Shown here: one piece after another, positions 1 to 64,000 of the stretch
How the letters are laid out: every line of letters begins with the position of its first letter
How positions within the stretch are numbered: position 1 is the stretch's first letter
DNA from: Acidiluteibacter ferrifornacis
Lineage (GTDB): Bacteria; Bacteroidota; Bacteroidia; Flavobacteriales_E; Vicingaceae
DNA: 64,000 nucleotides
Assembly (NCBI RefSeq): GCF_009909615.1
Contig: NZ_WWNE01000006.1
Coordinates: forward strand, 186,001 to 250,000
Direction of reading: 5' to 3'
Made by a program: the position numbers and the translations under genes
The notes under the pieces: generated by a model
Told to the model about the DNA's origin: nothing
Database searches by the model: none
What the model saw: only the letters and a program-made list of their open reading frames with translations

Positions 1-1415
1 TTCTGACTTTCATCTTGAATAAAAAACCACAACGGTGTTTGAGTTTCTACTTTAGAAATCTTTTGATTGAGTAGTGTAAACGATGGTTTCGTAATAACCA
101 CATTACCAAAAGGAGCAGCTAAAGGTGGGAAATATGATAATTGCTTCCCTGTAGACTCTTCTATTTTGAATAGTGGAAATGTTGGATTCAACACACCTGT
201 CACTTCATTGGTTTGTTTTCCTCTAGACTCTATGGTAACGCCTAACTTCAGCTCGTTGACCAAAGCAGTTGAAGTCTGATTACTAATAACGAACAAAGCA
301 GACTTATTATTCAGCTCTGATTTAATTCGAGCCGACTGAGCTGCGCTGTTTGGAATCCCATGATAAATAATCAAATTATATGGTGCTGAGTTTCCTTTAA
401 AATTAGATATCAACTGCACATCGACTTCGTAATTTTGATTGAGCTCAACGTTTCGTTTGATGGCTGCCACATCAGGGTGTGGAGCATTGGCCAAGATCAA
501 AATCTTTTCCTTTCCATCTAGTACATCAATATAGATCGATTTACTATTGTTCACCGTGCTCATTTCTCCTGCAACTTCGGATAATGTAACCGTATACTTT
601 TGCAGACCTACGGCCGTAGCTTCAAGTAAAATTGGCAACTCTTTGAAATAGTCTGCTGTTTTTATAGTCAACACATCGGAGAATACTACTTTTCCATTGT
701 GTGAAACGTTTAATGTCGTTTTAGAGCCGTTTAACTTTTGTGCGTTTACCGCAACCGATATTGGAAATTGGTTTCCTTTAAAAGCAATTTTATTGGCAAC
801 AACTTTACTTAGCAATAGGTCTTTATTGATGCTCGTATCTCCTAGAATTACAGAATAAATCGGGAAATTAAAATTAGACGAAACAAACAATGGATTTGAC
901 CCCGTATTGTAGATACCATCGGAAGCCAATATTAATGCGCCTACATTTCTATTGCTATAGCGATTTTCAATGTCATCGATAACCTTGGAAATATCGGTTT
1001 GTGGTGCAGTGTAATCAATGGTTCCACCCTCTTCCAATTCATTGCCAAAGGTGTAGGCTTTTACTTCATAATTTTCACTCAACTGCTTTTTTAACTCTTC
1101 AAGTTGAGCTAAATAGTCGGTCTTGTAAAAACTAGAATCTTTATTTAATAATATACTTTGAGAGTTATCTTGCGCAAAAAGCACAATTGGTGGCTCCACT
1201 TCTCGCTCCAAATGTTTGATGTAAGGAGACAACAGTAAAAAAGCCAACACAGATACCGCTACAAAACGAAGTGCGGCCAATCCCTTCACTTGCCATCCGA
1301 CAAATTCACTATGTTTCTTATTGTTCCAATACAGAATAAAAGCATAAATACCCCCTAAGGTCAAGCAAAAAAGAATAAACCAAAGGGGGTATTTTGTAAT
1401 GATAGAAAAATCCAC
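1..1415 (-). CDS. VWA-like membrane protein, C-terminus beyond window
   Basis: An open frame runs off the left edge, so about 471 codons are visible and the C-terminus is missing. The start is probably GTG at 1415; an in-frame TAA lies four codons upstream and no ATG is available. Two hydrophobic helices (about residues 10-29 and 46-65) are followed by a MIDAS-like DNSQS at residues 83-87 and, near residue 170, LILASDGIYNTG, both typical of von Willebrand A folds. The rest reads as beta-rich extracytoplasmic domains. It starts 24 nt after fabG on the same strand, so it is probably cotranscribed. Large two-helix VWA-like proteins like this are common in Bacteroidota but uncharacterised; no function is claimed. 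Confidence 0.75.
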   Translation of the reverse strand, partial: MDFSIITKYPLWFILFCLTLGGIYAFILYWNNKKHSEFVGWQVKGLAALRFVAVSVLAFLLLSPYIKHLEREVEPPIVLFAQDNSQSILLNKDSSFYKTDYLAQLEELKKQLSENYEVKAYTFGNELEEGGTIDYTAPQTDISKVIDDIENRYSNRNVGALILASDGIYNTGSNPLFVSSNFNFPIYSVILGDTSINKDLLLSKVVANKIAFKGNQFPISVAVNAQKLNGSKTTLNVSHNGKVVFSDVLTIKTADYFKELPILLEATAVGLQKYTVTLSEVAGEMSTVNNSKSIYIDVLDGKEKILILANAPHPDVAAIKRNVELNQNYEVDVQLISNFKGNSAPYNLIIYHGIPNSAAQSARIKSELNNKSALFVISNQTSTALVNELKLGVTIESRGKQTNEVTGVLNPTFPLFKIEESTGKQLSYFPPLAAPFGNVVITKPSFTLLNQKISKVETQTPLWFFIQDESQ

Positions 1416-1439
1416 TATAAGATCTTATTTAGGTGCTTA

Positions 1440-2186
1440 TTAAGTCAGCATTGCGCCACATACATTGATGGTTTGCCCAGAAACGTATGCAGATAAATCA
1501 GACGCCAAGAACAAACAAACGTTGGCTACATCTTCAGTTTCACCCGGACGACCCAACGGAATACCTTTTAACCAACCTTGCATCACATCTTCTCCTAATT
1601 CTGCTGTCATTTCTGTAGCGATGAATCCTGGAGCAATGGCATTGCATCGGATATTTCTAGAACCCAACTCTTTCGCGATAGATTTAGTGAATCCAATAAT
1701 TCCTGCTTTAGAAGCGGCATAGTTCGATTGTCCTGCATTTCCATTTACTCCAACTACTGAACTCATGTTGATAATAGAGCCAGAACGTTGTTTCAACATG
1801 GTGCGCTGAACATGCTTTGTAATATTGAATACTGATTTTAAATTCACATCGATTACTTGCTGGAAGTTCTCTTCAGACATTCTCATCAACAAACCATCAC
1901 GTGTAATTCCTGCGTTGTTCACCACGATATCAATCGTTCCAAATTCTGCAACGACATCATTGATCAATTTTTCTGCTTGTGCATAATCTGCAGCATCAGA
2001 CTGATAACCTTTTGCTTTTACACCAAAAGCAGCCAATTCTTTTTCTACTTCTGCTGCTCTGTCAGGAGATGACACATATGTAAAAGCCACTTGAGCACCT
2101 TGCTCAGCAAACTTTACCGCTACTCCTTTTCCTATTCCTCTTGTAGCTCCTGTGATTAAGGCTACCTTTCCTTCTAATAATTTCAT
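1440..2186 (-). CDS. fabG: 3-oxoacyl-[acyl-carrier-protein] reductase FabG
   Basis: NADPH-dependent reduction of 3-oxoacyl-ACP in fatty-acid elongation; cytoplasmic SDR-family tetramer. The 248-residue length is normal. Visible motifs are the cofactor loop TGATRGIG near the N-terminus, NNAG, the catalytic Ser in INMSSVVG and the YxxxK motif in SNYAASKAG. The frame stays open to 2297, but the extra 37 residues are hydrophobic and unrelated to the family, so the start is the ATG at 2186 giving MKLLEGKVALITG. A promoter-like TATATTTG lies on this strand at 2223-2216, about 30 nt upstream, without a clear TTG partner. The VWA-like gene follows 24 nt downstream. Confidence 0.93.
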   Translation of the reverse strand: MKLLEGKVALITGATRGIGKGVAVKFAEQGAQVAFTYVSSPDRAAEVEKELAAFGVKAKGYQSDAADYAQAEKLINDVVAEFGTIDIVVNNAGITRDGLLMRMSEENFQQVIDVNLKSVFNITKHVQRTMLKQRSGSIINMSSVVGVNGNAGQSNYAASKAGIIGFTKSIAKELGSRNIRCNAIAPGFIATEMTAELGEDVMQGWLKGIPLGRPGETEDVANVCLFLASDLSAYVSGQTINVCGAMLT

Positions 2187-2535
2187 GTATGTTGTATTAA
2201 TCGAATTCGAACTACCAAATATAAGTAAAGACTGTTGTAAAATGGTAAGAAAAGTGGAGATAATGAAGATGAGTGTGAATTGTTCAGTTTGGTTCACATC
2301 GACTCACTTCAGCTTCGCTCAATAAACGAAGCTAAACAACCAAATATCAGCAAAAAAACAAAAACAATTAATCTCATTGATTAGCAAAAGTGTTCATTTA
2401 AATTACAAGAAGAATTAGTTTTTTAACTTAGAGTACCCATTTTCAAATAGTCCATAAGTGTCTTTATTCTTCGGGGGATTTGATGACTCCGGTGCCTGAA
2501 TGAAGCCGAAGGCAGAGGAATTATATTTATAGCGG
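2187..2535. other. Intergenic stretch upstream of fabG
   Basis: About 350 nt without a credible gene. It holds the fabG promoter-like TATATTTG (2216-2223, minus strand), a small hairpin with AGCTTCG/CGAAGCT arms near 2310-2333, and non-coding AT-rich sequence. No tRNA, terminator with a U-tract or small conserved ORF was recognised. Confidence 0.6.
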
Positions 2536-3084
2536 CTATGAATTAATTCCAATCATATTTTTTGAAAATTTGTAACTACGAATTAAGTGAAATCGATATT
2601 TCTCATCTTCTTCTCCGAGAAATTTAATTCCAATGGATTTCAACAATTTACTAATCTCCCACATTTGCTTAAAATTATAATCAATAAAATGAATTTTCCT
2701 TCCCGACTTGAGGTACAAAATATAAATGGGAAAAGATATTGAACTCAACCCAACTCCCTTTAGATAAGATTTTTTCGATTTACTAAAGCCAATAACATCT
2801 ACTTTATCAAAGCTTTTTGAATATATCAATGGAAAATAACCAAGTAGTAATCTTTCTCCCTTTATTGCAAGAAAGTTTGGCTCTTGATATATATTCTGCC
2901 CTACCAATAAGACAATCAACAATAAGAATACAAATATTATAATCGGAATTAACTCAAACTTCAAGATAGTAACTGAAGTGCTAATGATGAAAAATATAGG
3001 TGAAATTAAAATTAACAATGAAATTAATCTCAGAATAAAACATACATAATTGGTCTTTGCTCTTTTCATAAATCTATAACACAT
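2536..3084 (-). CDS. Uncharacterised two-helix membrane protein
   Basis: No family was recognised. With the ATG at 3084 the product is 182 residues; the frame also has a TTG at 3096 and an ATG at 3069 (MKRAKTNY), and the last is equally plausible. Two hydrophobic segments close to the N-terminus form a hairpin, followed by a soluble beta-rich C-terminal part (about residues 75-170) reminiscent of the small PH-like domains in bacterial membrane proteins. A TATATTTG -7 box lies on this strand at 3101-3094, immediately upstream, which favours a start at 3084 or 3069. The gene stands alone between fabG and the sucD terminator. Function unknown. Confidence 0.6.
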   Translation of the reverse strand: MCYRFMKRAKTNYVCFILRLISLLILISPIFFIISTSVTILKFELIPIIIFVFLLLIVLLVGQNIYQEPNFLAIKGERLLLGYFPLIYSKSFDKVDVIGFSKSKKSYLKGVGLSSISFPIYILYLKSGRKIHFIDYNFKQMWEISKLLKSIGIKFLGEEDEKYRFHLIRSYKFSKNMIGINS

Positions 3085-3137
3085 AGAGAGTACCAAATAT
3101 AATCAATCTCCTAATCAACCTATTTACCCAACAAAAA

Positions 3138-3169
3138 AAGCCCTTTATCTCTTCCGAGATAAAGGGCTT
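3138..3169 (-). terminator. Rho-independent terminator of sucD
   Basis: A perfect 14-bp stem (3138-3151 with 3156-3169, loop TTCC) followed on the minus strand by a run of seven T (3139-3133, overlapping the stem base). It lies 24 nt after the sucD stop codon. Confidence 0.9.
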
Positions 3170-3192
3170 CGTATATTTAATATGAAAGAATC

Positions 3193-4071
3193 TTAAGCAG
3201 TAACGCCCATCAATCCAGCCATTTTTGCACCAATTTCAGCAGGAGATTCTGCTACTGTAATACCACAAGCAGCCATAATCTTCATCTTAGCCTCAGCAGT
3301 ATCATCAGCTCCACCAACAATCGCACCTGCGTGACCCATTGTTCTTCCTGCAGGAGCAGTTTGACCAGCAATAAAACCAACTACTGGCTTCGTACCGTTT
3401 TCTTTAATCCAATTAGCAGCATCAGCTTCCATATTACCACCGATTTCACCAATCATGATGATACCCTCAGTTTCTGGATCGTTCATTAATAACTCCACTG
3501 CTTCTTTAGTAGTTGTTCCAATAATTGGATCTCCACCGATACCAATAGCTGTAGTAATTCCCATACCTGCTTTTACTACTTGGTCTGCTGCCTCATACGT
3601 TAATGTACCAGACTTAGAAACAATACCGATTTTTCCTTTCTTGAAAACGAATCCAGGCATAATACCCACTTTCGCTTCTCCTGGAGTAATCACACCTGGA
3701 CAGTTAGGACCTACTAAACGACAATCTTTATCAGAAATGTAATTTTTTACCGCGATCATGTCCTTCGTAGGAATTCCTTCAGTAATACAGATAATCACTT
3801 TGATACCTGCCTCAGCAGCTTCCATAATTGCATCGGCAGCAAAAGCCGGTGGAACAAAGATGATAGAAACATCAGCTCCTGTCTCCTTTACCGCATCTGC
3901 TACAGTATTAAATACTGGCTTGTCTAAATGAGTTTGTCCACCTTTATTAGGAGTAACACCACCCACTACATTTGTACCATACTCAATCATTTGACCTGCA
4001 TGGAAAGTTCCTTCACTACCGGTAAATCCTTGAACGATTACCTTTGAATTTTTATTTACTAGAACACTCAT
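3193..4071 (-). CDS. sucD: Succinate-CoA ligase [ADP-forming] subunit alpha
   Basis: Alpha subunit of succinyl-CoA synthetase, the substrate-level phosphorylation step of the TCA cycle. The 292-residue length fits. Visible features are the CoA-binding Rossmann start ([12 protein letters not shown]), [18 protein letters not shown], and the GHAGAIVGG segment near residue 245 that carries the phosphorylated histidine. The partner sucC is not adjacent, as is usual for Bacteroidota where sucC and sucD are often separate. It has its own consensus promoter (4117-4147) and terminator (3138-3169), so it is a monocistronic unit. Confidence 0.95.
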
Positions 4072-4116
4072 TATTTGCGTTTTATTTTTTCTTTAAAAAG
4101 GATTTTTTAACGAGCC

Positions 4117-4147
4117 CAAATTTATGCTTTTATGCCTTCAACTGCAA
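4117..4147 (-). promoter_or_regulatory. Bacteroidota-type promoter of sucD
   Basis: On the minus strand TTG (4147-4145), a 20-nt spacer and TAAATTTG (4124-4117) match the -33/-7 consensus of Bacteroidota primary sigma. The expected transcript starts about 40 nt before the sucD ATG. Confidence 0.7.
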
Positions 4148-4211
4148 AGCATATCTACATAAATAAATGAACAAAAATTAAATTCTTCCTTTTAGGTAAC
4201 TCGATTTCCTT

Positions 4212-4239
4212 TTGAATGTAGGGAGTTTTGCTATTTTTG
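4212..4239 (+). promoter_or_regulatory. Promoter of the DUF6702 operon, nearly leaderless
   Basis: TTG (4212-4214), a 17-nt spacer and TATTTTTG (4232-4239). The ATG is at 4244, only four nt after the -7 box, so the mRNA should start at or within a few bases of the start codon. Confidence 0.6.
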
Positions 4240-4243
4240 AGCC

Positions 4244-4729
4244 ATGAAAAAATGGGGATTAATTCTACTTTTATTGGTTTCAGCCCAAGTTGTAAGCGCT
4301 CATAAGTTTTATGTTAGCCTCACACAAATCAACTACAACTCCAAAACAAAATCAATTGAGGTCACTCTCAAACTTTTTACCGATGACTTAGAATTGTCCA
4401 CCACTAACTTTTCTAAAAAAACAGTAAAAATTATCAATGCAGAAGATTCAGACGTCGAAATTGCGAACTATATAAAAGATAAATTCTCAATATCCATAAA
4501 TAATAAGGTTCAAGTATTAAATTATTTGGGCAAAGAAATGGAAAATGATGTCAGTTGGTGTTATTTAGAAATCAAAAATGTAACAGACATACAATCAATA
4601 AAAATTAATAATCGAATTTTCACAGAGCAGTTTCCCGATCAAAAAAACCTGATTCATCTAAATGTAAACGGAGTAGAGGAAAGCGCTGTTCTTACAAAAA
4701 ACACGACCACCTTTTTAATTGAACTATAA
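4244..4729 (+). CDS. DUF6702 family secreted protein
   Basis: 161 residues with a clear signal peptide (residues 1-19, cleavage after VVSA) and a predicted exported beta-rich domain. HKFYVSLTQINYNSKTKSIE directly after the signal peptide is the hallmark of the DUF6702 family, small Bacteroidota proteins of unknown function. Its TAA overlaps the ATG of the next gene (TAATG), which indicates translational coupling to the HupE/UreJ-like permease, and an M1 peptidase follows. Function unknown; the recurring neighbourhood suggests a shared role with the permease. Confidence 0.75.
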   Translation: MKKWGLILLLLVSAQVVSAHKFYVSLTQINYNSKTKSIEVTLKLFTDDLELSTTNFSKKTVKIINAEDSDVEIANYIKDKFSISINNKVQVLNYLGKEMENDVSWCYLEIKNVTDIQSIKINNRIFTEQFPDQKNLIHLNVNGVEESAVLTKNTTTFLIEL

Positions 4730-5304
4730 TGGATTTTGGCATCTATTTTACCTTGGGCTTAGAACATATTACCGACATTAATGGTTTCGATCATATGTTA
4801 TTTATAGCAGCGCTAATGGCACCATTTGCAATAAAAGATTATAAACAAATTTTAATTTTGGTGACGGCCTTCACTGTTGGTCATTCATTGACATTGGCCT
4901 TGGCATCGTTAAAAATCATTCCGTTTAATCCAACAGTCATCGAATTATTAATTCCGGTGACGATTTTCATTACCGGAATATATAATCTAATAAGAAAGGA
5001 ATCTGCCACAAATTCTAAAACCATAAGTTACCTCATCGCTCTAATTTTTGGTTTAATACATGGGATGGGGTTCTCCAATTTTTTCCAATCACTTTTAGGG
5101 AAAGAAAGTTCTATTGTCAAGCCTTTATTTGCTTTCAATTTAGGTGTTGAAGCTGGTCAAATCCTATTTGTTTTCATTCTATTGTCAATACAATTCTTAC
5201 TTTTAAGGATTTTAAAATTCAAATTTAGTTGGTGGAAGAATGCGCTAAGTACGTTAGCTGTCGTTGTTTCTGCTTTTCTTTTTACTCAACAAATCATATC
5301 TTAA
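4729..5304 (+). CDS. HupE/UreJ-like membrane protein
   Basis: A 191-residue polytopic protein with about six hydrophobic helices. It carries the conserved histidine motifs of the HupE/UreJ superfamily: GLEHITDINGFDHMLF near the N-terminus, VGHSLTLALA in the second helix region and GLIHGMGFSN further on. Family members near hydrogenase or urease genes are implicated in nickel or cobalt uptake; no hydrogenase or urease genes are visible here, so the substrate is unproven. It starts within the stop codon of the DUF6702 gene and ends 3 nt before the M1 peptidase start, so the three form one operon. Confidence 0.8.
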   Translation: MDFGIYFTLGLEHITDINGFDHMLFIAALMAPFAIKDYKQILILVTAFTVGHSLTLALASLKIIPFNPTVIELLIPVTIFITGIYNLIRKESATNSKTISYLIALIFGLIHGMGFSNFFQSLLGKESSIVKPLFAFNLGVEAGQILFVFILLSIQFLLLRILKFKFSWWKNALSTLAVVVSAFLFTQQIIS

Positions 5305-5307
5305 TAT

Positions 5308-7635
5308 ATGAAATACAAACATTTACTTTCTTTAAGTAGTGCTCTATTTTTAACAGTTGTATGCTTCGCACAAAGCGAAAACACCAATAAGAGTTATTTC
5401 AAGCAATTGTACGATGAATTACCTACACCAAACTCCTTCCGCACTGCCTCAGGATATCCGGGACATCAATATTATCAGCAAAAAGCTGATTATGTGATGG
5501 ACATCGTTTTGGATGATGAGAAGCAAACCATCACGGGTTCTGAAACGGTAACTTATACCAATAACTCTCCCGATGTATTGCCATATTTATGGGTTCAGCT
5601 GGATCAAAACATGCGAGCAAAAGATTCGGATACACGTAAGATTCAATCAATGAGTATCGGAGATAGCTTAAGTTTTGAAGCACTGGATAAATACATCAAT
5701 CCTTTTGATGGTGGGTTTAAATTAGAGAAAGTAACTGATAGTAGAGGAAATAAATTGGACTATACCATCAATAAGACAATGATGCGTATTGACTTACCTC
5801 AACCATTGAAGCCGGGAGCAACGACTTCATTTAAAATTGATTGGTGGTACAACATCAACGATCGCATGAAAATTGGTGGTAGATCAGGTTATGAATATTT
5901 CGAAGAAGAAGACAATTACCTTTATACTATTGCTCAGTTTTTCCCAAGAATGGCTGTCTATAATGATGCTGAAGGATGGCAAAACAAGCAATTTCTAGGA
6001 AGAGGAGAATTTACCTTACCTTTTGGCGATTACCAAGTAAACATTACCGTTCCGTCTGACCATGTGGTTGCTGCAACTGGTGAGCTACAAAACTCTTCTG
6101 AGGTAATGACTTCTGCACAAAGAAAGCGTTTTGCGGAAGCAAGAAACAATACCACAGCGCCGGTATTGATCATTACTCAGAAAGAAGCAGAAGAAAACGA
6201 AAAAGAGAAAGCGAAAGGAACAAAGACATGGAAGTTTAAAGCAAGCAATGTGCGTGATTTTGGATTCGCTTCATCACGTAAGTTTATATGGGACGCTATG
6301 GCAGTTAAGTTTGGCAACAGAACCGTGATGGCGATGTCGTATTACCCCAAAGAAGGAAATCCTTTATGGGAACAGTACTCAACTCGAGCTGTAGCGCATA
6401 CTTTGAGAAGCTATTCTGAACATACATTTGATTATCCTTATCCGGTTGCGATATCTGTAAATGCAAAAAGCATCGGAATGGAATACCCCATGATTTGTTT
6501 CAATTATGGTCGACCTGAAGAAGACGGCACCTATAAAGAGCGAATAAAATATGGAGTAATTTCAGTAATCATTCACGAAGTAGGACACAATTTCTTCCCA
6601 ATGATTGTCAACTCAGACGAACGTCAATGGACGTGGATGGACGAAGGATTGAATACTTTTTGCCAATACATGGCGGAACAAGAATGGGACATCAACTATC
6701 CTTCAAGAAGAGGCCCTGCTTATAAGATTGTAGATTACATGAAAGGGGACAAAAGCAACATTTCTCCCATTATGACCAATTCAGAGTCCATTTTTCAGTT
6801 TGGAAATAATGCTTACGGGAAGCCAGCAACAGCTTTAAACATTTTGCGTGAAACTATCATGGGCCGAGAGTTGTTTGATTTTGCTTTTAAACAATATGCC
6901 CAAACATGGATGTTCAAACATCCCACACCTGCTGATTTCTTTCGTTTAATGGAAGATGCGTCAGCAGTAGATTTGGATTGGTTTTGGAGAGGTTGGTTTT
7001 TTACCACTGACCACGTTGACATTGCTATTGACAATGTGCAATGGTTGCAAGTTGACTCGAGAAATCCTTCCAAAGAAATGGCATTTCAACGAGAGCAAGC
7101 GAATAAAGATGAGGAGGCATTTATTGGCACGATTAGAAACAAAGAATTGAAACCGAAAAATGTTGTAGTAACCGACACAAAGGCGAATGACTTTTACAAT
7201 TCATACGACCCCTTTGAACCTACAAAAATTGACGAAAAGGCTTATGAAAACTATATGAATTCATTAGATGATGTTCAAAAATCTACTTTAGAACAACCTT
7301 TAAATTTATATGATGTCACCTTTTCTACTCCAGGTGGAATTCCAATGCCAATCATTGTTGAGTTTGAATTTACGGATGGTAGTAAGGTCAAAGAGTATAT
7401 TCCTGCTGAAGTATGGAGAATGGGAGATAAAACCATCAAAAAATTATTCTATTTCGAAAAAGAAGTGGTAGGATTAAACCTTGATCCAAACTTGGAAACT
7501 GCAGACATCAATAGAAATAACAACTATTGGCCTGCAAGAATTGAGCCCAGTAGATTTAAACTTTATAAGGAGAAAGAATCGAAAGAAAAAGAGAATCCAA
7601 TGCAAAGGATGAAAAGAGCCGAAGAAATGGATTAA
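5308..7635 (+). CDS. M1 family zinc metallopeptidase
   Basis: 775 residues with a signal peptide (cleavage near VVCFAQ, residue 22), then the M1 aminopeptidase N-terminal beta domain, the catalytic domain and a C-terminal extension. The zinc site is intact: HEVGH at residues 423-427 and the third ligand Glu446 in WTWMDEGLN. It probably acts in the periplasm or on the cell surface to trim peptides. The charged C-terminal tail (EKESKEKEN) lacks a T9SS signal. Third gene of the DUF6702-permease-peptidase operon; a hairpin terminator follows at 7657. Confidence 0.9.
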   Translation: MKYKHLLSLSSALFLTVVCFAQSENTNKSYFKQLYDELPTPNSFRTASGYPGHQYYQQKADYVMDIVLDDEKQTITGSETVTYTNNSPDVLPYLWVQLDQNMRAKDSDTRKIQSMSIGDSLSFEALDKYINPFDGGFKLEKVTDSRGNKLDYTINKTMMRIDLPQPLKPGATTSFKIDWWYNINDRMKIGGRSGYEYFEEEDNYLYTIAQFFPRMAVYNDAEGWQNKQFLGRGEFTLPFGDYQVNITVPSDHVVAATGELQNSSEVMTSAQRKRFAEARNNTTAPVLIITQKEAEENEKEKAKGTKTWKFKASNVRDFGFASSRKFIWDAMAVKFGNRTVMAMSYYPKEGNPLWEQYSTRAVAHTLRSYSEHTFDYPYPVAISVNAKSIGMEYPMICFNYGRPEEDGTYKERIKYGVISVIIHEVGHNFFPMIVNSDERQWTWMDEGLNTFCQYMAEQEWDINYPSRRGPAYKIVDYMKGDKSNISPIMTNSESIFQFGNNAYGKPATALNILRETIMGRELFDFAFKQYAQTWMFKHPTPADFFRLMEDASAVDLDWFWRGWFFTTDHVDIAIDNVQWLQVDSRNPSKEMAFQREQANKDEEAFIGTIRNKELKPKNVVVTDTKANDFYNSYDPFEPTKIDEKAYENYMNSLDDVQKSTLEQPLNLYDVTFSTPGGIPMPIIVEFEFTDGSKVKEYIPAEVWRMGDKTIKKLFYFEKEVVGLNLDPNLETADINRNNNYWPARIEPSRFKLYKEKESKEKENPMQRMKRAEEMD

Positions 7636-7656
7636 TCTAATATTAAACTCAATTTG

Positions 7657-7697
7657 AAATGGTCAATTATTATAGCATAATTGGCCATTTTCTTTTT
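7657..7697 (+). terminator. Terminator after the M1 peptidase
   Basis: A 14-bp stem with one G-U pair (7657-7670 with 7677-7690, loop TATAGC) followed by a T-rich tract. It closes the DUF6702 operon. Confidence 0.75.
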
Positions 7698-7789
7698 ACT
7701 GTGTGACAATTAGAAATGAATTTTAATTCAACAAAAGTATTCACAAAGAATAATGGTACCCATTTAGGAATACTATTGAAAACGTTTAT

Positions 7790-9805
7790 TTAAAAATAAA
7801 CTTCTACTTTGAGACCGTTTTCTGAACTTAATTTATACTCTCCATCTAACTGCAAGACCAAAGTTTTAAACAACTCAGCACCAAAAGTCCCTTTATCAAA
7901 TGCTTCATCCGGATTATCCAATCCTACCCCATTGTCAGTAATAGAAAGATATCTTTTTCCATCGGCATATTTCACGATAATTTTTATGAATCCACTATCT
8001 GATTTAAATGCATACTTAAAGCAATTTGTCAATAATTCATTCACCAACAAACCTAATGGTATAAGCTCTTCTATAGTTAAATCTTTTATTTCTATACTCT
8101 TTTCTACTTCAATCCCTTCACTTGAGTACACACTTTGAACCCTGTCTACAAGTGTATTAATATAGTCGGCTACATCAATTGTGGCAAAATCCTTAGATCC
8201 ATAAAGTTGCTGATGAACTAACGCCATGGAGTTAATACGCCCTTGCATTTCCTGATAGTTTGCCTTTAGCTGATAACTCTTACTGGTATTCGACTGTAGA
8301 CGCATTAAACTTGAAATTATTTGGAGATTATTCTTAACACGATGGTGAATTTCCTTCAGAAGAACCTCTTTCTCTTCTTTACTAATTAATGTTCGTTTTA
8401 ACTCTTCGTTAGTCGCATCGATAATGGCATTACTTTTTTTCTGAGCTCTATACTTACTGTAGATCAAAAACAGCAAACCTGCAATAAATAAAAGACAAAT
8501 GCTCAAAAGGTTTCTAATGTTTTGCTCACTTTCCAATTGTTGTATCCTCTTTTCTTGTGCTAATGCAGTTATATTATTCTCCCTTACACGCTCTAAACTA
8601 TCACGAAAAATTTGTCGTTCTTGATTATACTTCACTTCTAAGTTCTCCAAAACCTTTACTTCAACTTGATCATATAAAGAATCTTTATATCTGGAGTAAG
8701 CTTGTTGGTATTTCAGTGCTGATTTGTAATCATTCTTCTTCACGCTTAAGCGTACTAAAAGAGTATAGACCTCAGAATAATATCGATTTACACCAATCTC
8801 TCGAGTGAGTTTTAATGCTTGATTTAAAACCTCTTCGCCTTTACTCAACTCTCCGTTCTGAATGTAGCACTCCCCCAGATTAAACAAAGCGATAATAGAG
8901 CCTACTTTATCATCGTTCTTGAGACATATCTCTTTTGATTGATTAAGGCTTAGAATTGCTTTATCAAACTGCTTCTTCTCTAAATAGATAATTCCAATAT
9001 TTAGGTAGGCTTTACTATTAATGTGGGAGGTGGAAAAATTGTTAGGATCCTTTATAATCAAGTCTAAATAATATAATGCGCTATCGTTATTCTTCAGCAT
9101 AATATGTGACACCGCAATGTTGTTGTAAGAAATCAATAGGTTGGTATTCTTATTTAATATTCTATTAATTTTACAAGCTTCATAGTGATAAGTTAACGCC
9201 TTCTGATAGTTTCCTATCTCTTGATAGATATTTCCAATATTGTTATTACTATTAGCATACTCCACAATAATAGAAGAATCTCTTGCATAAACCTTCTCTA
9301 CTTTAAAGAGTGTATTCAGACTCTCTTCTTGCTTACCTTTTCGAAATAAAATAGCAGCATAAGTATTGTAAGCTCTAGCTAATTCTAATGTAGCATTCGG
9401 TAATGCAAAATCTATTGCCCTAGATATCTCACTTTCTGCCTTAATTAACTGCCCTCGTTTTTGAGAAATTTCAGATCGGGTATAATAGTACTGAGATAGA
9501 GAGACGCTGTCGTTAGAATTATATAAATCATCTTGGATATGATTCAACAAGCGCTCTGCCGTATCTAATAAAGAAACCCTTATTGCTGCTTTAGCTGTTG
9601 ACAAAGCCGTTAATAGATAGTTCGGGTTATTTGCATCAATGCTTAATAGTGCTTTATTTAAATAAAAATAATGAAGACTGTCATTAATTTCTAAATATTG
9701 AGCAGAAAGCTGTTTCCAATCTTGGTAGGTTTTAACTTCATTAGCAAATGAAGTTTTATTACCCAAGAACAAGATTAGCAAGAAAATTATTTTAAATAAT
9801 CGCAT
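7790..9805 (-). CDS. TPR-containing sensor histidine kinase (HisKA_2 type)
   Basis: 671 residues starting at the ATG at 9805, where the signal peptide MRLFKIIFLLILFLG begins; an ATG at 9835 would add ten polar residues. Order: signal peptide, about eight TPR-like helical repeats (about residues 60-380, periplasmic), a coiled coil, one membrane helix near 433-452, the phospho-acceptor region HHRVKNNLQIISSLMRLQ near 487, and an HATPase domain with N-box NELLTNCFKYAF and G-box DNGVGL. This layout is common in Bacteroidota. No response regulator gene is adjacent, so the partner is encoded elsewhere. The end FYVEVKL read backwards is normal for the HATPase fold. Confidence 0.88.
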   Translation of the reverse strand: MRLFKIIFLLILFLGNKTSFANEVKTYQDWKQLSAQYLEINDSLHYFYLNKALLSIDANNPNYLLTALSTAKAAIRVSLLDTAERLLNHIQDDLYNSNDSVSLSQYYYTRSEISQKRGQLIKAESEISRAIDFALPNATLELARAYNTYAAILFRKGKQEESLNTLFKVEKVYARDSSIIVEYANSNNNIGNIYQEIGNYQKALTYHYEACKINRILNKNTNLLISYNNIAVSHIMLKNNDSALYYLDLIIKDPNNFSTSHINSKAYLNIGIIYLEKKQFDKAILSLNQSKEICLKNDDKVGSIIALFNLGECYIQNGELSKGEEVLNQALKLTREIGVNRYYSEVYTLLVRLSVKKNDYKSALKYQQAYSRYKDSLYDQVEVKVLENLEVKYNQERQIFRDSLERVRENNITALAQEKRIQQLESEQNIRNLLSICLLFIAGLLFLIYSKYRAQKKSNAIIDATNEELKRTLISKEEKEVLLKEIHHRVKNNLQIISSLMRLQSNTSKSYQLKANYQEMQGRINSMALVHQQLYGSKDFATIDVADYINTLVDRVQSVYSSEGIEVEKSIEIKDLTIEELIPLGLLVNELLTNCFKYAFKSDSGFIKIIVKYADGKRYLSITDNGVGLDNPDEAFDKGTFGAELFKTLVLQLDGEYKLSSENGLKVEVYF

Positions 9806-10028
9806 CAAAAGTGGAGTTTCAGTATTGGTTTTCAATCAAATTCAAATCGGTAGTTGTGTATTTAATGCTCACTCCTGGAGAAAAAAGACATCATTTTCTA
9901 AATCTACATAAAAAAAAGACAAAAACCAGAAAACCTTAATTGCCTTAATTTGAGACTCATAACACAAATCAATCAACTTTGGAATTTTTATTGTTTCAAA
10001 CATAGAATAACCATAAAACTTAGAAATT

Positions 10029-10190
10029 ATGTTACGTTGGACAATCACATTTTTAATTATCGCATTAATCGCAGCAGTATTTGGTTTTGGTGGTATAGCC
10101 GCTGGAGCCGCATCCATTGCAAAAATCCTATTTTTTATCTTTATTGTTTTATTTGTGCTCTCTTTATTAAAGGGGTTATTCTCAAAATAA
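10029..10190 (+). CDS. DUF1328 small membrane protein
   Basis: A 53-residue ORF. It starts [20 protein letters not shown] and continues with a [16 protein letters not shown] segment, which is the DUF1328 (UPF0391, YtjA-like) pattern: two hydrophobic helices separated by a glycine/alanine-rich turn. Members are tiny inner-membrane proteins of unknown role, often stress-induced. It stands alone, upstream region about 190 nt, and ends 6 nt before the stop of the convergent substrate-binding protein gene. The opposite strand is also open here (9869-10117) but encodes nothing recognisable. Confidence 0.85.
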
Positions 10191-10196
10191 TATTGA

Positions 10197-11828
10197 TCAC
10201 ATTTTTACTTTTTTAAGGGATAATAAATTCATGGGATTAACACCCAAACCTTCTAAGGATTTGGGAACAAATCTTACAACTTGGTCGTAAAAGAGCGGCA
10301 CTATTGCAGCATCTTTTATGATCATTTTATCCATCTCTTCATACAAAGCAATTCTAGCACTATCGTTCGGTTCACTTAATCCGCTCCAATATAATCGATC
10401 GTATTCACTTGAGCTATATCTTGTGTAATTAGGACCGTCAGGAGCTAGATTTTTTCCATAAAAAAGTGCCAAATAGTTTTCTGCATCAGGATAATCTGCC
10501 ACCCAGGACTTTCTAAAAAAAGTCATATTCCCTTGTGCGACCATTTCATTATGTGTCCCTGATGGATTGACTTCAATTTCTAACGATATTCCAATGTCTT
10601 TTAACTCATGCTGTATATACTCGCATAAATCTAGGTATTGAGCTGTGGTGTTCAAAGTAATTTTAGGCACTTTGTTTTGCTTGTCAAACCCTACTTCTCT
10701 TAATAAAGCCTTTGCCTTTTTTGGATTATAATCGTAACCTTCAAATTCAGAAGTAAAACCAGGAAGTCCTTTTGGAATAAACCCATTATTGGCAGGAGTG
10801 CCAATTCCCTTTCTCAAATACAACAACATCTTTTTACGATTGAACCCATAATTGATGGCTTGACGAACTTGCAAATACTTCAATGGAGAACTTCCATCAA
10901 CAATTTCCTTTGCTTGTAAATTGAACCCCAAGTATTCAGTATTTAAATATGGAACAGTTATCATTTTTACACGGTCTGAGTATTTCACTTTCAAACCTCC
11001 GTCAGAATTCAAGATTTCGTCCTTATAGCTGCCATTTAATCCAGAAATATAATCGAGATCACCTTTTAAAAACTTCAAAAATGCAACCTCTTCGTCTTTA
11101 TTGAAAGTTACGTTGACAGCATCTATATAGGGCAGCCTATTTCCATCTTCATCCAACTCAAAGTATTCTTCATTCTTTACAAAGACTAGTTTATTGGATT
11201 CACTCCAAAATTTAAATTTAAATGGTCCGGTGCCTATAGGATGTTGCCTAAAATCTTCTCCGTAATGAGTAACTACCTCTTCTGGTACAACTGAACAATA
11301 TTGCATTGTCAAAATACCTAAAAATGGTGGAAAAGCCGTTTTCAATTCAATCTCCAAAACCGAATCTGAGATTGCTCTAAAGGCATAATTATCAACTGAA
11401 TCTTTTTGCACAAAATTAAAAACCCAAGAACCTGGAGAGGCTAAACCTTGATCAACCAGACGATTAAAGCTATATTCAAAATCTCGAGCTGTTACTTTCC
11501 GACTTAATTCATTCTCAAACAAGTCACTTTCGTGAAATAACACATCGTTTCTTAAAACAAATCGATACAATTTACCTGAATCCAAAACCTCCCAAGATTT
11601 AGCAATACAAGGAACCACATTTAAGTTCTCATCCATTTGAACCAATCCATTGAATAATTGGTTTACAGCAGAAATATTCTCCAGATTTCTGGTAAAAGCA
11701 GGATCCAAAGAGGTTATCCCATTGGGCTCGTTGTATCTAAATATAGCAACGTCTTTATACTGCTCCCTTCTGCTGGTACAGCCCAAAAACATTAAAAAAA
11801 CGAATATTAAACTAACCTGTTTTCCCAC
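10197..11828 (-). CDS. Family 5 (OppA/DppA-type) peptide-binding lipoprotein
   Basis: 543 residues. The start is GTG at 11828; no ATG lies close by. A lipoprotein signal with lipobox MFLGC puts the lipidated Cys at residue 17. The mature part matches SBP_bac_5 proteins: TSLDPAFTRN, LVQMDENLNVVPCIAKSWEV and the YRFVLRNDVLFHE segment near the N-terminus, then PYLNTEYLGFNLQA. Such proteins capture oligopeptides for an ABC importer, but no permease or ATPase gene is adjacent. It may serve a distant transporter, or act as a stand-alone scavenger as in several Bacteroidota. Confidence 0.87.
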   Translation of the reverse strand: MGKQVSLIFVFLMFLGCTSRREQYKDVAIFRYNEPNGITSLDPAFTRNLENISAVNQLFNGLVQMDENLNVVPCIAKSWEVLDSGKLYRFVLRNDVLFHESDLFENELSRKVTARDFEYSFNRLVDQGLASPGSWVFNFVQKDSVDNYAFRAISDSVLEIELKTAFPPFLGILTMQYCSVVPEEVVTHYGEDFRQHPIGTGPFKFKFWSESNKLVFVKNEEYFELDEDGNRLPYIDAVNVTFNKDEEVAFLKFLKGDLDYISGLNGSYKDEILNSDGGLKVKYSDRVKMITVPYLNTEYLGFNLQAKEIVDGSSPLKYLQVRQAINYGFNRKKMLLYLRKGIGTPANNGFIPKGLPGFTSEFEGYDYNPKKAKALLREVGFDKQNKVPKITLNTTAQYLDLCEYIQHELKDIGISLEIEVNPSGTHNEMVAQGNMTFFRKSWVADYPDAENYLALFYGKNLAPDGPNYTRYSSSEYDRLYWSGLSEPNDSARIALYEEMDKMIIKDAAIVPLFYDQVVRFVPKSLEGLGVNPMNLLSLKKVKM

Positions 11829-11943
11829 ACTGCGAATATGCTAAATTTATAGCGTTTTTGCTCATTTTTATAGATAAAAGTGTTCCTTCATTTCATCATC
11901 ACCACTATCCAATAAAGAGCTTATTATTTCTACTTGAATTTGG

Positions 11944-11951
11944 TAACTTTG
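11944..11951 (+). promoter_or_regulatory. Promoter -7 box of mtaB
   Basis: TAACTTTG fits TAnnTTTG; no well-spaced TTG was found. The 14-mer TAACTTTGCGCCCT here recurs exactly before typA (23927-23940). The ATG lies 7 nt after the box, so the leader is very short. Confidence 0.5.
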
Positions 11952-11958
11952 CGCCCTC

Positions 11959-13272
11959 ATGAATCACAGTAAGAAAGTCGCATTTTACACACTTGGCTGC
12001 AAGCTGAATTTTTCAGAAACCTCTGGCATAGCTAGAACTTTTGAAGAAGCTGGATACGCACGTGTTGATTTTCAAGATCGACCAGACATCTTTATCATTA
12101 ATACTTGCTCTGTAACTGAGAATGCAGACAAAAAATGCAAGCAACTCGTCAAACAAGCAAAAAAGATATCTCCTGATGCCTATGTTGCAATTATTGGTTG
12201 CTATGCACAGTTGAAACCTGAAGAAATCTCCAAAATCAAGGGAGTAAATATGGTACTTGGAGCTGCCGAAAAATTCAATATACTTGAACATATCGCTAAA
12301 GTAGATGCAGAGAGAGAATCTAAAATAGTTGCTTCAGAAATAAAACATGTTAGAGAATTTATTCCTTCCTACTCTATCGGCGATCGTACACGTACTTTCT
12401 TAAAAGTGCAAGACGGATGTGATTATTTCTGCTCATTCTGTACAATTCCATTAGCTAGAGGAAGAAGTAGGAGCAATACTATTGCCCAAACTTTATCAGT
12501 TGCTAAAGAAGTTGCTGATACAGATGTAAAAGAAGTGGTTTTAACAGGAGTAAACATTGGTGATTTTGGAAAAGGAACCGAAGAAAACTTTTTCGGACTA
12601 GTTCAAGAGTTGGATAAAATTAAAGGAATCGATCGATTTAGAATTTCATCCATCGAGCCGAACTTATTAAGCAATGAAATTATAGATTTTGTGGCTAAAA
12701 GCAGAAGTTTTGTACCTCACTTTCATATCCCTCTACAATCCGGAAGCGACAATATATTGAAGTTGATGCGCAGAAGATATGCAACTGATCTATATCGAAA
12801 TAGAATCGAGCAAATTAAACAACTAATGCCTGACGCTTGTATAGGTGTAGATGTAATCGTGGGTTATCCTGGAGAAACAGACGAAGAATTCATGAAAACT
12901 GTTCACTTCCTAAAAGATATCGACATCTCCTACTTACATGTGTTCACTTATTCCGAAAGAAATAACACTACCGCCGTTAGAAGTGAAGATGTTATTCCGA
13001 TGGAGATTAGAAAGGAACGTAGTAAACAATTACATCTTTTATCAGATAAAAAGAAACGTCACTTTTATGAACAACAACTTGGCAAACCAGTTACTGTATT
13101 GTTCGAAACAGAGAATCACGATGGGTTTATGCATGGTTTTACTGAAAATTATTTAAAAATCAAGGCTCCATTTAACCCCCACTTTGTGAACCAGTTGAAA
13201 AAAGTGATTCCTTATAAAATTGAATTTGATGGACTGATGCTAGCAGAAGTTCAAGTTGAAGCAATAGCTTAA
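11959..13272 (+). CDS. mtaB: tRNA t6A37 methylthiotransferase MtaB
   Basis: Radical-SAM enzyme that methylthiolates N6-threonylcarbamoyladenosine at tRNA position 37. 437 residues. The N-terminal MTTase domain begins TLGCKLNFSE and supplies cluster ligands Cys14, Cys50 (INTCSVTEN) and Cys81 (IIGCYAQ). The radical-SAM CxxxCxxC motif is Cys154, Cys158 and Cys161 in DGCDYFCSFC, followed by IPLARGRSRS. A C-terminal TRAM-like domain follows. TLGCK near the start favours MtaB over MiaB or RimO. ubiE begins 12 nt downstream, so the two are probably cotranscribed. Confidence 0.93.
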   Translation: MNHSKKVAFYTLGCKLNFSETSGIARTFEEAGYARVDFQDRPDIFIINTCSVTENADKKCKQLVKQAKKISPDAYVAIIGCYAQLKPEEISKIKGVNMVLGAAEKFNILEHIAKVDAERESKIVASEIKHVREFIPSYSIGDRTRTFLKVQDGCDYFCSFCTIPLARGRSRSNTIAQTLSVAKEVADTDVKEVVLTGVNIGDFGKGTEENFFGLVQELDKIKGIDRFRISSIEPNLLSNEIIDFVAKSRSFVPHFHIPLQSGSDNILKLMRRRYATDLYRNRIEQIKQLMPDACIGVDVIVGYPGETDEEFMKTVHFLKDIDISYLHVFTYSERNNTTAVRSEDVIPMEIRKERSKQLHLLSDKKKRHFYEQQLGKPVTVLFETENHDGFMHGFTENYLKIKAPFNPHFVNQLKKVIPYKIEFDGLMLAEVQVEAIA

Positions 13273-13284
13273 TTAAGAGAAAAA

Positions 13285-14007
13285 ATGGCAGTAGTTCCCT
13301 ACAAAGACAAAGCAGAAGGAAAAAAAGAGCAAGTCGCTGAAATGTTCAACAACATCTCAGCTAGATATGACTTTTTGAATCATTTTCTATCGTTAGGTAT
13401 TGATATCCTATGGCGTAAAAAGGCGATACGCTTACTGAAGGATATTCATCCAAAACAAATTTTAGATGTTGCAACAGGAACCGGAGATTTTGCAATTGAA
13501 GCCTTGTCTTTAAATCCTACTAAAGTGACTGGAATTGACATCAGTTCTGGCATGTTGGAAGTTGGACGTGAGAAGATGAAGAAAAAAGGCCATGACGGTA
13601 GAATTGAAATGTTATTAGGCGATTCAGAAAACCTTCCTTTCGATAGCAATCATTTTGATGCAATTACTGTAGGGTTTGGTGTTCGAAACTTCGAGCATCT
13701 AGAGAAAGGCCTTTCTGAAATGAATAGAGTATTGCGTCCTGGAGGAAAAACAGCAGTTTTAGAGTTTTCTAAGCCGAAGAGATTTCCTATTAAACAAATT
13801 TATAACTTCTATTTCTTGAACATTTTGCCGACAATTGGCAAATTAGTCTCCAAAGACAGTTCAGCATATACTTATTTACCTGAATCGGTGAATGCTTTTC
13901 CTGAAGGAGATGATTTTGTGAAGATTTATCAGAAATGCGGTTATAAAAATATTACCGTACATCCTCTATTTTTTGGCATCGCAAGTATTTATTTAGGAGA
14001 GAAATAA
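13285..14007 (+). CDS. ubiE: Demethylmenaquinone methyltransferase UbiE/MenG
   Basis: SAM-dependent C-methylation of demethylmenaquinone, the last step of menaquinone synthesis. 240 residues, normal length. Recognisable motifs are MFNNISARYDFLNHFLSLG near the N-terminus, the SAM-binding LDVATGTGDFAIEA, GFGVRNFE, and the C-terminal block LKFSKPK-like (LEFSKPKRFPIKQIYNFYF). In a menaquinone-using Bacteroidota, MenG would be the functional name. It lies between mtaB and the PorT-like gene, an arrangement seen in many relatives. Confidence 0.95.
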   Translation: MAVVPYKDKAEGKKEQVAEMFNNISARYDFLNHFLSLGIDILWRKKAIRLLKDIHPKQILDVATGTGDFAIEALSLNPTKVTGIDISSGMLEVGREKMKKKGHDGRIEMLLGDSENLPFDSNHFDAITVGFGVRNFEHLEKGLSEMNRVLRPGGKTAVLEFSKPKRFPIKQIYNFYFLNILPTIGKLVSKDSSAYTYLPESVNAFPEGDDFVKIYQKCGYKNITVHPLFFGIASIYLGEK

Positions 14008-14052
14008 TTTTCTTCTTCTTACGTTTGTACCATTGTAAACACTACCTATTTT

Positions 14053-14769
14053 ATGAATCTGAGATCTCTTTTATTTAGCTTACTAATTTTCACAAGCTTT
14101 ATTGCATTGGCCCAGAAGCCAAAGGTTGAAAATTTGCCCAACTTTAAGCAAAAGAGGATTCATTTTGGGTTTTCATTAGGCCTAAATAACGCAGGTTACA
14201 CATTAGATCGGAAACAAATTGATGTTAAGTCAGACAGTTTACTCCGATTGGATGTTGAAAGTCAAAGTGGCTTTAATTTAGGAATTGTTTCTGCACTTCA
14301 CTTCAATGAATTCTTTTCCTTGCGATTTGTGCCTACGCTTTCCTTCGCTCAACGAAATTTAAATTACACTTTTAATAATCCTTCAACAGGAGAGTCAGAA
14401 GTATTAATCAAGCCATTAGAATCAACCAATATTGAGCTACCATTACTTTTTAAATACCGTTCTCAACGATTAAATAATTTTGCAGCTTATTTAATTGCAG
14501 GAGGTAAGTATGTTATAGATTTAGCCTCAAATGAGGATGTAAACAATGCGGACTTACGTGAATTAATCGTAAAACAGCAGTCTCAATACGTGGCCGCTGA
14601 AGTAGGTATTGGAACAGATTTCTTTTTACCTTATTTCAAATTCTCGATTGAAGGAAAAATGTCCTACGGCATAAAAAATATTATCGTTCGTGACAACACA
14701 ATTTTCTCTAACCCTATTGAACGAATGTTACCAAAAATGTTCATCCTTTCGCTGCACTTCGAAGGTTAA
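14053..14769 (+). CDS. porT: PorT/SprT-like outer-membrane beta-barrel protein (T9SS)
   Basis: 238 residues with a signal peptide (cleavage after IALAQ) and a C-terminal barrel of amphipathic strands ending in phenylalanine-rich FILSLHFEG. The segment KRIHFGFSLGLNNAGY right after the signal, and the location directly after ubiE, match the PorT/SprT proteins of the type IX secretion and gliding machinery. PorT is needed for T9SS function, probably in the outer membrane. A TACGTTTG box at 14020-14027 may provide an additional promoter. Assignment among small PorT-family barrels is less certain than the barrel fold, but the synteny supports it, and T9SS cargo genes are present in this window. 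Confidence 0.75.
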   Translation: MNLRSLLFSLLIFTSFIALAQKPKVENLPNFKQKRIHFGFSLGLNNAGYTLDRKQIDVKSDSLLRLDVESQSGFNLGIVSALHFNEFFSLRFVPTLSFAQRNLNYTFNNPSTGESEVLIKPLESTNIELPLLFKYRSQRLNNFAAYLIAGGKYVIDLASNEDVNNADLRELIVKQQSQYVAAEVGIGTDFFLPYFKFSIEGKMSYGIKNIIVRDNTIFSNPIERMLPKMFILSLHFEG

Positions 14770-14838
14770 GATTTCTTAAACCATTCTATTTTCTACTGCT
14801 GAAATGCTTATTCTTGTTGACTGAAATTACATCACAAC

Positions 14839-16587
14839 ATGACTGAATTAAGCTGGATTGATTGGACAGTAATGCTGACTACACTATTTACCATAGTGGC
14901 ATATGGCGTGTGGAAGACACGTGGCAGCAAAAACATAGAGAGTTATTTACTAGGAGATAAAGCTTCAAATTGGTGGACCATCGGTTTATCCGTTATGGCC
15001 ACGCAAGCAAGCGCCATCACTTTTCTTTCTACCCCCGGGCAAGCCTATATGGAGGGAATGGGCTTTGTGCAATTTTACTTTGGATTGCCATTGGCTATGA
15101 TTATCATTTCAGCCGTTTTTATTCCATTATACTATCGATTAAAAGTTTATACTGCCTACGAATTTCTAGAATCAAGATTCGATAATAAAACCCGGGCATT
15201 AACAGCCATTTTGTTTTTAATTCAGAGAGGGTTAGCAGCAGGAATTACCATATATGCACCTGCTATTATTTTATCGCAAATAGTCGGTTGGAGTCTTAAT
15301 TTTACCATACTTTTCATTGGAATTTTGGTAATCATTTACACCGTCTCCGGTGGAACCAAAGCAGTGAGTCAAACCCATAAGCAACAAATGGGAATCATTT
15401 TTTTAGGCATGTTCATCGCATTTGGAATGCTGATTTCCTTTATTGGAGACTCTGTGAACTTTGGACAATCATTGGACATTGCAGGTGCCATGGGCAAATT
15501 AAACATTATCGATACAGAATTTAACCCTGAATCCAAATACAACATTTGGTCAGGTCTAATCGGTGGACTATTCCTCCAACTTTCCTATTTCGGTACTGAT
15601 CAATCTCAAGTGCAACGATACCTTTCTGGGAGTTCAGTCAAAGAAAGTCGACTCGGTTTAATGTTCAATGGATTGCTGAAGATTCCAATGCAATTTTTTA
15701 TCCTATTCGTAGGAGTTATGGTTTTCGTATTTTATCAATTCACTACTCCTCCTATTCACTTTAATGAAGCAAACATCGCTAAAATTCAACAGTCAGAATA
15801 TGCTGAAGAATTCAATCAGTTGGAAAGCAATTATAATCAACTCATTGAAACCAAAAAGCAAGCACAGTTAGATTTTGTAGCAGCCAAAGAAAATGGAGAG
15901 ACTGTAATAATAGAAGCGCAGAAAACGACCATCAATCAACTGCAAGCGAAGGCAGATGCAATGCGCGAAGAAAGTAAAGCACTCATACTTAAAGTAGATG
16001 AGAATGCTGAAACTAAAGACGACGATTACATCTTCATCACGTTTGTTATTAACTACCTTCCTATTGGTGTGATTGGATTATTACTCGCGGTCATTTTCTC
16101 CGCAGCCATGTCTTCCACTTCTTCAGAATTAAACGCATTAGGTTCCACTGCTACGGTTGATATGTACAAACGAAATTTCAAAAAGGAAGGCTCAGACACT
16201 CATTATTTAAAAGCATCAAAGCTGTTGACAGGATTATTTGGAGTATTCGCTATTCTGTTCGCAACTTTAGCGAGTCTTTTCGAGAACTTAATTGAAGCTG
16301 TTAACATCCTAGGTTCTCTATTTTATGGAACCATTTTAGGTGTTTTCTTAGTCGCTTTCTTTTTTAAATACATTAAAGGAAATGCAACTTTTATCTCCGC
16401 CGTGATTTCTCAGATTCTAATCGGAGTATTGTTTTATTTGAATAGAAGCGGAATCTATGAAATAGGTTATTTATGGTATAACCTGATCGGCCCGGCGCTT
16501 GTTATTTTGTTTGGATTCCTATTTCAAATTGCTCTTCCTAACAAAAAGGATGGCGATCCAATGCACAACAATTCATCAGCTCAATAG
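14839..16587 (+). CDS. Sodium:solute symporter (SSS family)
   Basis: 582 residues with about 13 hydrophobic helices in the SSS/LeuT-like arrangement. The start region WKTRGSKNIESYLLGDK and GLSVMATQASAITFLSTPGQ are family signatures, as is FSAAMSSTSSELNALGSTAT late in the protein. A hydrophilic, predicted coiled-coil insert lies between helices (about residues 312-395), rich in Glu, Lys and Gln, and is unusual for bacterial SSS members. The solute cannot be told from sequence. Its neighbours are a dipeptidyl peptidase and peptide transporters, so an organic nutrient is likely. Confidence 0.88.
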   Translation: MTELSWIDWTVMLTTLFTIVAYGVWKTRGSKNIESYLLGDKASNWWTIGLSVMATQASAITFLSTPGQAYMEGMGFVQFYFGLPLAMIIISAVFIPLYYRLKVYTAYEFLESRFDNKTRALTAILFLIQRGLAAGITIYAPAIILSQIVGWSLNFTILFIGILVIIYTVSGGTKAVSQTHKQQMGIIFLGMFIAFGMLISFIGDSVNFGQSLDIAGAMGKLNIIDTEFNPESKYNIWSGLIGGLFLQLSYFGTDQSQVQRYLSGSSVKESRLGLMFNGLLKIPMQFFILFVGVMVFVFYQFTTPPIHFNEANIAKIQQSEYAEEFNQLESNYNQLIETKKQAQLDFVAAKENGETVIIEAQKTTINQLQAKADAMREESKALILKVDENAETKDDDYIFITFVINYLPIGVIGLLLAVIFSAAMSSTSSELNALGSTATVDMYKRNFKKEGSDTHYLKASKLLTGLFGVFAILFATLASLFENLIEAVNILGSLFYGTILGVFLVAFFFKYIKGNATFISAVISQILIGVLFYLNRSGIYEIGYLWYNLIGPALVILFGFLFQIALPNKKDGDPMHNNSSAQ

Positions 16588-16662
16588 GCCGTTTGTACTG
16601 CGTTGTTAAATACTTTGAACAGATTTAAGTAAATTCGAGCCTCGTAATTTAATTTTCTATTT

Positions 16663-18846
16663 ATGAATAAAATTTATCTTGCTGCAGCAGCATTGATTAT
16701 CGGCTTTTCTACCACTATAAAAGCTCAGAATACAGGACAAATTTCACTAGAAGACATTTGGAAAAAATACAGTTATTCTCCCAAATATGTGAGAGGGTTA
16801 ACCTCCATGAAAGATGGCCTGCACTACACCACTTTAGAGCGTTCAAAGCAGGGAACTTTTATAGTAAAATACGCATATAATACTGGAAAGGCTGTAGATA
16901 CTATTATAAAGCCAGGAGTTTTAAAATACGATAACGAAGTAATTTCCATCAATGATTACAGCTTCAGTGCAGATGAAAAGAAGATGCTTATTGCCACAGA
17001 CCAAGAAAGTATCTATAGACACTCGTCCAAATCTCAATACTTTGTAGTCGAACTTAATTCTGGTAAGTTGCAAAAGCTCACTGATGGCAACAAACAAATG
17101 TATGCCACCTTTTCTCCCTCTGCAGACAAAGTTGGTTTCGTAAGAGATAACAACCTCTTTTATGTGGATTTAAAAACCATGAAAGAAACTGCTGTTACAA
17201 CAGATGGAGAGTACAATAAAATTATTAATGGAGCATCCGACTGGGTTTATGAAGAAGAACTGGTATTGGTTCAAGCTTTTCAGTGGGCGAATGATGGCAG
17301 CCAGATTGCTTTTTACAAATTTGACGAAAGTAGAGTAAAGCAATTTAATATGGCCATGTACGGAAGCCTCTACCCTACTGATTACGAATTCAAATATCCA
17401 AAAGCGGGAGAAGAAAATTCAAAAGTGAGTATTCACGTTTATCATTTAGAAAACGGCAATACAGTTGACGTTGAACTGACAAAACCTTACGAATACATCA
17501 CTGCTATTCAATGGACGAAATCAGAGAATCAGTTAGCTCTTTTATGTAGCAATCGTCATCAAAATGAGTTGGATATCAATATCGCAAATACAACTACAGG
17601 AAAAGTAAAAACAACTTACACTGAAACCTCAGACACTTATATTGAAATGCCTTTCTTTATCGAGTTTATGGAGGATCAAAAAAGTTACATCGTTTTGAGT
17701 GAGAGAGATGGTTTTAACCACATATATCAGCATTTTTTAAATGGGGGAAAAGTCAATCAAATCACTAAAGGAGAATTTGAGATAACTGAACTGTATGGAA
17801 TTGATGAGAAAAACAAAAAGGTATACTTTCAGTCGGCGGAGGTTTCGCCTATGGAACGACATGTTTACAGCATAGGATTAAATGGAAAATCTAAAAAGAA
17901 ATTAACAGCTAAAGCAGGAACAAATGATGCGTCGTTTAGTAACTCATTTGATTACTTTATCAATTACCATACTGATGCCAATCATCCTTACTACATTACT
18001 TTGAATACCAACGATGGAAAAGTAAAGCGAGTATTAGAAGACAATAAAGCTCTTAATGAAAAGTTAGACCAACTAGCAATTGCTCCAAAAGAGTTCTTTT
18101 CATTCAAAACTTCAGAGGGTATTTCTTTAAATGCGTGGATGATTAAGCCTGCAAACTTTGACGCTTCAAAAAAGTATCCAGTATTTTTAACAATTTACGG
18201 TGGTCCTGGCTCACAAACGGTAACTGATAGCTGGGGAAGTTCCAATTATTTCTGGCATCAGATGTTGGCACAACAAGGCTATATTGTCGTTTCTGTAGAC
18301 AATAGAGGAACTGGTGCTAGGGGTGCAGAATTCAAAAAGTGTACTTACAAGCAACTGGGAAAACTTGAAGTGCTAGATCAGATAGAAGCTGCTAAACATT
18401 TTGCAACTTTACTATATGTAGACGGAGATAGAATTGGAGTTCAAGGTTGGAGCTACGGTGGATTTATGTCTTCTAACCTTTTACTAAAAGGAGCCGAGCA
18501 GTTCAAAATGGCAATTGCAGTAGCACCGGTAACTAACTGGAGGTTCTACGACTCTATCTACACAGAACGATACATGCAAACGCCACAAGAAAATCCAGAA
18601 GGTTATGATGATAATTCGCCAATAAATCACGTTGGAAAACTGGAAGGAAAGTATTTATTAGTTCATGGAACTGCAGACGATAATGTGCATTATCAAAATG
18701 CCGCTGAAATGACTACTGCTCTAGTCAATGCAGACAAACAATTTACTCAATTCTCGTATCCCGATAAAAATCATGGTATTTATGGTGGAAACACACGATT
18801 TCACCTGTACACCTTAATGACGAATTTTATCAAAGAGAATTTATAA
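16663..18846 (+). CDS. S9 family peptidase, dipeptidyl peptidase IV type
   Basis: 727 residues. A signal peptide (to about residue 21, IKAQ) precedes a beta-propeller DPP IV N-terminal domain and a C-terminal alpha/beta hydrolase. The catalytic triad is Ser597 in GWSYGGFMS, Asp672 in HGTADDNVH and His704 in KNHGIYGG. DWVYEEE in the propeller is the double-Glu motif that binds the substrate N-terminus, which supports exodipeptidase activity on X-Pro or X-Ala peptides. It is probably periplasmic. Two POT peptide transporters follow, a sensible partner for released dipeptides. Confidence 0.92.
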   Translation: MNKIYLAAAALIIGFSTTIKAQNTGQISLEDIWKKYSYSPKYVRGLTSMKDGLHYTTLERSKQGTFIVKYAYNTGKAVDTIIKPGVLKYDNEVISINDYSFSADEKKMLIATDQESIYRHSSKSQYFVVELNSGKLQKLTDGNKQMYATFSPSADKVGFVRDNNLFYVDLKTMKETAVTTDGEYNKIINGASDWVYEEELVLVQAFQWANDGSQIAFYKFDESRVKQFNMAMYGSLYPTDYEFKYPKAGEENSKVSIHVYHLENGNTVDVELTKPYEYITAIQWTKSENQLALLCSNRHQNELDINIANTTTGKVKTTYTETSDTYIEMPFFIEFMEDQKSYIVLSERDGFNHIYQHFLNGGKVNQITKGEFEITELYGIDEKNKKVYFQSAEVSPMERHVYSIGLNGKSKKKLTAKAGTNDASFSNSFDYFINYHTDANHPYYITLNTNDGKVKRVLEDNKALNEKLDQLAIAPKEFFSFKTSEGISLNAWMIKPANFDASKKYPVFLTIYGGPGSQTVTDSWGSSNYFWHQMLAQQGYIVVSVDNRGTGARGAEFKKCTYKQLGKLEVLDQIEAAKHFATLLYVDGDRIGVQGWSYGGFMSSNLLLKGAEQFKMAIAVAPVTNWRFYDSIYTERYMQTPQENPEGYDDNSPINHVGKLEGKYLLVHGTADDNVHYQNAAEMTTALVNADKQFTQFSYPDKNHGIYGGNTRFHLYTLMTNFIKENL

Positions 18847-18922
18847 GAATTTAAACAATCATTTATCTAAAGTTAAAATTTACTACTTTAGGACACTTAA
18901 TCTAAAAAAAGCAGACTGCGAT

Positions 18923-20299
18923 ATGGAAAAACATGAAGATTTATGGGGACACCCAAAAGGATTATATATTCTATTCTTTACAGAATTATGGGAAAGATTT
19001 AGCTACTATGGAATGCGAGCAATCTTAGTTTTATTCCTAATTAGTTCTGTTAACGGAGACAACCCCGGATTTGGTTGGGAAGAAAGTGATGCTTTGTCCC
19101 TTTATGGAACATATACAATGCTCGTTTATGTTATGTCCATCGCAGGAGGTATTATTGCTGATAAGTATTTAGGTCAAAAAAAGACTGTAATGCTGGGAGG
19201 AATATTGCTCTGTTTTGGACATGGTATACTAGCAGTGGAAGCTCTTTGGGCATTTTATGCCGGACTTGGATTAATTATTTTAGGTGTTGGAGGTTTAAAA
19301 CCCAATATCTCAACAATGGTTGGTGGATTATACCCTCCAGGAGATGATAGAAGAGACAAGGGGTTTACAATATTCTACATTGGTATTAATGTAGGTGCTT
19401 TTCTTTCGGCACTTGCGGTAGGTTATTTAGGTGAAAACTACGGATGGCATTATGGTTTTGGTTTAGCAGGTATAGGTATGTTATTGGGTCAAGCAGTATT
19501 TGTATGGGGCCAAAAGTATTTGAAAGGGGTAGGTGAAGCCACAAAAGATTTATCACCTGCTGAAGCAGAGGCTAAGAAAAGACCATTAACAAAGGTAGAA
19601 ATGGACAGAATGAAAGTTATGCTTATCTCATTTGCCTTAATTATAGTTTTCTGGGGAGCTTTTGAACAAGCAGGCGGATTAATGAATATCTATACCGCAC
19701 AAAAAACTGATTTATACATAGGCTTTTTAGATTTCACTGTTCCTGCTTCATGGTTTCAGTCAGTGAATGCATTCTTTATTATCACTTTGGGTGTACCTAT
19801 TGCTGCTTTCTGGTATAACTGGAAAAAGAAAGGAAAAGAATCTTCTTCATTATTTAAAATGGCGATTGGTGTTATTATCATGGGGTGGGGATTTTTATTC
19901 ATGTCTGCGGCATCACTAGAATTTGAAGCTCAAGGAGAATCAGCTATGTACTGGTTAGTATTAGCTTATTTATTCCATACAGTTGGAGAGTTATGTGCAT
20001 CTCCCGTTGCGCTATCGTTCATCACCAAATTAGCTCCACTAAAATATGCTTCATTAATGATGGGTGCATATTTTGCAGCTACAGGCTTAGGAAACAAAGT
20101 GGCGGGCTTAGTTGGAGAATGGTCACAATCAGCAGGTGAATTAGAAATTTTTACAGGTATTGCTATTTTCTGTACAATTATCGGATTACTGGTTATTGCA
20201 TTACTTAAACCATTGAAGCGCTTAACTCATGGTGCAGAAGACGCACAACCTGAATCTCCACTTCAAAATACAGAACAAATAGAGATAAAAGAGGCATAA
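18923..20299 (+). CDS. POT family proton-coupled di/tripeptide transporter
   Basis: 458 residues with 12 hydrophobic helices, major facilitator superfamily. The N-terminal ELWERFSYYGMRAILVLFL contains the ExxERFxYYG motif that couples protons to peptide binding in POT/PTR2 proteins. GGLKPNISTMVGGLY and FTIFYIGINVGAF are also family signatures. It imports di- and tripeptides across the inner membrane. An 18-nt gap separates it from a second POT gene, with the dipeptidyl peptidase upstream, so the three probably act in one peptide-uptake route. Confidence 0.94.
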   Translation: MEKHEDLWGHPKGLYILFFTELWERFSYYGMRAILVLFLISSVNGDNPGFGWEESDALSLYGTYTMLVYVMSIAGGIIADKYLGQKKTVMLGGILLCFGHGILAVEALWAFYAGLGLIILGVGGLKPNISTMVGGLYPPGDDRRDKGFTIFYIGINVGAFLSALAVGYLGENYGWHYGFGLAGIGMLLGQAVFVWGQKYLKGVGEATKDLSPAEAEAKKRPLTKVEMDRMKVMLISFALIIVFWGAFEQAGGLMNIYTAQKTDLYIGFLDFTVPASWFQSVNAFFIITLGVPIAAFWYNWKKKGKESSSLFKMAIGVIIMGWGFLFMSAASLEFEAQGESAMYWLVLAYLFHTVGELCASPVALSFITKLAPLKYASLMMGAYFAATGLGNKVAGLVGEWSQSAGELEIFTGIAIFCTIIGLLVIALLKPLKRLTHGAEDAQPESPLQNTEQIEIKEA

Positions 20300-20317
20300 A
20301 CGCTAAACTTACTTAAG

Positions 20318-21988
20318 ATGGATATTGCAAAAGGCATAATGATCGTTTCCTGGATATTTGTTATTATCTGGGTTCCAATAATTATTTTCACCAATAGAAA
20401 ATTGCACCCAAAAGCATTGTTTGTTTGCTTTTTTGCAGAAATGTGGGAACGATTCTCTTACTATGGGATGCGTACATTACTTATCCTCTATATGGTGAAA
20501 GAGCTTTTTGTAGACATGAGCTTTGCTGACGCCGATGCTAAATCATTAGGAATTTATGGCTCATACACTGCTATGGCCTATTTATTTCCTGTGATTGGAG
20601 GAGTATTAGCCGATAAAGTTTTGGGTTTTAGAAAAGCTATCTTATTTGGTGGTGTAATGATGATGATAGGTCATTTTGCATTAGCATTAGAAGGAATGTA
20701 TTTTCATGGTAACTTAAATCTATTTTTCCTTTCCTTAGCTTTTATAATTGTTGGAAATGGTTTTTTTAAGCCAAATATTTCTTCCTTTTTAGGAAACTTT
20801 TATGGACTGAATGATAGCCGAAAAGATGGAGCTTACACCATTTTCTACATGGGGGTAAATATTGGTGCTCTACTTTCTATTGTAACTTGCGGATACGTTG
20901 GTGAAAGAATCAGCTGGGATTATGGATTTGGATTAGCAGGTATCGGAATGCTTGTTGGTTTATTAGTATTTTGGTTGGCAGGGCCTAAAATTTTTGGGAA
21001 GAAAGGTATCAACCCCGCTAGCTTAGAAACATTTCCGGAAATAGACGAAAAAGAGGACATCAAGCTGTTGCACGCGACAACTGAAGATCGAAATAAACGT
21101 CTAGAAGAAGAAGCAAATAACTTTACAAAAATCGATGATCCAAAACTGAAAAAGAAACAATTAATTACCATTTTAGCAGCCATCTTCTTTGTACCAATTT
21201 GTTCGCTATTCTTAAACTTAAGCGACTTAATAACAATAATTCTCGTGGTACTAAGCATAGGAATTTTAGGTTATATCATCTTTGATGCTAGAAACGAGGA
21301 AAAACCTGTTCAGCAAAAGCTATGGGTAGTTGTTGTCCTTTTTCTATTCCATGCTATATTCTGGGCATTGTTCGAACAAGCCGGTGGGTCCATCACTCTC
21401 TTTACTGCAAGAAATGTAGATCGTATGGTATTAGGATCTGAATTACCTGCATCCATTTTTCAATTCTTTAATTCATTCTTCATTATTCTATTAGCTCCTG
21501 CTTTTTCTTGGATGTGGATAAAATTGAGAAGTAAAGGAAAAGAACCTTCCACTCCAATGAAGTTTGTTTTAGGACTTTCCCAGATAGCAGTGGGGTTTGG
21601 TATACTAGTAATCGGAGGTAAATTCTTTGCAAATGAAGGTCTTGTTCCTGTAATCTTTATCGTATTGATGTACTTCTTCCACACCTCAGGTGAATTAAGC
21701 TTGTCACCTGTTGGATTGTCAATGATAACCAAATTATCTCCAAAGAAAATGGTTGGATTCATAATGGGGATTTGGTTTCTTTCTATCTCTTTAGGAAATA
21801 AATTAGGTGGGTTAATAGGTGAATTAACAGCAGTAGAAGGTGGAAGTGAAAATCCTACAGTTATGGAAACATTAAATGCTTATTCTAGCACATACCTAAC
21901 TTGGGGTGTTATGGTTGTAGCTATTGCCTCCGGAATTCTTCTATTAATGGTTCCTACTTTAAGAAAATGGATGCACGGAATACACTAA
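20318..21988 (+). CDS. Second POT family peptide transporter, longer paralogue
   Basis: 556 residues. The core is paralogous to the preceding gene, with EMWERFSYYGMRTLLILYM, GNGFFKPNISSFLGNFY and the same GVNIGALLS signature. It differs by an N-terminal extra helix (residues 5-27) and an insert of charged sequence plus two helices between the two six-helix halves (about residues 245-330), giving about 14 helices as in many bacterial POTs. Substrate preference may differ from its neighbour. A DUF6265 gene follows after 4 nt. Confidence 0.93.
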   Translation: MDIAKGIMIVSWIFVIIWVPIIIFTNRKLHPKALFVCFFAEMWERFSYYGMRTLLILYMVKELFVDMSFADADAKSLGIYGSYTAMAYLFPVIGGVLADKVLGFRKAILFGGVMMMIGHFALALEGMYFHGNLNLFFLSLAFIIVGNGFFKPNISSFLGNFYGLNDSRKDGAYTIFYMGVNIGALLSIVTCGYVGERISWDYGFGLAGIGMLVGLLVFWLAGPKIFGKKGINPASLETFPEIDEKEDIKLLHATTEDRNKRLEEEANNFTKIDDPKLKKKQLITILAAIFFVPICSLFLNLSDLITIILVVLSIGILGYIIFDARNEEKPVQQKLWVVVVLFLFHAIFWALFEQAGGSITLFTARNVDRMVLGSELPASIFQFFNSFFIILLAPAFSWMWIKLRSKGKEPSTPMKFVLGLSQIAVGFGILVIGGKFFANEGLVPVIFIVLMYFFHTSGELSLSPVGLSMITKLSPKKMVGFIMGIWFLSISLGNKLGGLIGELTAVEGGSENPTVMETLNAYSSTYLTWGVMVVAIASGILLLMVPTLRKWMHGIH

Positions 21989-21992
21989 TAGA

Positions 21993-22505
21993 ATGAAATC
22001 AGGCATTAAATACTTCTTTTTTGGATTACTCATTGGCTTTATGGTATTAATCCTCTTCGTTGTAGCTAAAGGCAACAAAAAGAAGGATATTCCTGAAGCT
22101 AATCAACCTATTGAAAATCTATATTGGCTAGCTGGAGAATGGGTTTCTGTAGATGAGGATGGTGGTAAAATGATAGAAAATTGGGAAATCTCTCCCGATA
22201 AAGAATTAGAGGGTACAGGCTACTATATTAAAGATACGGATACCATATTTAAAGAACAATTGAGCATAAAAACTATTCATAATGCTATTTGTTATATCGC
22301 TACCATAAATCAACAAGGCCCAATTCTTTTTACCTTAGTGAAAAGAAACTTAGACCAATGGACGTTCAGAAATTCCCGTCATGACTTTCCACAAAGAATA
22401 ATTTACAACAAGCTTAATGCTGAAAGCTTTACTGTAAAAACTGAAGGGCGTTTAATTACAGGGCTAATGGATGGTGAAGACTTTACCTTTATCTCCAAAA
22501 AGTAA
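21993..22505 (+). CDS. DUF6265 family protein with N-terminal anchor
   Basis: 170 residues: one hydrophobic N-terminal helix (residues 5-26), a short charged stretch and a lipocalin-like beta domain. LYWLAGEWVSVDEDGGKMIE with the later HDFPQRIIY is the DUF6265 signature; the fold resembles small beta-barrel ligand-binding proteins. Function unknown. It starts 4 nt after the second POT gene and ends 12 nt before the MaoC-like gene, so it belongs to the same transcript. Confidence 0.75.
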   Translation: MKSGIKYFFFGLLIGFMVLILFVVAKGNKKKDIPEANQPIENLYWLAGEWVSVDEDGGKMIENWEISPDKELEGTGYYIKDTDTIFKEQLSIKTIHNAICYIATINQQGPILFTLVKRNLDQWTFRNSRHDFPQRIIYNKLNAESFTVKTEGRLITGLMDGEDFTFISKK

Positions 22506-22517
22506 TACTCAAAACTC

Positions 22518-22937
22518 ATGAAAATTTCAGAAAAGCTAAATATCGATTTTGGCTCAATCAGCCTTTCTAAAGAAGAGATAATCGACTTTGCAAAGAGATA
22601 CGACCCACTAGATTTTCATACTAACATAGACATTGCTAATCAAAGTTTTTTCAAAGGCTTAATCGCTAGTGGTCCGCATATTTTCAATGTCTTTTATCGA
22701 AAAAAATGGATACCCCTTTTTGGTCATACAGTTATTGCAGGTCTGGAAGTGAGTAATTGGAAATTTTTAAAACCAATTTATGCCGATCAACCTATTCAAT
22801 GTTTTGTAAAGGTGGATCAAATGTCAATCTCTAAAGAAAAAGGCACGGCTATTGTAAAGTGGCAGTATTCTTTTAAGAATGACAAACAAGAAAATTGTCA
22901 GGCGGTAGACTTGACAATTCTGCATAAACTTGATTAA
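22518..22937 (+). CDS. MaoC-like hotdog-fold dehydratase
   Basis: 139 residues, a single hotdog domain. The hydratase motif is partly visible in AKRYDPLDFHTNIDIA (Asp and His spaced as in R-hydratase 2 proteins), then FKGLIASGPHIFNVFY and LEVSNWKFLKPIYADQP, typical of MaoC-like dehydratases. Related enzymes hydrate enoyl-CoA or enoyl-ACP; the real substrate is unknown. It is between DUF6265 and thioredoxin-like genes in a close-packed run on the same strand. Confidence 0.82.
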   Translation: MKISEKLNIDFGSISLSKEEIIDFAKRYDPLDFHTNIDIANQSFFKGLIASGPHIFNVFYRKKWIPLFGHTVIAGLEVSNWKFLKPIYADQPIQCFVKVDQMSISKEKGTAIVKWQYSFKNDKQENCQAVDLTILHKLD

Positions 22938-22946
22938 TTTTATAAG

Positions 22947-23474
22947 ATGAGAAAAATACTTCCCCTATTACTATTGTCATTTTACACAGTTTCTGGATTT
23001 GCCCAAAAAGCAGAAAAAATAGAATGGATTTCTATTGAGGAAGCTTTCGAAAAAATTCAAAAAGAACCCAGAAAAATCCTAATTGATGTATATACTGATT
23101 GGTGTGGATGGTGTAAAAGAATGGATGCCGCAACCTTTACTAATCCTGAAATTGTAAACTTTGTGTCTCAACATTATTATGCGGTAAAATTAGACGCCGA
23201 ACGGAAAGATACCATAACAGTAGGCAACCAAACCTTTGTAAATGAAAAACCTGACCAAAGAAGGCACCCTCACAACATTGCCATTGCATTAATGAATGGC
23301 AAAATGAGCTATCCAACCATTGTCTATTTAGATGAAGGGTTTAACTTGATACAGTCAGTGCCTGGATACCAAACACCTGAAAACTTGGAACCAATTCTTC
23401 ATTTTTTGGTAACTGATGAATATAAAACCACACCATGGGAAGAGTTTCAGAAGACATTCAAAAGTAATTTATAA
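22947..23474 (+). CDS. Exported thioredoxin-fold protein
   Basis: 175 residues: a signal peptide (cleavage near VSGFAQ) followed by a thioredoxin-like domain with the active-site CxxC in YTDWCGWCKRMDAATF. The pattern KMDxxTF...N fits DUF255/thioredoxin_7 proteins that act as periplasmic thiol reductases or chaperone-like factors. MSYPTIVYLDE supplies the cis-Pro segment. It starts 9 nt after the MaoC-like gene. Its partners are not evident from the context. Confidence 0.85.
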   Translation: MRKILPLLLLSFYTVSGFAQKAEKIEWISIEEAFEKIQKEPRKILIDVYTDWCGWCKRMDAATFTNPEIVNFVSQHYYAVKLDAERKDTITVGNQTFVNEKPDQRRHPHNIAIALMNGKMSYPTIVYLDEGFNLIQSVPGYQTPENLEPILHFLVTDEYKTTPWEEFQKTFKSNL

Positions 23475-23572
23475 CAAACCTATTCAGTAAAGTATCTATT
23501 ATTATTTCACTTTTTTATTTGATGTTTGGAATAATTTATTTACTTTGTACCCACATTATATTATTTTTTATT

Positions 23573-23824
23573 ATGAACATTTACGTAGGAAACATTCCTT
23601 ACAAGTGCACAGAAGATGACTTAGGGAATCTCTTCGCTGAATATGGCGATGTTGTATCAGTTAAAATTATAACTGACAAATTTAGCGGACGATCTAAAGG
23701 ATTTGGTTTCGTAGAAATGGCTTCAGATGAAGCGGGTACAAAGGCTGTAGAAGCATTGGACAGTTATCTTTTTATGGAAAGAAACTTGAAGGTGAACGTA
23801 GCACATCCAAGAGAAGAGAAATAG
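23573..23824 (+). CDS. Small RRM RNA-binding protein
   Basis: 83 residues counted from MNIYVGNIPY at 23573; the frame is open further upstream, but that part is hydrophobic, unlike the family, and overlaps the likely promoter. One RNA recognition motif fills the protein: RNP2 is IYVGNI and RNP1 is KGFGFVEM. Bacterial single-RRM proteins bind RNA, sometimes in cold response, and are frequent in Bacteroidota and Cyanobacteria. A terminator follows at 23846, so it is monocistronic or a transcript end. Confidence 0.9.
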   Translation: MNIYVGNIPYKCTEDDLGNLFAEYGDVVSVKIITDKFSGRSKGFGFVEMASDEAGTKAVEALDSYLFMERNLKVNVAHPREEK

Positions 23825-23845
23825 AAGAGAAATTAAATTAAAGTC

Positions 23846-23879
23846 AAAAAGGTGATTAGGAAACTAGTCACCTTTTTTT
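23846..23879 (+). terminator. Terminator after the RRM gene
   Basis: Stem AAAAAGGTGA/TCACCTTTTT with possible extension through TTAG/CTAG (one G-U pair) and a following T-run to 23879. Confidence 0.85.
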
Positions 23880-23926
23880 ATTCCATAAATATATCAGCAA
23901 TAAATTAATAAGAAGGAATTAAAGTT

Positions 23927-23934
23927 TAACTTTG
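23927..23934 (+). promoter_or_regulatory. Promoter -7 box of typA
   Basis: TAACTTTG, 20 nt before the typA ATG, with the downstream context GCGCCCT identical to that at mtaB. No clear TTG at -33. Confidence 0.5.
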
Positions 23935-23953
23935 CGCCCTATTTTAAAATACA

Positions 23954-25753
23954 ATGCAAGACATAAGAAATATTGCGATTATCGCTCACGTTGACCACGG
24001 GAAAACCACATTGGTTGATAAATTATTAGCCGCTGGAAAACTTTTTCAAGAACACGAGAAAGTAGGTGAATTAATCATGGACAACAATGATATCGAACGA
24101 GAAAGAGGAATTACAATCCTTTCTAAAAACGTTTCGATGATGTACAAAGATGTTAAAATAAACATCATTGATACTCCAGGTCACGCCGATTTTGGAGGAG
24201 AAGTAGAACGAGTATTAAACATGGCTGATGGCGTACTTTTATTGGTTGATGCTTTTGAAGGCCCTATGCCTCAGACTCGTTTCGTATTGCAAAAAGCGAT
24301 TGCGATGGGTTTAAAGCCGATTGTTGTTATTAATAAAGTAGACAAGCCAAACTGTACTCCTGATATCGTTCATGAAGCAGTGTTTGACCTTATGTTTCAA
24401 TTGGATGCTACGGAAGATCAGTTAGACTTCCCTTCAGTTTATGGTTCTGCTAAAGAAGAATGGTTTTCTTATGATTGGAAAGAAAGAACAAATGATATCA
24501 CTCCTTTATTGGATTCTATTTTAGAACATATCCCTAAATATGAAGTTCCTGAAGGAAACACTCAAATGTTGATTACTTCCCTAGATTACTCTAATTATAC
24601 TGGTCGTATTGCGATTGGTCGATTAAAAAGAGGAACCTTAAAAGAAGGCATGACTGTATCCTTGATTAAAAGAGACGGAAGAACTACTAAAGTTAAAATC
24701 AAAGAATTATTTAGTTTCGAAGGTTTAGGTAAGCTTAGAGTAGAATCAGTTCAAGCAGGAGATATTGCTGCGGTTGTTGGGTTAGAAGGTTTTGAGATTG
24801 GTGATGTAATCGCTGATGCTGAGAATCCTGAGGCAATGGAAAGCATTGCAATTGACGAACCGACAATGAGTATGCTTTTTACAATTAATGATTCCCCATT
24901 CTTTGGTAAAGAAGGTAAGTTGGTTACTTCTAGACACATTAAAGAAAGACTAGAAAAGGAATTAGAAAAAAACTTGGCCCTTAGAGTTGAACCAGGCGCA
25001 ACTGCAGAATCTTTCATCGTTTATGGTAGAGGAGTATTACACTTATCTGTTTTAATCGAAACCATGCGAAGAGAAGGATATGAATTACAGGTAGGACAAC
25101 CGAGAGTAATTATCAAAGAAATTGATGGCCAAAAATGTGAGCCAATTGAAGAATTAACAATTGATTTACCTGAGGAAGTTTCCGGAAGAGCTGTTGAAAT
25201 GGTTACTAAAAGAAAGGGCGAAATGCTCTCTATGGTTCCAAAAGGCGACAGAATGGTATTGGAATTTGAGGTTCCTTCGAGAGGAATTATCGGATTGAGA
25301 AACCAATTGATGACTGCTACTGCGGGAGAAGCCATTATGTCTCACAGATTCAAAGAATATCAACCATACAAAGGCGAAATTTCAGGAAGAATTAACGGTT
25401 CAATGATCGTTTTAGAGGCCGGAAATTCTTTTGCCTACGCATTAAACAAATTACAAGATAGAGGGAAATTCTTTATTGAGCCTGGTGAGGATGTATATGC
25501 AGGACAAGTAATAGGCGAAAACTCCAGAGATGGAGACTTAGTAATTAATGTTACTAAATCTAAAAAAATGTCCAACATGCGTTCTTCAGGAGCAGATGAT
25601 AAAGTAAGATTAGCACCGCCAATTAAGTTTAGCTTGGAAGAAGCTTTAGAATACATTCAAAATGATGAGTATGTTGAGTTGACACCAAAATCAATTCGCC
25701 TGCGTAAAACCTATTTGAATGAAACAGATAGAAAAAGAATGTCAAAAAATTAA
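23954..25753 (+). CDS. typA: GTP-binding ribosome-associated protein TypA/BipA
   Basis: Translational GTPase that binds ribosomes and supports growth under stress and at low temperature. 599 residues. G-domain motifs: AHVDHGKTT (P-loop), RGITIL (switch I), DTPGHADFGGE and NKVDKP. Domains II, III and V and the C-terminal TypA-specific domain with GRINGSMIVLEAGNSFAYAL follow. Length and motif order are normal. It is monocistronic, with a -7 promoter box upstream and a strong terminator downstream. Confidence 0.96.
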   Translation: MQDIRNIAIIAHVDHGKTTLVDKLLAAGKLFQEHEKVGELIMDNNDIERERGITILSKNVSMMYKDVKINIIDTPGHADFGGEVERVLNMADGVLLLVDAFEGPMPQTRFVLQKAIAMGLKPIVVINKVDKPNCTPDIVHEAVFDLMFQLDATEDQLDFPSVYGSAKEEWFSYDWKERTNDITPLLDSILEHIPKYEVPEGNTQMLITSLDYSNYTGRIAIGRLKRGTLKEGMTVSLIKRDGRTTKVKIKELFSFEGLGKLRVESVQAGDIAAVVGLEGFEIGDVIADAENPEAMESIAIDEPTMSMLFTINDSPFFGKEGKLVTSRHIKERLEKELEKNLALRVEPGATAESFIVYGRGVLHLSVLIETMRREGYELQVGQPRVIIKEIDGQKCEPIEELTIDLPEEVSGRAVEMVTKRKGEMLSMVPKGDRMVLEFEVPSRGIIGLRNQLMTATAGEAIMSHRFKEYQPYKGEISGRINGSMIVLEAGNSFAYALNKLQDRGKFFIEPGEDVYAGQVIGENSRDGDLVINVTKSKKMSNMRSSGADDKVRLAPPIKFSLEEALEYIQNDEYVELTPKSIRLRKTYLNETDRKRMSKN

Positions 25754-25767
25754 GACAATCAATCCAT

Positions 25768-25804
25768 AAAAAAACCTGCATTGAAATTCAATGCAGGTTT
25801 TTTT
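25768..25804 (+). terminator. Terminator after typA
   Basis: Long stem: seven A plus CCTGCATTG against CAATGCAGG plus seven T, with a five-base loop. It also lies near the 3' end of the convergent minus-strand gene and may work in both directions. Confidence 0.9.
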
Positions 25805-25838
25805 ATGACTAGGTGTTACAAGAGTTAAATGAGCGCAA

Positions 25839-27362
25839 TTACCAGTTGGGTTGATACAATAACCACAGACCTAGGTTCTGATTTCTCCATCTAGAATCGT
25901 ATTGCTTAGTGAAAGATGTAAGATCCTCTTCATATCCACATCTCACTCCTACACCTACAATCTCATTAACTTGATATCCTAAACTTAAGTTAAATTGATA
26001 CCCGTATACCAAGTCTCTGATCGAGTTGGATTGACCAAAATCTTCGGTAATAGCTAAATCTTTTGAAATATATGCTCCTTGATGATCAAACAAGTAGTTA
26101 GCTACCAAGCCGGCACGCAATTCTGCCATTATTCGTCCATAATTTTTCTGAACTCCTATGAATACAGGAATAGATAAACGTTTAAAGGTGTTGGTTCGAT
26201 ATAAATAATCTTCAACCAAGGTGAAAGAAGGAGTTTCAATTTCATTGATTTGTTTTTCTATCAATAATACAGGTTTTCCATTACTTACAAAATTTGAATT
26301 AACCACTCGATAAGTTGTATCATAAGAGATGTCAACCCCTAATTCTTCTCTATTCACCTTATATCCCACTTGTTCGGTCTGAACTATGTAATGTGCACCA
26401 ACCCCAAATGTCAAAAACTTGTATGGTCGGATTAAATTTATTCCCATCCTCGAATTAGACTTTGCCACTTCACTATTCTCTTTATATTCTTTCAATGATT
26501 CATTACTCATTGCTAGAATTTTATCTGATTTGTAAGACCGCATTGCAACTATTTCTAACGCTAGCTTCTGTCGCTGGATTGGAGGTTGAATAATGGAGCT
26601 GACCACTTTCCTCTTAGGATTTAATTGCAAACTATAATTAGAAAAAACTGCATTCCATTTCATCAATTTAGGAACCATTAATTCGATTTCATTCTGCTGA
26701 GTTGATAAATTAGAGAACTGATTTTTTGAGGCAAAAGATATTGAAGTATTATTTTCCTTTACTGAACTTTCTCTTGTGGAAGGATTAGCTAAATCATCCT
26801 CCATTTTAATATCATTAACGCTCGCTTCGAACTTTTGGGTAACGGTATTTCCACTAATAGCCGAAACCTTAAAATCGGGAACTACTGGTTCTGGTGAAGC
26901 ATTGGCAGCATTAGTCCTCGCTATACCTTTCGTGGAGACGTCAGGCACCTCTAATGTTTCTACAATATCATTTTTAGTATCAATGATTGAAGGCTGTTTT
27001 GTATTTGAATTTGAGGTTGTGTTAGTTTTTATTTGAGGTTGTTCTACTTGAGTCTTCTTTTGAGAAAAAGAATAATCTTCGTCTAATTCAGTTTGATTCT
27101 GTTTCGTGGTATGATCTTTTGCAAAAACACCTTCCGATTTCCCAACGGTATTTATTCGTACTGTATCAGTTGAAATCATTGCACTCATCAATAACACGAA
27201 TGCTAAGGCAATTCCATTTAAACTAAAGTACCAAGGCACCATCCTTTTTGGGGAACTCGGTAACTGAGTCTCTACAGCGGCCCAAAGATTACTATCTACA
27301 GGATAGTTCTTTTTTAAACCTTCTCTAAAGAGCTGGTCAATTTTACTATTATCTTCTTTCAT
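25839..27362 (-). CDS. Trans-envelope anti-sigma-like protein with C-terminal beta-barrel
   Basis: 507 residues from the ATG at 27362, which overlaps the TGA of the sigma gene by one base; a GTG one codon upstream is less likely. Order: a cytoplasmic N-terminus (residues 1-43) with IDQLFREGLKKNYPVDSNLW, similar to anti-sigma-like heads in Bacteroidota; one membrane helix (about 44-64); a long low-complexity Ser/Thr/Asn/Lys-rich periplasmic region (about 70-260); and a C-terminal part of alternating amphipathic strands (about 265-507) ending in aromatic LLYQPNW, consistent with an outer-membrane barrel. This layout matches the recently described dual membrane-spanning anti-sigma factors (Dma) of Bacteroides. 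Anti-sigma function is inferred. Confidence 0.7.
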   Translation of the reverse strand: MKEDNSKIDQLFREGLKKNYPVDSNLWAAVETQLPSSPKRMVPWYFSLNGIALAFVLLMSAMISTDTVRINTVGKSEGVFAKDHTTKQNQTELDEDYSFSQKKTQVEQPQIKTNTTSNSNTKQPSIIDTKNDIVETLEVPDVSTKGIARTNAANASPEPVVPDFKVSAISGNTVTQKFEASVNDIKMEDDLANPSTRESSVKENNTSISFASKNQFSNLSTQQNEIELMVPKLMKWNAVFSNYSLQLNPKRKVVSSIIQPPIQRQKLALEIVAMRSYKSDKILAMSNESLKEYKENSEVAKSNSRMGINLIRPYKFLTFGVGAHYIVQTEQVGYKVNREELGVDISYDTTYRVVNSNFVSNGKPVLLIEKQINEIETPSFTLVEDYLYRTNTFKRLSIPVFIGVQKNYGRIMAELRAGLVANYLFDHQGAYISKDLAITEDFGQSNSIRDLVYGYQFNLSLGYQVNEIVGVGVRCGYEEDLTSFTKQYDSRWRNQNLGLWLLYQPNW

Positions 27363-27913
27363 CACGATACTTTTTCGTTATACACTTCAAGCATGGCTAC
27401 TAATTTTTTACGCGCTTCTCCCAAATGCCATTTGGATGTACTCTCGCTCATCTCTAACAATTCAGCAATTTCTCTGTGTTTAAATCCATCTATTGCATAC
27501 AAGTTAAACACCTTAGCTGTCATTGTTGGCAATTGACGAATCATTTCTAATAAGTATTCTGAATCTAATTCTGCTTCCTTTTCATGGATAGAAGTTGGAT
27601 GACTTGACAACCCGACTTCTTCAAGAAAGCCTAGCTTATCCCGTTCTCGTTTTTCCTTGCGATACTCATCTATTAGATGGTTCACAGCAATACGTTTCAT
27701 CCAAGGAACAAAAGCTTCATCACTTCTAAAATCATTTAAATGGTCTAGAACTTTCAAGAAAATTGCATTTAGACTAGCTCCTGCAGAATCATAATCATTT
27801 TTATACCGAACACAGATATTCATGAGGTATGAAAACACCTCATTATAAAGCTGATTTTGAGCCAACCTCTTCTGCTTTTTGCAGTCATCAAGAAGCGCCT
27901 TATCTATTTTCAT
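27362..27913 (-). CDS. ECF-type RNA polymerase sigma factor
   Basis: 183 residues with sigma-70 regions 2 and 4 and no region 3. Region 2 shows FLKVLDHLNDFRSDEAF and PWMKRIAVNHLIDEYRKEK; region 4 shows LPTMTAKVFNLYAIDGFKHR, then EIAELLEMSESTSKWHLGEARKKL as helix-turn-helix, with SKWHLxxARxxL typical of Bacteroidota ECF factors. It is followed with a one-base overlap by the putative trans-envelope anti-sigma protein, the usual layout for such pairs. The upstream PKD-repeat gene ends 23 nt before this start, so all three may be cotranscribed. Its regulon is unknown. Confidence 0.9.
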   Translation of the reverse strand: MKIDKALLDDCKKQKRLAQNQLYNEVFSYLMNICVRYKNDYDSAGASLNAIFLKVLDHLNDFRSDEAFVPWMKRIAVNHLIDEYRKEKRERDKLGFLEEVGLSSHPTSIHEKEAELDSEYLLEMIRQLPTMTAKVFNLYAIDGFKHREIAELLEMSESTSKWHLGEARKKLVAMLEVYNEKVS

Positions 27914-27936
27914 AGAATAACCCTACGGTCTTTTAA

Positions 27937-29751
27937 CTATTGTTTGATTACTTTTCTCGTTACTATTTCATTTCCATAATTAATCATCAAGAAGTATAAA
28001 CCTTCTGAAAGGTGTTGTAAGTCAATCCTATTCTTTATCAAACTTAAATTTCCCTCAACTTTTAGAGAGCCATCAATTCCTATTATAGAATAAGTAGTAT
28101 TTGTTAGAATTGAATTAAATTCAATCTCAATAAAATCAGCGGTAGGATTCGGGTATACTTTAAGTCCACTCATTGTAGTATTTTCTTCAACTCCAATAAA
28201 TCCACCATTCAAAACTTTAAGCTTAAAACCTCCTGATTTTAAAATATTTCCCGTACTATCAAGCCCAACAGAGTCGCAATATGTAGAGGTGCAATTCATA
28301 GAAACATCACTCACTGTCAAACAAATTTTGTATGCTTTATTCTCCGAATATTGATGAGTTGGCGTACGGTTTGTTGAAGTAGTTCCATCACCAAAGTCCC
28401 ATAAATACTGATGTGAAGGAACATTAGAAGATTCATTGACTAGGTACAATGTTCCTATTTCCGTGGTATCAATTGCAACTATATACTTTGCAACGCATGA
28501 AGTTGAAATAGTAACTGATATAGTTTTACTAGTTGTATCACTACATGCTATTGAATCATTATATACAATTTGTTGAATAGTATAGGTTCCACTATTTTGA
28601 TACAAATGGATAGGGTTCTCCATAGTTGAAGAATCTCCGTCACCAAAATAATATACTAATCGATTGTAATTAGTTGCTGTATTCTGTATCTGAACTGTAT
28701 CCCCTAAAATTGAAAAATTAAAACCTGATTTACAATCTCCAACGATTGAAATTGTATCACAATATACATCGGAACAGTGCCCTTGATAGGTAACTGTTTG
28801 GCAAACTATATAAGTACCAGGCTGCCCATAAACATGTAATGGATTTTCTGTAGTTGATGAGTTTCCATCACCAAAATCATAGAAAATAGAAGTAAAAGGA
28901 GTGCTTGTGTTCTGAAAAGAAATTGTGTCTTTATTGGCTGAGTATAAAAAACCCGCTTCACACTTCGGCGAAATATTTATAACTAGAGAGTCATAATGTG
29001 TTGCTAAACAATTTGAAATAGTATCTGCCATATATAATTTTACATTATAGACTCCACTTGCAGAATAATTATGACTAGGGCTTACTGTGTAACTCGAATC
29101 TCCATCTCCAAATTTCCAAAGAAAGATAGTAGAGAATTGGTTAGGCAGTGAAGTATTAATAAACTGAGCGACTCCATTAGTGTCTGATTGGCTAACAAAA
29201 GACGCCTTACAATAATTGACATAAACCGTATCCAAATGAGTACAAGTTAATCCATTTCCAATCGCAATTAATTGAACTAGATATACTCCAGGGCCTGGAA
29301 AGTAATGTATCGGACTTTTCGCAGTATCTATCGGGCTCCCATCACCAAAATCCCACTGATAGGTCAAACCATTTGAAGGCGTTGTTAAGTTGGTAAACCC
29401 CACCTCTCCAGTAGTATCAAAAACCTGATAAGAATAATCAGCAATACAAGGGCTAGATACTGTTACTTGTTTCCAAATGGTATCTGTACAGTTAGAATCT
29501 GCTATCAACAAGCTTACGAAATAAGTTCCAGACTGGCTGTAAGTATGTGAAGGATTTGCAATTGTATCAGAAGACCCGTCATCAAAATCCCAATAAAAAG
29601 AGTGATTCCCTAAAGAACTAAAAGAAGAATCAATAAATTGAACAGTTAAATTCTGACTCCAAAAATAAAAATCGGCTTGACAGTTTTGCGCACTCATATG
29701 AGACGCCCCCAAGCCCAAATATATTATAAGAAAAACAAAAAATCTCTTCAT
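27937..29751 (-). CDS. Secreted six-PKD-domain protein with T9SS type A signal
   Basis: 604 residues: a signal peptide (cleavage after HMSAQ), then six PKD-like repeats marked by WDFDDG, WDFGDG, WKFGDG, YDFGDG, YYFGDG and WDFGDG, many with paired cysteines, and a C-terminal T9SS type A sorting domain beginning at GLKVYPNPTADFIEIEF and ending in TRKVIKQ. It is predicted to be secreted through the T9SS and anchored at the surface, perhaps as an adhesin. The N-terminal 60 residues are close to those of the gene at 29846-31219, so the two are tandem paralogues. It lies 23 nt upstream of the ECF sigma gene on the same strand. Confidence 0.88.
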   Translation of the reverse strand: MKRFFVFLIIYLGLGASHMSAQNCQADFYFWSQNLTVQFIDSSFSSLGNHSFYWDFDDGSSDTIANPSHTYSQSGTYFVSLLIADSNCTDTIWKQVTVSSPCIADYSYQVFDTTGEVGFTNLTTPSNGLTYQWDFGDGSPIDTAKSPIHYFPGPGVYLVQLIAIGNGLTCTHLDTVYVNYCKASFVSQSDTNGVAQFINTSLPNQFSTIFLWKFGDGDSSYTVSPSHNYSASGVYNVKLYMADTISNCLATHYDSLVINISPKCEAGFLYSANKDTISFQNTSTPFTSIFYDFGDGNSSTTENPLHVYGQPGTYIVCQTVTYQGHCSDVYCDTISIVGDCKSGFNFSILGDTVQIQNTATNYNRLVYYFGDGDSSTMENPIHLYQNSGTYTIQQIVYNDSIACSDTTSKTISVTISTSCVAKYIVAIDTTEIGTLYLVNESSNVPSHQYLWDFGDGTTSTNRTPTHQYSENKAYKICLTVSDVSMNCTSTYCDSVGLDSTGNILKSGGFKLKVLNGGFIGVEENTTMSGLKVYPNPTADFIEIEFNSILTNTTYSIIGIDGSLKVEGNLSLIKNRIDLQHLSEGLYFLMINYGNEIVTRKVIKQ

Positions 29752-29787
29752 GCTAAAAAGACGAAATATATAGAGAAAAGGTTGGGT

Positions 29788-29822
29788 AAAAAAAAGGGCA
29801 AAAGAATAAAATTCTTTTGCCC
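29788..29822 (-). terminator. Terminator after the four-PKD gene
   Basis: A 12-bp stem GGGCAAAAGAAT/ATTCTTTTGCCC with AAA loop, followed on the minus strand by eight T. It separates the two PKD genes transcriptionally. Confidence 0.85.
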
Positions 29823-29845
29823 CTCAAAGCTATTCAGTAGCACTC

Positions 29846-31219
29846 TTATTTAGTCTTTATAAACTTCTGAGTTTTTTGAGACTTTCCATCATTTAAGGAT
29901 ATGATATATAATCCATTTTCAAGGTTTGAGATATCAAATTGCTCAATATTTCCTGATGCATTATTGTTTCTTTCCATGATCACTCTACCAGAGATATCCA
30001 TTATTCTAATTTCAACTTTAGAAGAAATTGCTCTTAAGTCAACAGAAAGGTTACTCACTGCTGGGTTTGGATAAACTGTTACTTCTTCTAGAGATGTATT
30101 CTTCTCAATGCCTACAAGAGTTGGATCAATTACAGTGATTGAAAATCCTGCTGCAGATTTTAAGTTTCCTAAGGAATCCATACCTACTGTATCACAGAAG
30201 TACGAAATACAATTCATTAATGTATCTGTAATTTGCAAACAAACCACATAGTCTCCAAAACTTGCATACTGATGTGAAGGAGTTCTTCCTGATCCGAAGT
30301 TACCGTCGCCAAAATCCCAAGTATAAATGTGAGAACTTAAGTTAGATGAAGTGTTAATTAAATAAACGCTATACTGAGCAGTAGTATCTTTCATAATCGT
30401 ATAACTAGCGTTACAGCTCGCTGGAGGTGGTGTAGTTCCAATTACAACACTATCACTGTAAGTTGATAAACAATTGATTAATGAATCATCAGTAGTCAAT
30501 GTAATTGTATAAACACCTGAAGAGGCATAAGTATGTGTTGGATTCACTGCTGTACTTGAATTTCCATCACCGAAATCCCAGTAGTATGCCGAACTCCATA
30601 CCGAAGCATAAGAAGTATTTGTTAAGGTTACTGTATTACCTAAAACTTGAGAAGTAAAAGAAGAATTACAATAATGAACATTAATAGTATCAGTATACTG
30701 ACAAGCAACTCCGGCTCCAGCAGCGTATAGTGTAACCACATATACTCCTGTTGTAGCATAAGTGTGTGTTGGACTTGTTACAGTTGAATATGGCGAGCCA
30801 TCACCAAAGTCCCATGCATAAGTTAAAGGAGATGTTGGAGGAGTTGTATTCGTGAAAGTAACGGCATTTGTAGCCCAATCTACTGAACTATTAAAACTAG
30901 CTGTACATGGAGGATTTGGGTTTGAAACTGTTACTGGTTTACAAATTGTATCACCACATAAAGTGTCTGCAATCATTAAGCAAACCGTATAAGTACCAGC
31001 CTGACTATAAGTATGTGCAGGACTTTGAGTAAATGCACTCTGACCATCTCCAAAATCCCAACTATGAGAATGGTTTCCTGATGTACTGAACGATGAGTCC
31101 ATAAATTGAGCAGTCAAGCCATTCGACCAATACTGGAAGTCAGCATGACAGTTTTGCGCCTGTAAGCTACTGAAAGCAACTGTAAAGAAGAAGGCCATTA
31201 AGTAAGTAATCTTTTTCAT
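29846..31219 (-). CDS. Secreted four-PKD-domain protein with T9SS type A signal
   Basis: 457 residues from the ATG at 31219 (MKKITYLMAFFF); the frame is open up to 31315 but those codons would precede the signal peptide. A signal peptide ends at SLQAQ, then four PKD repeats each with WDFGDG, and a type A sorting domain from EEVTVYPNPAVSNLSVDL to KTQKFIKTK. The mature N-terminus NCHADFQYWSNGLTAQFMD closely resembles the gene downstream, indicating tandem duplication with change in repeat number. It should be exported by the T9SS and held at the surface. Own terminator at 29788-29822. Confidence 0.88.
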   Translation of the reverse strand: MKKITYLMAFFFTVAFSSLQAQNCHADFQYWSNGLTAQFMDSSFSTSGNHSHSWDFGDGQSAFTQSPAHTYSQAGTYTVCLMIADTLCGDTICKPVTVSNPNPPCTASFNSSVDWATNAVTFTNTTPPTSPLTYAWDFGDGSPYSTVTSPTHTYATTGVYVVTLYAAGAGVACQYTDTINVHYCNSSFTSQVLGNTVTLTNTSYASVWSSAYYWDFGDGNSSTAVNPTHTYASSGVYTITLTTDDSLINCLSTYSDSVVIGTTPPPASCNASYTIMKDTTAQYSVYLINTSSNLSSHIYTWDFGDGNFGSGRTPSHQYASFGDYVVCLQITDTLMNCISYFCDTVGMDSLGNLKSAAGFSITVIDPTLVGIEKNTSLEEVTVYPNPAVSNLSVDLRAISSKVEIRIMDISGRVIMERNNNASGNIEQFDISNLENGLYIISLNDGKSQKTQKFIKTK

Positions 31220-31336
31220 AATATAAATTTTTAGATTGTTTACATGAAATACGCCTAAGCCTAAAAGATAGTTGGGTATCTTCAATAGAAAAAAACACAA
31301 AAGTCTAAAAAACAAAAGATTAATTAAGAAAAAAAA

Positions 31337-31552
31337 TTATAATGTAGCCTTTACTTTAGAAATTATATCTATTCCATAACCCACTAAAACATTATTTTCA
31401 AAAAGTGCTGGAAAAACAAAAAGGGGAACTGGTGGAATAATGTCTTGCTCATCAATGTTTACAATTTCATGAGGAATATTAACAGAAATAAGATAGTCTA
31501 CAACTTCTTTGCATTGATGGCAATTATGCCCTATATATAAGATTCGATTCAT
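31337..31552 (-). CDS. Small glutaredoxin-like CxxC protein
   Basis: 71 residues. It has the glutaredoxin/thioredoxin opening pattern, with the strand RILYIG followed by active-site Cys11 and Cys14 (NCHQCKEVVDYL), then a cis-Pro-like segment (PPVPLFVFPALF) and a GYG near the end, as in NrdH-type mini-redoxins. Its ATG overlaps the TGA of the CRP/FNR gene by four bases, so translation is coupled. Probable role: thiol transfer linked to a redox-responsive regulator, but the substrate is unknown. Confidence 0.75.
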   Translation of the reverse strand: MNRILYIGHNCHQCKEVVDYLISVNIPHEIVNIDEQDIIPPVPLFVFPALFENNVLVGYGIDIISKVKATL

Positions 31553-32232
31553 TTTAGCGCATTTAAATCTCTAACTAGGAATCGATTTCTTTCCATATAA
31601 ATTAAATCTAACTCCTTCAATTCATTCAATATAGTAGTTACTGTCTGACGGGACGTCGCAGTAAGGTTTGCGATATCTTGATGTGTTAAATTGTGCTTAA
31701 TCAATGTTTCTTCCCCCACTTTAACTCCATATGATTCTCCCATTTCCTTTATCAGATCTACAACTCTAGTACGGGCATCTTTAAAGATTACAGACTCTAA
31801 CTTTAATTCCACCTTTCGAAGTTTTTCCCCGATCATCTTAGTGACCGCTAAGCTCAATTCAGAGTTTCCACTCATGATTTGCTTCATTTCTTCAATACTA
31901 AGTGTGCATAGTCGAGTATCTTTATCCATGGCTATTGCAAAGTCCCTACGTTTAGACTCACCAAGAATTCCCATTTCACCAAATACTTCGCCAGGATACA
32001 AAACTGTTTTTAAAATCTCCTTTCCATCTTCGGAGTAGGAACCAATCTTCACTCTTCCTCTCTTTAGAAAATAAATCACCTTAGAGGGTTCTTCTGGAAA
32101 ATAGATAAATTGATTTTTTTCAGCAGACTTCATTACCGCTCTTTGATCAATCTCAGACATTTCTTCAGGTGATAAATTCTTAAATAAGTTTATCTGCTCT
32201 AAATACCACAGTTTTGATTCCGTTGCTGCCAT
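31549..32232 (-). CDS. CRP/FNR family transcriptional regulator
   Basis: 227 residues. The N-terminal cyclic-nucleotide-binding fold (residues about 20-140) contains FIYFPEEPSKVIYFLKRGRV and the PGEVFGEMG loop; a long dimerisation helix follows, then the winged helix with LTHQDIANLTATSRQTVTTI as recognition helix region. No N-terminal cysteine cluster of classical FNR is present, so it does not sense oxygen through that cluster. It is divergent from a hemerythrin-like gene and overlaps a CxxC redoxin, which suggests a response to oxygen, nitric oxide or redox state. Confidence 0.9.
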   Translation of the reverse strand: MAATESKLWYLEQINLFKNLSPEEMSEIDQRAVMKSAEKNQFIYFPEEPSKVIYFLKRGRVKIGSYSEDGKEILKTVLYPGEVFGEMGILGESKRRDFAIAMDKDTRLCTLSIEEMKQIMSGNSELSLAVTKMIGEKLRKVELKLESVIFKDARTRVVDLIKEMGESYGVKVGEETLIKHNLTHQDIANLTATSRQTVTTILNELKELDLIYMERNRFLVRDLNALK

Positions 32233-32291
32233 TTATTGTTTATTTCGAATTAAAAGTACTCATTAGCAAATATTGAAACAACATTATTGTA

Positions 32292-32307
32292 TATTTAACC
32301 TTAAATA
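32292..32307. promoter_or_regulatory. Palindrome between regulator and hemerythrin genes
   Basis: TATTTAACCTTAAATA, two perfect 7-base arms (32292-32298 and 32301-32307) around CC. It lies 10 nt before the hemerythrin start and 59 nt from the regulator start, a good place for an operator of the CRP/FNR protein. Assignment is inference. Confidence 0.35.
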
Positions 32308-32317
32308 AACAAGAGAT

Positions 32318-32689
32318 ATGAATCAGCTAAACACCCTTTTTCAAGAGCACCACAAACACCTTAGACTAATTGAGTCCAAGGATTTAGCTGGAATTGAAAT
32401 CAATGCCATTATAGAAAATTTTAAAACACAAGAAAGGTTCTTCGAAAAAACAGCTGGAGTTTCGCGTAGTTTAGACCAATTGGCAGAGGAACTGAAGGAA
32501 GAACACACATCAATAATAGAATTATGTAATCAATTAGAAGAAGCTGAAGGAGCTTCTCAAGCTCTCGAAATACTTAATGTATTGGGTTTACTCATCAAAA
32601 AACACATCCGAAACGAAGAACATGTATATTTTGAGAAGGTGAGAAATCGTTTTTCTGAAGAGCAAATAAACGGGTTTTTGGAAATCTAA
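32318..32689 (+). CDS. Hemerythrin-like HHE domain protein
   Basis: 123 residues forming the four-helix bundle pattern of HHE proteins: [14 protein letters not shown] in helix 1, [18 protein letters not shown] in helix 3 and [20 protein letters not shown] in helix 4, giving the His/Glu ligand set for a di-iron site. A complete set cannot be confirmed by eye, since helix 2 has few candidate ligands. Members bind oxygen, nitric oxide or iron or repair iron-sulfur clusters. It is divergent from a CRP/FNR-like gene. Its stop codon overlaps the stop of the convergent folD by three bases. Confidence 0.75.
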
Positions 32690-33567
32690 CTTTCCATTTT
32701 TCCTTTTGCAGCAAGTATAGTATTCTTTAATAAAGACACAATGGTCATTGGGCCTACTCCTCCAGGTACAGGGGTAATAAATGAAGCTTTAGGAGCCACC
32801 TCATCAAATTTCACATCTCCAAATAGCTTGTAACCTGATTTCTTTGTGCTGTCTGCTTTTCTGGTAATCCCAACATCAAATATTACCACTCCTTCTTTTA
32901 CCATGTCCGCAGTAATAAACTCAGGCTTTCCTAAAGCAACTATTAAGATATCTGCAGTTCTAGTTATTTCAGGCAAATTAACTGTTCGACTATGAGTCAA
33001 GGTAACCGTACAGTTTCCTGGGTAAGAATTTCGAGACATTAGATTTGCAACTGGAGATCCTACAATAGCACTTCTTCCTACTACTACACAATGTTTCCCG
33101 TTCGTCTCAATATTATATCGTTCGATTAATTGTAGAATTCCGTATGGTGTTGCTGGTAAGAAGGTGGGTAAGTTCAGCATCATTTTACCAATATTGGATG
33201 GATGAAAACCATCCACATCTTTTTGTGGAGATATGGCTTCGGTAACCTTTTTCTCACTAATATGCTTAGGCAATGGCAGTTGAACTATAAAACCATCTAC
33301 ATCTTTATCATTATTTAATTTTGCAACCTCTTCCAATAGCTCTTTCTCTGAAACCGTATCATTTAGTCGAACTATGGATGAATGCATTCCTACCTTCTTA
33401 CACGCTTCAATTTTGGCATTTACATAGGTAATACTTGCTCCGTTACTTCCTACGAGTACCGCAACTAAATGAGGAACTTTCCCACCTTTATCCTTCAACA
33501 ATGCTATTTCTGCAGCAACCTCATCTTTAATTTCTGCAGCTGTTTTCTTTCCGTCAATTAATTGCAT
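32686..33567 (-). CDS. folD: Bifunctional methylenetetrahydrofolate dehydrogenase/cyclohydrolase FolD
   Basis: Interconverts 5,10-methylene-, methenyl- and 10-formyl-tetrahydrofolate with NADP. 293 residues. The catalytic Tyr-xxx-Lys appears in [30 protein letters not shown] and [14 protein letters not shown] are FolD signatures; the cofactor loop is [15 protein letters not shown], and [16 protein letters not shown] marks the C-terminus. It follows ffh by 20 nt on the same strand, so it is the last gene of an arginase-argS-ffh-folD run. Confidence 0.95.
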
Positions 33568-33587
33568 CTCTGTATTTTAAAAATGTT

Positions 33588-34928
33588 TTATGGTCTTCCT
33601 GGCATTTTTGGCATATTGCGCATCATTTTAGCCATATTTTGTTTGTTCCCCATTAAGCGCATCATCTTACTAGTTTCATCAAATTGCTTTAACAATTTAT
33701 TTAACTCCTGAACAGATGTACCGCTACCTGCAGCGATTCTTTTTCTTCTACTTCCGTCAATTAGTTTTGGTTGCTCTCTTTCTTGGGGAGTCATAGAATG
33801 AATCATTGCTTCAATATGTTTAAAGGCATCATCATCTATATCCATATTTTTTATGGCCTTTCCTACACCGGGAATCATCCCCATCAAATCTTTCATATTA
33901 CCCATCTTTTTAATCTGAGCAATTTGATCTAAGAAGTCATTAAAATCAAACTGATTTTTTGCAATCTTCTTATGTAGCTTTCTCGCTTTCTCTTCGTCGT
34001 ATTGCTCTTGTGCTCTTTCCACCAAAGAAACAACATCTCCCATACCTAAAATACGGTCTGCCATTCGTTTTGGGTAAAACACATCCAACGCTTCCATCTT
34101 CTCTCCAGTACCTACAAACTTAATTGGCTTGTCTACTACCGAGCGAATGGATAATGCAGCTCCTCCCCTTGTATCACCATCTAATTTGGTCAATACGACA
34201 CCATCAAAATCTAATCGATCGTTAAATGCTTTTGCAGTATTTACAGCATCTTGTCCAGTCATGGAATCTACCACAAACAAAATCTCAGATGGATTTATCG
34301 CTTGCTTTACAGCAGCAATTTCGTTCATCATTTGTTCATCAACTGCCAATCGTCCGGCTGTATCTATTATTACTACATCAAAACCTTTACTTTTTGCATG
34401 AGTAATACCAGCCTTAGCAATTTCAACAGGATTTTTATTTTCTTTATCTGAATATACCTCAATGTTAATCTGCTCTCCCAATACATGCAATTGATCAATC
34501 GCCGCAGGTCGGTATACATCGGCAGCAACTAGCATTGGATTCTTTCCTTTCTTTTTCTTTAAATAGTTTGATAATTTTCCTGAAAAGGTGGTTTTTCCTG
34601 AACCTTGTAGACCAGCAATTAAAATTACTGCAGGACTCCCCTTAAGATTAATGTCGGTACTTTCACCACCCATTAATGAAGCTAATTCATCATGAGTAAT
34701 TTTAGTAAATAATTGTCCAGGAGAAACAGAAGTCAACACATCTTGTCCAAGGGCTTTTTCTTTTACACTATCTGCAAAGTTCTTTGCAATCTTGTAGTTA
34801 ACATCCGCGTCTAAAAGTGCTCTTCTAATTTCCTTAGAAGTTTCTGCTACGTTAACTTCTGAAATTTGTCCTTGCCCTTTTAGGACTTTAAAGGCTCTAT
34901 CTAACTTATCCGATAAATTATCAAACAT
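33588..34928 (-). CDS. ffh: Signal recognition particle GTPase Ffh
   Basis: Binds signal sequences on ribosomes with 4.5S RNA and targets them to FtsY. 446 residues: N domain (1-90), G domain with P-loop [23 protein letters not shown] and [10 protein letters not shown], and a methionine-rich M domain ending at [12 protein letters not shown] with the RNA-binding [26 protein letters not shown] -7 box (34961-34954, minus strand) lies about 26 nt upstream. Length normal. Confidence 0.96.
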
Positions 34929-35000
34929 TGGTGCTATTCTTTTAATTAAGGTGCAAAATTAACAATTCTACACACGTTTGTAAAATCTATTTCCAAGGTA

Positions 35001-36782
35001 TCACATCTGCTCAGGAACTTCAATACCCAACAATTTCATACTTCGTTTTATAATATCTCCAACAACCGCAGACAATTGAATTCTCATCATTTGCAGAGCA
35101 GCATCTTCTTCATTAAAGATAGATACATTTTGATAGAAGGAATTATATAATTTAACTAAATCATAAGTGTAATTTGCAATCACCGCGGGGCTATGAGTAA
35201 CACCGGCTAATTGAACTGTTTCGGGGTAGTCGTGAATTAATTTGACCAAATCCTTTTCGTTAGTATTCAATTTGGAGCTAGTGTCAAAATCACAATCAGA
35301 AATTGCCGCCTTTCTCAGAATAGATTGTATTCGTGCATAGGTATATTGGATAAAAGGGCCTGTATTCCCGGCAAAATCAACAGACTCCTTCGGATTAAAC
35401 AACATACGTTTTTTCGGATCGACTTTCAAAATGTAATACTTCAATGCACCCATTCCAATCTTGTGAAATAAAGCGTCTTTTTCTTCAATCGCTAGTCCTT
35501 CTAATTTACCTAGTTCTTCGGAAATTTCTTGAGCAGTGTTTTTCATTTCTAACATTAAGTCATCTGCATCAACCACCGTCCCTTCTCTACTTTTCATTTT
35601 CCCAGTTGGTAAGTCTACCATTCCATAAGAAAGATGCTGAATTCCGCTCGCCCATTCAAATCCAAACTCTTGGAGCACTTTAGCTAGCACTTGAAAATGA
35701 TAATCTTGCTCATTTCCTACCACATAGATATATTCTTCACAATTGTACTCCTTGTGACGAATGATTGCAGTGCCAATATCTTGCGTTATATATACTGAAG
35801 TCCCATCGCCTCTGAGCAATAACTTATTATCTAATCCCTGACTGGTTAAATCTATCCAAATAGAGCCATTTTCCTTTTTAAACAACTTACCTTGATCCAA
35901 GGCTTTCAAGACTTCATCTTTTCCCAATAAGAAAGTATCAGATTCATAATACAACTTATCAAAATCTACGCCCATCGTGTTGTAGGTACTTTCAAATCCA
36001 TCGTAAACCCAGCCATTCATCATTTCCCAAAGTGAACGAATTTCAGGATCGTTGTTCTCCCATTTCACCAGCATCTCTTGGGCTTCAATCATAATCGGCG
36101 CTTGCTTCTTTGCCTCTTCCTCTTCGATACCTTTAGTGATCAATTCTGCAATTTGCTCCTTATAAATTTGATCGAATTTTACGTAATAGTTCCCAACTAA
36201 CTTATCACCTTTTATACCTGTAGAAGCAGGGGTTTCCCCTTTACCGTATTTCTCCCAAGCCACCATAGACTTACAAATGTGTATTCCTCTATCGTTGACA
36301 ATTTGAACCTTTGTGACTTTGTGCCCATTAGCTTTTAATATCTCGCTTACTGAATATCCTAAAAAATTATTTCTTAAATGTCCGAGATGCAGTGGTTTAT
36401 TTGTATTTGGTGAAGAATATTCCACCATAATTGGCTTTGCTGAATTCGGTATTGCAAATCCAAAATTCGAAGTATCCAGGACTGTAGCTAAAAATTGAGT
36501 CCAATATGCATTGAACACTTCTAAATTCAAGAACCCCTTTACTACATTGAAGCCACATACCTCAACTACATTTTGAGTCATCCAAAAACCTAACTCTTCA
36601 GCAGTTTGCTCAGGCGATTTTTTGGAGACCCTTAACAAAGGAAAAACCACCAATGTGAGATCTCCTTCGAAATCTTTTCTTGTCTTTTGTAATTGAATTA
36701 GCTTTTCGTCTGATTCAACTCCATATAATGTTTGAATGGCTTTTTGAGCCCCTAGGTATAAAATTTCTTCTATCTTCTTCAA
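35001..36782 (-). CDS. argS: Arginyl-tRNA synthetase
   Basis: Class I synthetase that charges tRNA-Arg. 593 residues. The ATP-binding HLGHLRNNFLG follows SSPNTNKPLHL; the KMSKS counterpart is GKMKSREGTVV; QYTYARIQSI and the anticodon-binding C-terminal helices are visible. The start is TTG at 36782: no ATG occurs until residue 68, which would delete the N-terminal domain. The arginase stop codon lies only 4 nt upstream, so argS is probably translated from the same mRNA as arginase and coupled to it, which may explain the weak start codon. Confidence 0.95.
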   Translation of the reverse strand: MKKIEEILYLGAQKAIQTLYGVESDEKLIQLQKTRKDFEGDLTLVVFPLLRVSKKSPEQTAEELGFWMTQNVVEVCGFNVVKGFLNLEVFNAYWTQFLATVLDTSNFGFAIPNSAKPIMVEYSSPNTNKPLHLGHLRNNFLGYSVSEILKANGHKVTKVQIVNDRGIHICKSMVAWEKYGKGETPASTGIKGDKLVGNYYVKFDQIYKEQIAELITKGIEEEEAKKQAPIMIEAQEMLVKWENNDPEIRSLWEMMNGWVYDGFESTYNTMGVDFDKLYYESDTFLLGKDEVLKALDQGKLFKKENGSIWIDLTSQGLDNKLLLRGDGTSVYITQDIGTAIIRHKEYNCEEYIYVVGNEQDYHFQVLAKVLQEFGFEWASGIQHLSYGMVDLPTGKMKSREGTVVDADDLMLEMKNTAQEISEELGKLEGLAIEEKDALFHKIGMGALKYYILKVDPKKRMLFNPKESVDFAGNTGPFIQYTYARIQSILRKAAISDCDFDTSSKLNTNEKDLVKLIHDYPETVQLAGVTHSPAVIANYTYDLVKLYNSFYQNVSIFNEEDAALQMMRIQLSAVVGDIIKRSMKLLGIEVPEQM

Positions 36783-36786
36783 TCTT

Positions 36787-37743
36787 TTACTTATTTTCCT
36801 CGATCACTCGAGTGGTTTCTTCTAATATTTTAAAAGCAGTCTCTGCCATCTTGTTACATTTATTATCCAGAGTAGGGTTAATTTCAACTATTTCAAAAGC
36901 AACCACTTTTTTACTTTGGATAATCAATTTTATCATTTCTTTCACCTCGTCCGGCCTATAACCATCTTTAACAGGTGTACCAGTACCATAACTTACTTCA
37001 TCTGGATCCATAGAGTCTACGTCAAATGAAACATATAAAATATCGCAATTTGTTAACATCGATAATGCTTCTTTAACTGCATGCTCTATACCTTTACCCC
37101 TAGTTTCTGCAACAGTAAAGTTTTTAATACCATACTTATCCATGAGAAAATCTTCAGGACTTTCTGTATCTCTAACTCCAAAAAACACCAAATTATCTGG
37201 TGTAATTTTAGGATTTATACCACCTATTGACTTTAACTCATTCCACTTCTGGAGCGTAACTTCCTTAACATCATTCACTTTACACTCTTCATTATCAACA
37301 CCCAACGCAGTAGCCAATGGCATTCCATGCATATTTCCTGTCGGAGAGGTGTATGGAGAATGTAAATCCCCATGAGCATCAATCCAAATTACCCCTAACG
37401 TTTTATCTGGGAAAGCCTTCTTAATTCCTGCAATAGTTCCGCCTGCACTACCATGATCAGCAGAAAGCACTATTGGAAACTCTTCATTGATTAAAGTTCT
37501 ACTAACTGAGTCGCATACATTTTGATAAACCTCTACCAACCCTTCGATTCGGATACCGAACGGTGTAGGATTATCAGCCCACAGTAGATCGTTTCGATCT
37601 GCTATTTTTTGAAGAGGATAACGTAAAAAATAATTGCTTTTTTTGTTCAGAGAAGCAATTCTTAAGGCATCTATCCCCATACTTGAACCACGTGTTCCAG
37701 CGGCAATCTCGGACTTCATTTCCAGTAATCTTATTTTCTCCAT
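36787..37743 (-). CDS. Arginase/agmatinase family hydrolase, probably arginase
   Basis: 318 residues of the ureohydrolase fold. Manganese-ligand motifs are ADHGSAGGTIAG, WIDAHGDLHSP and YVSFDVDSMDPDEV. Arginase converts arginine to ornithine and urea; agmatinase acts on agmatine. The first motif differs from the usual GGDHS, as in a Bacteroidota arginase subgroup. Neighbours are argS 4 nt downstream and a divergent arginine decarboxylase; ornithine aminotransferase is in this window at 60.1-61.4 kb. Arginase fits best, but agmatinase activity cannot be excluded since decarboxylated arginine is made next door. Confidence 0.82.
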   Translation of the reverse strand: MEKIRLLEMKSEIAAGTRGSSMGIDALRIASLNKKSNYFLRYPLQKIADRNDLLWADNPTPFGIRIEGLVEVYQNVCDSVSRTLINEEFPIVLSADHGSAGGTIAGIKKAFPDKTLGVIWIDAHGDLHSPYTSPTGNMHGMPLATALGVDNEECKVNDVKEVTLQKWNELKSIGGINPKITPDNLVFFGVRDTESPEDFLMDKYGIKNFTVAETRGKGIEHAVKEALSMLTNCDILYVSFDVDSMDPDEVSYGTGTPVKDGYRPDEVKEMIKLIIQSKKVVAFEIVEINPTLDNKCNKMAETAFKILEETTRVIEENK

Positions 37744-37930
37744 AATTTGTAAAATCTAGTTACTCTAAAAATATATTTTAGTTAAATCTGAATTATTATT
37801 CCCATAAATTTCAATTCAACTATAGATTTGTTGCTAACTTTACTATCTCCAAAACCAATCAATACAACACAACTAACTTAATTACATCGAATTTTAAATC
37901 AAAAAGTAACTCAGTTACATCAACAACAAC

Positions 37931-39331
37931 ATGAACAACACATACAAAAACCTTATTGAGCAAACATTTGACTTTCCTCAAGAAGGATTCGAAGTTATCG
38001 ATAATGAACTTTATTTTCATGACATCTGTCTAACAGATGTCATAAAACAATATGGAACCCCCTTAAAATTAACCTACTTACCAAAGATTGGCTCCCAAAT
38101 AAATAAGGCAAAAAGGTGGTTCAACGTTGCCATGGCAAAAAGCAATTACAAAGGTAAATACACTTATTGTTATTGCACTAAAAGTTCACACTTTTCTTTT
38201 GTTCTTAACGAAGTATTGAAGCACGACACTCACTTGGAAACCTCCTCTGCATATGATATTGAAATCATTAATGAGCTAAACCGAGAAGGAAACCTTACCA
38301 AAGATACATACATTGTTTGCAATGGATATAAGCGACCATTATATTTAGAAAATATTGTAAAACTTATTGATGAGAAATTCAATGTTCTTCCTGTTTTGGA
38401 CAATATGAAAGAGTTAGAGTATTACAAAGAGCATGTGAATGGCAAATGCAACATTGGAATTCGAATTGCATCTGAAGAAGAGCCTTCATTTGAATTTTAT
38501 ACTTCTCGTTTAGGCATAAGGTACAAAGACATTAAAAACTTCTATTTAGATCAAATTAAAGAAGATGATCGATTTGACCTAAAAATGCTTCACTTTTTTA
38601 TAAATACTGGCATTAAAGACACGTCGTATTACTGGAGTGAATTGGTAAAATGCTTACAAGTATATGGTGAACTAAAAAAAGTTTGCCCAGAACTAGATTC
38701 CCTAAATATTGGAGGCGGCCTGCCTATAAAAAACTCTTTGGGGTTTGAGTACGACTATGAATACATGATTGAAGAAATCATCAATCAAATTAAAGAATTC
38801 TGTGTCAAACATCAAATTGAAGAACCCAACATATTTACTGAGTTTGGCTCTTTTACAGTTGGCGAAAGTGGAGCATCTATATATTCCATTATCGACGAGA
38901 AAAAACAAAATGACACCGAAAGATGGTACATGATTGATAGCTCTTTCATTACTACTTTACCAGATATTTGGGGAATCAACCAGAAGTACATCATGATGGC
39001 AATAAATCACTGGGACATTCCATACCATAGAGTTAATTTGGGCGGATTAACTTGCGATAGTTTAGATTATTACAATTCAGAAGCGCATGAAAATCAAGTT
39101 TTCTTACCTAAATATAGCGATGACCCAAAAGGCACCCCACTATTTATCGGCTTTTTTAACACAGGCGCTTATCAAGAAGCTCTTAGTGGTTTTGGAGGGA
39201 TAAAACATTGCTTAATTCCATCTCCAAAACATGTGGTTATTGATAGAGATGCAGAAGGAAACATCACCACACGATTGTTTTCGAAAGAACAAAGCCACAA
39301 ATCAATGTTGAAATCCTTAGGGTATTATTAG
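37931..39331 (+). CDS. PLP-dependent arginine decarboxylase-like enzyme
   Basis: 466 residues of the fold-type III (alanine racemase-like) decarboxylase family. The PLP-lysine is probably in YTYCYCTKSSHFSF near residue 80; LETSSAYDIEIINEL, NIGGGLPIK and TEFGSFTVGESGASIYSI are phosphate- and substrate-pocket motifs, and the C-terminal part supplies the second-subunit Asp/Cys region near NLGGLTCDSLDYYN. Length is shorter than SpeA (about 630) and fits the Bacteroidota arginine decarboxylase clade. It is divergent from arginase, sharing a 187-nt intergenic region. Arginine is the likeliest substrate from synteny; related diaminopimelate or ornithine specificity cannot be ruled out. Confidence 0.75.
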   Translation: MNNTYKNLIEQTFDFPQEGFEVIDNELYFHDICLTDVIKQYGTPLKLTYLPKIGSQINKAKRWFNVAMAKSNYKGKYTYCYCTKSSHFSFVLNEVLKHDTHLETSSAYDIEIINELNREGNLTKDTYIVCNGYKRPLYLENIVKLIDEKFNVLPVLDNMKELEYYKEHVNGKCNIGIRIASEEEPSFEFYTSRLGIRYKDIKNFYLDQIKEDDRFDLKMLHFFINTGIKDTSYYWSELVKCLQVYGELKKVCPELDSLNIGGGLPIKNSLGFEYDYEYMIEEIINQIKEFCVKHQIEEPNIFTEFGSFTVGESGASIYSIIDEKKQNDTERWYMIDSSFITTLPDIWGINQKYIMMAINHWDIPYHRVNLGGLTCDSLDYYNSEAHENQVFLPKYSDDPKGTPLFIGFFNTGAYQEALSGFGGIKHCLIPSPKHVVIDRDAEGNITTRLFSKEQSHKSMLKSLGYY

Positions 39332-39403
39332 TTGAAAATAAAAATTAGTGGTATCCGTCGTTCAGCAGAATGAATATATTGTTTCAAAAAAAATTGAATT
39401 CAA

Positions 39404-40177
39404 ATGAAGTTTGTAAAATTCGAATTAAAAGATAGAGTTGGTTACGTCATTCTTAATCGTCCTGAAAAGCGCAATGCATTAAATGCGGAGTTTGTCGAAG
39501 AACTAAAAACCACCTTTAGAAATGCAGAAAAGGACACTTCAGTAAAAGTGATTGTAATCAAGGCAAATGGAGATGCTTTTTGTGCAGGAGCAGACTTAGG
39601 ATACCTCAAAACACTTCAAACCAACAGCTATGAAGAAAACTTAGCAGACTCCACAGCGTTAATGGAATTGTTTCAGTTAATTTATTCTTTAAAGAAAGTA
39701 GTGATTGCTCAAGTTGAAGGGCACGCAATAGCAGGTGGATGCGGACTTGCAACGGTTTGCGATTTCGTTTTTGCTGTTCCAGAAGTAAAATTTGGATACA
39801 CTGAGGTGAAAATTGGTTTTATCCCTGCAATAGTTAGCCTTTTTTTACTGAGAAAAATAGGAGAAGCTAAATCAAAAGAGTTACTTCTTTCTGGACATTT
39901 AATAGACAGTTCTGTCGCTCACAAATTTGGCTTAGTCAATTATATTTCGCCATTAGTCGAAATAGATGAAAAAGTTTTTATATTTGCTCAGAAGCTTTGT
40001 TTAGAAAATTCTTCACAATCAATGGAAATGACCAAAAAATTAATATCAAATGCGCAACATTTGAGTATTAGTGACGGTTTAAAATTAGCAGCTGCAGAAA
40101 ATGCAAAAGCAAGGGAAACAGAAGATTGCAAGAAGGGAATTGCCGCTTTTCTAAACAAAGAAAAAATAAAATGGTAA
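39404..40177 (+). CDS. Enoyl-CoA hydratase/isomerase family protein
   Basis: 257 residues of the crotonase fold. Start KFELKDRVGYVILNRPEKRN leads into the oxyanion-hole segments AFCAGADLGYL and EGHAIAGGCGLATVCDF; FGYTEVKIGFIPA follows, with the catalytic Glu positions plausible. It may act in fatty-acid or amino-acid catabolism (for example methylglutaconyl-CoA hydratase type), but no pathway partners are adjacent. A lipoprotein gene starts 15 nt downstream. Confidence 0.87.
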   Translation: MKFVKFELKDRVGYVILNRPEKRNALNAEFVEELKTTFRNAEKDTSVKVIVIKANGDAFCAGADLGYLKTLQTNSYEENLADSTALMELFQLIYSLKKVVIAQVEGHAIAGGCGLATVCDFVFAVPEVKFGYTEVKIGFIPAIVSLFLLRKIGEAKSKELLLSGHLIDSSVAHKFGLVNYISPLVEIDEKVFIFAQKLCLENSSQSMEMTKKLISNAQHLSISDGLKLAAAENAKARETEDCKKGIAAFLNKEKIKW

Positions 40178-40192
40178 GTAGATATAACGTTC

Positions 40193-40876
40193 ATGAAGCA
40201 TTCTTCTCTTTTTCTAGTTCTTATCATTATTGCCCTCTGGGGCTGTGATGAATCTAGCAATGACCTTACAGAAGGAGAAATAGTTTATAGCATTTACTAT
40301 CCTGAGGAGGACACCAATGGATTGATGTACGACATGATGCCAACAGAAATGAACTATATTTTCACTAAGTACAAGACCAAAAGTGAAATTACTGCTGGAA
40401 TGGGTTTGTTTAGGTCAGCCTACATCAATGATTTGAAAAAGAATCAACTTTCTCAAACTCTAAAGATGCTGAACAAAAAGTATCAATCAACTTATCAAGA
40501 AAACTCATTTAATCAGCTGAATCCCAAGTTTGCCGACCTATCGATTCGCTTCACCGATGAAACAGATTCTATTCTAAATTTTTTATGCCATAAGGCGGAG
40601 TTTACAATTGGAGGAAGCGATAAAAACTACAGCGTCTATTACACAAAAGAAATAGGTAGCCCCAACCCAAACACAGGTACCCCTTTTGCTAGCATACCTG
40701 GAATTATGTTGAAATATACCGTTGAAAATTTTGGAATAATCATGGAGTTCACTGCTGAATCAGTTCATCAAAAAAAGATCGACAGCAATGATTTTAAGAT
40801 AGGCGAAGAGTATGCAGTAATCCCACCTGACGAATTAAAAAGTCAGATCGAGTCCATTTTTCAAAGCACTCGCTGA
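40193..40876 (+). CDS. Lipoprotein with GLPGLI-like motif
   Basis: 227 residues. A lipoprotein signal ends in IIALWGC, with Cys18 as the lipidated residue. The mature part is soluble and beta-rich. Near the end, TPFASIPGIMLKYTVENFG resembles the GLPGLI motif of a Bacteroidota-specific secreted family of unknown function. Family membership by this single motif is tentative. It starts 15 nt after the enoyl-CoA hydratase homologue and precedes ftsK, which has its own promoter box. Function unknown. Confidence 0.6.
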   Translation: MKHSSLFLVLIIIALWGCDESSNDLTEGEIVYSIYYPEEDTNGLMYDMMPTEMNYIFTKYKTKSEITAGMGLFRSAYINDLKKNQLSQTLKMLNKKYQSTYQENSFNQLNPKFADLSIRFTDETDSILNFLCHKAEFTIGGSDKNYSVYYTKEIGSPNPNTGTPFASIPGIMLKYTVENFGIIMEFTAESVHQKKIDSNDFKIGEEYAVIPPDELKSQIESIFQSTR

Positions 40877-40973
40877 GCCACGCTACAAAACTATTTGTTT
40901 TACAACAATATATCTCCTTTTCAAACGACAATTCAAAAGTGAATTTGTGTTACCAAATTGCAATGCGATTTCT

Positions 40974-40981
40974 TACATTTG
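40974..40981 (+). promoter_or_regulatory. Promoter -7 box of ftsK
   Basis: TACATTTG, 20 nt before the ftsK ATG; the nearest TTG triplets are at unusual spacing (13 or 26 nt). Confidence 0.45.
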
Positions 40982-41000
40982 AAGATTGAGAACTTAAAGA

Positions 41001-43556
41001 ATGGCGAAGAATCAATTCAAATCTGACAAAACCGAAACTCCGGCTTCGGAAAAAGAGTCAAAACAAAAAAAAGGCAAACTATTCAAAGGACCAAAACAGT
41101 CATTTCAATCCTTTGGGTCCTTTATTAAAGATGAAAAAACGAAGAACGTTACCGGATTATTATTTATCCTGCTTTCTGCATTTCTTTTGGTTGCATTCTC
41201 ATCTTTTTTATTCACTTGGGAAGCAGATCAAAGTAAATTAGAACTTTCTCTAGGTGATTTTTTGTGGGACCCAGAAATTGTTGCAGAAAACTGGTTAGGA
41301 AAATTTGGTGCAGCAGCTTCACATGTATTTATCTATAAATGGTTTGGAATTGCCTCTTTTATTTTTGTCGTCCTCACTTTTCTTGTAGGGTTTAAAATTC
41401 TATTTAAAATCTCTTTGCTTCCTATTCGAAGATCTTTCCGAATCTCATTTTTTGGAATTATTTTCACCTCTTTATTAATGAGTTACTTTTTCAATCAATC
41501 TCTATTCTTTTTAGGAGGTGGATTTGGCTATCAAGTAAACATCTGGTTGCAAAGTGTTATAGGGTTTATAGGAACAGGCTTCTTAATCATATTTTCTTTT
41601 CTAACATTTTTAACCATTTCATTTAACCTTTCTTTTTCAGGAATCTTTAAGAAAAATGAAACCAGTTCGGATGAAGAAACTATAAAAACCAATACCGAAG
41701 CAACAGCAGAAAAGGTAAACTCTCTTCATTCTAATGAAGAGGTTGATCTGGAAGATGAGCTTGCTATTGAGGATGAATTTTCAGAAGAGGAAATGATGCC
41801 TACATTGAAGAAGGAGTCTAAGCAACCAGAAGATGATGAACAACAACAAGAAATAATACTTGAGCCAACGGCAGTTGAAGAAAAAGAAAATCAGACAACT
41901 GAAGAAGATAAAGCTTTTTCGTTTGAAGTTGCTCAGCCTGAAGACTCTTCAGGAGAAGAAGAGGAAGAAGTAGGTTTAGAAATTGAAGACCCCATTGAAG
42001 ATGACGAACTCTCTGATGAAGAATTAGATAGTCGAGTGGCAGAATTTGGTGAATACGATCCTACGCTAGATTTGCCGAACTATAAGAATCCTCCAATTGA
42101 CATTTTAAAAGAGTATGGCAGTGGTTCAATTAAAGTTGATAAAGAAGAGTTAGAAGCCAATAAAAATAGAATTGTAAAAACGCTTGAGAACTATAACATT
42201 AAGATTGACAGCATTAAAGCGACAGTAGGTCCGACAGTAACGTTGTATGAAATAGTTCCTGCTCCCGGTGTTCGTATCTCTAAGATAAAAAACTTAGAGG
42301 ACGATATTGCACTTAGTTTAGCTGCACTTGGAATACGAATTATCGCTCCTATTCCGGGGAGAGGCACCATTGGTATAGAAGTTCCTAATCAGAATCCTGA
42401 TATCGTTTCAATGCGTTCAGTTATTGCCTCTGAAAAATTTCAAACATGCAAATATGAGCTTCCGGTAGTAATGGGTAAAACCATTTCTAACGAGACATTT
42501 GTTTTTGATTTGGCTAAAATGCCTCACTTGTTGATGGCTGGAGCTACTGGTCAGGGTAAATCTGTAGGGTTAAATGCAGTGCTAGCATCCTTACTCTATA
42601 AGAAACACCCTGCTCAGTTAAAGTTTGTATTAGTAGATCCTAAGAAAGTTGAATTGACTCTTTTTAATAAAATTGAACGTCACTTCTTGGCGAAACTACC
42701 AGACACAGAAGATGCCATAATAACAGATAACCAAAAAGTTATCAATACGTTAAACTCTTTATGCATCGAAATGGACACCCGCTACGAACTGTTAAAAACC
42801 GCATTTGTTCGTAATATTAAAGAATACAACACTAAATTCATTAAACGTAAACTAAGTCCTGAAAAAGGGCATAAATATTTACCTTACATTGTAGTGGTAA
42901 TTGATGAGTTTGCCGATTTAATTATGACTGCGGGTAAAGAAGTAGAACAACCTATAGCTAGAATTGCTCAGTTGGCTCGTGCGATTGGAATTCATTTAAT
43001 AATTGCGACTCAGCGTCCATCTACCAATATTATTACAGGTTCTATCAAAGCGAACTTTCCGGCTCGAATTGCGTTTAGAGTAACTTCAGGAATTGACTCT
43101 AGAACTATCCTAGACTCGGGAGGTGCTGAGCAATTGATAGGACGAGGAGACATGTTATTGTCAAATGGGAGTGATTTAATACGTTTGCAGTGTGCGTTTA
43201 TTGACACACCTGAAGTCGAATTATTGACTGAATTCATCGGCAATCAACGCGCGTATCCTGATGCGTTTTTACTACCTGAATACATTGACGAAAATGGTGG
43301 AGGCGCAGCAGGAGATGTAGATTTAGCAGACCGAGATGCATTGTTTGAAGATGCTGCTAGAATAATAGTACAACATCAACAGGGTTCTGCATCCTTGTTG
43401 CAAAGAAGATTAAAATTAGGATACAATAGAGCAGGCCGAATAGTTGATCAATTAGAGGCCGCAGGAATTATAGGACCGTTCGAAGGAAGCAAAGCACGAC
43501 AAGTATTGATTCAAGACGAAGCAAGTTTGGAACAGTATTTGAATAACATGGATTAA
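41001..43556 (+). CDS. ftsK: DNA translocase FtsK
   Basis: Septal double-stranded DNA pump that resolves chromosome dimers and moves terminus DNA at division. 851 residues: about four N-terminal helices (residues 48-215), a highly acidic linker (about 235-345), the alpha/beta motor domain with Walker A GATGQGKSVGLNA near residue 513 and Walker B VVVIDEFADLIMT, and the gamma winged-helix domain at the end (RRLKLGYNRAGRIVDQLEAA). The shorter N-terminal part compared with E. coli is normal for Bacteroidota. lolA follows 22 nt downstream. Confidence 0.95.
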   Translation: MAKNQFKSDKTETPASEKESKQKKGKLFKGPKQSFQSFGSFIKDEKTKNVTGLLFILLSAFLLVAFSSFLFTWEADQSKLELSLGDFLWDPEIVAENWLGKFGAAASHVFIYKWFGIASFIFVVLTFLVGFKILFKISLLPIRRSFRISFFGIIFTSLLMSYFFNQSLFFLGGGFGYQVNIWLQSVIGFIGTGFLIIFSFLTFLTISFNLSFSGIFKKNETSSDEETIKTNTEATAEKVNSLHSNEEVDLEDELAIEDEFSEEEMMPTLKKESKQPEDDEQQQEIILEPTAVEEKENQTTEEDKAFSFEVAQPEDSSGEEEEEVGLEIEDPIEDDELSDEELDSRVAEFGEYDPTLDLPNYKNPPIDILKEYGSGSIKVDKEELEANKNRIVKTLENYNIKIDSIKATVGPTVTLYEIVPAPGVRISKIKNLEDDIALSLAALGIRIIAPIPGRGTIGIEVPNQNPDIVSMRSVIASEKFQTCKYELPVVMGKTISNETFVFDLAKMPHLLMAGATGQGKSVGLNAVLASLLYKKHPAQLKFVLVDPKKVELTLFNKIERHFLAKLPDTEDAIITDNQKVINTLNSLCIEMDTRYELLKTAFVRNIKEYNTKFIKRKLSPEKGHKYLPYIVVVIDEFADLIMTAGKEVEQPIARIAQLARAIGIHLIIATQRPSTNIITGSIKANFPARIAFRVTSGIDSRTILDSGGAEQLIGRGDMLLSNGSDLIRLQCAFIDTPEVELLTEFIGNQRAYPDAFLLPEYIDENGGGAAGDVDLADRDALFEDAARIIVQHQQGSASLLQRRLKLGYNRAGRIVDQLEAAGIIGPFEGSKARQVLIQDEASLEQYLNNMD

Positions 43557-43578
43557 AATAAATATACAAAGCTCGATT

Positions 43579-44226
43579 ATGAAAAAATTATTGATAATAG
43601 GAATGATTCTGTTTGGCACTCAAGCCACTTTTGCTCAACAAGATGTAAAAGCCAAAGCTGTATTGGATAAATTAAGCGCAAAGGCAAAAACCTTTAAAAC
43701 CATCTCAGCTACTTTTATGTACGAGTTGAATAACCCAACAGCAGACATCAACGAAAAACAAGAAGGTAGTTTAATCTCTAAAGGAGAAAAATACAACTTG
43801 AACATTGCAGGACAGAATGTAATATCTGATGGTAAAACCAAGTGGACTTACATCGCAGATGCCGAGGAAGTGCAAATTGACGATGCCACAACTGAAGGCG
43901 AAGAAGCGTTAAACCCTTCTAAAATACTAACCATTTATGAAGATGGATTCAAGTACAAGTACGACAAAGACATTACTGAAAATGGTAGAGCTATTCAGGT
44001 CGTAAAATTGTTTCCTGAGCAAGCAGATGACAAGCCATACCATTCTGCTTTATTGTATGTAGACAAAGTGAAAAACGAAGTCACCAAGATTGAATTGAAA
44101 GGAAAAGACGGTTCCAATTACATCTACACCATCACTTCTTTTGAGGTGAATAAAGAGATTCCGGACTCAAAGTTTGTGTTCAACACAGCAAAGCATCCAG
44201 AAGTGGAAGTAATCGATTTGAGATAA
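43579..44226 (+). CDS. lolA: Outer-membrane lipoprotein carrier LolA
   Basis: Periplasmic chaperone that moves lipoproteins from the inner membrane to the outer membrane. 215 residues: signal peptide ending at ATFAQ, then the LolA fold with ISATFMYELNNPTADINEKQ, the YNLNIAGQNVISDGKTKWTY strand pair and AILYVDK-like segments. In Bacteroidota LolA often sits beside ftsK, as here. The terminator at 44247 closes the pair. Confidence 0.9.
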   Translation: MKKLLIIGMILFGTQATFAQQDVKAKAVLDKLSAKAKTFKTISATFMYELNNPTADINEKQEGSLISKGEKYNLNIAGQNVISDGKTKWTYIADAEEVQIDDATTEGEEALNPSKILTIYEDGFKYKYDKDITENGRAIQVVKLFPEQADDKPYHSALLYVDKVKNEVTKIELKGKDGSNYIYTITSFEVNKEIPDSKFVFNTAKHPEVEVIDLR

Positions 44227-44246
44227 AACTGAACAACATTAAATAG

Positions 44247-44280
44247 AAAAGCGACAACTTGATGGTTGTCGCTTTTTTTT
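44247..44280 (+). terminator. Terminator after lolA
   Basis: Stem GCGACAAC/GTTGTCGC extended by AAAA/TTTT, six-base loop, then a run of T. Confidence 0.9.
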
Positions 44281-44293
44281 GGGGTTAATATGT

Positions 44294-44989
44294 CTATTTC
44301 TTCCAAAGATATAGCGCTAGAATAGAAACTAGACTAATGATTGGGATTAAAAATATTGTTCCATTACCACCTGCTTGTTGAATTTCCCAAGCAGCATATC
44401 CAATAAAACAAACACCGACCAAAACACGAGTAAATATTTTTAGGTACTTATTTATATTCCAAATTAATCCAAAGACTCCACCGAATGCTATTAATAATGC
44501 GATAAAACGCATAAACTCCAGATCCAATAATTGGCTGTTTCCACTATAATCTGTTTGATAAAAAAGCAACAATGCTGCAAGTAATTCCACCCCTGAAAGA
44601 ACCCTAGAGACAATTGACTTTAGCTTGCTAACCTCAACACCTTGATAAAAAGACAATGAATTACCTTTTGTGGAGATGGCTTCTTCGTATTCTGCTTTAG
44701 AAACTTCTTTGAGCTTGATTAAGTTCTTAAATCGAAAATTAAGTAATATCCCAACAATTGTCTTTTCTGAAAAATAGCAAATCAAGTATTTCTCTTGATC
44801 ATTCGTTTCATCAAAAGAATAACTTCCTGCATACCAATCTACCTTTAGATTAATTTTGGAAGGTGCCTGATCAATTACGGCTTCAGATTGGCTTCCCAAT
44901 AAACCTATGAGTTTATTAGTCGAATCAAGAATTTTATAATTGCGAAATGAAAACGATAAGAAATAAGGTCGATAAATGTGTATTTTCAT
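44294..44989 (-). CDS. Uncharacterised membrane protein, soluble head plus C-terminal helices
   Basis: 231 residues without a recognised family. The first 120 residues are soluble and beta-rich (a PH-like or scaffold-like head is possible but not demonstrated), followed by about four hydrophobic helices (about 128-145, 158-176, 185-203, 209-228). It begins 20 nt downstream of a newly noticed 50-residue membrane peptide gene on the same strand, with one consensus promoter before both, so they probably form a two-gene operon. Function unknown. Confidence 0.6.
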   Translation of the reverse strand: MKIHIYRPYFLSFSFRNYKILDSTNKLIGLLGSQSEAVIDQAPSKINLKVDWYAGSYSFDETNDQEKYLICYFSEKTIVGILLNFRFKNLIKLKEVSKAEYEEAISTKGNSLSFYQGVEVSKLKSIVSRVLSGVELLAALLLFYQTDYSGNSQLLDLEFMRFIALLIAFGGVFGLIWNINKYLKIFTRVLVGVCFIGYAAWEIQQAGGNGTIFLIPIISLVSILALYLWKK

Positions 44990-45009
44990 CTTAATAAAAT
45001 TTTAATATC

Positions 45010-45162
45010 TTATAAACCCGTCAAATAAATTACACCTATTACACAAAACAAATAACAAATACATTTAGCAAACCATTGGATTTGTAAAGAGAGTTCCATT
45101 TGCTCAACTGCAGATAAAATTCTATCGTTTAGTAAATAAGAGTATAGGATTAAGTTTCTCAT
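45010..45162 (-). CDS. 50-residue predicted membrane peptide
   Basis: A short ORF of 50 codons on the minus strand: it opens MRNLILYSYLL, has an amphipathic middle (AVEQMELSLQIQWF) and one hydrophobic C-terminal helix (residues 33-50, CICYLFCVIGVIYLTGL). It is preceded by an excellent TTG-N20-TATGTTTG promoter ending 10 nt before its ATG, and followed 20 nt downstream by the 231-residue membrane protein gene. No family was recognised. Three cysteines cluster in or near the helix. Supporting points are the promoter placement and operon position; homology evidence is lacking. Confidence 0.5.
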   Translation of the reverse strand: MRNLILYSYLLNDRILSAVEQMELSLQIQWFAKCICYLFCVIGVIYLTGL

Positions 45163-45172
45163 AAAGGTTTAT

Positions 45173-45203
45173 CAAACATAATCTTAAAAAAAGTAGAAAA
45201 CAA
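45173..45203 (-). promoter_or_regulatory. Promoter of the small membrane-protein operon
   Basis: Minus strand TTG (45203-45201), 20-nt spacer, TATGTTTG (45180-45173). The ATG of the 50-residue ORF is 10 nt further on. Confidence 0.65.
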
Positions 45204-45340
45204 TAGCATTCAGTTTCACAAACAGTTACAAAGGTTTAAAAAAATAGCTCAAAACCAAATCCAAATTGGATTTTTAAGATGTAAACACTTTAAAAAATAG
45301 GCCCTTTTTAACATTTTAACAACCAAAATTCCCTAAAATA

Positions 45341-45375
45341 AAAAAAGCCATCCTTTCCGAGAAAAGATGGCTTTT
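45341..45375 (-). terminator. Terminator after the LysM gene
   Basis: Stem with arms AAAAGCCATC and GATGGCTTTT plus inner pairs, followed on the minus strand by a T-rich tract (45346-45336). It is 22 nt past the stop of the LysM/binding-protein gene. Confidence 0.8.
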
Positions 45376-45396
45376 AAAATATCATTTATGGTGTTC

Positions 45397-47220
45397 TTAA
45401 AACACCTTTTTCAATTTATAATCTTCGTACTTCAATAAGAAAACACTATGGTTTTCATAGCCACTTTCTATTCCTGTTTTAAAGAAATTGAAGTTCATCA
45501 TCAACATCTCTTTGTTATAACCCATAAACATTACTTCATAGTTCACTCCAAACTGATTTAACAAACTCAAATAAAAATAACCAACATCGTATCCCAAATA
45601 ACTAAACTTACTAGGTAAGTGTTTGTTTCTGTTGAAGAATTGCTCCTTAAACACTTTTACTTCTTGAGCTTCAGGATCTACAAACTCAGAGGTCAATGCG
45701 TGAACATTCAAATCATGTAAATGCTTTATTTCTAAATTATCATAATTCAATACATTCTCATTGAACACTAAAGTAAACAGATAATCGCCTTTAAGCTCAT
45801 GCAAAGAGCTAATCAATGAGGTAATGAACGCTTGATTCTCTGAAGGAATGTAAATTACATTCATCTTCAATTCGTTCAAGTTGTTCTTTAAATTAGCAAA
45901 CGACTTGCTTCCATAAATTAACTCATTAGGAATGGACTGCATTGTAGAGTCTTTACTGTCCAACATACTTGTTTTATAACTCTTCAAGAAAGTCTGGATA
46001 GTCGCATCGTCTTCTTCACCTTCATGGTTAATCAAGATAATGTTGTGCTTACTCCAGTTGCTGTGGCAGTAGTCCGCAAATCGCTTAACCAGCAATGGGC
46101 TACTAGTAGCTACCTTACTTACATAAGAGTTCCCTAATAAGATTTTATTACTCTGCTTAACGGGAGAAACAATGTTTATTTGATTCTTTTTTGCGAAATC
46201 GGCAGCCTTCACAAAGTTCTTGTAATACATGGGACCCACAATCAAATCCAAACTTTTCATTTCAGGCTTTTTCAAAATAGAGGCCGTCACAGCAGTATCA
46301 TTTTCTGTGTCGAATACAAACAGTTTTAGATTCAACCCTTCTTTTTTTAATGAATCCAAAGCAATTAAAAAACCTTCGTAAAACTCTAAAGCATACCCTG
46401 ACATTCCAAAAATATCAGCAGATGTCACATTCTCCTTTTCTAGCGCCTCTTTATTTTCTTTTAGGAAAAATGGCAACAACAAAGCTACCTTATAGGCAGG
46501 CTTAATAGAGGTGCTATCAAAAACAGGAGATGGAACAAAAGATGTATCGGTATCTACAATTTTTAAAAGTGGAATATTTACCGACTCACCAATCCTTAAG
46601 CCACCCACTAATCCGTTATTTACAGCTAGAATAGAATCAATTGATACTTGATACTTCTTAGATAATGAATAAACTGTTTCTTTAGGTTCCACTGTGTGGG
46701 TTTGCCAAATATTTTCTTGGGCAGGTGTATATAACTGCTTTTCTTCTGTCTTCTTGATTTTAGCAACTGGAATTTTAATTTCCATCCCTTCCTTCAATCC
46801 ATCAACCACTTGAGGATTTTCAGCAATGATGTCTTTCTGATCAACATCATATTCCTTGCTAATTGCATACAATGTATTCTTTTTCTCTACTTTATGAATC
46901 AAGTAATTCCCATCCACCTCAACGGTCTGCGTAAAGTCTTTTCGCTTAACTTCTTTGAGCGGAATTAAAATACGATCACCAATGGCATAACCATCTGCAG
47001 CTGCAGGATTAGCCTTTAACAATTCTTTAATAGGAATGGCATACATTCTAGATACCGCATAAAGCGTATTTCCTGCTTCAATCGTATGGATATAATACTC
47101 CTTACCATTGATCTTATGAATTTCCAAATTCGGTGTTGCATCTTGAGCAGAGACCATAGCAGGTGTCATTACCAAAAGAACTAAAGCCAATAGGAAAGCT
47201 AATCTCATTTTAATTTTCAT
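45397..47220 (-). CDS. Triple-LysM protein fused to a periplasmic-binding fold
   Basis: 607 residues from the ATG at 47220 (MKIKMRLAFLLALVLL); a GTG at 47232 overlaps guaA and is less likely. A signal peptide ends near MVSAQ. Three LysM repeats follow (about residues 38-80, 105-150 and 170-215), seen as EAGNTLYAVSRMYAIPIKEL, KKNTLYAISKEYDVD and KETVYSLSKKYQVSID. The C-terminal 370 residues resemble type 1 periplasmic-binding proteins (KVALLLPFFL, GFLIALDSLKKEG, DLIVGPMYY). Domain logic is similar to LpoA-type activators of peptidoglycan synthesis but this is only an analogy. It follows guaA by 2 nt and is cotranscribed with it. Confidence 0.82.
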   Translation of the reverse strand: MKIKMRLAFLLALVLLVMTPAMVSAQDATPNLEIHKINGKEYYIHTIEAGNTLYAVSRMYAIPIKELLKANPAAADGYAIGDRILIPLKEVKRKDFTQTVEVDGNYLIHKVEKKNTLYAISKEYDVDQKDIIAENPQVVDGLKEGMEIKIPVAKIKKTEEKQLYTPAQENIWQTHTVEPKETVYSLSKKYQVSIDSILAVNNGLVGGLRIGESVNIPLLKIVDTDTSFVPSPVFDSTSIKPAYKVALLLPFFLKENKEALEKENVTSADIFGMSGYALEFYEGFLIALDSLKKEGLNLKLFVFDTENDTAVTASILKKPEMKSLDLIVGPMYYKNFVKAADFAKKNQINIVSPVKQSNKILLGNSYVSKVATSSPLLVKRFADYCHSNWSKHNIILINHEGEEDDATIQTFLKSYKTSMLDSKDSTMQSIPNELIYGSKSFANLKNNLNELKMNVIYIPSENQAFITSLISSLHELKGDYLFTLVFNENVLNYDNLEIKHLHDLNVHALTSEFVDPEAQEVKVFKEQFFNRNKHLPSKFSYLGYDVGYFYLSLLNQFGVNYEVMFMGYNKEMLMMNFNFFKTGIESGYENHSVFLLKYEDYKLKKVF

Positions 47221-47222
47221 AA

Positions 47223-48755
47223 TTACTCCCACTCTATTGTGGCAGGTGGCTTTGAGCTGATGTCATACACTACTCGATTAACCCCTTTCACTTTATTAAT
47301 AATTTCATTGGACGTTTTAGCTAGAAACTCATACGGTAAATGAACCCAATCTGCTGTCATCCCATCTGTTGATTCTACTGCTCTTAATGCCACTGCATTT
47401 TCATACGTTCGTTCATCACCCATAACTCCAACAGACTGCACCGGCAATAAGATTACTCCTGCTTGCCAAACTTTGTCGTATAAACCAGCTTTTTTCAATC
47501 CATCAATGAATACTGCATCCGCCTCTTGCAAAAGGCGTACCTTTTCTGGAGTGATGTCTCCCAATATACGAATTGCTAGCCCCGGACCGGGAAATGGGTG
47601 ACGTCCTAATAAGTTATCAGGTAAACCCAAGGCCTTACCAACTCTACGAACTTCATCTTTAAATAACAATCGTAAAGGCTCCACTATCTTCAATTTCATA
47701 AAATCAGGCAAACCTCCTACATTGTGGTGACTTTTTATGGTTGCAGATGGACCACCAGTGGCAGAAACGGACTCAATCACATCCGGATAAATAGTTCCTT
47801 GTGCCAACCAAGAGATATCAGTTAATTCATGAGCCTCATCATCAAACACTTCGATAAACACTCGTCCAATTGCTTTTCTTTTCTTTTCAGGATCAGACTC
47901 ACCAGCTAACGCCTCGTAAAAACGAGATTTAGCATCCACTCCTTTTATATTTAAACCCAAGAACTTATACTGTTCTAACACCTGCTCAAATTCGTTTTTT
48001 CTAAGCAATCCGTTATCCACAAATATGCAATACAAATTATCTCCTATTGCTTCCTTTAATAGCATCGCAGCTACTGAAGAGTCAACGCCTCCAGACAATC
48101 CAAGCACTACTTTATCGTTTCCAATTTTGTCTCGCAACTCCTGAATACTTGTTTCTGCAAAAGAAGCCGCAGTCCAGTTTTGCGAACAACCTGCTACGTT
48201 TACAATAAAATTCCTTAACAGCTCCAATCCTTCAGTAGAATGATACACTTCTGGGTGAAATTGGATGCCGTATGTATCCTCTCCTTGTATGTGATATGCA
48301 GCCACTTTCACATCTTCAGTAGATGCAATTATTTCGAAATTATCTGCTACTTGTTTAATGGTATCTCCGTGTGACATCCAAACTTGACTGTTATCAGAAA
48401 TTCCTTTCATGAATGGATTAGACTGACTAACGAAAGATAGATTAGCACGACCATACTCTCGGGTTTCAGATGGTAACACCTGACCACCAAAATGTTGAGC
48501 CATATATTGTGCACCATAACAAACACCTAGCAAAGGCATTTTTCCTTTTATATTGGTTAAGTCAATCTGAGGAGCATTCTCATCCCTTACAGAAAAAGGA
48601 CTTCCAGAAAGGATTACAGCTTTAACACTATCATCCATCTCTTTCAGATTATTAAATGGATGAATTTCGCAATATACATTTAGTTCTCTTACTCTTCTAG
48701 CAATTAACTGGGTGTACTGAGAACCAAAATCAACAATAATAATTTTTTCTACCAT
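47223..48755 (-). CDS. guaA: GMP synthase (glutamine-hydrolysing)
   Basis: Converts XMP to GMP. 510 residues: class I glutamine amidotransferase with catalytic Cys in [13 protein letters not shown] and His/Glu in [11 protein letters not shown]; the ATP pyrophosphatase P-loop is [16 protein letters not shown]; the C-terminal dimerisation domain ends PPATIEWE. The -7 box TATCTTTG (48767-48760, minus strand) ends only four nt before the ATG, which suggests a leaderless or nearly leaderless mRNA. The LysM gene follows at 2 nt. Confidence 0.96.
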
Positions 48756-48759
48756 CGGG

Positions 48760-48767
48760 CAAAGATA
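48760..48767 (-). promoter_or_regulatory. Promoter -7 box of guaA
   Basis: TATCTTTG read on the minus strand, 4 nt from the ATG; no well-spaced TTG seen. Confidence 0.4.
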
Positions 48768-48830
48768 AAATATATGATACGCCTATTTACTATATTTTTT
48801 GAAGAATTTTCAACGTTGCTATGAAGAAAA

Positions 48831-49601
48831 CTAAAGGTTGATTGTTCCTTCAAACACAAATTCCGCAGGACCAATCAGCCAAATATTTTTAAAGAAATTC
48901 CCTTCTCGCTCAAAAGAGACGTTTAACTCCCCCCCTTCCACTTTAATTTTCAAAACAGAATCTTTCCAATTATGCTTCACGGCTTGTGCCAATGTTACGG
49001 CAGTCACCCCGGTACCACAAGACAATGTTTCGTCTTCTACTCCCCTTTCGTATGTTCGCACCTGCACTCCTTCCGGCAATTCTTTTACAAAATTCACATT
49101 GGTTCCTTTTGCTTTAAAACGCTCATTATATCGGATTGAATGTGCCTCATTTATAATATTTAATGCCGACAGATCCTCTTTCCAAATTATATAATGCGGA
49201 GATCCAGTGTTTATAAACATATAATCTTTCCCAATTTCCACATCAGACACATCACCCATCTTAGTGTAATATAGTTGATTTTCTGATTTCCCAGTATGCT
49301 CGCCATCAATAGCAACAAAATTTGCTTGGTGCTCATAAATTCCTAGAAATTCTGCAAACGCTAAAGCACAGCGACTTCCATTCCCGCAAAAGCTCTGGCT
49401 ACCATCTGAATTGTAATACACCATTTCAAAATCCATTTTTTCATGGTTTCGAATTAATATAACTCCATCTGCTCCTATACCAAATCGCCTATTACACAAT
49501 TGTTGGATTTGTTGAGCTGATAAATGATGTCTATTTTCACGATCATCGATCATTACAAAATCGTTTCCAGTGCCTTGGTATTTATAAAATTTTAACTGCA
49601 T
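48831..49601 (-). CDS. dapF: Diaminopimelate epimerase
   Basis: Converts LL- to meso-diaminopimelate for lysine and peptidoglycan synthesis. 256 residues from the ATG at 49601 (MQLKFYKYQGTGNDFVMIDD); the frame upstream to 49631 adds ten unrelated residues. The two catalytic cysteines lie in FCGNGSRCALAF and LSCGTGVTAVTLA. Length normal. It has its own promoter (49629-49658) and is separated from guaA by 75 nt. Confidence 0.95.
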   Translation of the reverse strand: MQLKFYKYQGTGNDFVMIDDRENRHHLSAQQIQQLCNRRFGIGADGVILIRNHEKMDFEMVYYNSDGSQSFCGNGSRCALAFAEFLGIYEHQANFVAIDGEHTGKSENQLYYTKMGDVSDVEIGKDYMFINTGSPHYIIWKEDLSALNIINEAHSIRYNERFKAKGTNVNFVKELPEGVQVRTYERGVEDETLSCGTGVTAVTLAQAVKHNWKDSVLKIKVEGGELNVSFEREGNFFKNIWLIGPAEFVFEGTINL

Positions 49602-49628
49602 AAAAAGGGAATTAAATCTATTTAACAG

Positions 49629-49658
49629 CAAAGATACTGACTAATTCTAGGTTAACAA
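49629..49658 (-). promoter_or_regulatory. Promoter of dapF
   Basis: Minus strand TTG (49658-49656), 19-nt spacer, TATCTTTG (49636-49629), ending 27 nt before the ATG. Confidence 0.65.
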
Positions 49659-49699
49659 TTTTTAACGGCAGTTGCCTAATTTTGGTGCACTTACAGCGT

Positions 49700-49707
49700 T
49701 AAATTTG
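49700..49707 (+). promoter_or_regulatory. Promoter -7 box of the HtrA gene
   Basis: TAAATTTG, 28 nt before the ATG; TTG triplets lie at 15- or 25-nt spacing, so the -33 element is uncertain. Confidence 0.4.
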
Positions 49708-49735
49708 GGATTATCAAAATCAAAAAACACATACT

Positions 49736-51199
49736 ATGAGAAAAATTATTTTAGTTTTTATTGCAGCCATGTTAGGAGGTATTACTTCTATCGGGATGTA
49801 CAAGATTTTTGAAGACAACACCGAAGTTAGTGCCGCTAATGATGAAAAAATGGCAACCAAATTAGTAAACCTAGTTGGAGGAGCACCTGAAATGGGTGTT
49901 GATTATGTTACTGCTGCCGAATTAACCGTTCATGCCGTTGTTCACGTGAAGACTGAAGGAACTAGAGAGTTAACTCAATATGCATTTGATCCCTTTAGAG
50001 AGTTATTTTACGGAAACGGTAATATCGAGAAAAAATATTCTCAGCCCATCAAAGGAGCAGGATCTGGTGTTATAATTTCTAGCGATGGATACATTGTTAC
50101 CAACAATCACGTGGTAGAAAACTCAAACAAGATTAATATCACCCTCAACAACAGTAGGACTTATGAGGCTAAAGTCGTAGGATTGGATCCTACAACAGAC
50201 ATTGCTCTTTTGAAAATTGATGGGAAAGACCTACCTACGGTTGATTTTGCTAACTCTGATGAAACCAGAGTTGGTGAATGGGTATTGGCAGTAGGTAATC
50301 CTTTTAATTTAACCTCAACGGTTACAGCAGGTATTATCTCTGCAAAAGGTAGAGATATTAATATTTTAGGTAATGATCCGTATACAGGAGCATCCTCTAT
50401 TGAATCATTTATACAGACAGACGCAGCAGTAAACCCTGGAAATAGCGGAGGAGCTCTAGTAAACACCAAAGGGGAACTTGTAGGTATTAACGCGGCCATA
50501 CAGTCCAATACAGGCTCATATACTGGATACTCTTTTGCAATTCCTTCCAACATAGTAAAAAAAGTGGTAGCCGATTTAAAAGAATTCGGCTCTGTTCAAA
50601 GAGCTTACATAGGAATAAACATTAGAGATATCGATGAAAACCTTGCTAAAGAAAAAGACATTGAAGACAGAAATGGAATTTATGTTGCGGGATTAGCAGA
50701 TAAAGGTTCTGCTAAAGCAGCAGGTATTAAGGAAGGAGACATCATCAAAAAGGTTGACGGTGCGACTGTGATTAATGTACCAGCATTACAAGAGAAACTA
50801 GGTCAAAAAAGACCTGGAGATAAAGTAAACCTAACCTTATTAAGAGATGGTGAGCTAATTACCAAACAAGTAACTTTAAAAAACATTGAAGGGAATACAG
50901 ATATTATTAAAAATGATTCTAAAGAACTGTTCCGAACACTTGGAGTAAAATTAAAAGATTTAGAGAAAGAGGAATTGAAAAAATTAGACATTTCCTCTGG
51001 AGTTCAAGTGGAAGAAGTATTAACCGGAAAATTTAGAAATGCAGGAATAGGCAAAGGCTTCATTATTCTAAAAGTGGACAATGAAGAAGTCAAATCTATT
51101 GAGGATTTTTCAAAAATCATGAAAGATAAAAGCGGTGGAGTTTTACTAGAAGGAATTTATCCAACAGGACAACGCGCTTATTATGGTTTGGGATTATAA
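49736..51199 (+). CDS. HtrA/DegP-like periplasmic serine protease
   Basis: 487 residues. An N-terminal hydrophobic segment (2-22) acts as signal or anchor. The trypsin-like domain has His125 (VTNNHVV), Asp155 (TTDIALLKI) and Ser237 (GNSGGALV) as catalytic triad. One clear PDZ domain follows (AYIGINIRDIDENLAKE, GIKEGDIIKKVDG) and a second, degenerate PDZ near the C-terminus ends RAYYGLGL. The family degrades and refolds misfolded envelope proteins. A hairpin terminator lies at 51224. Confidence 0.93.
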   Translation: MRKIILVFIAAMLGGITSIGMYKIFEDNTEVSAANDEKMATKLVNLVGGAPEMGVDYVTAAELTVHAVVHVKTEGTRELTQYAFDPFRELFYGNGNIEKKYSQPIKGAGSGVIISSDGYIVTNNHVVENSNKINITLNNSRTYEAKVVGLDPTTDIALLKIDGKDLPTVDFANSDETRVGEWVLAVGNPFNLTSTVTAGIISAKGRDINILGNDPYTGASSIESFIQTDAAVNPGNSGGALVNTKGELVGINAAIQSNTGSYTGYSFAIPSNIVKKVVADLKEFGSVQRAYIGINIRDIDENLAKEKDIEDRNGIYVAGLADKGSAKAAGIKEGDIIKKVDGATVINVPALQEKLGQKRPGDKVNLTLLRDGELITKQVTLKNIEGNTDIIKNDSKELFRTLGVKLKDLEKEELKKLDISSGVQVEEVLTGKFRNAGIGKGFIILKVDNEEVKSIEDFSKIMKDKSGGVLLEGIYPTGQRAYYGLGL

Positions 51200-51223
51200 G
51201 TAGTTGGTTATTTGGTTTGAGAA

Positions 51224-51258
51224 GCGGGAGTTCATTTCAAAATGGCTCCCGTTTTTTA
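51224..51258 (+). terminator. Terminator after the HtrA gene
   Basis: Stem CGGGAG/CTCCCG with inner CATTT/AAATG pairs, followed by a T-run (GTTTTTTATT). Confidence 0.8.
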
Positions 51259-51301
51259 TTTGATAGTAGCATTTAGTAATCACATTGAAAACTACGATTT
51301 C

Positions 51302-51429
51302 GCTAATGGTTTGCTGCTTACCCAATACATCGTACAATTCAAAGGTCACGTTTTTTGGGTTGAATTAACTTCATCCATGTGTTCTTTTGGCTTGAACCAT
51401 AATGAACCAAAAGTTCAAGTCTTTGAGTT
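51302..51429 (-). pseudogene. Frameshifted relic of a T9SS sorting-domain gene (repeat copy A)
   Basis: 128 nt that align with 53574-53700 (copy B) at about 93% identity, with eight or so substitutions and one single-base insertion in a T-run. Read on the minus strand it gives ELLVHYGSSQKN then MKLIQPK; after the extra base the frame must shift to continue NVTFELYDVLGKQQTIS, the T9SS sorting-domain core. Without the shift it stops at once. Beyond TIS the homology ends. It is therefore a decayed fragment, not a functional gene. Confidence 0.7.
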
Positions 51430-51662
51430 CCCTTCTGCTGATTCCTTCCTAAAGTCTAAGACCTTCGTCGGATCTCCTCAATTCTTCGGAGCTAGACGAA
51501 CTTTCTAAGACTTTAATTCAAAATCCTTGAAGGATCCTCAAGGACTAATTCTCAATGGACATTTGAAAAAAAAATGTTTTTTCTACTTTTGACTTTGTCA
51601 TCTTGAGCATTTCGGCTACGCTCAACACAAGCTTTAGTCGAAAGAGTCAAATAAATTATCAC

Positions 51663-53453
51663 CTACTTCCACACACTCAACTTTCCTTTGTATGTCTCTC
51701 CATCGTGCTTGATGAGGTAAAAATAAACTCCTGCTGCAGCATTATTTCCCTCCCAAGAAGGGCTATTTTTCCATTGCGCCACTTCCATTCCCCATGTATT
51801 GAAAATAGTAATGTCTATCGGTAAGCCTTTGGTGTTGCCAATTATCCATGTGTCGTTATCTCCATCGCCGTTGGGCGTAAAAAAGGAAGGGATAATTAAC
51901 GCACAAGGGTCTGCAATGACTTCTATTTTACTTCTTTCTTCCGCTTTACAACCATCAATTTCCGTTTCTAAATAGAACGTCTGATTGTTATTGACTTTAA
52001 AGCGATAAAAATAGCCTTGATAAAAAGGGGTAGATGCCGAAGGAGTGTTGTACCAATTAATGGTAGAAATGGATGCTGAAAACTGAGGGACAATTGTCTC
52101 AGTGATGTTTTGACAATAATTTACTGTGCTGTCTTTTAGCACCGATGGTTGATGTTGAAGAATTTTAAAGGGATCTGAAAATAGGGTGTTACAAACGCTT
52201 AACCGATAATACATCGGACTAGCTGTAGGAATGTGATTGGCTGTATCGCCAGCAATGAGGTTAGACCACACAACTGCATCAGTACTGTATTGCCATTGGG
52301 CATTTCCATTGGAGTTATTTCTCACCAATTGAATGGATTCTCCTTTACAAATGGTATCTGCTGAAATAGTAACATCATCCATTTGGTGGTTGGGCACAAA
52401 AGCAGTATCCCATTGATTGTTGGCGCTCACTTCATCCCGATTAAAGGTGGCGGTTACGCTCAACTCATAATTGGCGCCCAAAGTAGTAAAATCCAACCCT
52501 TGCAATGGAATTTTTGCGGTATTCCCTCCAAACAATGCTTCTGTAGGAATGGGATTGTAACTATTGGAATTTACTTCCTGTTGTATTGTTTGCACCACAA
52601 ACCCATTGCGTTTGACAGTAGTAGTTATGTGCAAGGTATCTCTTGTAAAATCCAACCATTCTTCACCTGTATTGGTGTAATGGAGCGTGGCATCTACAGG
52701 GCTGGTATAGCACAAAGCACTATCTAACTGCACCCCAATACTGCCATCATAACTCAACGGCAATGTAGCACAACTCCCTAAATAGAGGTTGTCTATGAAA
52801 TAGTAAGTGCCGAAAAATTGATAATTATCCCTATTGTAACCCATATAGAGGGTATCAATACCAGTGGTGTCATTAAAATTTCCCATAGTCAATACCTTTT
52901 CTCCTCCCACTGCTTTGTAGGTATGGTTGTAAACTGCCCAATTTTTAGTTTCAGTGATGTAATTGCTTGGAGAAACAACGATTTGAGGCGTATAAGGTAG
53001 ATTGTAGCTAGAATTAGACGAAACTCGATTATTAGACAAATAAATTCCCAATTGATTGCGAGAAGCATGGGAAAATGAATCAGGAAGATTGACATGAATC
53101 CGAAAGCAATAAATAGAATCAGCCATTAACGACTGATTCAAATCTGTTTGGATATAATCTCGAAGAGGTTTCCAAGAATGATATAAAAAATACATTGTAA
53201 TACCCAAATACTTATTACCCTCTTGAGCATATTGGTAACCAAAAGCACTTTGTGGCACTGTCCAATATTTATCGTGATATTCATTGTAATATTCCGGTTG
53301 CCTATTTACTCCCCCAGCTAAACGCCATTGGTCAGGTAAGTAATAACTCCATCCAGTTTTTGAAGTATCTTCAAAAGAAGGATTGGGGATTAAATTTTGG
53401 GCGGTGCATTGCACCGCCCAAAACAAAATAATAAGGGTTAAACTTAGTTTCAA
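51663..53453 (-). CDS. Secreted protein with T9SS type B (gliding-associated) C-terminal signal
   Basis: 596 residues. The start is TTG at 53453, directly after the TAA that ends the upstream fragment; the signal peptide (LSLTLIILFWAVQCTAQ) begins here, and no ATG is available. The mature N-terminus NLIPNPSFEDTSKTGWSYYL resembles carbohydrate-binding-like heads of Bacteroidota surface proteins. The C-terminal domain from IIPSFFTPNGDGDNDTW to KGKLSVWK is the gliding-motility-associated type B signal. Beta-rich Ig-like modules lie between. It is predicted to be exported by the T9SS. Flanked by 128-bp direct repeats, and its base composition looks richer in GC than its neighbours. Confidence 0.82.
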   Translation of the reverse strand: MKLSLTLIILFWAVQCTAQNLIPNPSFEDTSKTGWSYYLPDQWRLAGGVNRQPEYYNEYHDKYWTVPQSAFGYQYAQEGNKYLGITMYFLYHSWKPLRDYIQTDLNQSLMADSIYCFRIHVNLPDSFSHASRNQLGIYLSNNRVSSNSSYNLPYTPQIVVSPSNYITETKNWAVYNHTYKAVGGEKVLTMGNFNDTTGIDTLYMGYNRDNYQFFGTYYFIDNLYLGSCATLPLSYDGSIGVQLDSALCYTSPVDATLHYTNTGEEWLDFTRDTLHITTTVKRNGFVVQTIQQEVNSNSYNPIPTEALFGGNTAKIPLQGLDFTTLGANYELSVTATFNRDEVSANNQWDTAFVPNHQMDDVTISADTICKGESIQLVRNNSNGNAQWQYSTDAVVWSNLIAGDTANHIPTASPMYYRLSVCNTLFSDPFKILQHQPSVLKDSTVNYCQNITETIVPQFSASISTINWYNTPSASTPFYQGYFYRFKVNNNQTFYLETEIDGCKAEERSKIEVIADPCALIIPSFFTPNGDGDNDTWIIGNTKGLPIDITIFNTWGMEVAQWKNSPSWEGNNAAAGVYFYLIKHDGETYKGKLSVWK

Positions 53454-53708
53454 TTATTCAATGATTAGTTTACCGCTTTCACTAGCAGCATCGTTAACAA
53501 GTAGACGGTAAAAATAAATGCCAGGTTGTACGTTACTCAATTTAATTTGGTGCTGATTGGTTGCGTTCAAACGGCTAATGGTTTGTTGCTTGCCCAATAC
53601 ATCGTACAATTCAAAAGTAACGTTTTTAGGTTGAATTAACTTCATCCTTATGTTCTTTTGGCTTGAACCAAAATGAACCAAAAGTTCAAGTCTTTGAGTT
53701 TTCTTCAT
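53454..53708 (-). pseudogene. Orphan T9SS type A sorting-domain fragment (contains repeat copy B)
   Basis: 84 codons with an ATG at 53708 but no signal peptide. It reads KLIQPKNVTFELYDVLGKQ and ends NVQPGIYFYRLLVNDAASES then GKLIIE, which is the strand-rich end of a T9SS type A sorting domain with no cargo domain in front. A sorting signal without an export signal cannot work as a T9SS substrate, so I read it as a gene remnant. The first 25 codons lie in repeated sequence with GAACCAAAAG/CTTTTGG motifs. A small protein with a new role is possible but less likely. Confidence 0.55.
53574..53700. repeat. Direct repeat copy B, partner of 51302-51429
   Basis: 127 nt, about 93% identical to copy A at 51302-51429, same orientation, one indel. 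The pair flanks the type B cargo gene. The right part contains a GAACCAAAAG/CTTTTGG inverted motif. Confidence 0.8.
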
Positions 53709-54007
53709 CGACTATTTATGCCAAAAAAAGTTGTTCTTTATAAAAGTTAATGTGGATTGCCCTTTTTAAAATTTCTCTTTGATATCTAAAATCAGTTCTT
53801 TTCAGAGACCACAAAGTCTATATAAATCGAACATCTCTATTCATCGATTTACTTCCTAATAATATGGGAAGATTGAAACACCAAATCATTAAGATATTCT
53901 TTCATTGATAAAAAGGACTATAGACTAATTGAAGCAATATTGATTTAATCTAAGTAAAAAAGGTACATTTGCATTCCCGATTTTTAGGGCAAATCAAACT
54001 TTATTGA
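53709..54007. other. Intergenic region before rpoD
   Basis: About 300 nt of AT-rich sequence. It contains the rpoD promoter (53940-53971). No other gene, RNA or repeat was recognised. Confidence 0.55.
53940..53971 (+). promoter_or_regulatory. Promoter of rpoD
   Basis: TTG (53940-53942), a 21-nt spacer and TACATTTG (53964-53971), a strong match to the Bacteroidota consensus, with the ATG 37 nt downstream. Confidence 0.7.
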
Positions 54008-54871
54008 ATGCGTCAGCTAAAGATAACCAAGTCTATAACTAACAGAGAAAGTGCCTCTTTAGAAAAATATCTTCAAGATATATCAAAAGAAGGCCTTATA
54101 AGTGCTGAAGAAGAAGTCGAACTAGCAGTTCGAATTCGGGAAGGAGACCAAATCGCATTGGATAAGCTTGTAAAAGCTAACTTACGATTTGTCGTTTCAG
54201 TTTCAAAGCAATATCAAAACCAAGGGTTAACTCTTCCCGATTTAATCAACGAAGGAAACCTGGGATTGATTAAAGCTGCTCAAAAATTCGATGAAACTAG
54301 AGGGTTTAAGTTCATTTCTTATGCCGTTTGGTGGATTAGGCAATCTATTTTGCAAGCTATAGCGGATCAATCTAGAATTGTAAGATTGCCACTTAATCAA
54401 GTGGGATCAATCAATAAAATAAGAAAAGCGTTTTCGCAATTAGAACAAGAGTTTGAGCGACCTCCGACAGCAGATGAATTAGCGAATATTCTAGAACTTC
54501 CAGAAGACAAAATCGAAGAATCGATGAAAGTATCTGGTAGAAGCGTATCAGTAGATGCTCCTTTTAGCGAAGGTGAGGACGGTACATTGTTGGATGTTTT
54601 ACAAGATTTCGATTGTTTAAGTTCTGATAACTTATTGATGAACGAGTCATTGTGTAATGAGGTAGAAAGAAGTTTAGCAACATTGACTGCAAGAGAACGA
54701 GAAATCTTGAAATTGTTTTACGGTATCAACTGTAAACATTGCTTATCCTTAGAAGAAATTGGTGAACGGTTTGAATTAACTAGAGAACGAGTAAGACAGA
54801 TTAAAGAAAAAGCGATAAATAAATTAAAGCACACCTCAAGAAGCAACTTATTAAAGGACTACTTGGGTTAA
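54008..54871 (+). CDS. rpoD: Primary-type sigma-70 factor RpoD
   Basis: 287 residues, the short Bacteroidota form that begins [20 protein letters not shown] and lacks the long N-terminal region 1.1 of E. coli. Region 2 has [36 protein letters not shown]; region 3 has [16 protein letters not shown]; region 4 has [20 protein letters not shown] then [18 protein letters not shown]. It directs the RNA polymerase to TTG/TAnnTTTG promoters. A CKHC (residues 242-245) sits in the loop before region 4.2, where relatives vary. Whether this is the only copy of the primary sigma factor cannot be told here. Strong own promoter. Confidence 0.93.
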
Positions 54872-54921
54872 TTAAGGAATGGAAATAATTTTTTCACATA
54901 TACAAATCTAACATATTAATT

Positions 54922-56394
54922 ATGAGCACAGAAATGAGAAAACCTGTGGTTACAAGTGAATTTGAAAGCGAATTGAATAACTGGATCGACCACAAAATGC
55001 AGGCGGTAGAGTTAATCAACTCAATTGGTAGTTTGCTTTATAACAAATCAGTAGAATTGGTATTATTCCGTCACACTTTAGTTGATGAAAGTGTTTCTGA
55101 AGTATTAAAATTGCACAACACCACTCAAAACTTTACCAACAGCAAGGTAAGTATTTACGAGACCAACGAGTTAGCTAAAGAGCTTTTAAAATTAGACTTA
55201 GCTCCATCTAAAATCGACATTGGTAAGTTAGCAAGTGAGTGGCTGGCCGAAGAAGAAAACTTCGCTACTAAATCAGACTTCATAGCTAATAAGTTGGAAG
55301 GTATGATTGGCCAAGAGAAGAGTCAATTGGAGCCAAGAGATGTCATTCTTTATGGATTCGGTAGAATTGGAAGAATTGCTGCCAGAGAATTGATTAAACA
55401 AGCTGGTAAGGGTCAGCAATTGAGGCTAAGAGCTATTGTAACAAGAGGAGACAATGAGGCCGCGTTAGAAAAAAGAGCAGCATTGTTAAGAAATGACTCT
55501 GTTCACGGCGCATTCCAAGGAATTGTTGAAGTAGATACTGCTGAACGGACAATGACTGTAAATGGTCAAGTCATTCAAATGATCAACGGAAACAATCCAG
55601 ATGAGATTGATTATACAGCTTACGGAATAAACAATGCATTAGTCATTGACAATACGGGTGTATTTAAAGATAGAACCGCATTGAGCAGACACTTGAAATC
55701 TAAAGGAGTTGAACGTGTAATTTTAACTGCTCCAGGAAAAGAGATTCCAAATATTGTATACGGTGTAAATCAAGGTGAAACTGACATCGAAAAGGAAAAT
55801 ATCTATTCTGCAGCTTCTTGTACCACTAATGCAATTGTACCGGTATTAAAAGTTATTGAAGATAAATTTAAAATCGAAAAAGGCCACATCGAAACTGTAC
55901 ATGCTTATACCAATGACCAAAACTTATTGGACAATATGCATAAAAGCACTCGAAGAGGTCGTTCTGCTGCAATCAATATGGTAATTACTGAAACTGGTGC
56001 TGGAAAGGCGGTAACGAAAGTTTTACCTCAGTTGCAAGACAAATTAACGGCTAATGCAGTGCGTGTTCCTACTCCAAATGGCTCATTAGCGATTATGAAC
56101 CTTTCTTTGAAAACGGAAACTTCTTTCGAAGAAGTTAATGAAGTGATGAGAAATGCAGCATTAGAAGGTAGTTTAGTGAATCAGATTTACTACTCTGTTG
56201 ACCCAGAATTAGTTTCTTCTGATATCGTAGGAAACTCATGCTGTTCAGTGTTTGATAGTCCTGCTACAATTGTTTCACCAGACAAGAAGAATGTAGTTCT
56301 TTATGTATGGTATGACAATGAATTTGGATACACGAAACAAGTTATTCGTTTAGCGAAACACGTTTCTAAGGTAAGAAGATTAATCTATTACTAG
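54922..56394 (+). CDS. Long-form glyceraldehyde-3-phosphate dehydrogenase
   Basis: 490 residues, about 150 longer than classical GapA. Residues 1-138 form an alpha-helical extension; the NAD Rossmann start VILYGFGRIGRIAARELI is at 141-158, and the catalytic Cys300 lies in SAASCTTNAIVP, with ETVHAYTNDQNLLD after it. This long class is typical of Bacteroidota and some gamma-proteobacteria. It oxidises G3P in glycolysis or works in the reverse direction in gluconeogenesis; the direction is not readable. Start follows rpoD by 50 nt; terminator at 56415. Confidence 0.92.
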   Translation: MSTEMRKPVVTSEFESELNNWIDHKMQAVELINSIGSLLYNKSVELVLFRHTLVDESVSEVLKLHNTTQNFTNSKVSIYETNELAKELLKLDLAPSKIDIGKLASEWLAEEENFATKSDFIANKLEGMIGQEKSQLEPRDVILYGFGRIGRIAARELIKQAGKGQQLRLRAIVTRGDNEAALEKRAALLRNDSVHGAFQGIVEVDTAERTMTVNGQVIQMINGNNPDEIDYTAYGINNALVIDNTGVFKDRTALSRHLKSKGVERVILTAPGKEIPNIVYGVNQGETDIEKENIYSAASCTTNAIVPVLKVIEDKFKIEKGHIETVHAYTNDQNLLDNMHKSTRRGRSAAINMVITETGAGKAVTKVLPQLQDKLTANAVRVPTPNGSLAIMNLSLKTETSFEEVNEVMRNAALEGSLVNQIYYSVDPELVSSDIVGNSCCSVFDSPATIVSPDKKNVVLYVWYDNEFGYTKQVIRLAKHVSKVRRLIYY

Positions 56395-56414
56395 TAGATT
56401 ATCCACATAGAAAG

Positions 56415-56449
56415 AAGGGCCTTTGATTGTATTGTCAAAGGCCTTTTTA
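56415..56449 (+). terminator. Terminator after the GAPDH gene
   Basis: Stem GGCCTTTGA/TCAAAGGCC, eight-base loop, followed by TTTTTATTTT. Confidence 0.9.
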
Positions 56450-56547
56450 TTTTCCTTAAAGCGTCCTTCATTCTTTTAAGCTTTCTTGACAAAACAATTC
56501 TTCGCATAACGTGTACCTTTATTGAATCAATAAAATAAAATTCAGAC

Positions 56548-57708
56548 ATGTTAAACTTTGAATATAAGAATCCAACTAAAATCATATTTGGAAAAGGTCA
56601 AATAGAAAAAGTAGCTTCAGAAATTCCAACCGACGCAAAAGTTCTAATGCTGTATGGTGGAGGAAGTATCAAAAAAAATGGTATCTACAACCAAGTTATT
56701 AATGCCCTTTCAAAACATGAAGTACTTGAATTTGGAGGCATTGAAGCCAATCCAAAATACCACACATTATTGAAAGCTTTAGAGGTAATTAAATCTGAAA
56801 ACATTACGTTTTTATTAGCAGTTGGTGGTGGGTCAGTAATTGATGGAACCAAATTCCTATCCAGTGCAGCTTTATACGAAGGGGCAAATCCATGGGATAT
56901 CTTAAAAAAATCAATTCGAACTGAAGTGGGAATGCCTTTTGGTACTGTGTTAACTTTACCAGCAACTGGTTCAGAAATGAATTCCGGAGCGGTAATCTCA
57001 AATGAAGAAACTAAAGAAAAATTAGGCATGGGTGGCCCAGGATTGTTTCCTCAATTCTCTGTTTTAGACCCTCAGGTAATAGCATCAATCCCTAAACGAC
57101 AAATTGTAAATGGGATTACTGATGCTTTCACACACGTTTTGGAGCAATACATTACATATCCTGCAGGAGCACATCTACAAGATAGAATTGCAGAAGGAAT
57201 ATTACAAACCTTAGTTGAAACAGCTCCAAAAATCATCAAAGACACTACTGATTATGAAGCAGCGAGTAATTTTATGTGGTGTTGTACAATGGCTCTAAAT
57301 GGCCTCATTCAAAAAGGAGTACCTACTGATTGGGCCACACATGGTATAGGACATGAGTTAACCGCAGCCTATGAAATAGATCATGCGCGAACGTTGGCAA
57401 TTATTGGACCTAATTTATACCGATTTAAATTAGAACAGAAGAAAGAAAAATTAGCTCAATACGGTGAACGTGTTTGGGGAATAACTTCCGGAAACACTAT
57501 AGAAAAAGCAGAGCAAGCAATTGAAAAAACAGTTGAATTCTTTCACGACATGGAAATTTCTACCCAACTATCAGACTACACAAAAGACTACAAAGGCTTC
57601 GCACAATTGATTAAATCTAGATTTGAAGAAAGAGGTTGGGGTGCTTTGGGAGAACGAAAAGACATCACACCAAGTGATGTAGAAAAAATCATAGAAATGA
57701 GTTATTAG
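56548..57708 (+). CDS. Iron-containing (YqhD-like) alcohol dehydrogenase
   Basis: 386 residues of the group III dehydrogenase family. MLNFEYKNPTKIIFGKGQI leads into LAVGGGSVIDGTKF (nucleotide loop); metal ligands are likely in DAFTHVLEQY, HGIGHELTAAYEIDHARTLA. The length and KNPTKIIFGKGQI opening fit the butanol dehydrogenase/YqhD branch that reduces aldehydes with NADPH. Role: aldehyde detoxification or fermentative reduction; substrate unknown. Terminator hairpin at 57756-57787. Confidence 0.9.
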   Translation: MLNFEYKNPTKIIFGKGQIEKVASEIPTDAKVLMLYGGGSIKKNGIYNQVINALSKHEVLEFGGIEANPKYHTLLKALEVIKSENITFLLAVGGGSVIDGTKFLSSAALYEGANPWDILKKSIRTEVGMPFGTVLTLPATGSEMNSGAVISNEETKEKLGMGGPGLFPQFSVLDPQVIASIPKRQIVNGITDAFTHVLEQYITYPAGAHLQDRIAEGILQTLVETAPKIIKDTTDYEAASNFMWCCTMALNGLIQKGVPTDWATHGIGHELTAAYEIDHARTLAIIGPNLYRFKLEQKKEKLAQYGERVWGITSGNTIEKAEQAIEKTVEFFHDMEISTQLSDYTKDYKGFAQLIKSRFEERGWGALGERKDITPSDVEKIIEMSY

Positions 57709-57755
57709 TTGCAGCTTCTAAAATGGCTTAAATCTCATAATTTTAATGCACAATC

Positions 57756-57787
57756 CAGCCGATAAGGGTAACTTTATCGGCTGTTTT
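57756..57787 (+). terminator. Terminator after the YqhD-like gene
   Basis: Stem CAGCCGATAA/TTATCGGCTG with an 8-base loop, then TTTT. It overlaps the upstream open frame of the transporter and so supports that gene's start at 57800. Confidence 0.8.
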
Positions 57788-57799
57788 GATTCAATTAAT

Positions 57800-58693
57800 A
57801 TGCGTAAATCGATTTATTGGGGAGTATTTTTAGTGTTTTTAGGGGCATGTAGTTATGGAGTTTTAGCTACTATTGTTAAAGTTGCTTACAACAATGGTTT
57901 TAATACATTGGAAATAACGTTTTCTCAGTTTGCTATTGGTTGGATCGCCCTATTAGTGATTCTTCTGATGACTAAAAACAATTCCTCTCCAGTTGGTTCC
58001 AATCTACAATCTAAACGAAAGTTGATGATTGCAGGCACATCAATGGGCCTAACAAGTGTCCTTTATTACTTATGTGTTAAAAATATCGATGTTTCCATCG
58101 CAATCGTATTGCTAATGCAAAGTACTTGGATGGGAGTAATAGTAGAGTGGTTAATAGAACGGAAAACTCCATCCAGACAAAAAATAATTGCTGCGATTGT
58201 AGTATTAATTGGAACTGCTCTTTCAGCTAAGATTTTTAATTCTACCTACGAAGAATTAAATGGATTAGGTTTTTTGTTTGGTTTTTTAGCATCGATATCT
58301 TACACCATAACAGTGTATGCTTCTGGAAAAGTTGCATTGAAGATGCCAGCACTTCACCGAAGTTTTTGGATGTTAAGTGGAGGCTTTGTTATTATTTTTA
58401 TATACGGCCTTTTTACATTTTCAGGAACATTCAATACAGACATTCTGGTATCCTATGGTATTCCGTTGGCCTTATTTGGTACTGTATTGCCTCCCATCCT
58501 ATTTGCTTATGGAATGCCATCTGCAGGTACGGCTGCTGGCACAATAGTAGGAGCTGTAGAATTACCGATTTCGGTTATTATGGCCTATTTCATTTTAAAT
58601 GAAAATGTGATTCCCACTCAATGGATTGGTATACTTTTGATTTTATTGGCAGTGGTTTTGATGAATTACCAAAAAAAGTCATCAATTAATTAG
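57800..58693 (+). CDS. EamA/DMT family transporter
   Basis: 297 residues from the ATG at 57800 (MRKSIYWGVFLVFLGACSYG); the frame is open from 57746 but that part lies in the terminator hairpin and lacks hydrophobic character. Ten hydrophobic helices in two EamA repeats (YGVLATIVKVAYNNGF in the first, ASISYTITVYASGKVAL in the second) fit the drug/metabolite exporter family. The exported compound is not predictable. HTTM gene follows after 36 nt. Confidence 0.87.
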   Translation: MRKSIYWGVFLVFLGACSYGVLATIVKVAYNNGFNTLEITFSQFAIGWIALLVILLMTKNNSSPVGSNLQSKRKLMIAGTSMGLTSVLYYLCVKNIDVSIAIVLLMQSTWMGVIVEWLIERKTPSRQKIIAAIVVLIGTALSAKIFNSTYEELNGLGFLFGFLASISYTITVYASGKVALKMPALHRSFWMLSGGFVIIFIYGLFTFSGTFNTDILVSYGIPLALFGTVLPPILFAYGMPSAGTAAGTIVGAVELPISVIMAYFILNENVIPTQWIGILLILLAVVLMNYQKKSSIN

Positions 58694-58729
58694 TATTATT
58701 TTTATCTTCAACATTCAAAATCATCAAAG

Positions 58730-60046
58730 TTGAAGAATATACTTTCCCAGTCCAAAGACCCCATTACATTAAGTTTTTTTCGTATTATATTCGGAATCTG
58801 CTTCTTATGGGAATCCATTTACCTTATTAAGATCAATTTTGTAACAGTATTCCTTACAAATCCTCAAGTTCATTTTAATTATGACTTTGCCGAGTTTGTA
58901 AAACCTCTGCCAAGTGGATTATTGTCACTTCTAGTGATTGGCTTGTTTGCTGCCTCTTTATTTTTAATAATTGGAAAATACTTGAAAGTAGCGGCATGGT
59001 ACCTCTTTTTTACATTTAGCTATATCTTGTTAATTGACAAAGCATATTACAATAATCACCTCTACCTAATATGCCTATTGGCCGGTTTTTTTGCCATCAC
59101 CTCATCAGATGAATCATTAAGTGTAAAAAAAGGATCAGTAAAACACATTCCAAATTGGCATATCCTTTTGTTCCAAATACAATTAGTGATCGTATATTTT
59201 TACGGTGGAATTGCCAAAATAAATCCCGACTGGTTAGTAAGAATGGAGCCAGTAAAAACCATTCTTGCGCAAAAAGCAGCCAATTCGGCCCTCGATACCA
59301 TTTTACTATCTGATGCAGCGGTATATTTTATTAGCTACGGCGGATTAGTCTTTGATTTATTAATTGGTTTTCTGCTCTTCTATCGACCCACTCGTAAATT
59401 AGGACTTATAGCTGCTTTAATATTTAATATTATGAATGCGTGGCTCTTTGATGACATTAACATCTTTCCATTCATGATGATGGGAGCATTAGTACTGTTT
59501 ATAGAGCCAGATACTTTTAGAAAATTTATAGGTCAATATATTACATCCATAAAACCAATAGATGCTTCTTCAAAATCAACCATTCCAGTTGATCAAAAAG
59601 TTGTAATTGGGCTTGCCATCTATTTCATAATACAACTTTCACTTCCCTTGCGCCATTTACTTTTTGAAGGCAATACCGAATGGACAGGAAAAGCCCAGTA
59701 TTTTTCCTGGCGTATGAAAATCCAAACTAGAAAAACAGAGCAGTTAGAATTTGCAGTAATGAATTATGATAAAAAGGAAGTTATTGCGGTAGATTTAAGA
59801 AGTTTTGGACTCAATGACGACCAATTACGGCTGTTGAGTATGCATCCTGAGACAGGAATAAAAATGGCGAAAGCCATACGAGAAACTGCCGAAAAGAAAG
59901 GACTTCGAAATATTGAAGTCAAGGCTAAAGTCAAGGTCTCATTTAATGGCCGACCAGCTCAAATGTTATATAAAGACATGGATTTATCTAAAGTAAAAGA
60001 AGGTGTTTTTGAACCACGAGAGTATGTCGTGGAGTTAAAGGAATAA
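58730..60046 (+). CDS. HTTM domain protein (vitamin K gamma-carboxylase-like)
   Basis: 438 residues. The start is TTG at 58730; a TAG 13 codons upstream and no in-frame ATG before it leave this as the only reasonable start. Several hydrophobic helices (about residues 14-320) contain the HTTM signature QIQLVIVYFYGGIAKINPDW and SYGGLVFDLLIGFLLFYRPT, seen in bacterial relatives of vitamin K-dependent gamma-glutamyl carboxylase. The C-terminal 120 residues are soluble. Carboxylase activity in bacteria is unproven; bacteria make menaquinone as a possible cofactor (ubiE is in this window). Convergent to ornithine aminotransferase. Confidence 0.83.
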   Translation: MKNILSQSKDPITLSFFRIIFGICFLWESIYLIKINFVTVFLTNPQVHFNYDFAEFVKPLPSGLLSLLVIGLFAASLFLIIGKYLKVAAWYLFFTFSYILLIDKAYYNNHLYLICLLAGFFAITSSDESLSVKKGSVKHIPNWHILLFQIQLVIVYFYGGIAKINPDWLVRMEPVKTILAQKAANSALDTILLSDAAVYFISYGGLVFDLLIGFLLFYRPTRKLGLIAALIFNIMNAWLFDDINIFPFMMMGALVLFIEPDTFRKFIGQYITSIKPIDASSKSTIPVDQKVVIGLAIYFIIQLSLPLRHLLFEGNTEWTGKAQYFSWRMKIQTRKTEQLEFAVMNYDKKEVIAVDLRSFGLNDDQLRLLSMHPETGIKMAKAIRETAEKKGLRNIEVKAKVKVSFNGRPAQMLYKDMDLSKVKEGVFEPREYVVELKE

Positions 60047-60080
60047 AAAAGACCGCATGGAAATTCCATGCGGTCTTTTA
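60045..60080. terminator. Bidirectional terminator between HTTM gene and rocD
   Basis: A 16-bp perfect inverted repeat: AAAAGACCGCATGGAA against TTCCATGCGGTCTTTT with a one-base centre. A-run on the left and T-run on the right allow use from both convergent genes. Confidence 0.9.
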
Positions 60081-60098
60081 ATTTTTATATCAAATCGC

Positions 60099-61382
60099 TT
60101 ACTTCTCGAATTGCTTCAAAGTAGAAATTATAATATCTATACATTCTCTCAATTCAGCCTCGGTCATTACTAATGGAGGCGCAAATCGAATAATATTCCC
60201 ATGTGTTGGTTTTGCTAACAATCCATTCTCCTTGAGAGCAACGCATATATCCCATGCAGTAGAACTATCCTCAGTATCATTGATTACGATAGCATTCAGA
60301 AGACCTCTACCTCTCACTAAAGTCACTAAATCTGACTCCTCAACATATTTATTTATCTCTTTTCTGAATAACTCACCTAGTTTGCCAGCTTTGGCTGTTA
60401 AATCTTCTTCTAAAATCACATCTAGAGCTGCTATTGCAACCTTACAGCCTAGTGGATTCCCACCAAAAGTGGAACCATGTTGACCTGGCTTTATAACATT
60501 CATTACTTCATCATTGGCCAAAACAGCTGAAACTGGGAAAACACCACCAGAAACTGCCTTTCCTAAAATCAATACATCAGGCTTAAATCCTGCTTTGCTT
60601 TCACACGTTTTTCCAGAACAAGTACAACCTTTACACACAGCCAGTAGGCTTCCTGTTCTACCAATTCCGGTTTGAACCTCATCGGCTAACAACAATACAC
60701 CTGCTTCTTTACATAATCTTGCAGCTTCAGCCATATAATTATCATCTGGAACAAACACTCCTGCTTCTCCTTGTATTGGTTCAACTAAAAAACCTGCGAT
60801 ATTATCTTGTCTTAGGGCTTCAGCTAAAGCATTTAAATCATTGTATGGCACATTAACAAACCCTGGAGTATATGGCCCAAAGTTTTTTCGTGCGTCTGGA
60901 TCATTTGAAAAAGAAACGATGGTTGTAGTTCTACCATGAAAATTACCATTCGCTACGATAATCTTTGCCGCATCTTCTTGAATCCCTTTCTTTTCGTAAG
61001 CCCATTTTCGGCATAACTTGATAGCTGTTTCAACTGCCTCTGCTCCAGTGTTCATGGGGAGTACCTTATCATAATCAAAATAATGAGTTATGTATTTTTC
61101 AAAAGGACCTAACACATCGTTGTAAAATGCACGAGATGTTAATGTTAAAGTATTCGCTTGCTCCACTAATGCACTCAGAATTTTTGGATGGCAATGTCCT
61201 TGATTAACGGCTGAATAAGCAGATAAAAAGTCATAATACTTCTTTCCTTCTACGTCCCAAACATGAACACCTTCTCCTTTTGCCAATACCACAGGAAGTG
61301 GGTGATAGTTGTGTGCACCATATTTGTCCTCCATTGCTATCGCTTGCTCAGAAGCGCTAATTTTCTCTACTGTAATACTCAT
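60099..61382 (-). CDS. rocD: Ornithine aminotransferase with cysteine-rich insert
   Basis: 427 residues, class III PLP-dependent aminotransferase. It converts ornithine and 2-oxoglutarate to glutamate semialdehyde and glutamate. Signatures are [50 protein letters not shown] and the PLP-lysine Lys275 in [10 protein letters not shown]. Between LLAV and GFKPD is an insert of about 18 residues carrying Cys250, Cys253, Cys255 and Cys260 ([11 protein letters not shown]). Similar cysteine-rich inserts occur in some Bacteroidota RocD sequences as far as I recall, but are absent from E. coli-type proteins. It completes an arginine degradation path with arginase at 36.8-37.7 kb. A TATATTTG box is on this strand at 61425-61418. 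Confidence 0.9.
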
Positions 61383-61417
61383 CTCTCGTCTGCTTTAATT
61401 CTACAAAAATTGAAGTA

Positions 61418-61435
61418 CAAATATATCTATATTTG
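61418..61435. promoter_or_regulatory. Overlapping divergent -7 boxes for rocD and TMTC-like gene
   Basis: Minus strand TATATTTG (61425-61418) faces rocD; plus strand TATATTTG (61428-61435) faces the 61460 gene. They are two bases apart, so the two genes share a 77-nt control region. Confidence 0.45.
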
Positions 61436-61459
61436 AACGGAATATTTTAGATAGACACC

Positions 61460-63418
61460 ATGTTAGAAAAACTTATCCAGAATAAACACCTCCAATGGTT
61501 ACCTTTTATTTTTGGCATACTTCTTTATTCAAATACTCTGAAAAACGAATATGCACTAGATGATTTTGCGGTAATTCTTGACCACGATTATGTAACACAA
61601 GGATTAAATGGTATTGATGAGATCTTCACGACCAATTTGCTTCATGGTGTACAGCAATTTAATGATGGACTCTATCGCCCAATTGCTCCAATGACCTTTG
61701 CTTTAGAATTTGAATTTTTTAAAGATAATCCATACATCAGTCACTTCATCAATATTATAATTTTTGGATTTGTAGTTTTTCTTCTCTTCCGTCTACTTCG
61801 CAGATTATTTGGCACAAATGGTCAATACATAGCTTTATTTGCCACCCTACTTTTCGCAGCACACCCAATACACACAGAAGTGGTGGCTAACATTAAAAGT
61901 AGAGATGAATTATTTGCCTCACTTTTCTTACTTTGGAGTACGAACCAATGGTTAAACTATTTAGATCTCAAAAAAAACACCTACTTATTTGGAGCAATAA
62001 CACTTTATATTTTAGCATTGTTCTCAAAAGAGTCTGCCATTACCTATTTCGCAGCAATTCCTACTTTTTTATGGCTAAAAAAAGACATTAGTATCAAACA
62101 ATTGATGCTGCCAGCCGGCATAATGCTAGCCCTTTCAGCAGCTTTTTATGGATGGCATTCTCACATTATAAGCTCAATGCCAAACCCTGTCAGCGAAGGG
62201 TTATCTGACTTACTAAATAATGCAGCTGCCCATACTCAAAGCTTATCAGAAAGGTATGGCACCGCATTTTACCTTCAGATCCTGTATTTACAAAAACTAG
62301 TTTTTCCAAATGTACTTTTACACGATTATTCCTACAATCTTATACCTGTCGTATCACTCAGTTCATGGCAAGGAGTCATCGGTTTACTTTTCTTTGTCTT
62401 CTTGGTCGTTTTTGGAATAATTGGGTTTTTTAAGAAAAATAAAATTGCCACATTGGTTATCTTTTATTTATTGAGCATAGCTGTTGTATCTCAACTATTT
62501 ATTACCATAGGAGCGTTATTTGCTGAACGCTTTTTATTTGTTCCCTCAATCGCTTTTTGTGTCATTATCGCTATTCTCCTGCAACAACTCTTTCAATTTA
62601 AGAAGTATCTATCTTTTTTATTGTTTATACCAGTTCTCGCTCTATTAAGCGCTAAAACCATAGCTCGAAATAGTGATTGGAAAAATAATTCTACGCTATA
62701 CGCTGCAGACATCCAAAACGGTATCAAAAGTGCCAGAATCAATTATAATTATGGAAGCGTGTTAACTCAGCAAGCAAATGAAGTAAAAGATAAAACGACT
62801 AAACAACACCTTTATTCCCAAAGTACAAAATACCTACAAAACGCAGTAGAAATATACCCTCAATATTGGGATGCTTATAATAATCTAGCACTAGCCTATA
62901 AGTATAACGGCCAGTTTGAGTTATCTGAGAAAGTGTTTCTTCTACTTTTAAAAAAAGATCCTAGTTATAATAAGGCATACTTCAACTTAGCAACAGTTCA
63001 GCTTGAATTAGAAAAAGGAGAAGAAGCTCTAAATAACTTAATTATCTTTACCAATAACACCCCAACTGTTGATGCCTTTAGTATGATGGGAACCATTTCG
63101 GGCGCTCTTGGAGACTTTCACTCTGCCAAAACTTATTTTAGAAAAGTACTAGAAATGGATCCCAATAATGAGAATGCTTACAATTATATAGGTACGGCAG
63201 AAGGCTTTTTAGGTCAACCTTTAGCAGCTATCGAAAATTATAAAAAAGCATTGCAAATTAACCCGAATAATGTAGAGACCTACTATAATATAGCAATTTC
63301 ATATAGCCAGATTGGTGATACTACAAATGAGATAATGACCTTAAATACCATTCAAAAAATACGCCCAGGAATACCTGAAGTAGTGAATCGATTAAATGAA
63401 CTGAATAGATCCAGGTAA
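61460..63418 (+). CDS. TMTC-like TPR membrane glycosyltransferase
   Basis: 652 residues. About eleven hydrophobic helices (1-410) carry the GT-C pattern: the acidic DDF motif in ALDDFAVILDHDYV, then YRPIAPMTFALEFE, AHPIHTEVVANIKSRDEL and SKESAITYF. The C-terminal 230 residues hold about six TPR repeats (SNxxLAxxY style, such as AYNNLALAYKYNGQFELSEK and AYNYIGTAEGFLGQPLAAI). TMTC proteins in animals are O-mannosyltransferases; bacterial homologues are unstudied, and the donor and acceptor are unknown. Monocistronic and divergent from rocD. Confidence 0.8.
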   Translation: MLEKLIQNKHLQWLPFIFGILLYSNTLKNEYALDDFAVILDHDYVTQGLNGIDEIFTTNLLHGVQQFNDGLYRPIAPMTFALEFEFFKDNPYISHFINIIIFGFVVFLLFRLLRRLFGTNGQYIALFATLLFAAHPIHTEVVANIKSRDELFASLFLLWSTNQWLNYLDLKKNTYLFGAITLYILALFSKESAITYFAAIPTFLWLKKDISIKQLMLPAGIMLALSAAFYGWHSHIISSMPNPVSEGLSDLLNNAAAHTQSLSERYGTAFYLQILYLQKLVFPNVLLHDYSYNLIPVVSLSSWQGVIGLLFFVFLVVFGIIGFFKKNKIATLVIFYLLSIAVVSQLFITIGALFAERFLFVPSIAFCVIIAILLQQLFQFKKYLSFLLFIPVLALLSAKTIARNSDWKNNSTLYAADIQNGIKSARINYNYGSVLTQQANEVKDKTTKQHLYSQSTKYLQNAVEIYPQYWDAYNNLALAYKYNGQFELSEKVFLLLLKKDPSYNKAYFNLATVQLELEKGEEALNNLIIFTNNTPTVDAFSMMGTISGALGDFHSAKTYFRKVLEMDPNNENAYNYIGTAEGFLGQPLAAIENYKKALQINPNNVETYYNIAISYSQIGDTTNEIMTLNTIQKIRPGIPEVVNRLNELNRSR

Positions 63419-63502
63419 GAAGTTGGCTATAGCAAGAATCTTTTTTATTTGAGATTTCATATCTGATTATTAAAAGCCCTCTTAAAAAACTAATTTTACA
63501 CC

Positions 63503-64000
63503 ATGGGAAGACGAATTAGAAAGCGCATACCAATCATGGAAAATGTAACCGTATTGGATGCCGTTGCTGAAGGCAAAACACTCGCAAAAGTTGATGATTT
63601 GGTTATATTCTTAAACAACGCCGTTCCAGGCGATGTGGTAGACATCCAGGTTTATAAAAAGAAGCGAAACTACGTAGAAGGAAAGGCCATAAAATTTCAT
63701 AAGTATTCTGACAAAAGGGTTGAGCCATTTTGCGAACATTTTGGCGTTTGTGGTGGATGTAAATGGCAATTTCTTTCATACGAAGACCAGTTGGGTTACA
63801 AAGCAAAACAAGTAAAAGACAACCTAGAACGTCTAGCTAAAATTGAATTACCTGACTTTGAGCCTATATTAGGCGCTCCAAAAACCACTTACTATCGAAA
63901 TAAATTAGAATATACATTTTCAAATAAGCGATGGTTTACGGATGAAGAAATTGCAAAGGAGGATGACTTAGACCAAGATGGATTAGGGTTTCATGTCCCA
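63503..64000 (+). CDS. rlmD: RlmD-type rRNA (uracil-C5) methyltransferase, truncated by window edge
   Basis: The first 166 residues are visible; the frame runs off the right edge. The start at 63503 gives MGRRIRKRIPIMENVTVLDA. An N-terminal TRAM domain (about 11-66) is followed by iron-sulfur ligands Cys77, Cys83 and Cys86 in CEHFGVCGGCKWQF, the RlmD/TrmA signature, then GYKAKQVKDNLERLAKIE and TYYRNKLEYTFSN. The family methylates uridine 1939 of 23S rRNA or a related site. The SAM-binding part is beyond the window, so RlmD versus RlmCD is open. Confidence 0.9.
   Translation, partial: MGRRIRKRIPIMENVTVLDAVAEGKTLAKVDDLVIFLNNAVPGDVVDIQVYKKKRNYVEGKAIKFHKYSDKRVEPFCEHFGVCGGCKWQFLSYEDQLGYKAKQVKDNLERLAKIELPDFEPILGAPKTTYYRNKLEYTFSNKRWFTDEEIAKEDDLDQDGLGFHVP

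Follow-up and report, generated by a model that had tools for sequence, protein, structure and literature searches.

A sigma and dual-membrane anti-sigma pair of Acidiluteibacter ferrifornacis, a probable Dma-type surface-to-gene switch for T9SS surface proteins

Regulators of the Dma family, which has been described as Bacteroidota-wide, combine an N-terminal anti-sigma domain, a membrane helix, a disordered tether and a C-terminal barrel, and have an ECF21 sigma factor adjacent to them (PMC13088901). In Bacteroides, Dma2 has DUF-containing genes as neighbors and governs vesicles and PULs (PMC13088901). The pair M0N98_03760/03761 of Phocaeicola vulgatus reacts to a toxin, and probably also to stress on the envelope; it lengthens the O-antigen (PMC9308784). 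PorA, a surface protein of Porphyromonas gingivalis with a T9SS tail, feeds into PorXY-SigP (PMC7712824). SM6 ECF promoters of Flavobacterium psychrophilum carry a CGT -10 box and precede T9SS genes and an ECF/anti-sigma operon (PMC9723704). For dual-membrane pairs, we found no T9SS linkage and no promoter described in the open-access literature, though an earlier report may exist; that literature likewise yielded no description of surface-driven regulation of individual T9SS cargo proteins.

Here we analyze a locus of Acidiluteibacter ferrifornacis contained in a window of 64,000 nucleotides (the whole stretch of DNA studied, contig NZ_WWNE01000006.1, positions 186,001 to 250,000). We estimate a probability of roughly two in three that it encodes a self-contained, Dma-type surface-to-gene switch dedicated to T9SS surface proteins. 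Its center is formed by two overlapping genes (coordinates are window positions throughout):

27362-27913, minus strand: ECF sigma factor, 183 aa (domain matches and gene coordinates)
25839-27362, minus strand: putative Dma-like anti-sigma factor, 507 aa (AlphaFold2 and fold search); its start codon shares one base with the sigma stop

The 183-aa protein matches TIGR02937 with 68.9 bits (cut-off 42.9) and the Pfam families Sigma70_r4_2 and r2, which bears out the ECF assignment made in the initial annotation of this DNA. The gene coordinates given there are also correct, as is the one-base overlap, with a stop/start junction reading TGATG. Region 2.2, in the N-terminal part of the sigma factor (window 27768-27913), reads DSAGASLNAIFLKVL, where other ECF sigma factors of the genome are EAQDIMQDGFIKVF-like, and this change is kept across the subfamily of related loci defined below. 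The sigma gene of one relative (G013, L097:8001-8549) has an in-frame TAG at ~8182, which reflects either a pseudogene or an assembly error; the anti-sigma and cargo genes of that locus are intact.

An AlphaFold2 model, calculated with an input alignment of 12 relatives, divides the 507-aa protein into four parts:

27243..27362, minus strand: cytoplasmic head, residues 1-40, with helices 5-19 and 24-32 (AlphaFold2 and alignment)
27177..27233, minus strand: inner-membrane helix, residues 44-62 (AlphaFold2 and hydropathy)
26577..27176, minus strand: disordered periplasmic tether, residues 63-262 (AlphaFold2, pLDDT ~25-39)
25854..26561, minus strand: 8-stranded outer-membrane barrel, residues 268-503 (AlphaFold2 and VIA-align)

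The head contains the motif IDxLFRxGxxxxYPxDxxLWxxVExxLP, and its two helices are modeled with a pLDDT of only ~62-66. A single hydrophobic helix (about residues 44-65, hydropathy 1.9) is followed by ~200 disordered residues. The barrel is of the OmpA type (block-mean pLDDT ~74-97; VIA-align Z is 18.1 to OprF, 4rlc, and 16.0 to OmpA, 1qjp), and is weak by sequence alone (PF13505, E=0.0011, under the family cut-off). The initial annotation had proposed a head, one membrane helix, a long periplasmic region and a C-terminal barrel with a terminal aromatic residue, and expected a structure prediction to return the membrane helix and eight barrel strands; the model contains all of these parts, and the last residue is Trp507. 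Since the four-part layout is kept in homologues from other genera at 21-34% identity, it is not a product of chance. Searching for relatives with the anti-sigma protein alone returned none, and matching the anti-sigma profile against PDB sequences produced a single chance hit and nothing else. In another genome (G036), a 70-aa ORF located 3' of the anti-sigma gene (L002:3223-3435) repeats its barrel end, a partial duplication.

Gene order and layout point to anti-sigma activity of the 507-aa protein. A FecR-type anti-sigma factor was considered and rejected, as the protein has no FecR match and no TonB-dependent receptor is found among the immediate neighbors. The 507-aa protein might instead be an outer-membrane protein that is merely co-transcribed with the sigma gene and has no anti-sigma role, which we judge very unlikely. 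In favor of this explanation, a joint sigma-head prediction for the relative L093 (PAVT01000013.1), whose sigma and anti-sigma genes share a reading frame and could be translated across the intervening stop, yielded a well folded sigma factor and a head with pLDDT < 50. However, small outer-membrane barrels have cleavable signal peptides, whereas ~40 conserved residues precede the helix here and a tether follows it; the overlap with the sigma gene is retained across genera; and proteins of the same layout are anti-sigma factors in Bacteroides (PMC13088901, PMC9308784).

Set against the published description of Dma, we class the pair as working like a Dma system, and by architecture it is probably a family member. 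Dma1/Das1 and Dma2/Das2 of Bacteroides thetaiotaomicron resemble it in the combination of an N-terminal head (sigma-binding in Dma), one helix, a tether and a barrel, in the adjacent ECF sigma factor (ECF21 in Dma) and in forming an operon with an extra gene. The Dma layout suggested in the initial annotation holds at the level of the predicted head, helix, tether and barrel; at the sequence level, hhalign detected no similarity to L107, a stand-in pair from Bacteroidales with a matching layout, whereas similarity was detected for pairs from Saprospiraceae and from the same genome. The P. vulgatus pair M0N98_03760/03761 also has a sigma gene followed by that of a large anti-sigma factor, for which a periplasm-spanning form and a C-terminal outer-membrane barrel are predicted, and that report cites the EcfO pair of B. 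fragilis as another such case (PMC9308784). Both pairs differ from ours in responding to toxin or oxidative stress, and T9SS genes are not reported in their operons (PMC9308784). The cassette in the window, in contrast to the DUF-containing genes around Dma2, is built around T9SS surface proteins:

29846..31219, minus strand: cargo gene 1, secreted protein of 457 aa with four PKD repeats and a C-terminal T9SS sorting domain (Pfam)
29793..29825, minus strand: intrinsic terminator 3' of cargo gene 1, 15 pairs, T tail (hairpin)
27937..29751, minus strand: cargo gene 2, secreted protein of 604 aa with six PKD repeats and a C-terminal T9SS sorting domain (Pfam)
25764..25808, minus strand: terminator 3' of the anti-sigma gene, 20-pair hairpin, U tail (hairpin)

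Both upstream genes carry PKD repeats and PF18962, confirming the T9SS cargo genes that had been noticed beside the pair (cargo gene 1: PKD_4 4.9e-51, PF18962 E=3.1e-16; cargo gene 2: PKD_4 1.7e-62, PF18962 E=3.4e-11; both PF18962 matches over cut-off). Cargo gene 2 is separated from the sigma gene by 23 nt on the same strand, and its 457-aa paralogue, cargo gene 1, lies further upstream. The anti-sigma alignment was too divergent for searching, and we used a whole-genome search and a scan of named genomes with the sigma alignment to define a subfamily of 12 loci (sigma identity 41-69%). All 12/12 loci share one gene order (one or two T9SS PKD genes, sigma, dual-membrane anti-sigma), and a PKD/T9SS-signal gene is found immediately 5' of the sigma gene on the same strand in every one of them. 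Genes beyond the cassette vary, with typA in the window and rnr, suf genes, an epimerase or an aldehyde dehydrogenase elsewhere. A hairpin resembling a terminator separates cargo from sigma at three distant loci, L101-L103.

We noticed a repeated element, ACCCAAC...CGT, 5' of the subfamily cargo genes. It defines two predicted sigma-specific promoters in the window:

31251..31275, minus strand: predicted promoter P1, CCAACTATCTTTTAGGCTTAGGCGT (CCAAC-N17-CGT), 31 nt 5' of the cargo gene 1 start codon
29761..29785, minus strand: predicted promoter P2, CCAACCTTTTCTCTATATATTTCGT, 9 nt 5' of cargo gene 2

P2 would transcribe cargo gene 2 together with the sigma and anti-sigma genes. CCAAC-N17-CGT is present in 17/18 cargo upstream regions of the 12 subfamily loci, with a spacer of exactly 17 every time, compared with 0.04 on average and at most 1 in shuffled regions for which spacers of 15-17 were allowed. 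In other families, AAC-N16-18-CGT is located 5' of the cargo gene in 13/24 cases where cargo comes first (2.8 in shuffles), and CAAC-N16-18-CGT is located 5' of sigma in 14/47 cases where it does not (1.2 in shuffles). The 1.27 Mb of survey loci contain 33 strict sites, 16 of them immediately 5' of T9SS genes and 7 before sigma. This placement matches the expectation for an autoregulated sigma operon whose output is the cargo. A scan for the conjectured promoter pattern TGTAAC-CGT yielded nothing.

Outside this locus, the exact motif is about as frequent in the A. ferrifornacis genome as a reversed control, so support in that genome is limited to the two local promoters; in eight other genomes scanned, the strict motif is no commoner than the reversed control. 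The regulon thus appears small and mostly local, and we claim no wide one. A few unlinked intergenic sites 5' of T9SS genes in other genomes (L257, L269) are leads only. The SM6 promoters likewise place a CGT -10 box of an ECF-type promoter 5' of T9SS genes, but their targets include machinery, gldN and porU, and we saw neither a -35 element nor an anti-sigma layout described for them (PMC9723704). PorA-PorXY-SigP also connects a T9SS-tailed surface protein to ECF sigma signaling; it differs in using a two-component route, for which a dual-membrane anti-sigma factor is unreported, and in controlling the T9SS machinery rather than cargo (PMC7712824).

The anti-sigma profile matches 96/247 sampled genomes from 65/142 genera of the class, and judging by these matches sigma/dual-membrane anti-sigma pairs are widespread in it. 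The initial proposal that the locus extends the Dma system is only mildly new in view of these relatives and of a family already considered Bacteroidota-wide (PMC13088901). From 80 neighborhoods we retained the 71 sigma pairs whose partner has 330 aa or more. Immediately 5' of sigma, at position -1, a co-oriented T9SS gene is present in 24/69 pairs from 13/29 GTDB families, a rate that may be biased upward because the loci were gathered by a profile from the cargo-linked subfamily. At a distance of 4-5 genes, T9SS genes account for 10/224 (Fisher p=5e-10 for -1 versus distant positions, which is no true probability as the sequences are related), and at position +1 for 16/71. The association is patchy, T9SS cargo being absent from -1 in 16/29 families, and on a sigma tree the cargo-adjacency state changes at least 10 times, which argues against a single frozen ancestral arrangement. 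Pfam confirms PF18962 in 23/24 genes at -1; PKD repeats are found in 13 of the 24, the others having carboxypeptidase-regulatory-like, SdrD_B or SpaA folds. Anti-sigma partners that adjoin cargo have Pfam matches to barrel families only, whereas partners lacking adjacent cargo are mixed and include 7 CHU_C and 8 PKD proteins, these domains taking the place of the barrel in other families. In several families, a secreted or lipoprotein-like protein of ~370-400 aa recurs 3' of the anti-sigma gene (L186, L191, L194, L201, L170, L203 and others), with C-termini such as AVAYP/AVAHP and often a motif-bearing T9SS gene further on.

With ~122 T9SS sorting-tail genes in the A. ferrifornacis genome, T9SS adjacency could in principle be a by-product of abundant cargo genes. 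We consider this extremely unlikely: the enrichment falls to background 4-5 genes away, none of nine unrelated ECF loci of the same genome, taken as a negative control, has an adjacent T9SS gene, and a dedicated predicted promoter precedes the cargo genes.

The genome contains a second dual-membrane pair, with a PF13568 barrel (C16:518338, L025:8321-12070, plus strand; G001, L023). Its T9SS gene is located immediately downstream, not upstream. CCAAC-N17-CGT precedes neither its sigma nor its cargo gene, so the promoter of this pair would be different or degenerate. At two further loci, C16:238592 (L066:9101-10252, plus strand) and C21:46783 (L067:7529-8764, minus strand), the sigma gene is followed by a putative anti-sigma gene encoding a head and a membrane helix. 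These proteins end in a T9SS-type CHU_C domain (PF13585, E=2.1e-17 and 5e-14, over cut-off), and a membrane-anchored anti-sigma factor bearing such a T9SS signal could monitor the secretion machinery directly.

Outer-membrane loops are usually the most variable parts of such proteins. In the 507-aa protein, strands beta3 (residues 317-358) and beta4 (364-408) are modeled as much longer than one membrane crossing and form a long hairpin:

26259..26321, minus strand: tip of the beta3-beta4 hairpin, residues 348-368 (alignment and AlphaFold2)

The hairpin is predicted to lie outside the cell, because the number of strands is even, both termini are periplasmic and the two strands are overlong. Its tip is the best-conserved stretch of the anti-sigma factor, with a mean majority-residue frequency of 0.76 compared with 0.59 in the head and 0.45-0.58 in the barrel strands, and it holds three (Tyr-351, Leu-367, Ile-368) of the seven positions invariant across 12 anti-sigma sequences. 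Conservation at a place where loops usually vary most speaks for a specific surface partner. The idea of a surface cue, raised in the initial annotation, is strengthened by this tip of the predicted hairpin and by the conserved cargo-sigma-anti-sigma operon with its promoter.

What the barrel reports bears on the choice between two explanations. It may be a sensor of outer-membrane stress only, monitoring barrel assembly or lipid asymmetry, a role suggested for the pair of P. vulgatus, with failed insertion leading to tether cleavage and sigma release; the T9SS surface proteins would then be a protective output and not a signal. This is a serious contender, if somewhat short of an even chance: the P. 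vulgatus pair shares the layout, answers to toxin and probably envelope stress, and lengthens the O-antigen (PMC9308784), and this explanation agrees no less well with the promoter and operon data. Conservation, however, is highest at the hairpin tip, above that of the strands, the C-terminal one included, which suggests a specific surface partner. Alternatively, the barrel or its hairpin may contact the exported PKD protein or an outer-membrane part of the T9SS, so that sigma activity would reflect the amount of cargo delivered to the surface. The linkage with T9SS genes across the class, the conserved tip, the CHU_C domains borne by the two other sigma partners of the genome and the PorA to PorXY-SigP precedent in P. 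gingivalis (PMC7712824) are consistent with such monitoring of T9SS output. We nevertheless regard it as rather doubtful, as cargo types differ by family (PKD, carboxypeptidase-regulatory-like, SdrD_B, propeller) and a single shared ligand is unlikely.

Alongside the computed architecture, the operon and its conservation, the class-wide linkage and the promoter motif and where it lies, we infer head-sigma binding, a release mechanism, a cue and cargo feedback, and propose that the Dma-type switch could operate as follows. The cytoplasmic head of the 507-aa protein would hold the sigma factor, while the inner-membrane helix anchors the protein, the disordered tether crosses the periplasm and the barrel sits in the outer membrane with its long hairpin reaching out of the cell. 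The sigma factor would be freed when the barrel undergoes a change, be it binding at the hairpin tip, failed assembly or pulling on the tether. Freed sigma would read CCAAC-N17-CGT and transcribe the genes for the two PKD-repeat surface proteins along with its own operon. The surface proteins would be exported via the T9SS as the output of the switch, and perhaps also act as its signal, which would close a feedback loop.

The pair alone is one more Dma-like case; the cargo operon, the promoter and the conserved hairpin are what is new. A wider and more speculative version, which we think rather unlikely, is a phylum-wide, T9SS-coupled feedback in which the hairpin reads the presence or delivery of the operon's own T9SS protein and sets its transcription with no separate receptor. 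If true, this would be secretion-coupled gene control reaching from the cell exterior straight to a promoter. A defined output, a predicted promoter of fixed spacing and a candidate sensing tip (residues 348-368) make the sensing question testable in cultivable Bacteroidota. For bacteria with at least 100 T9SS cargo proteins, the switch offers a possible way to control individual ones from the surface. Taken together, our analysis suggests that these bacteria adjust their surface coat by sensing the coat directly.
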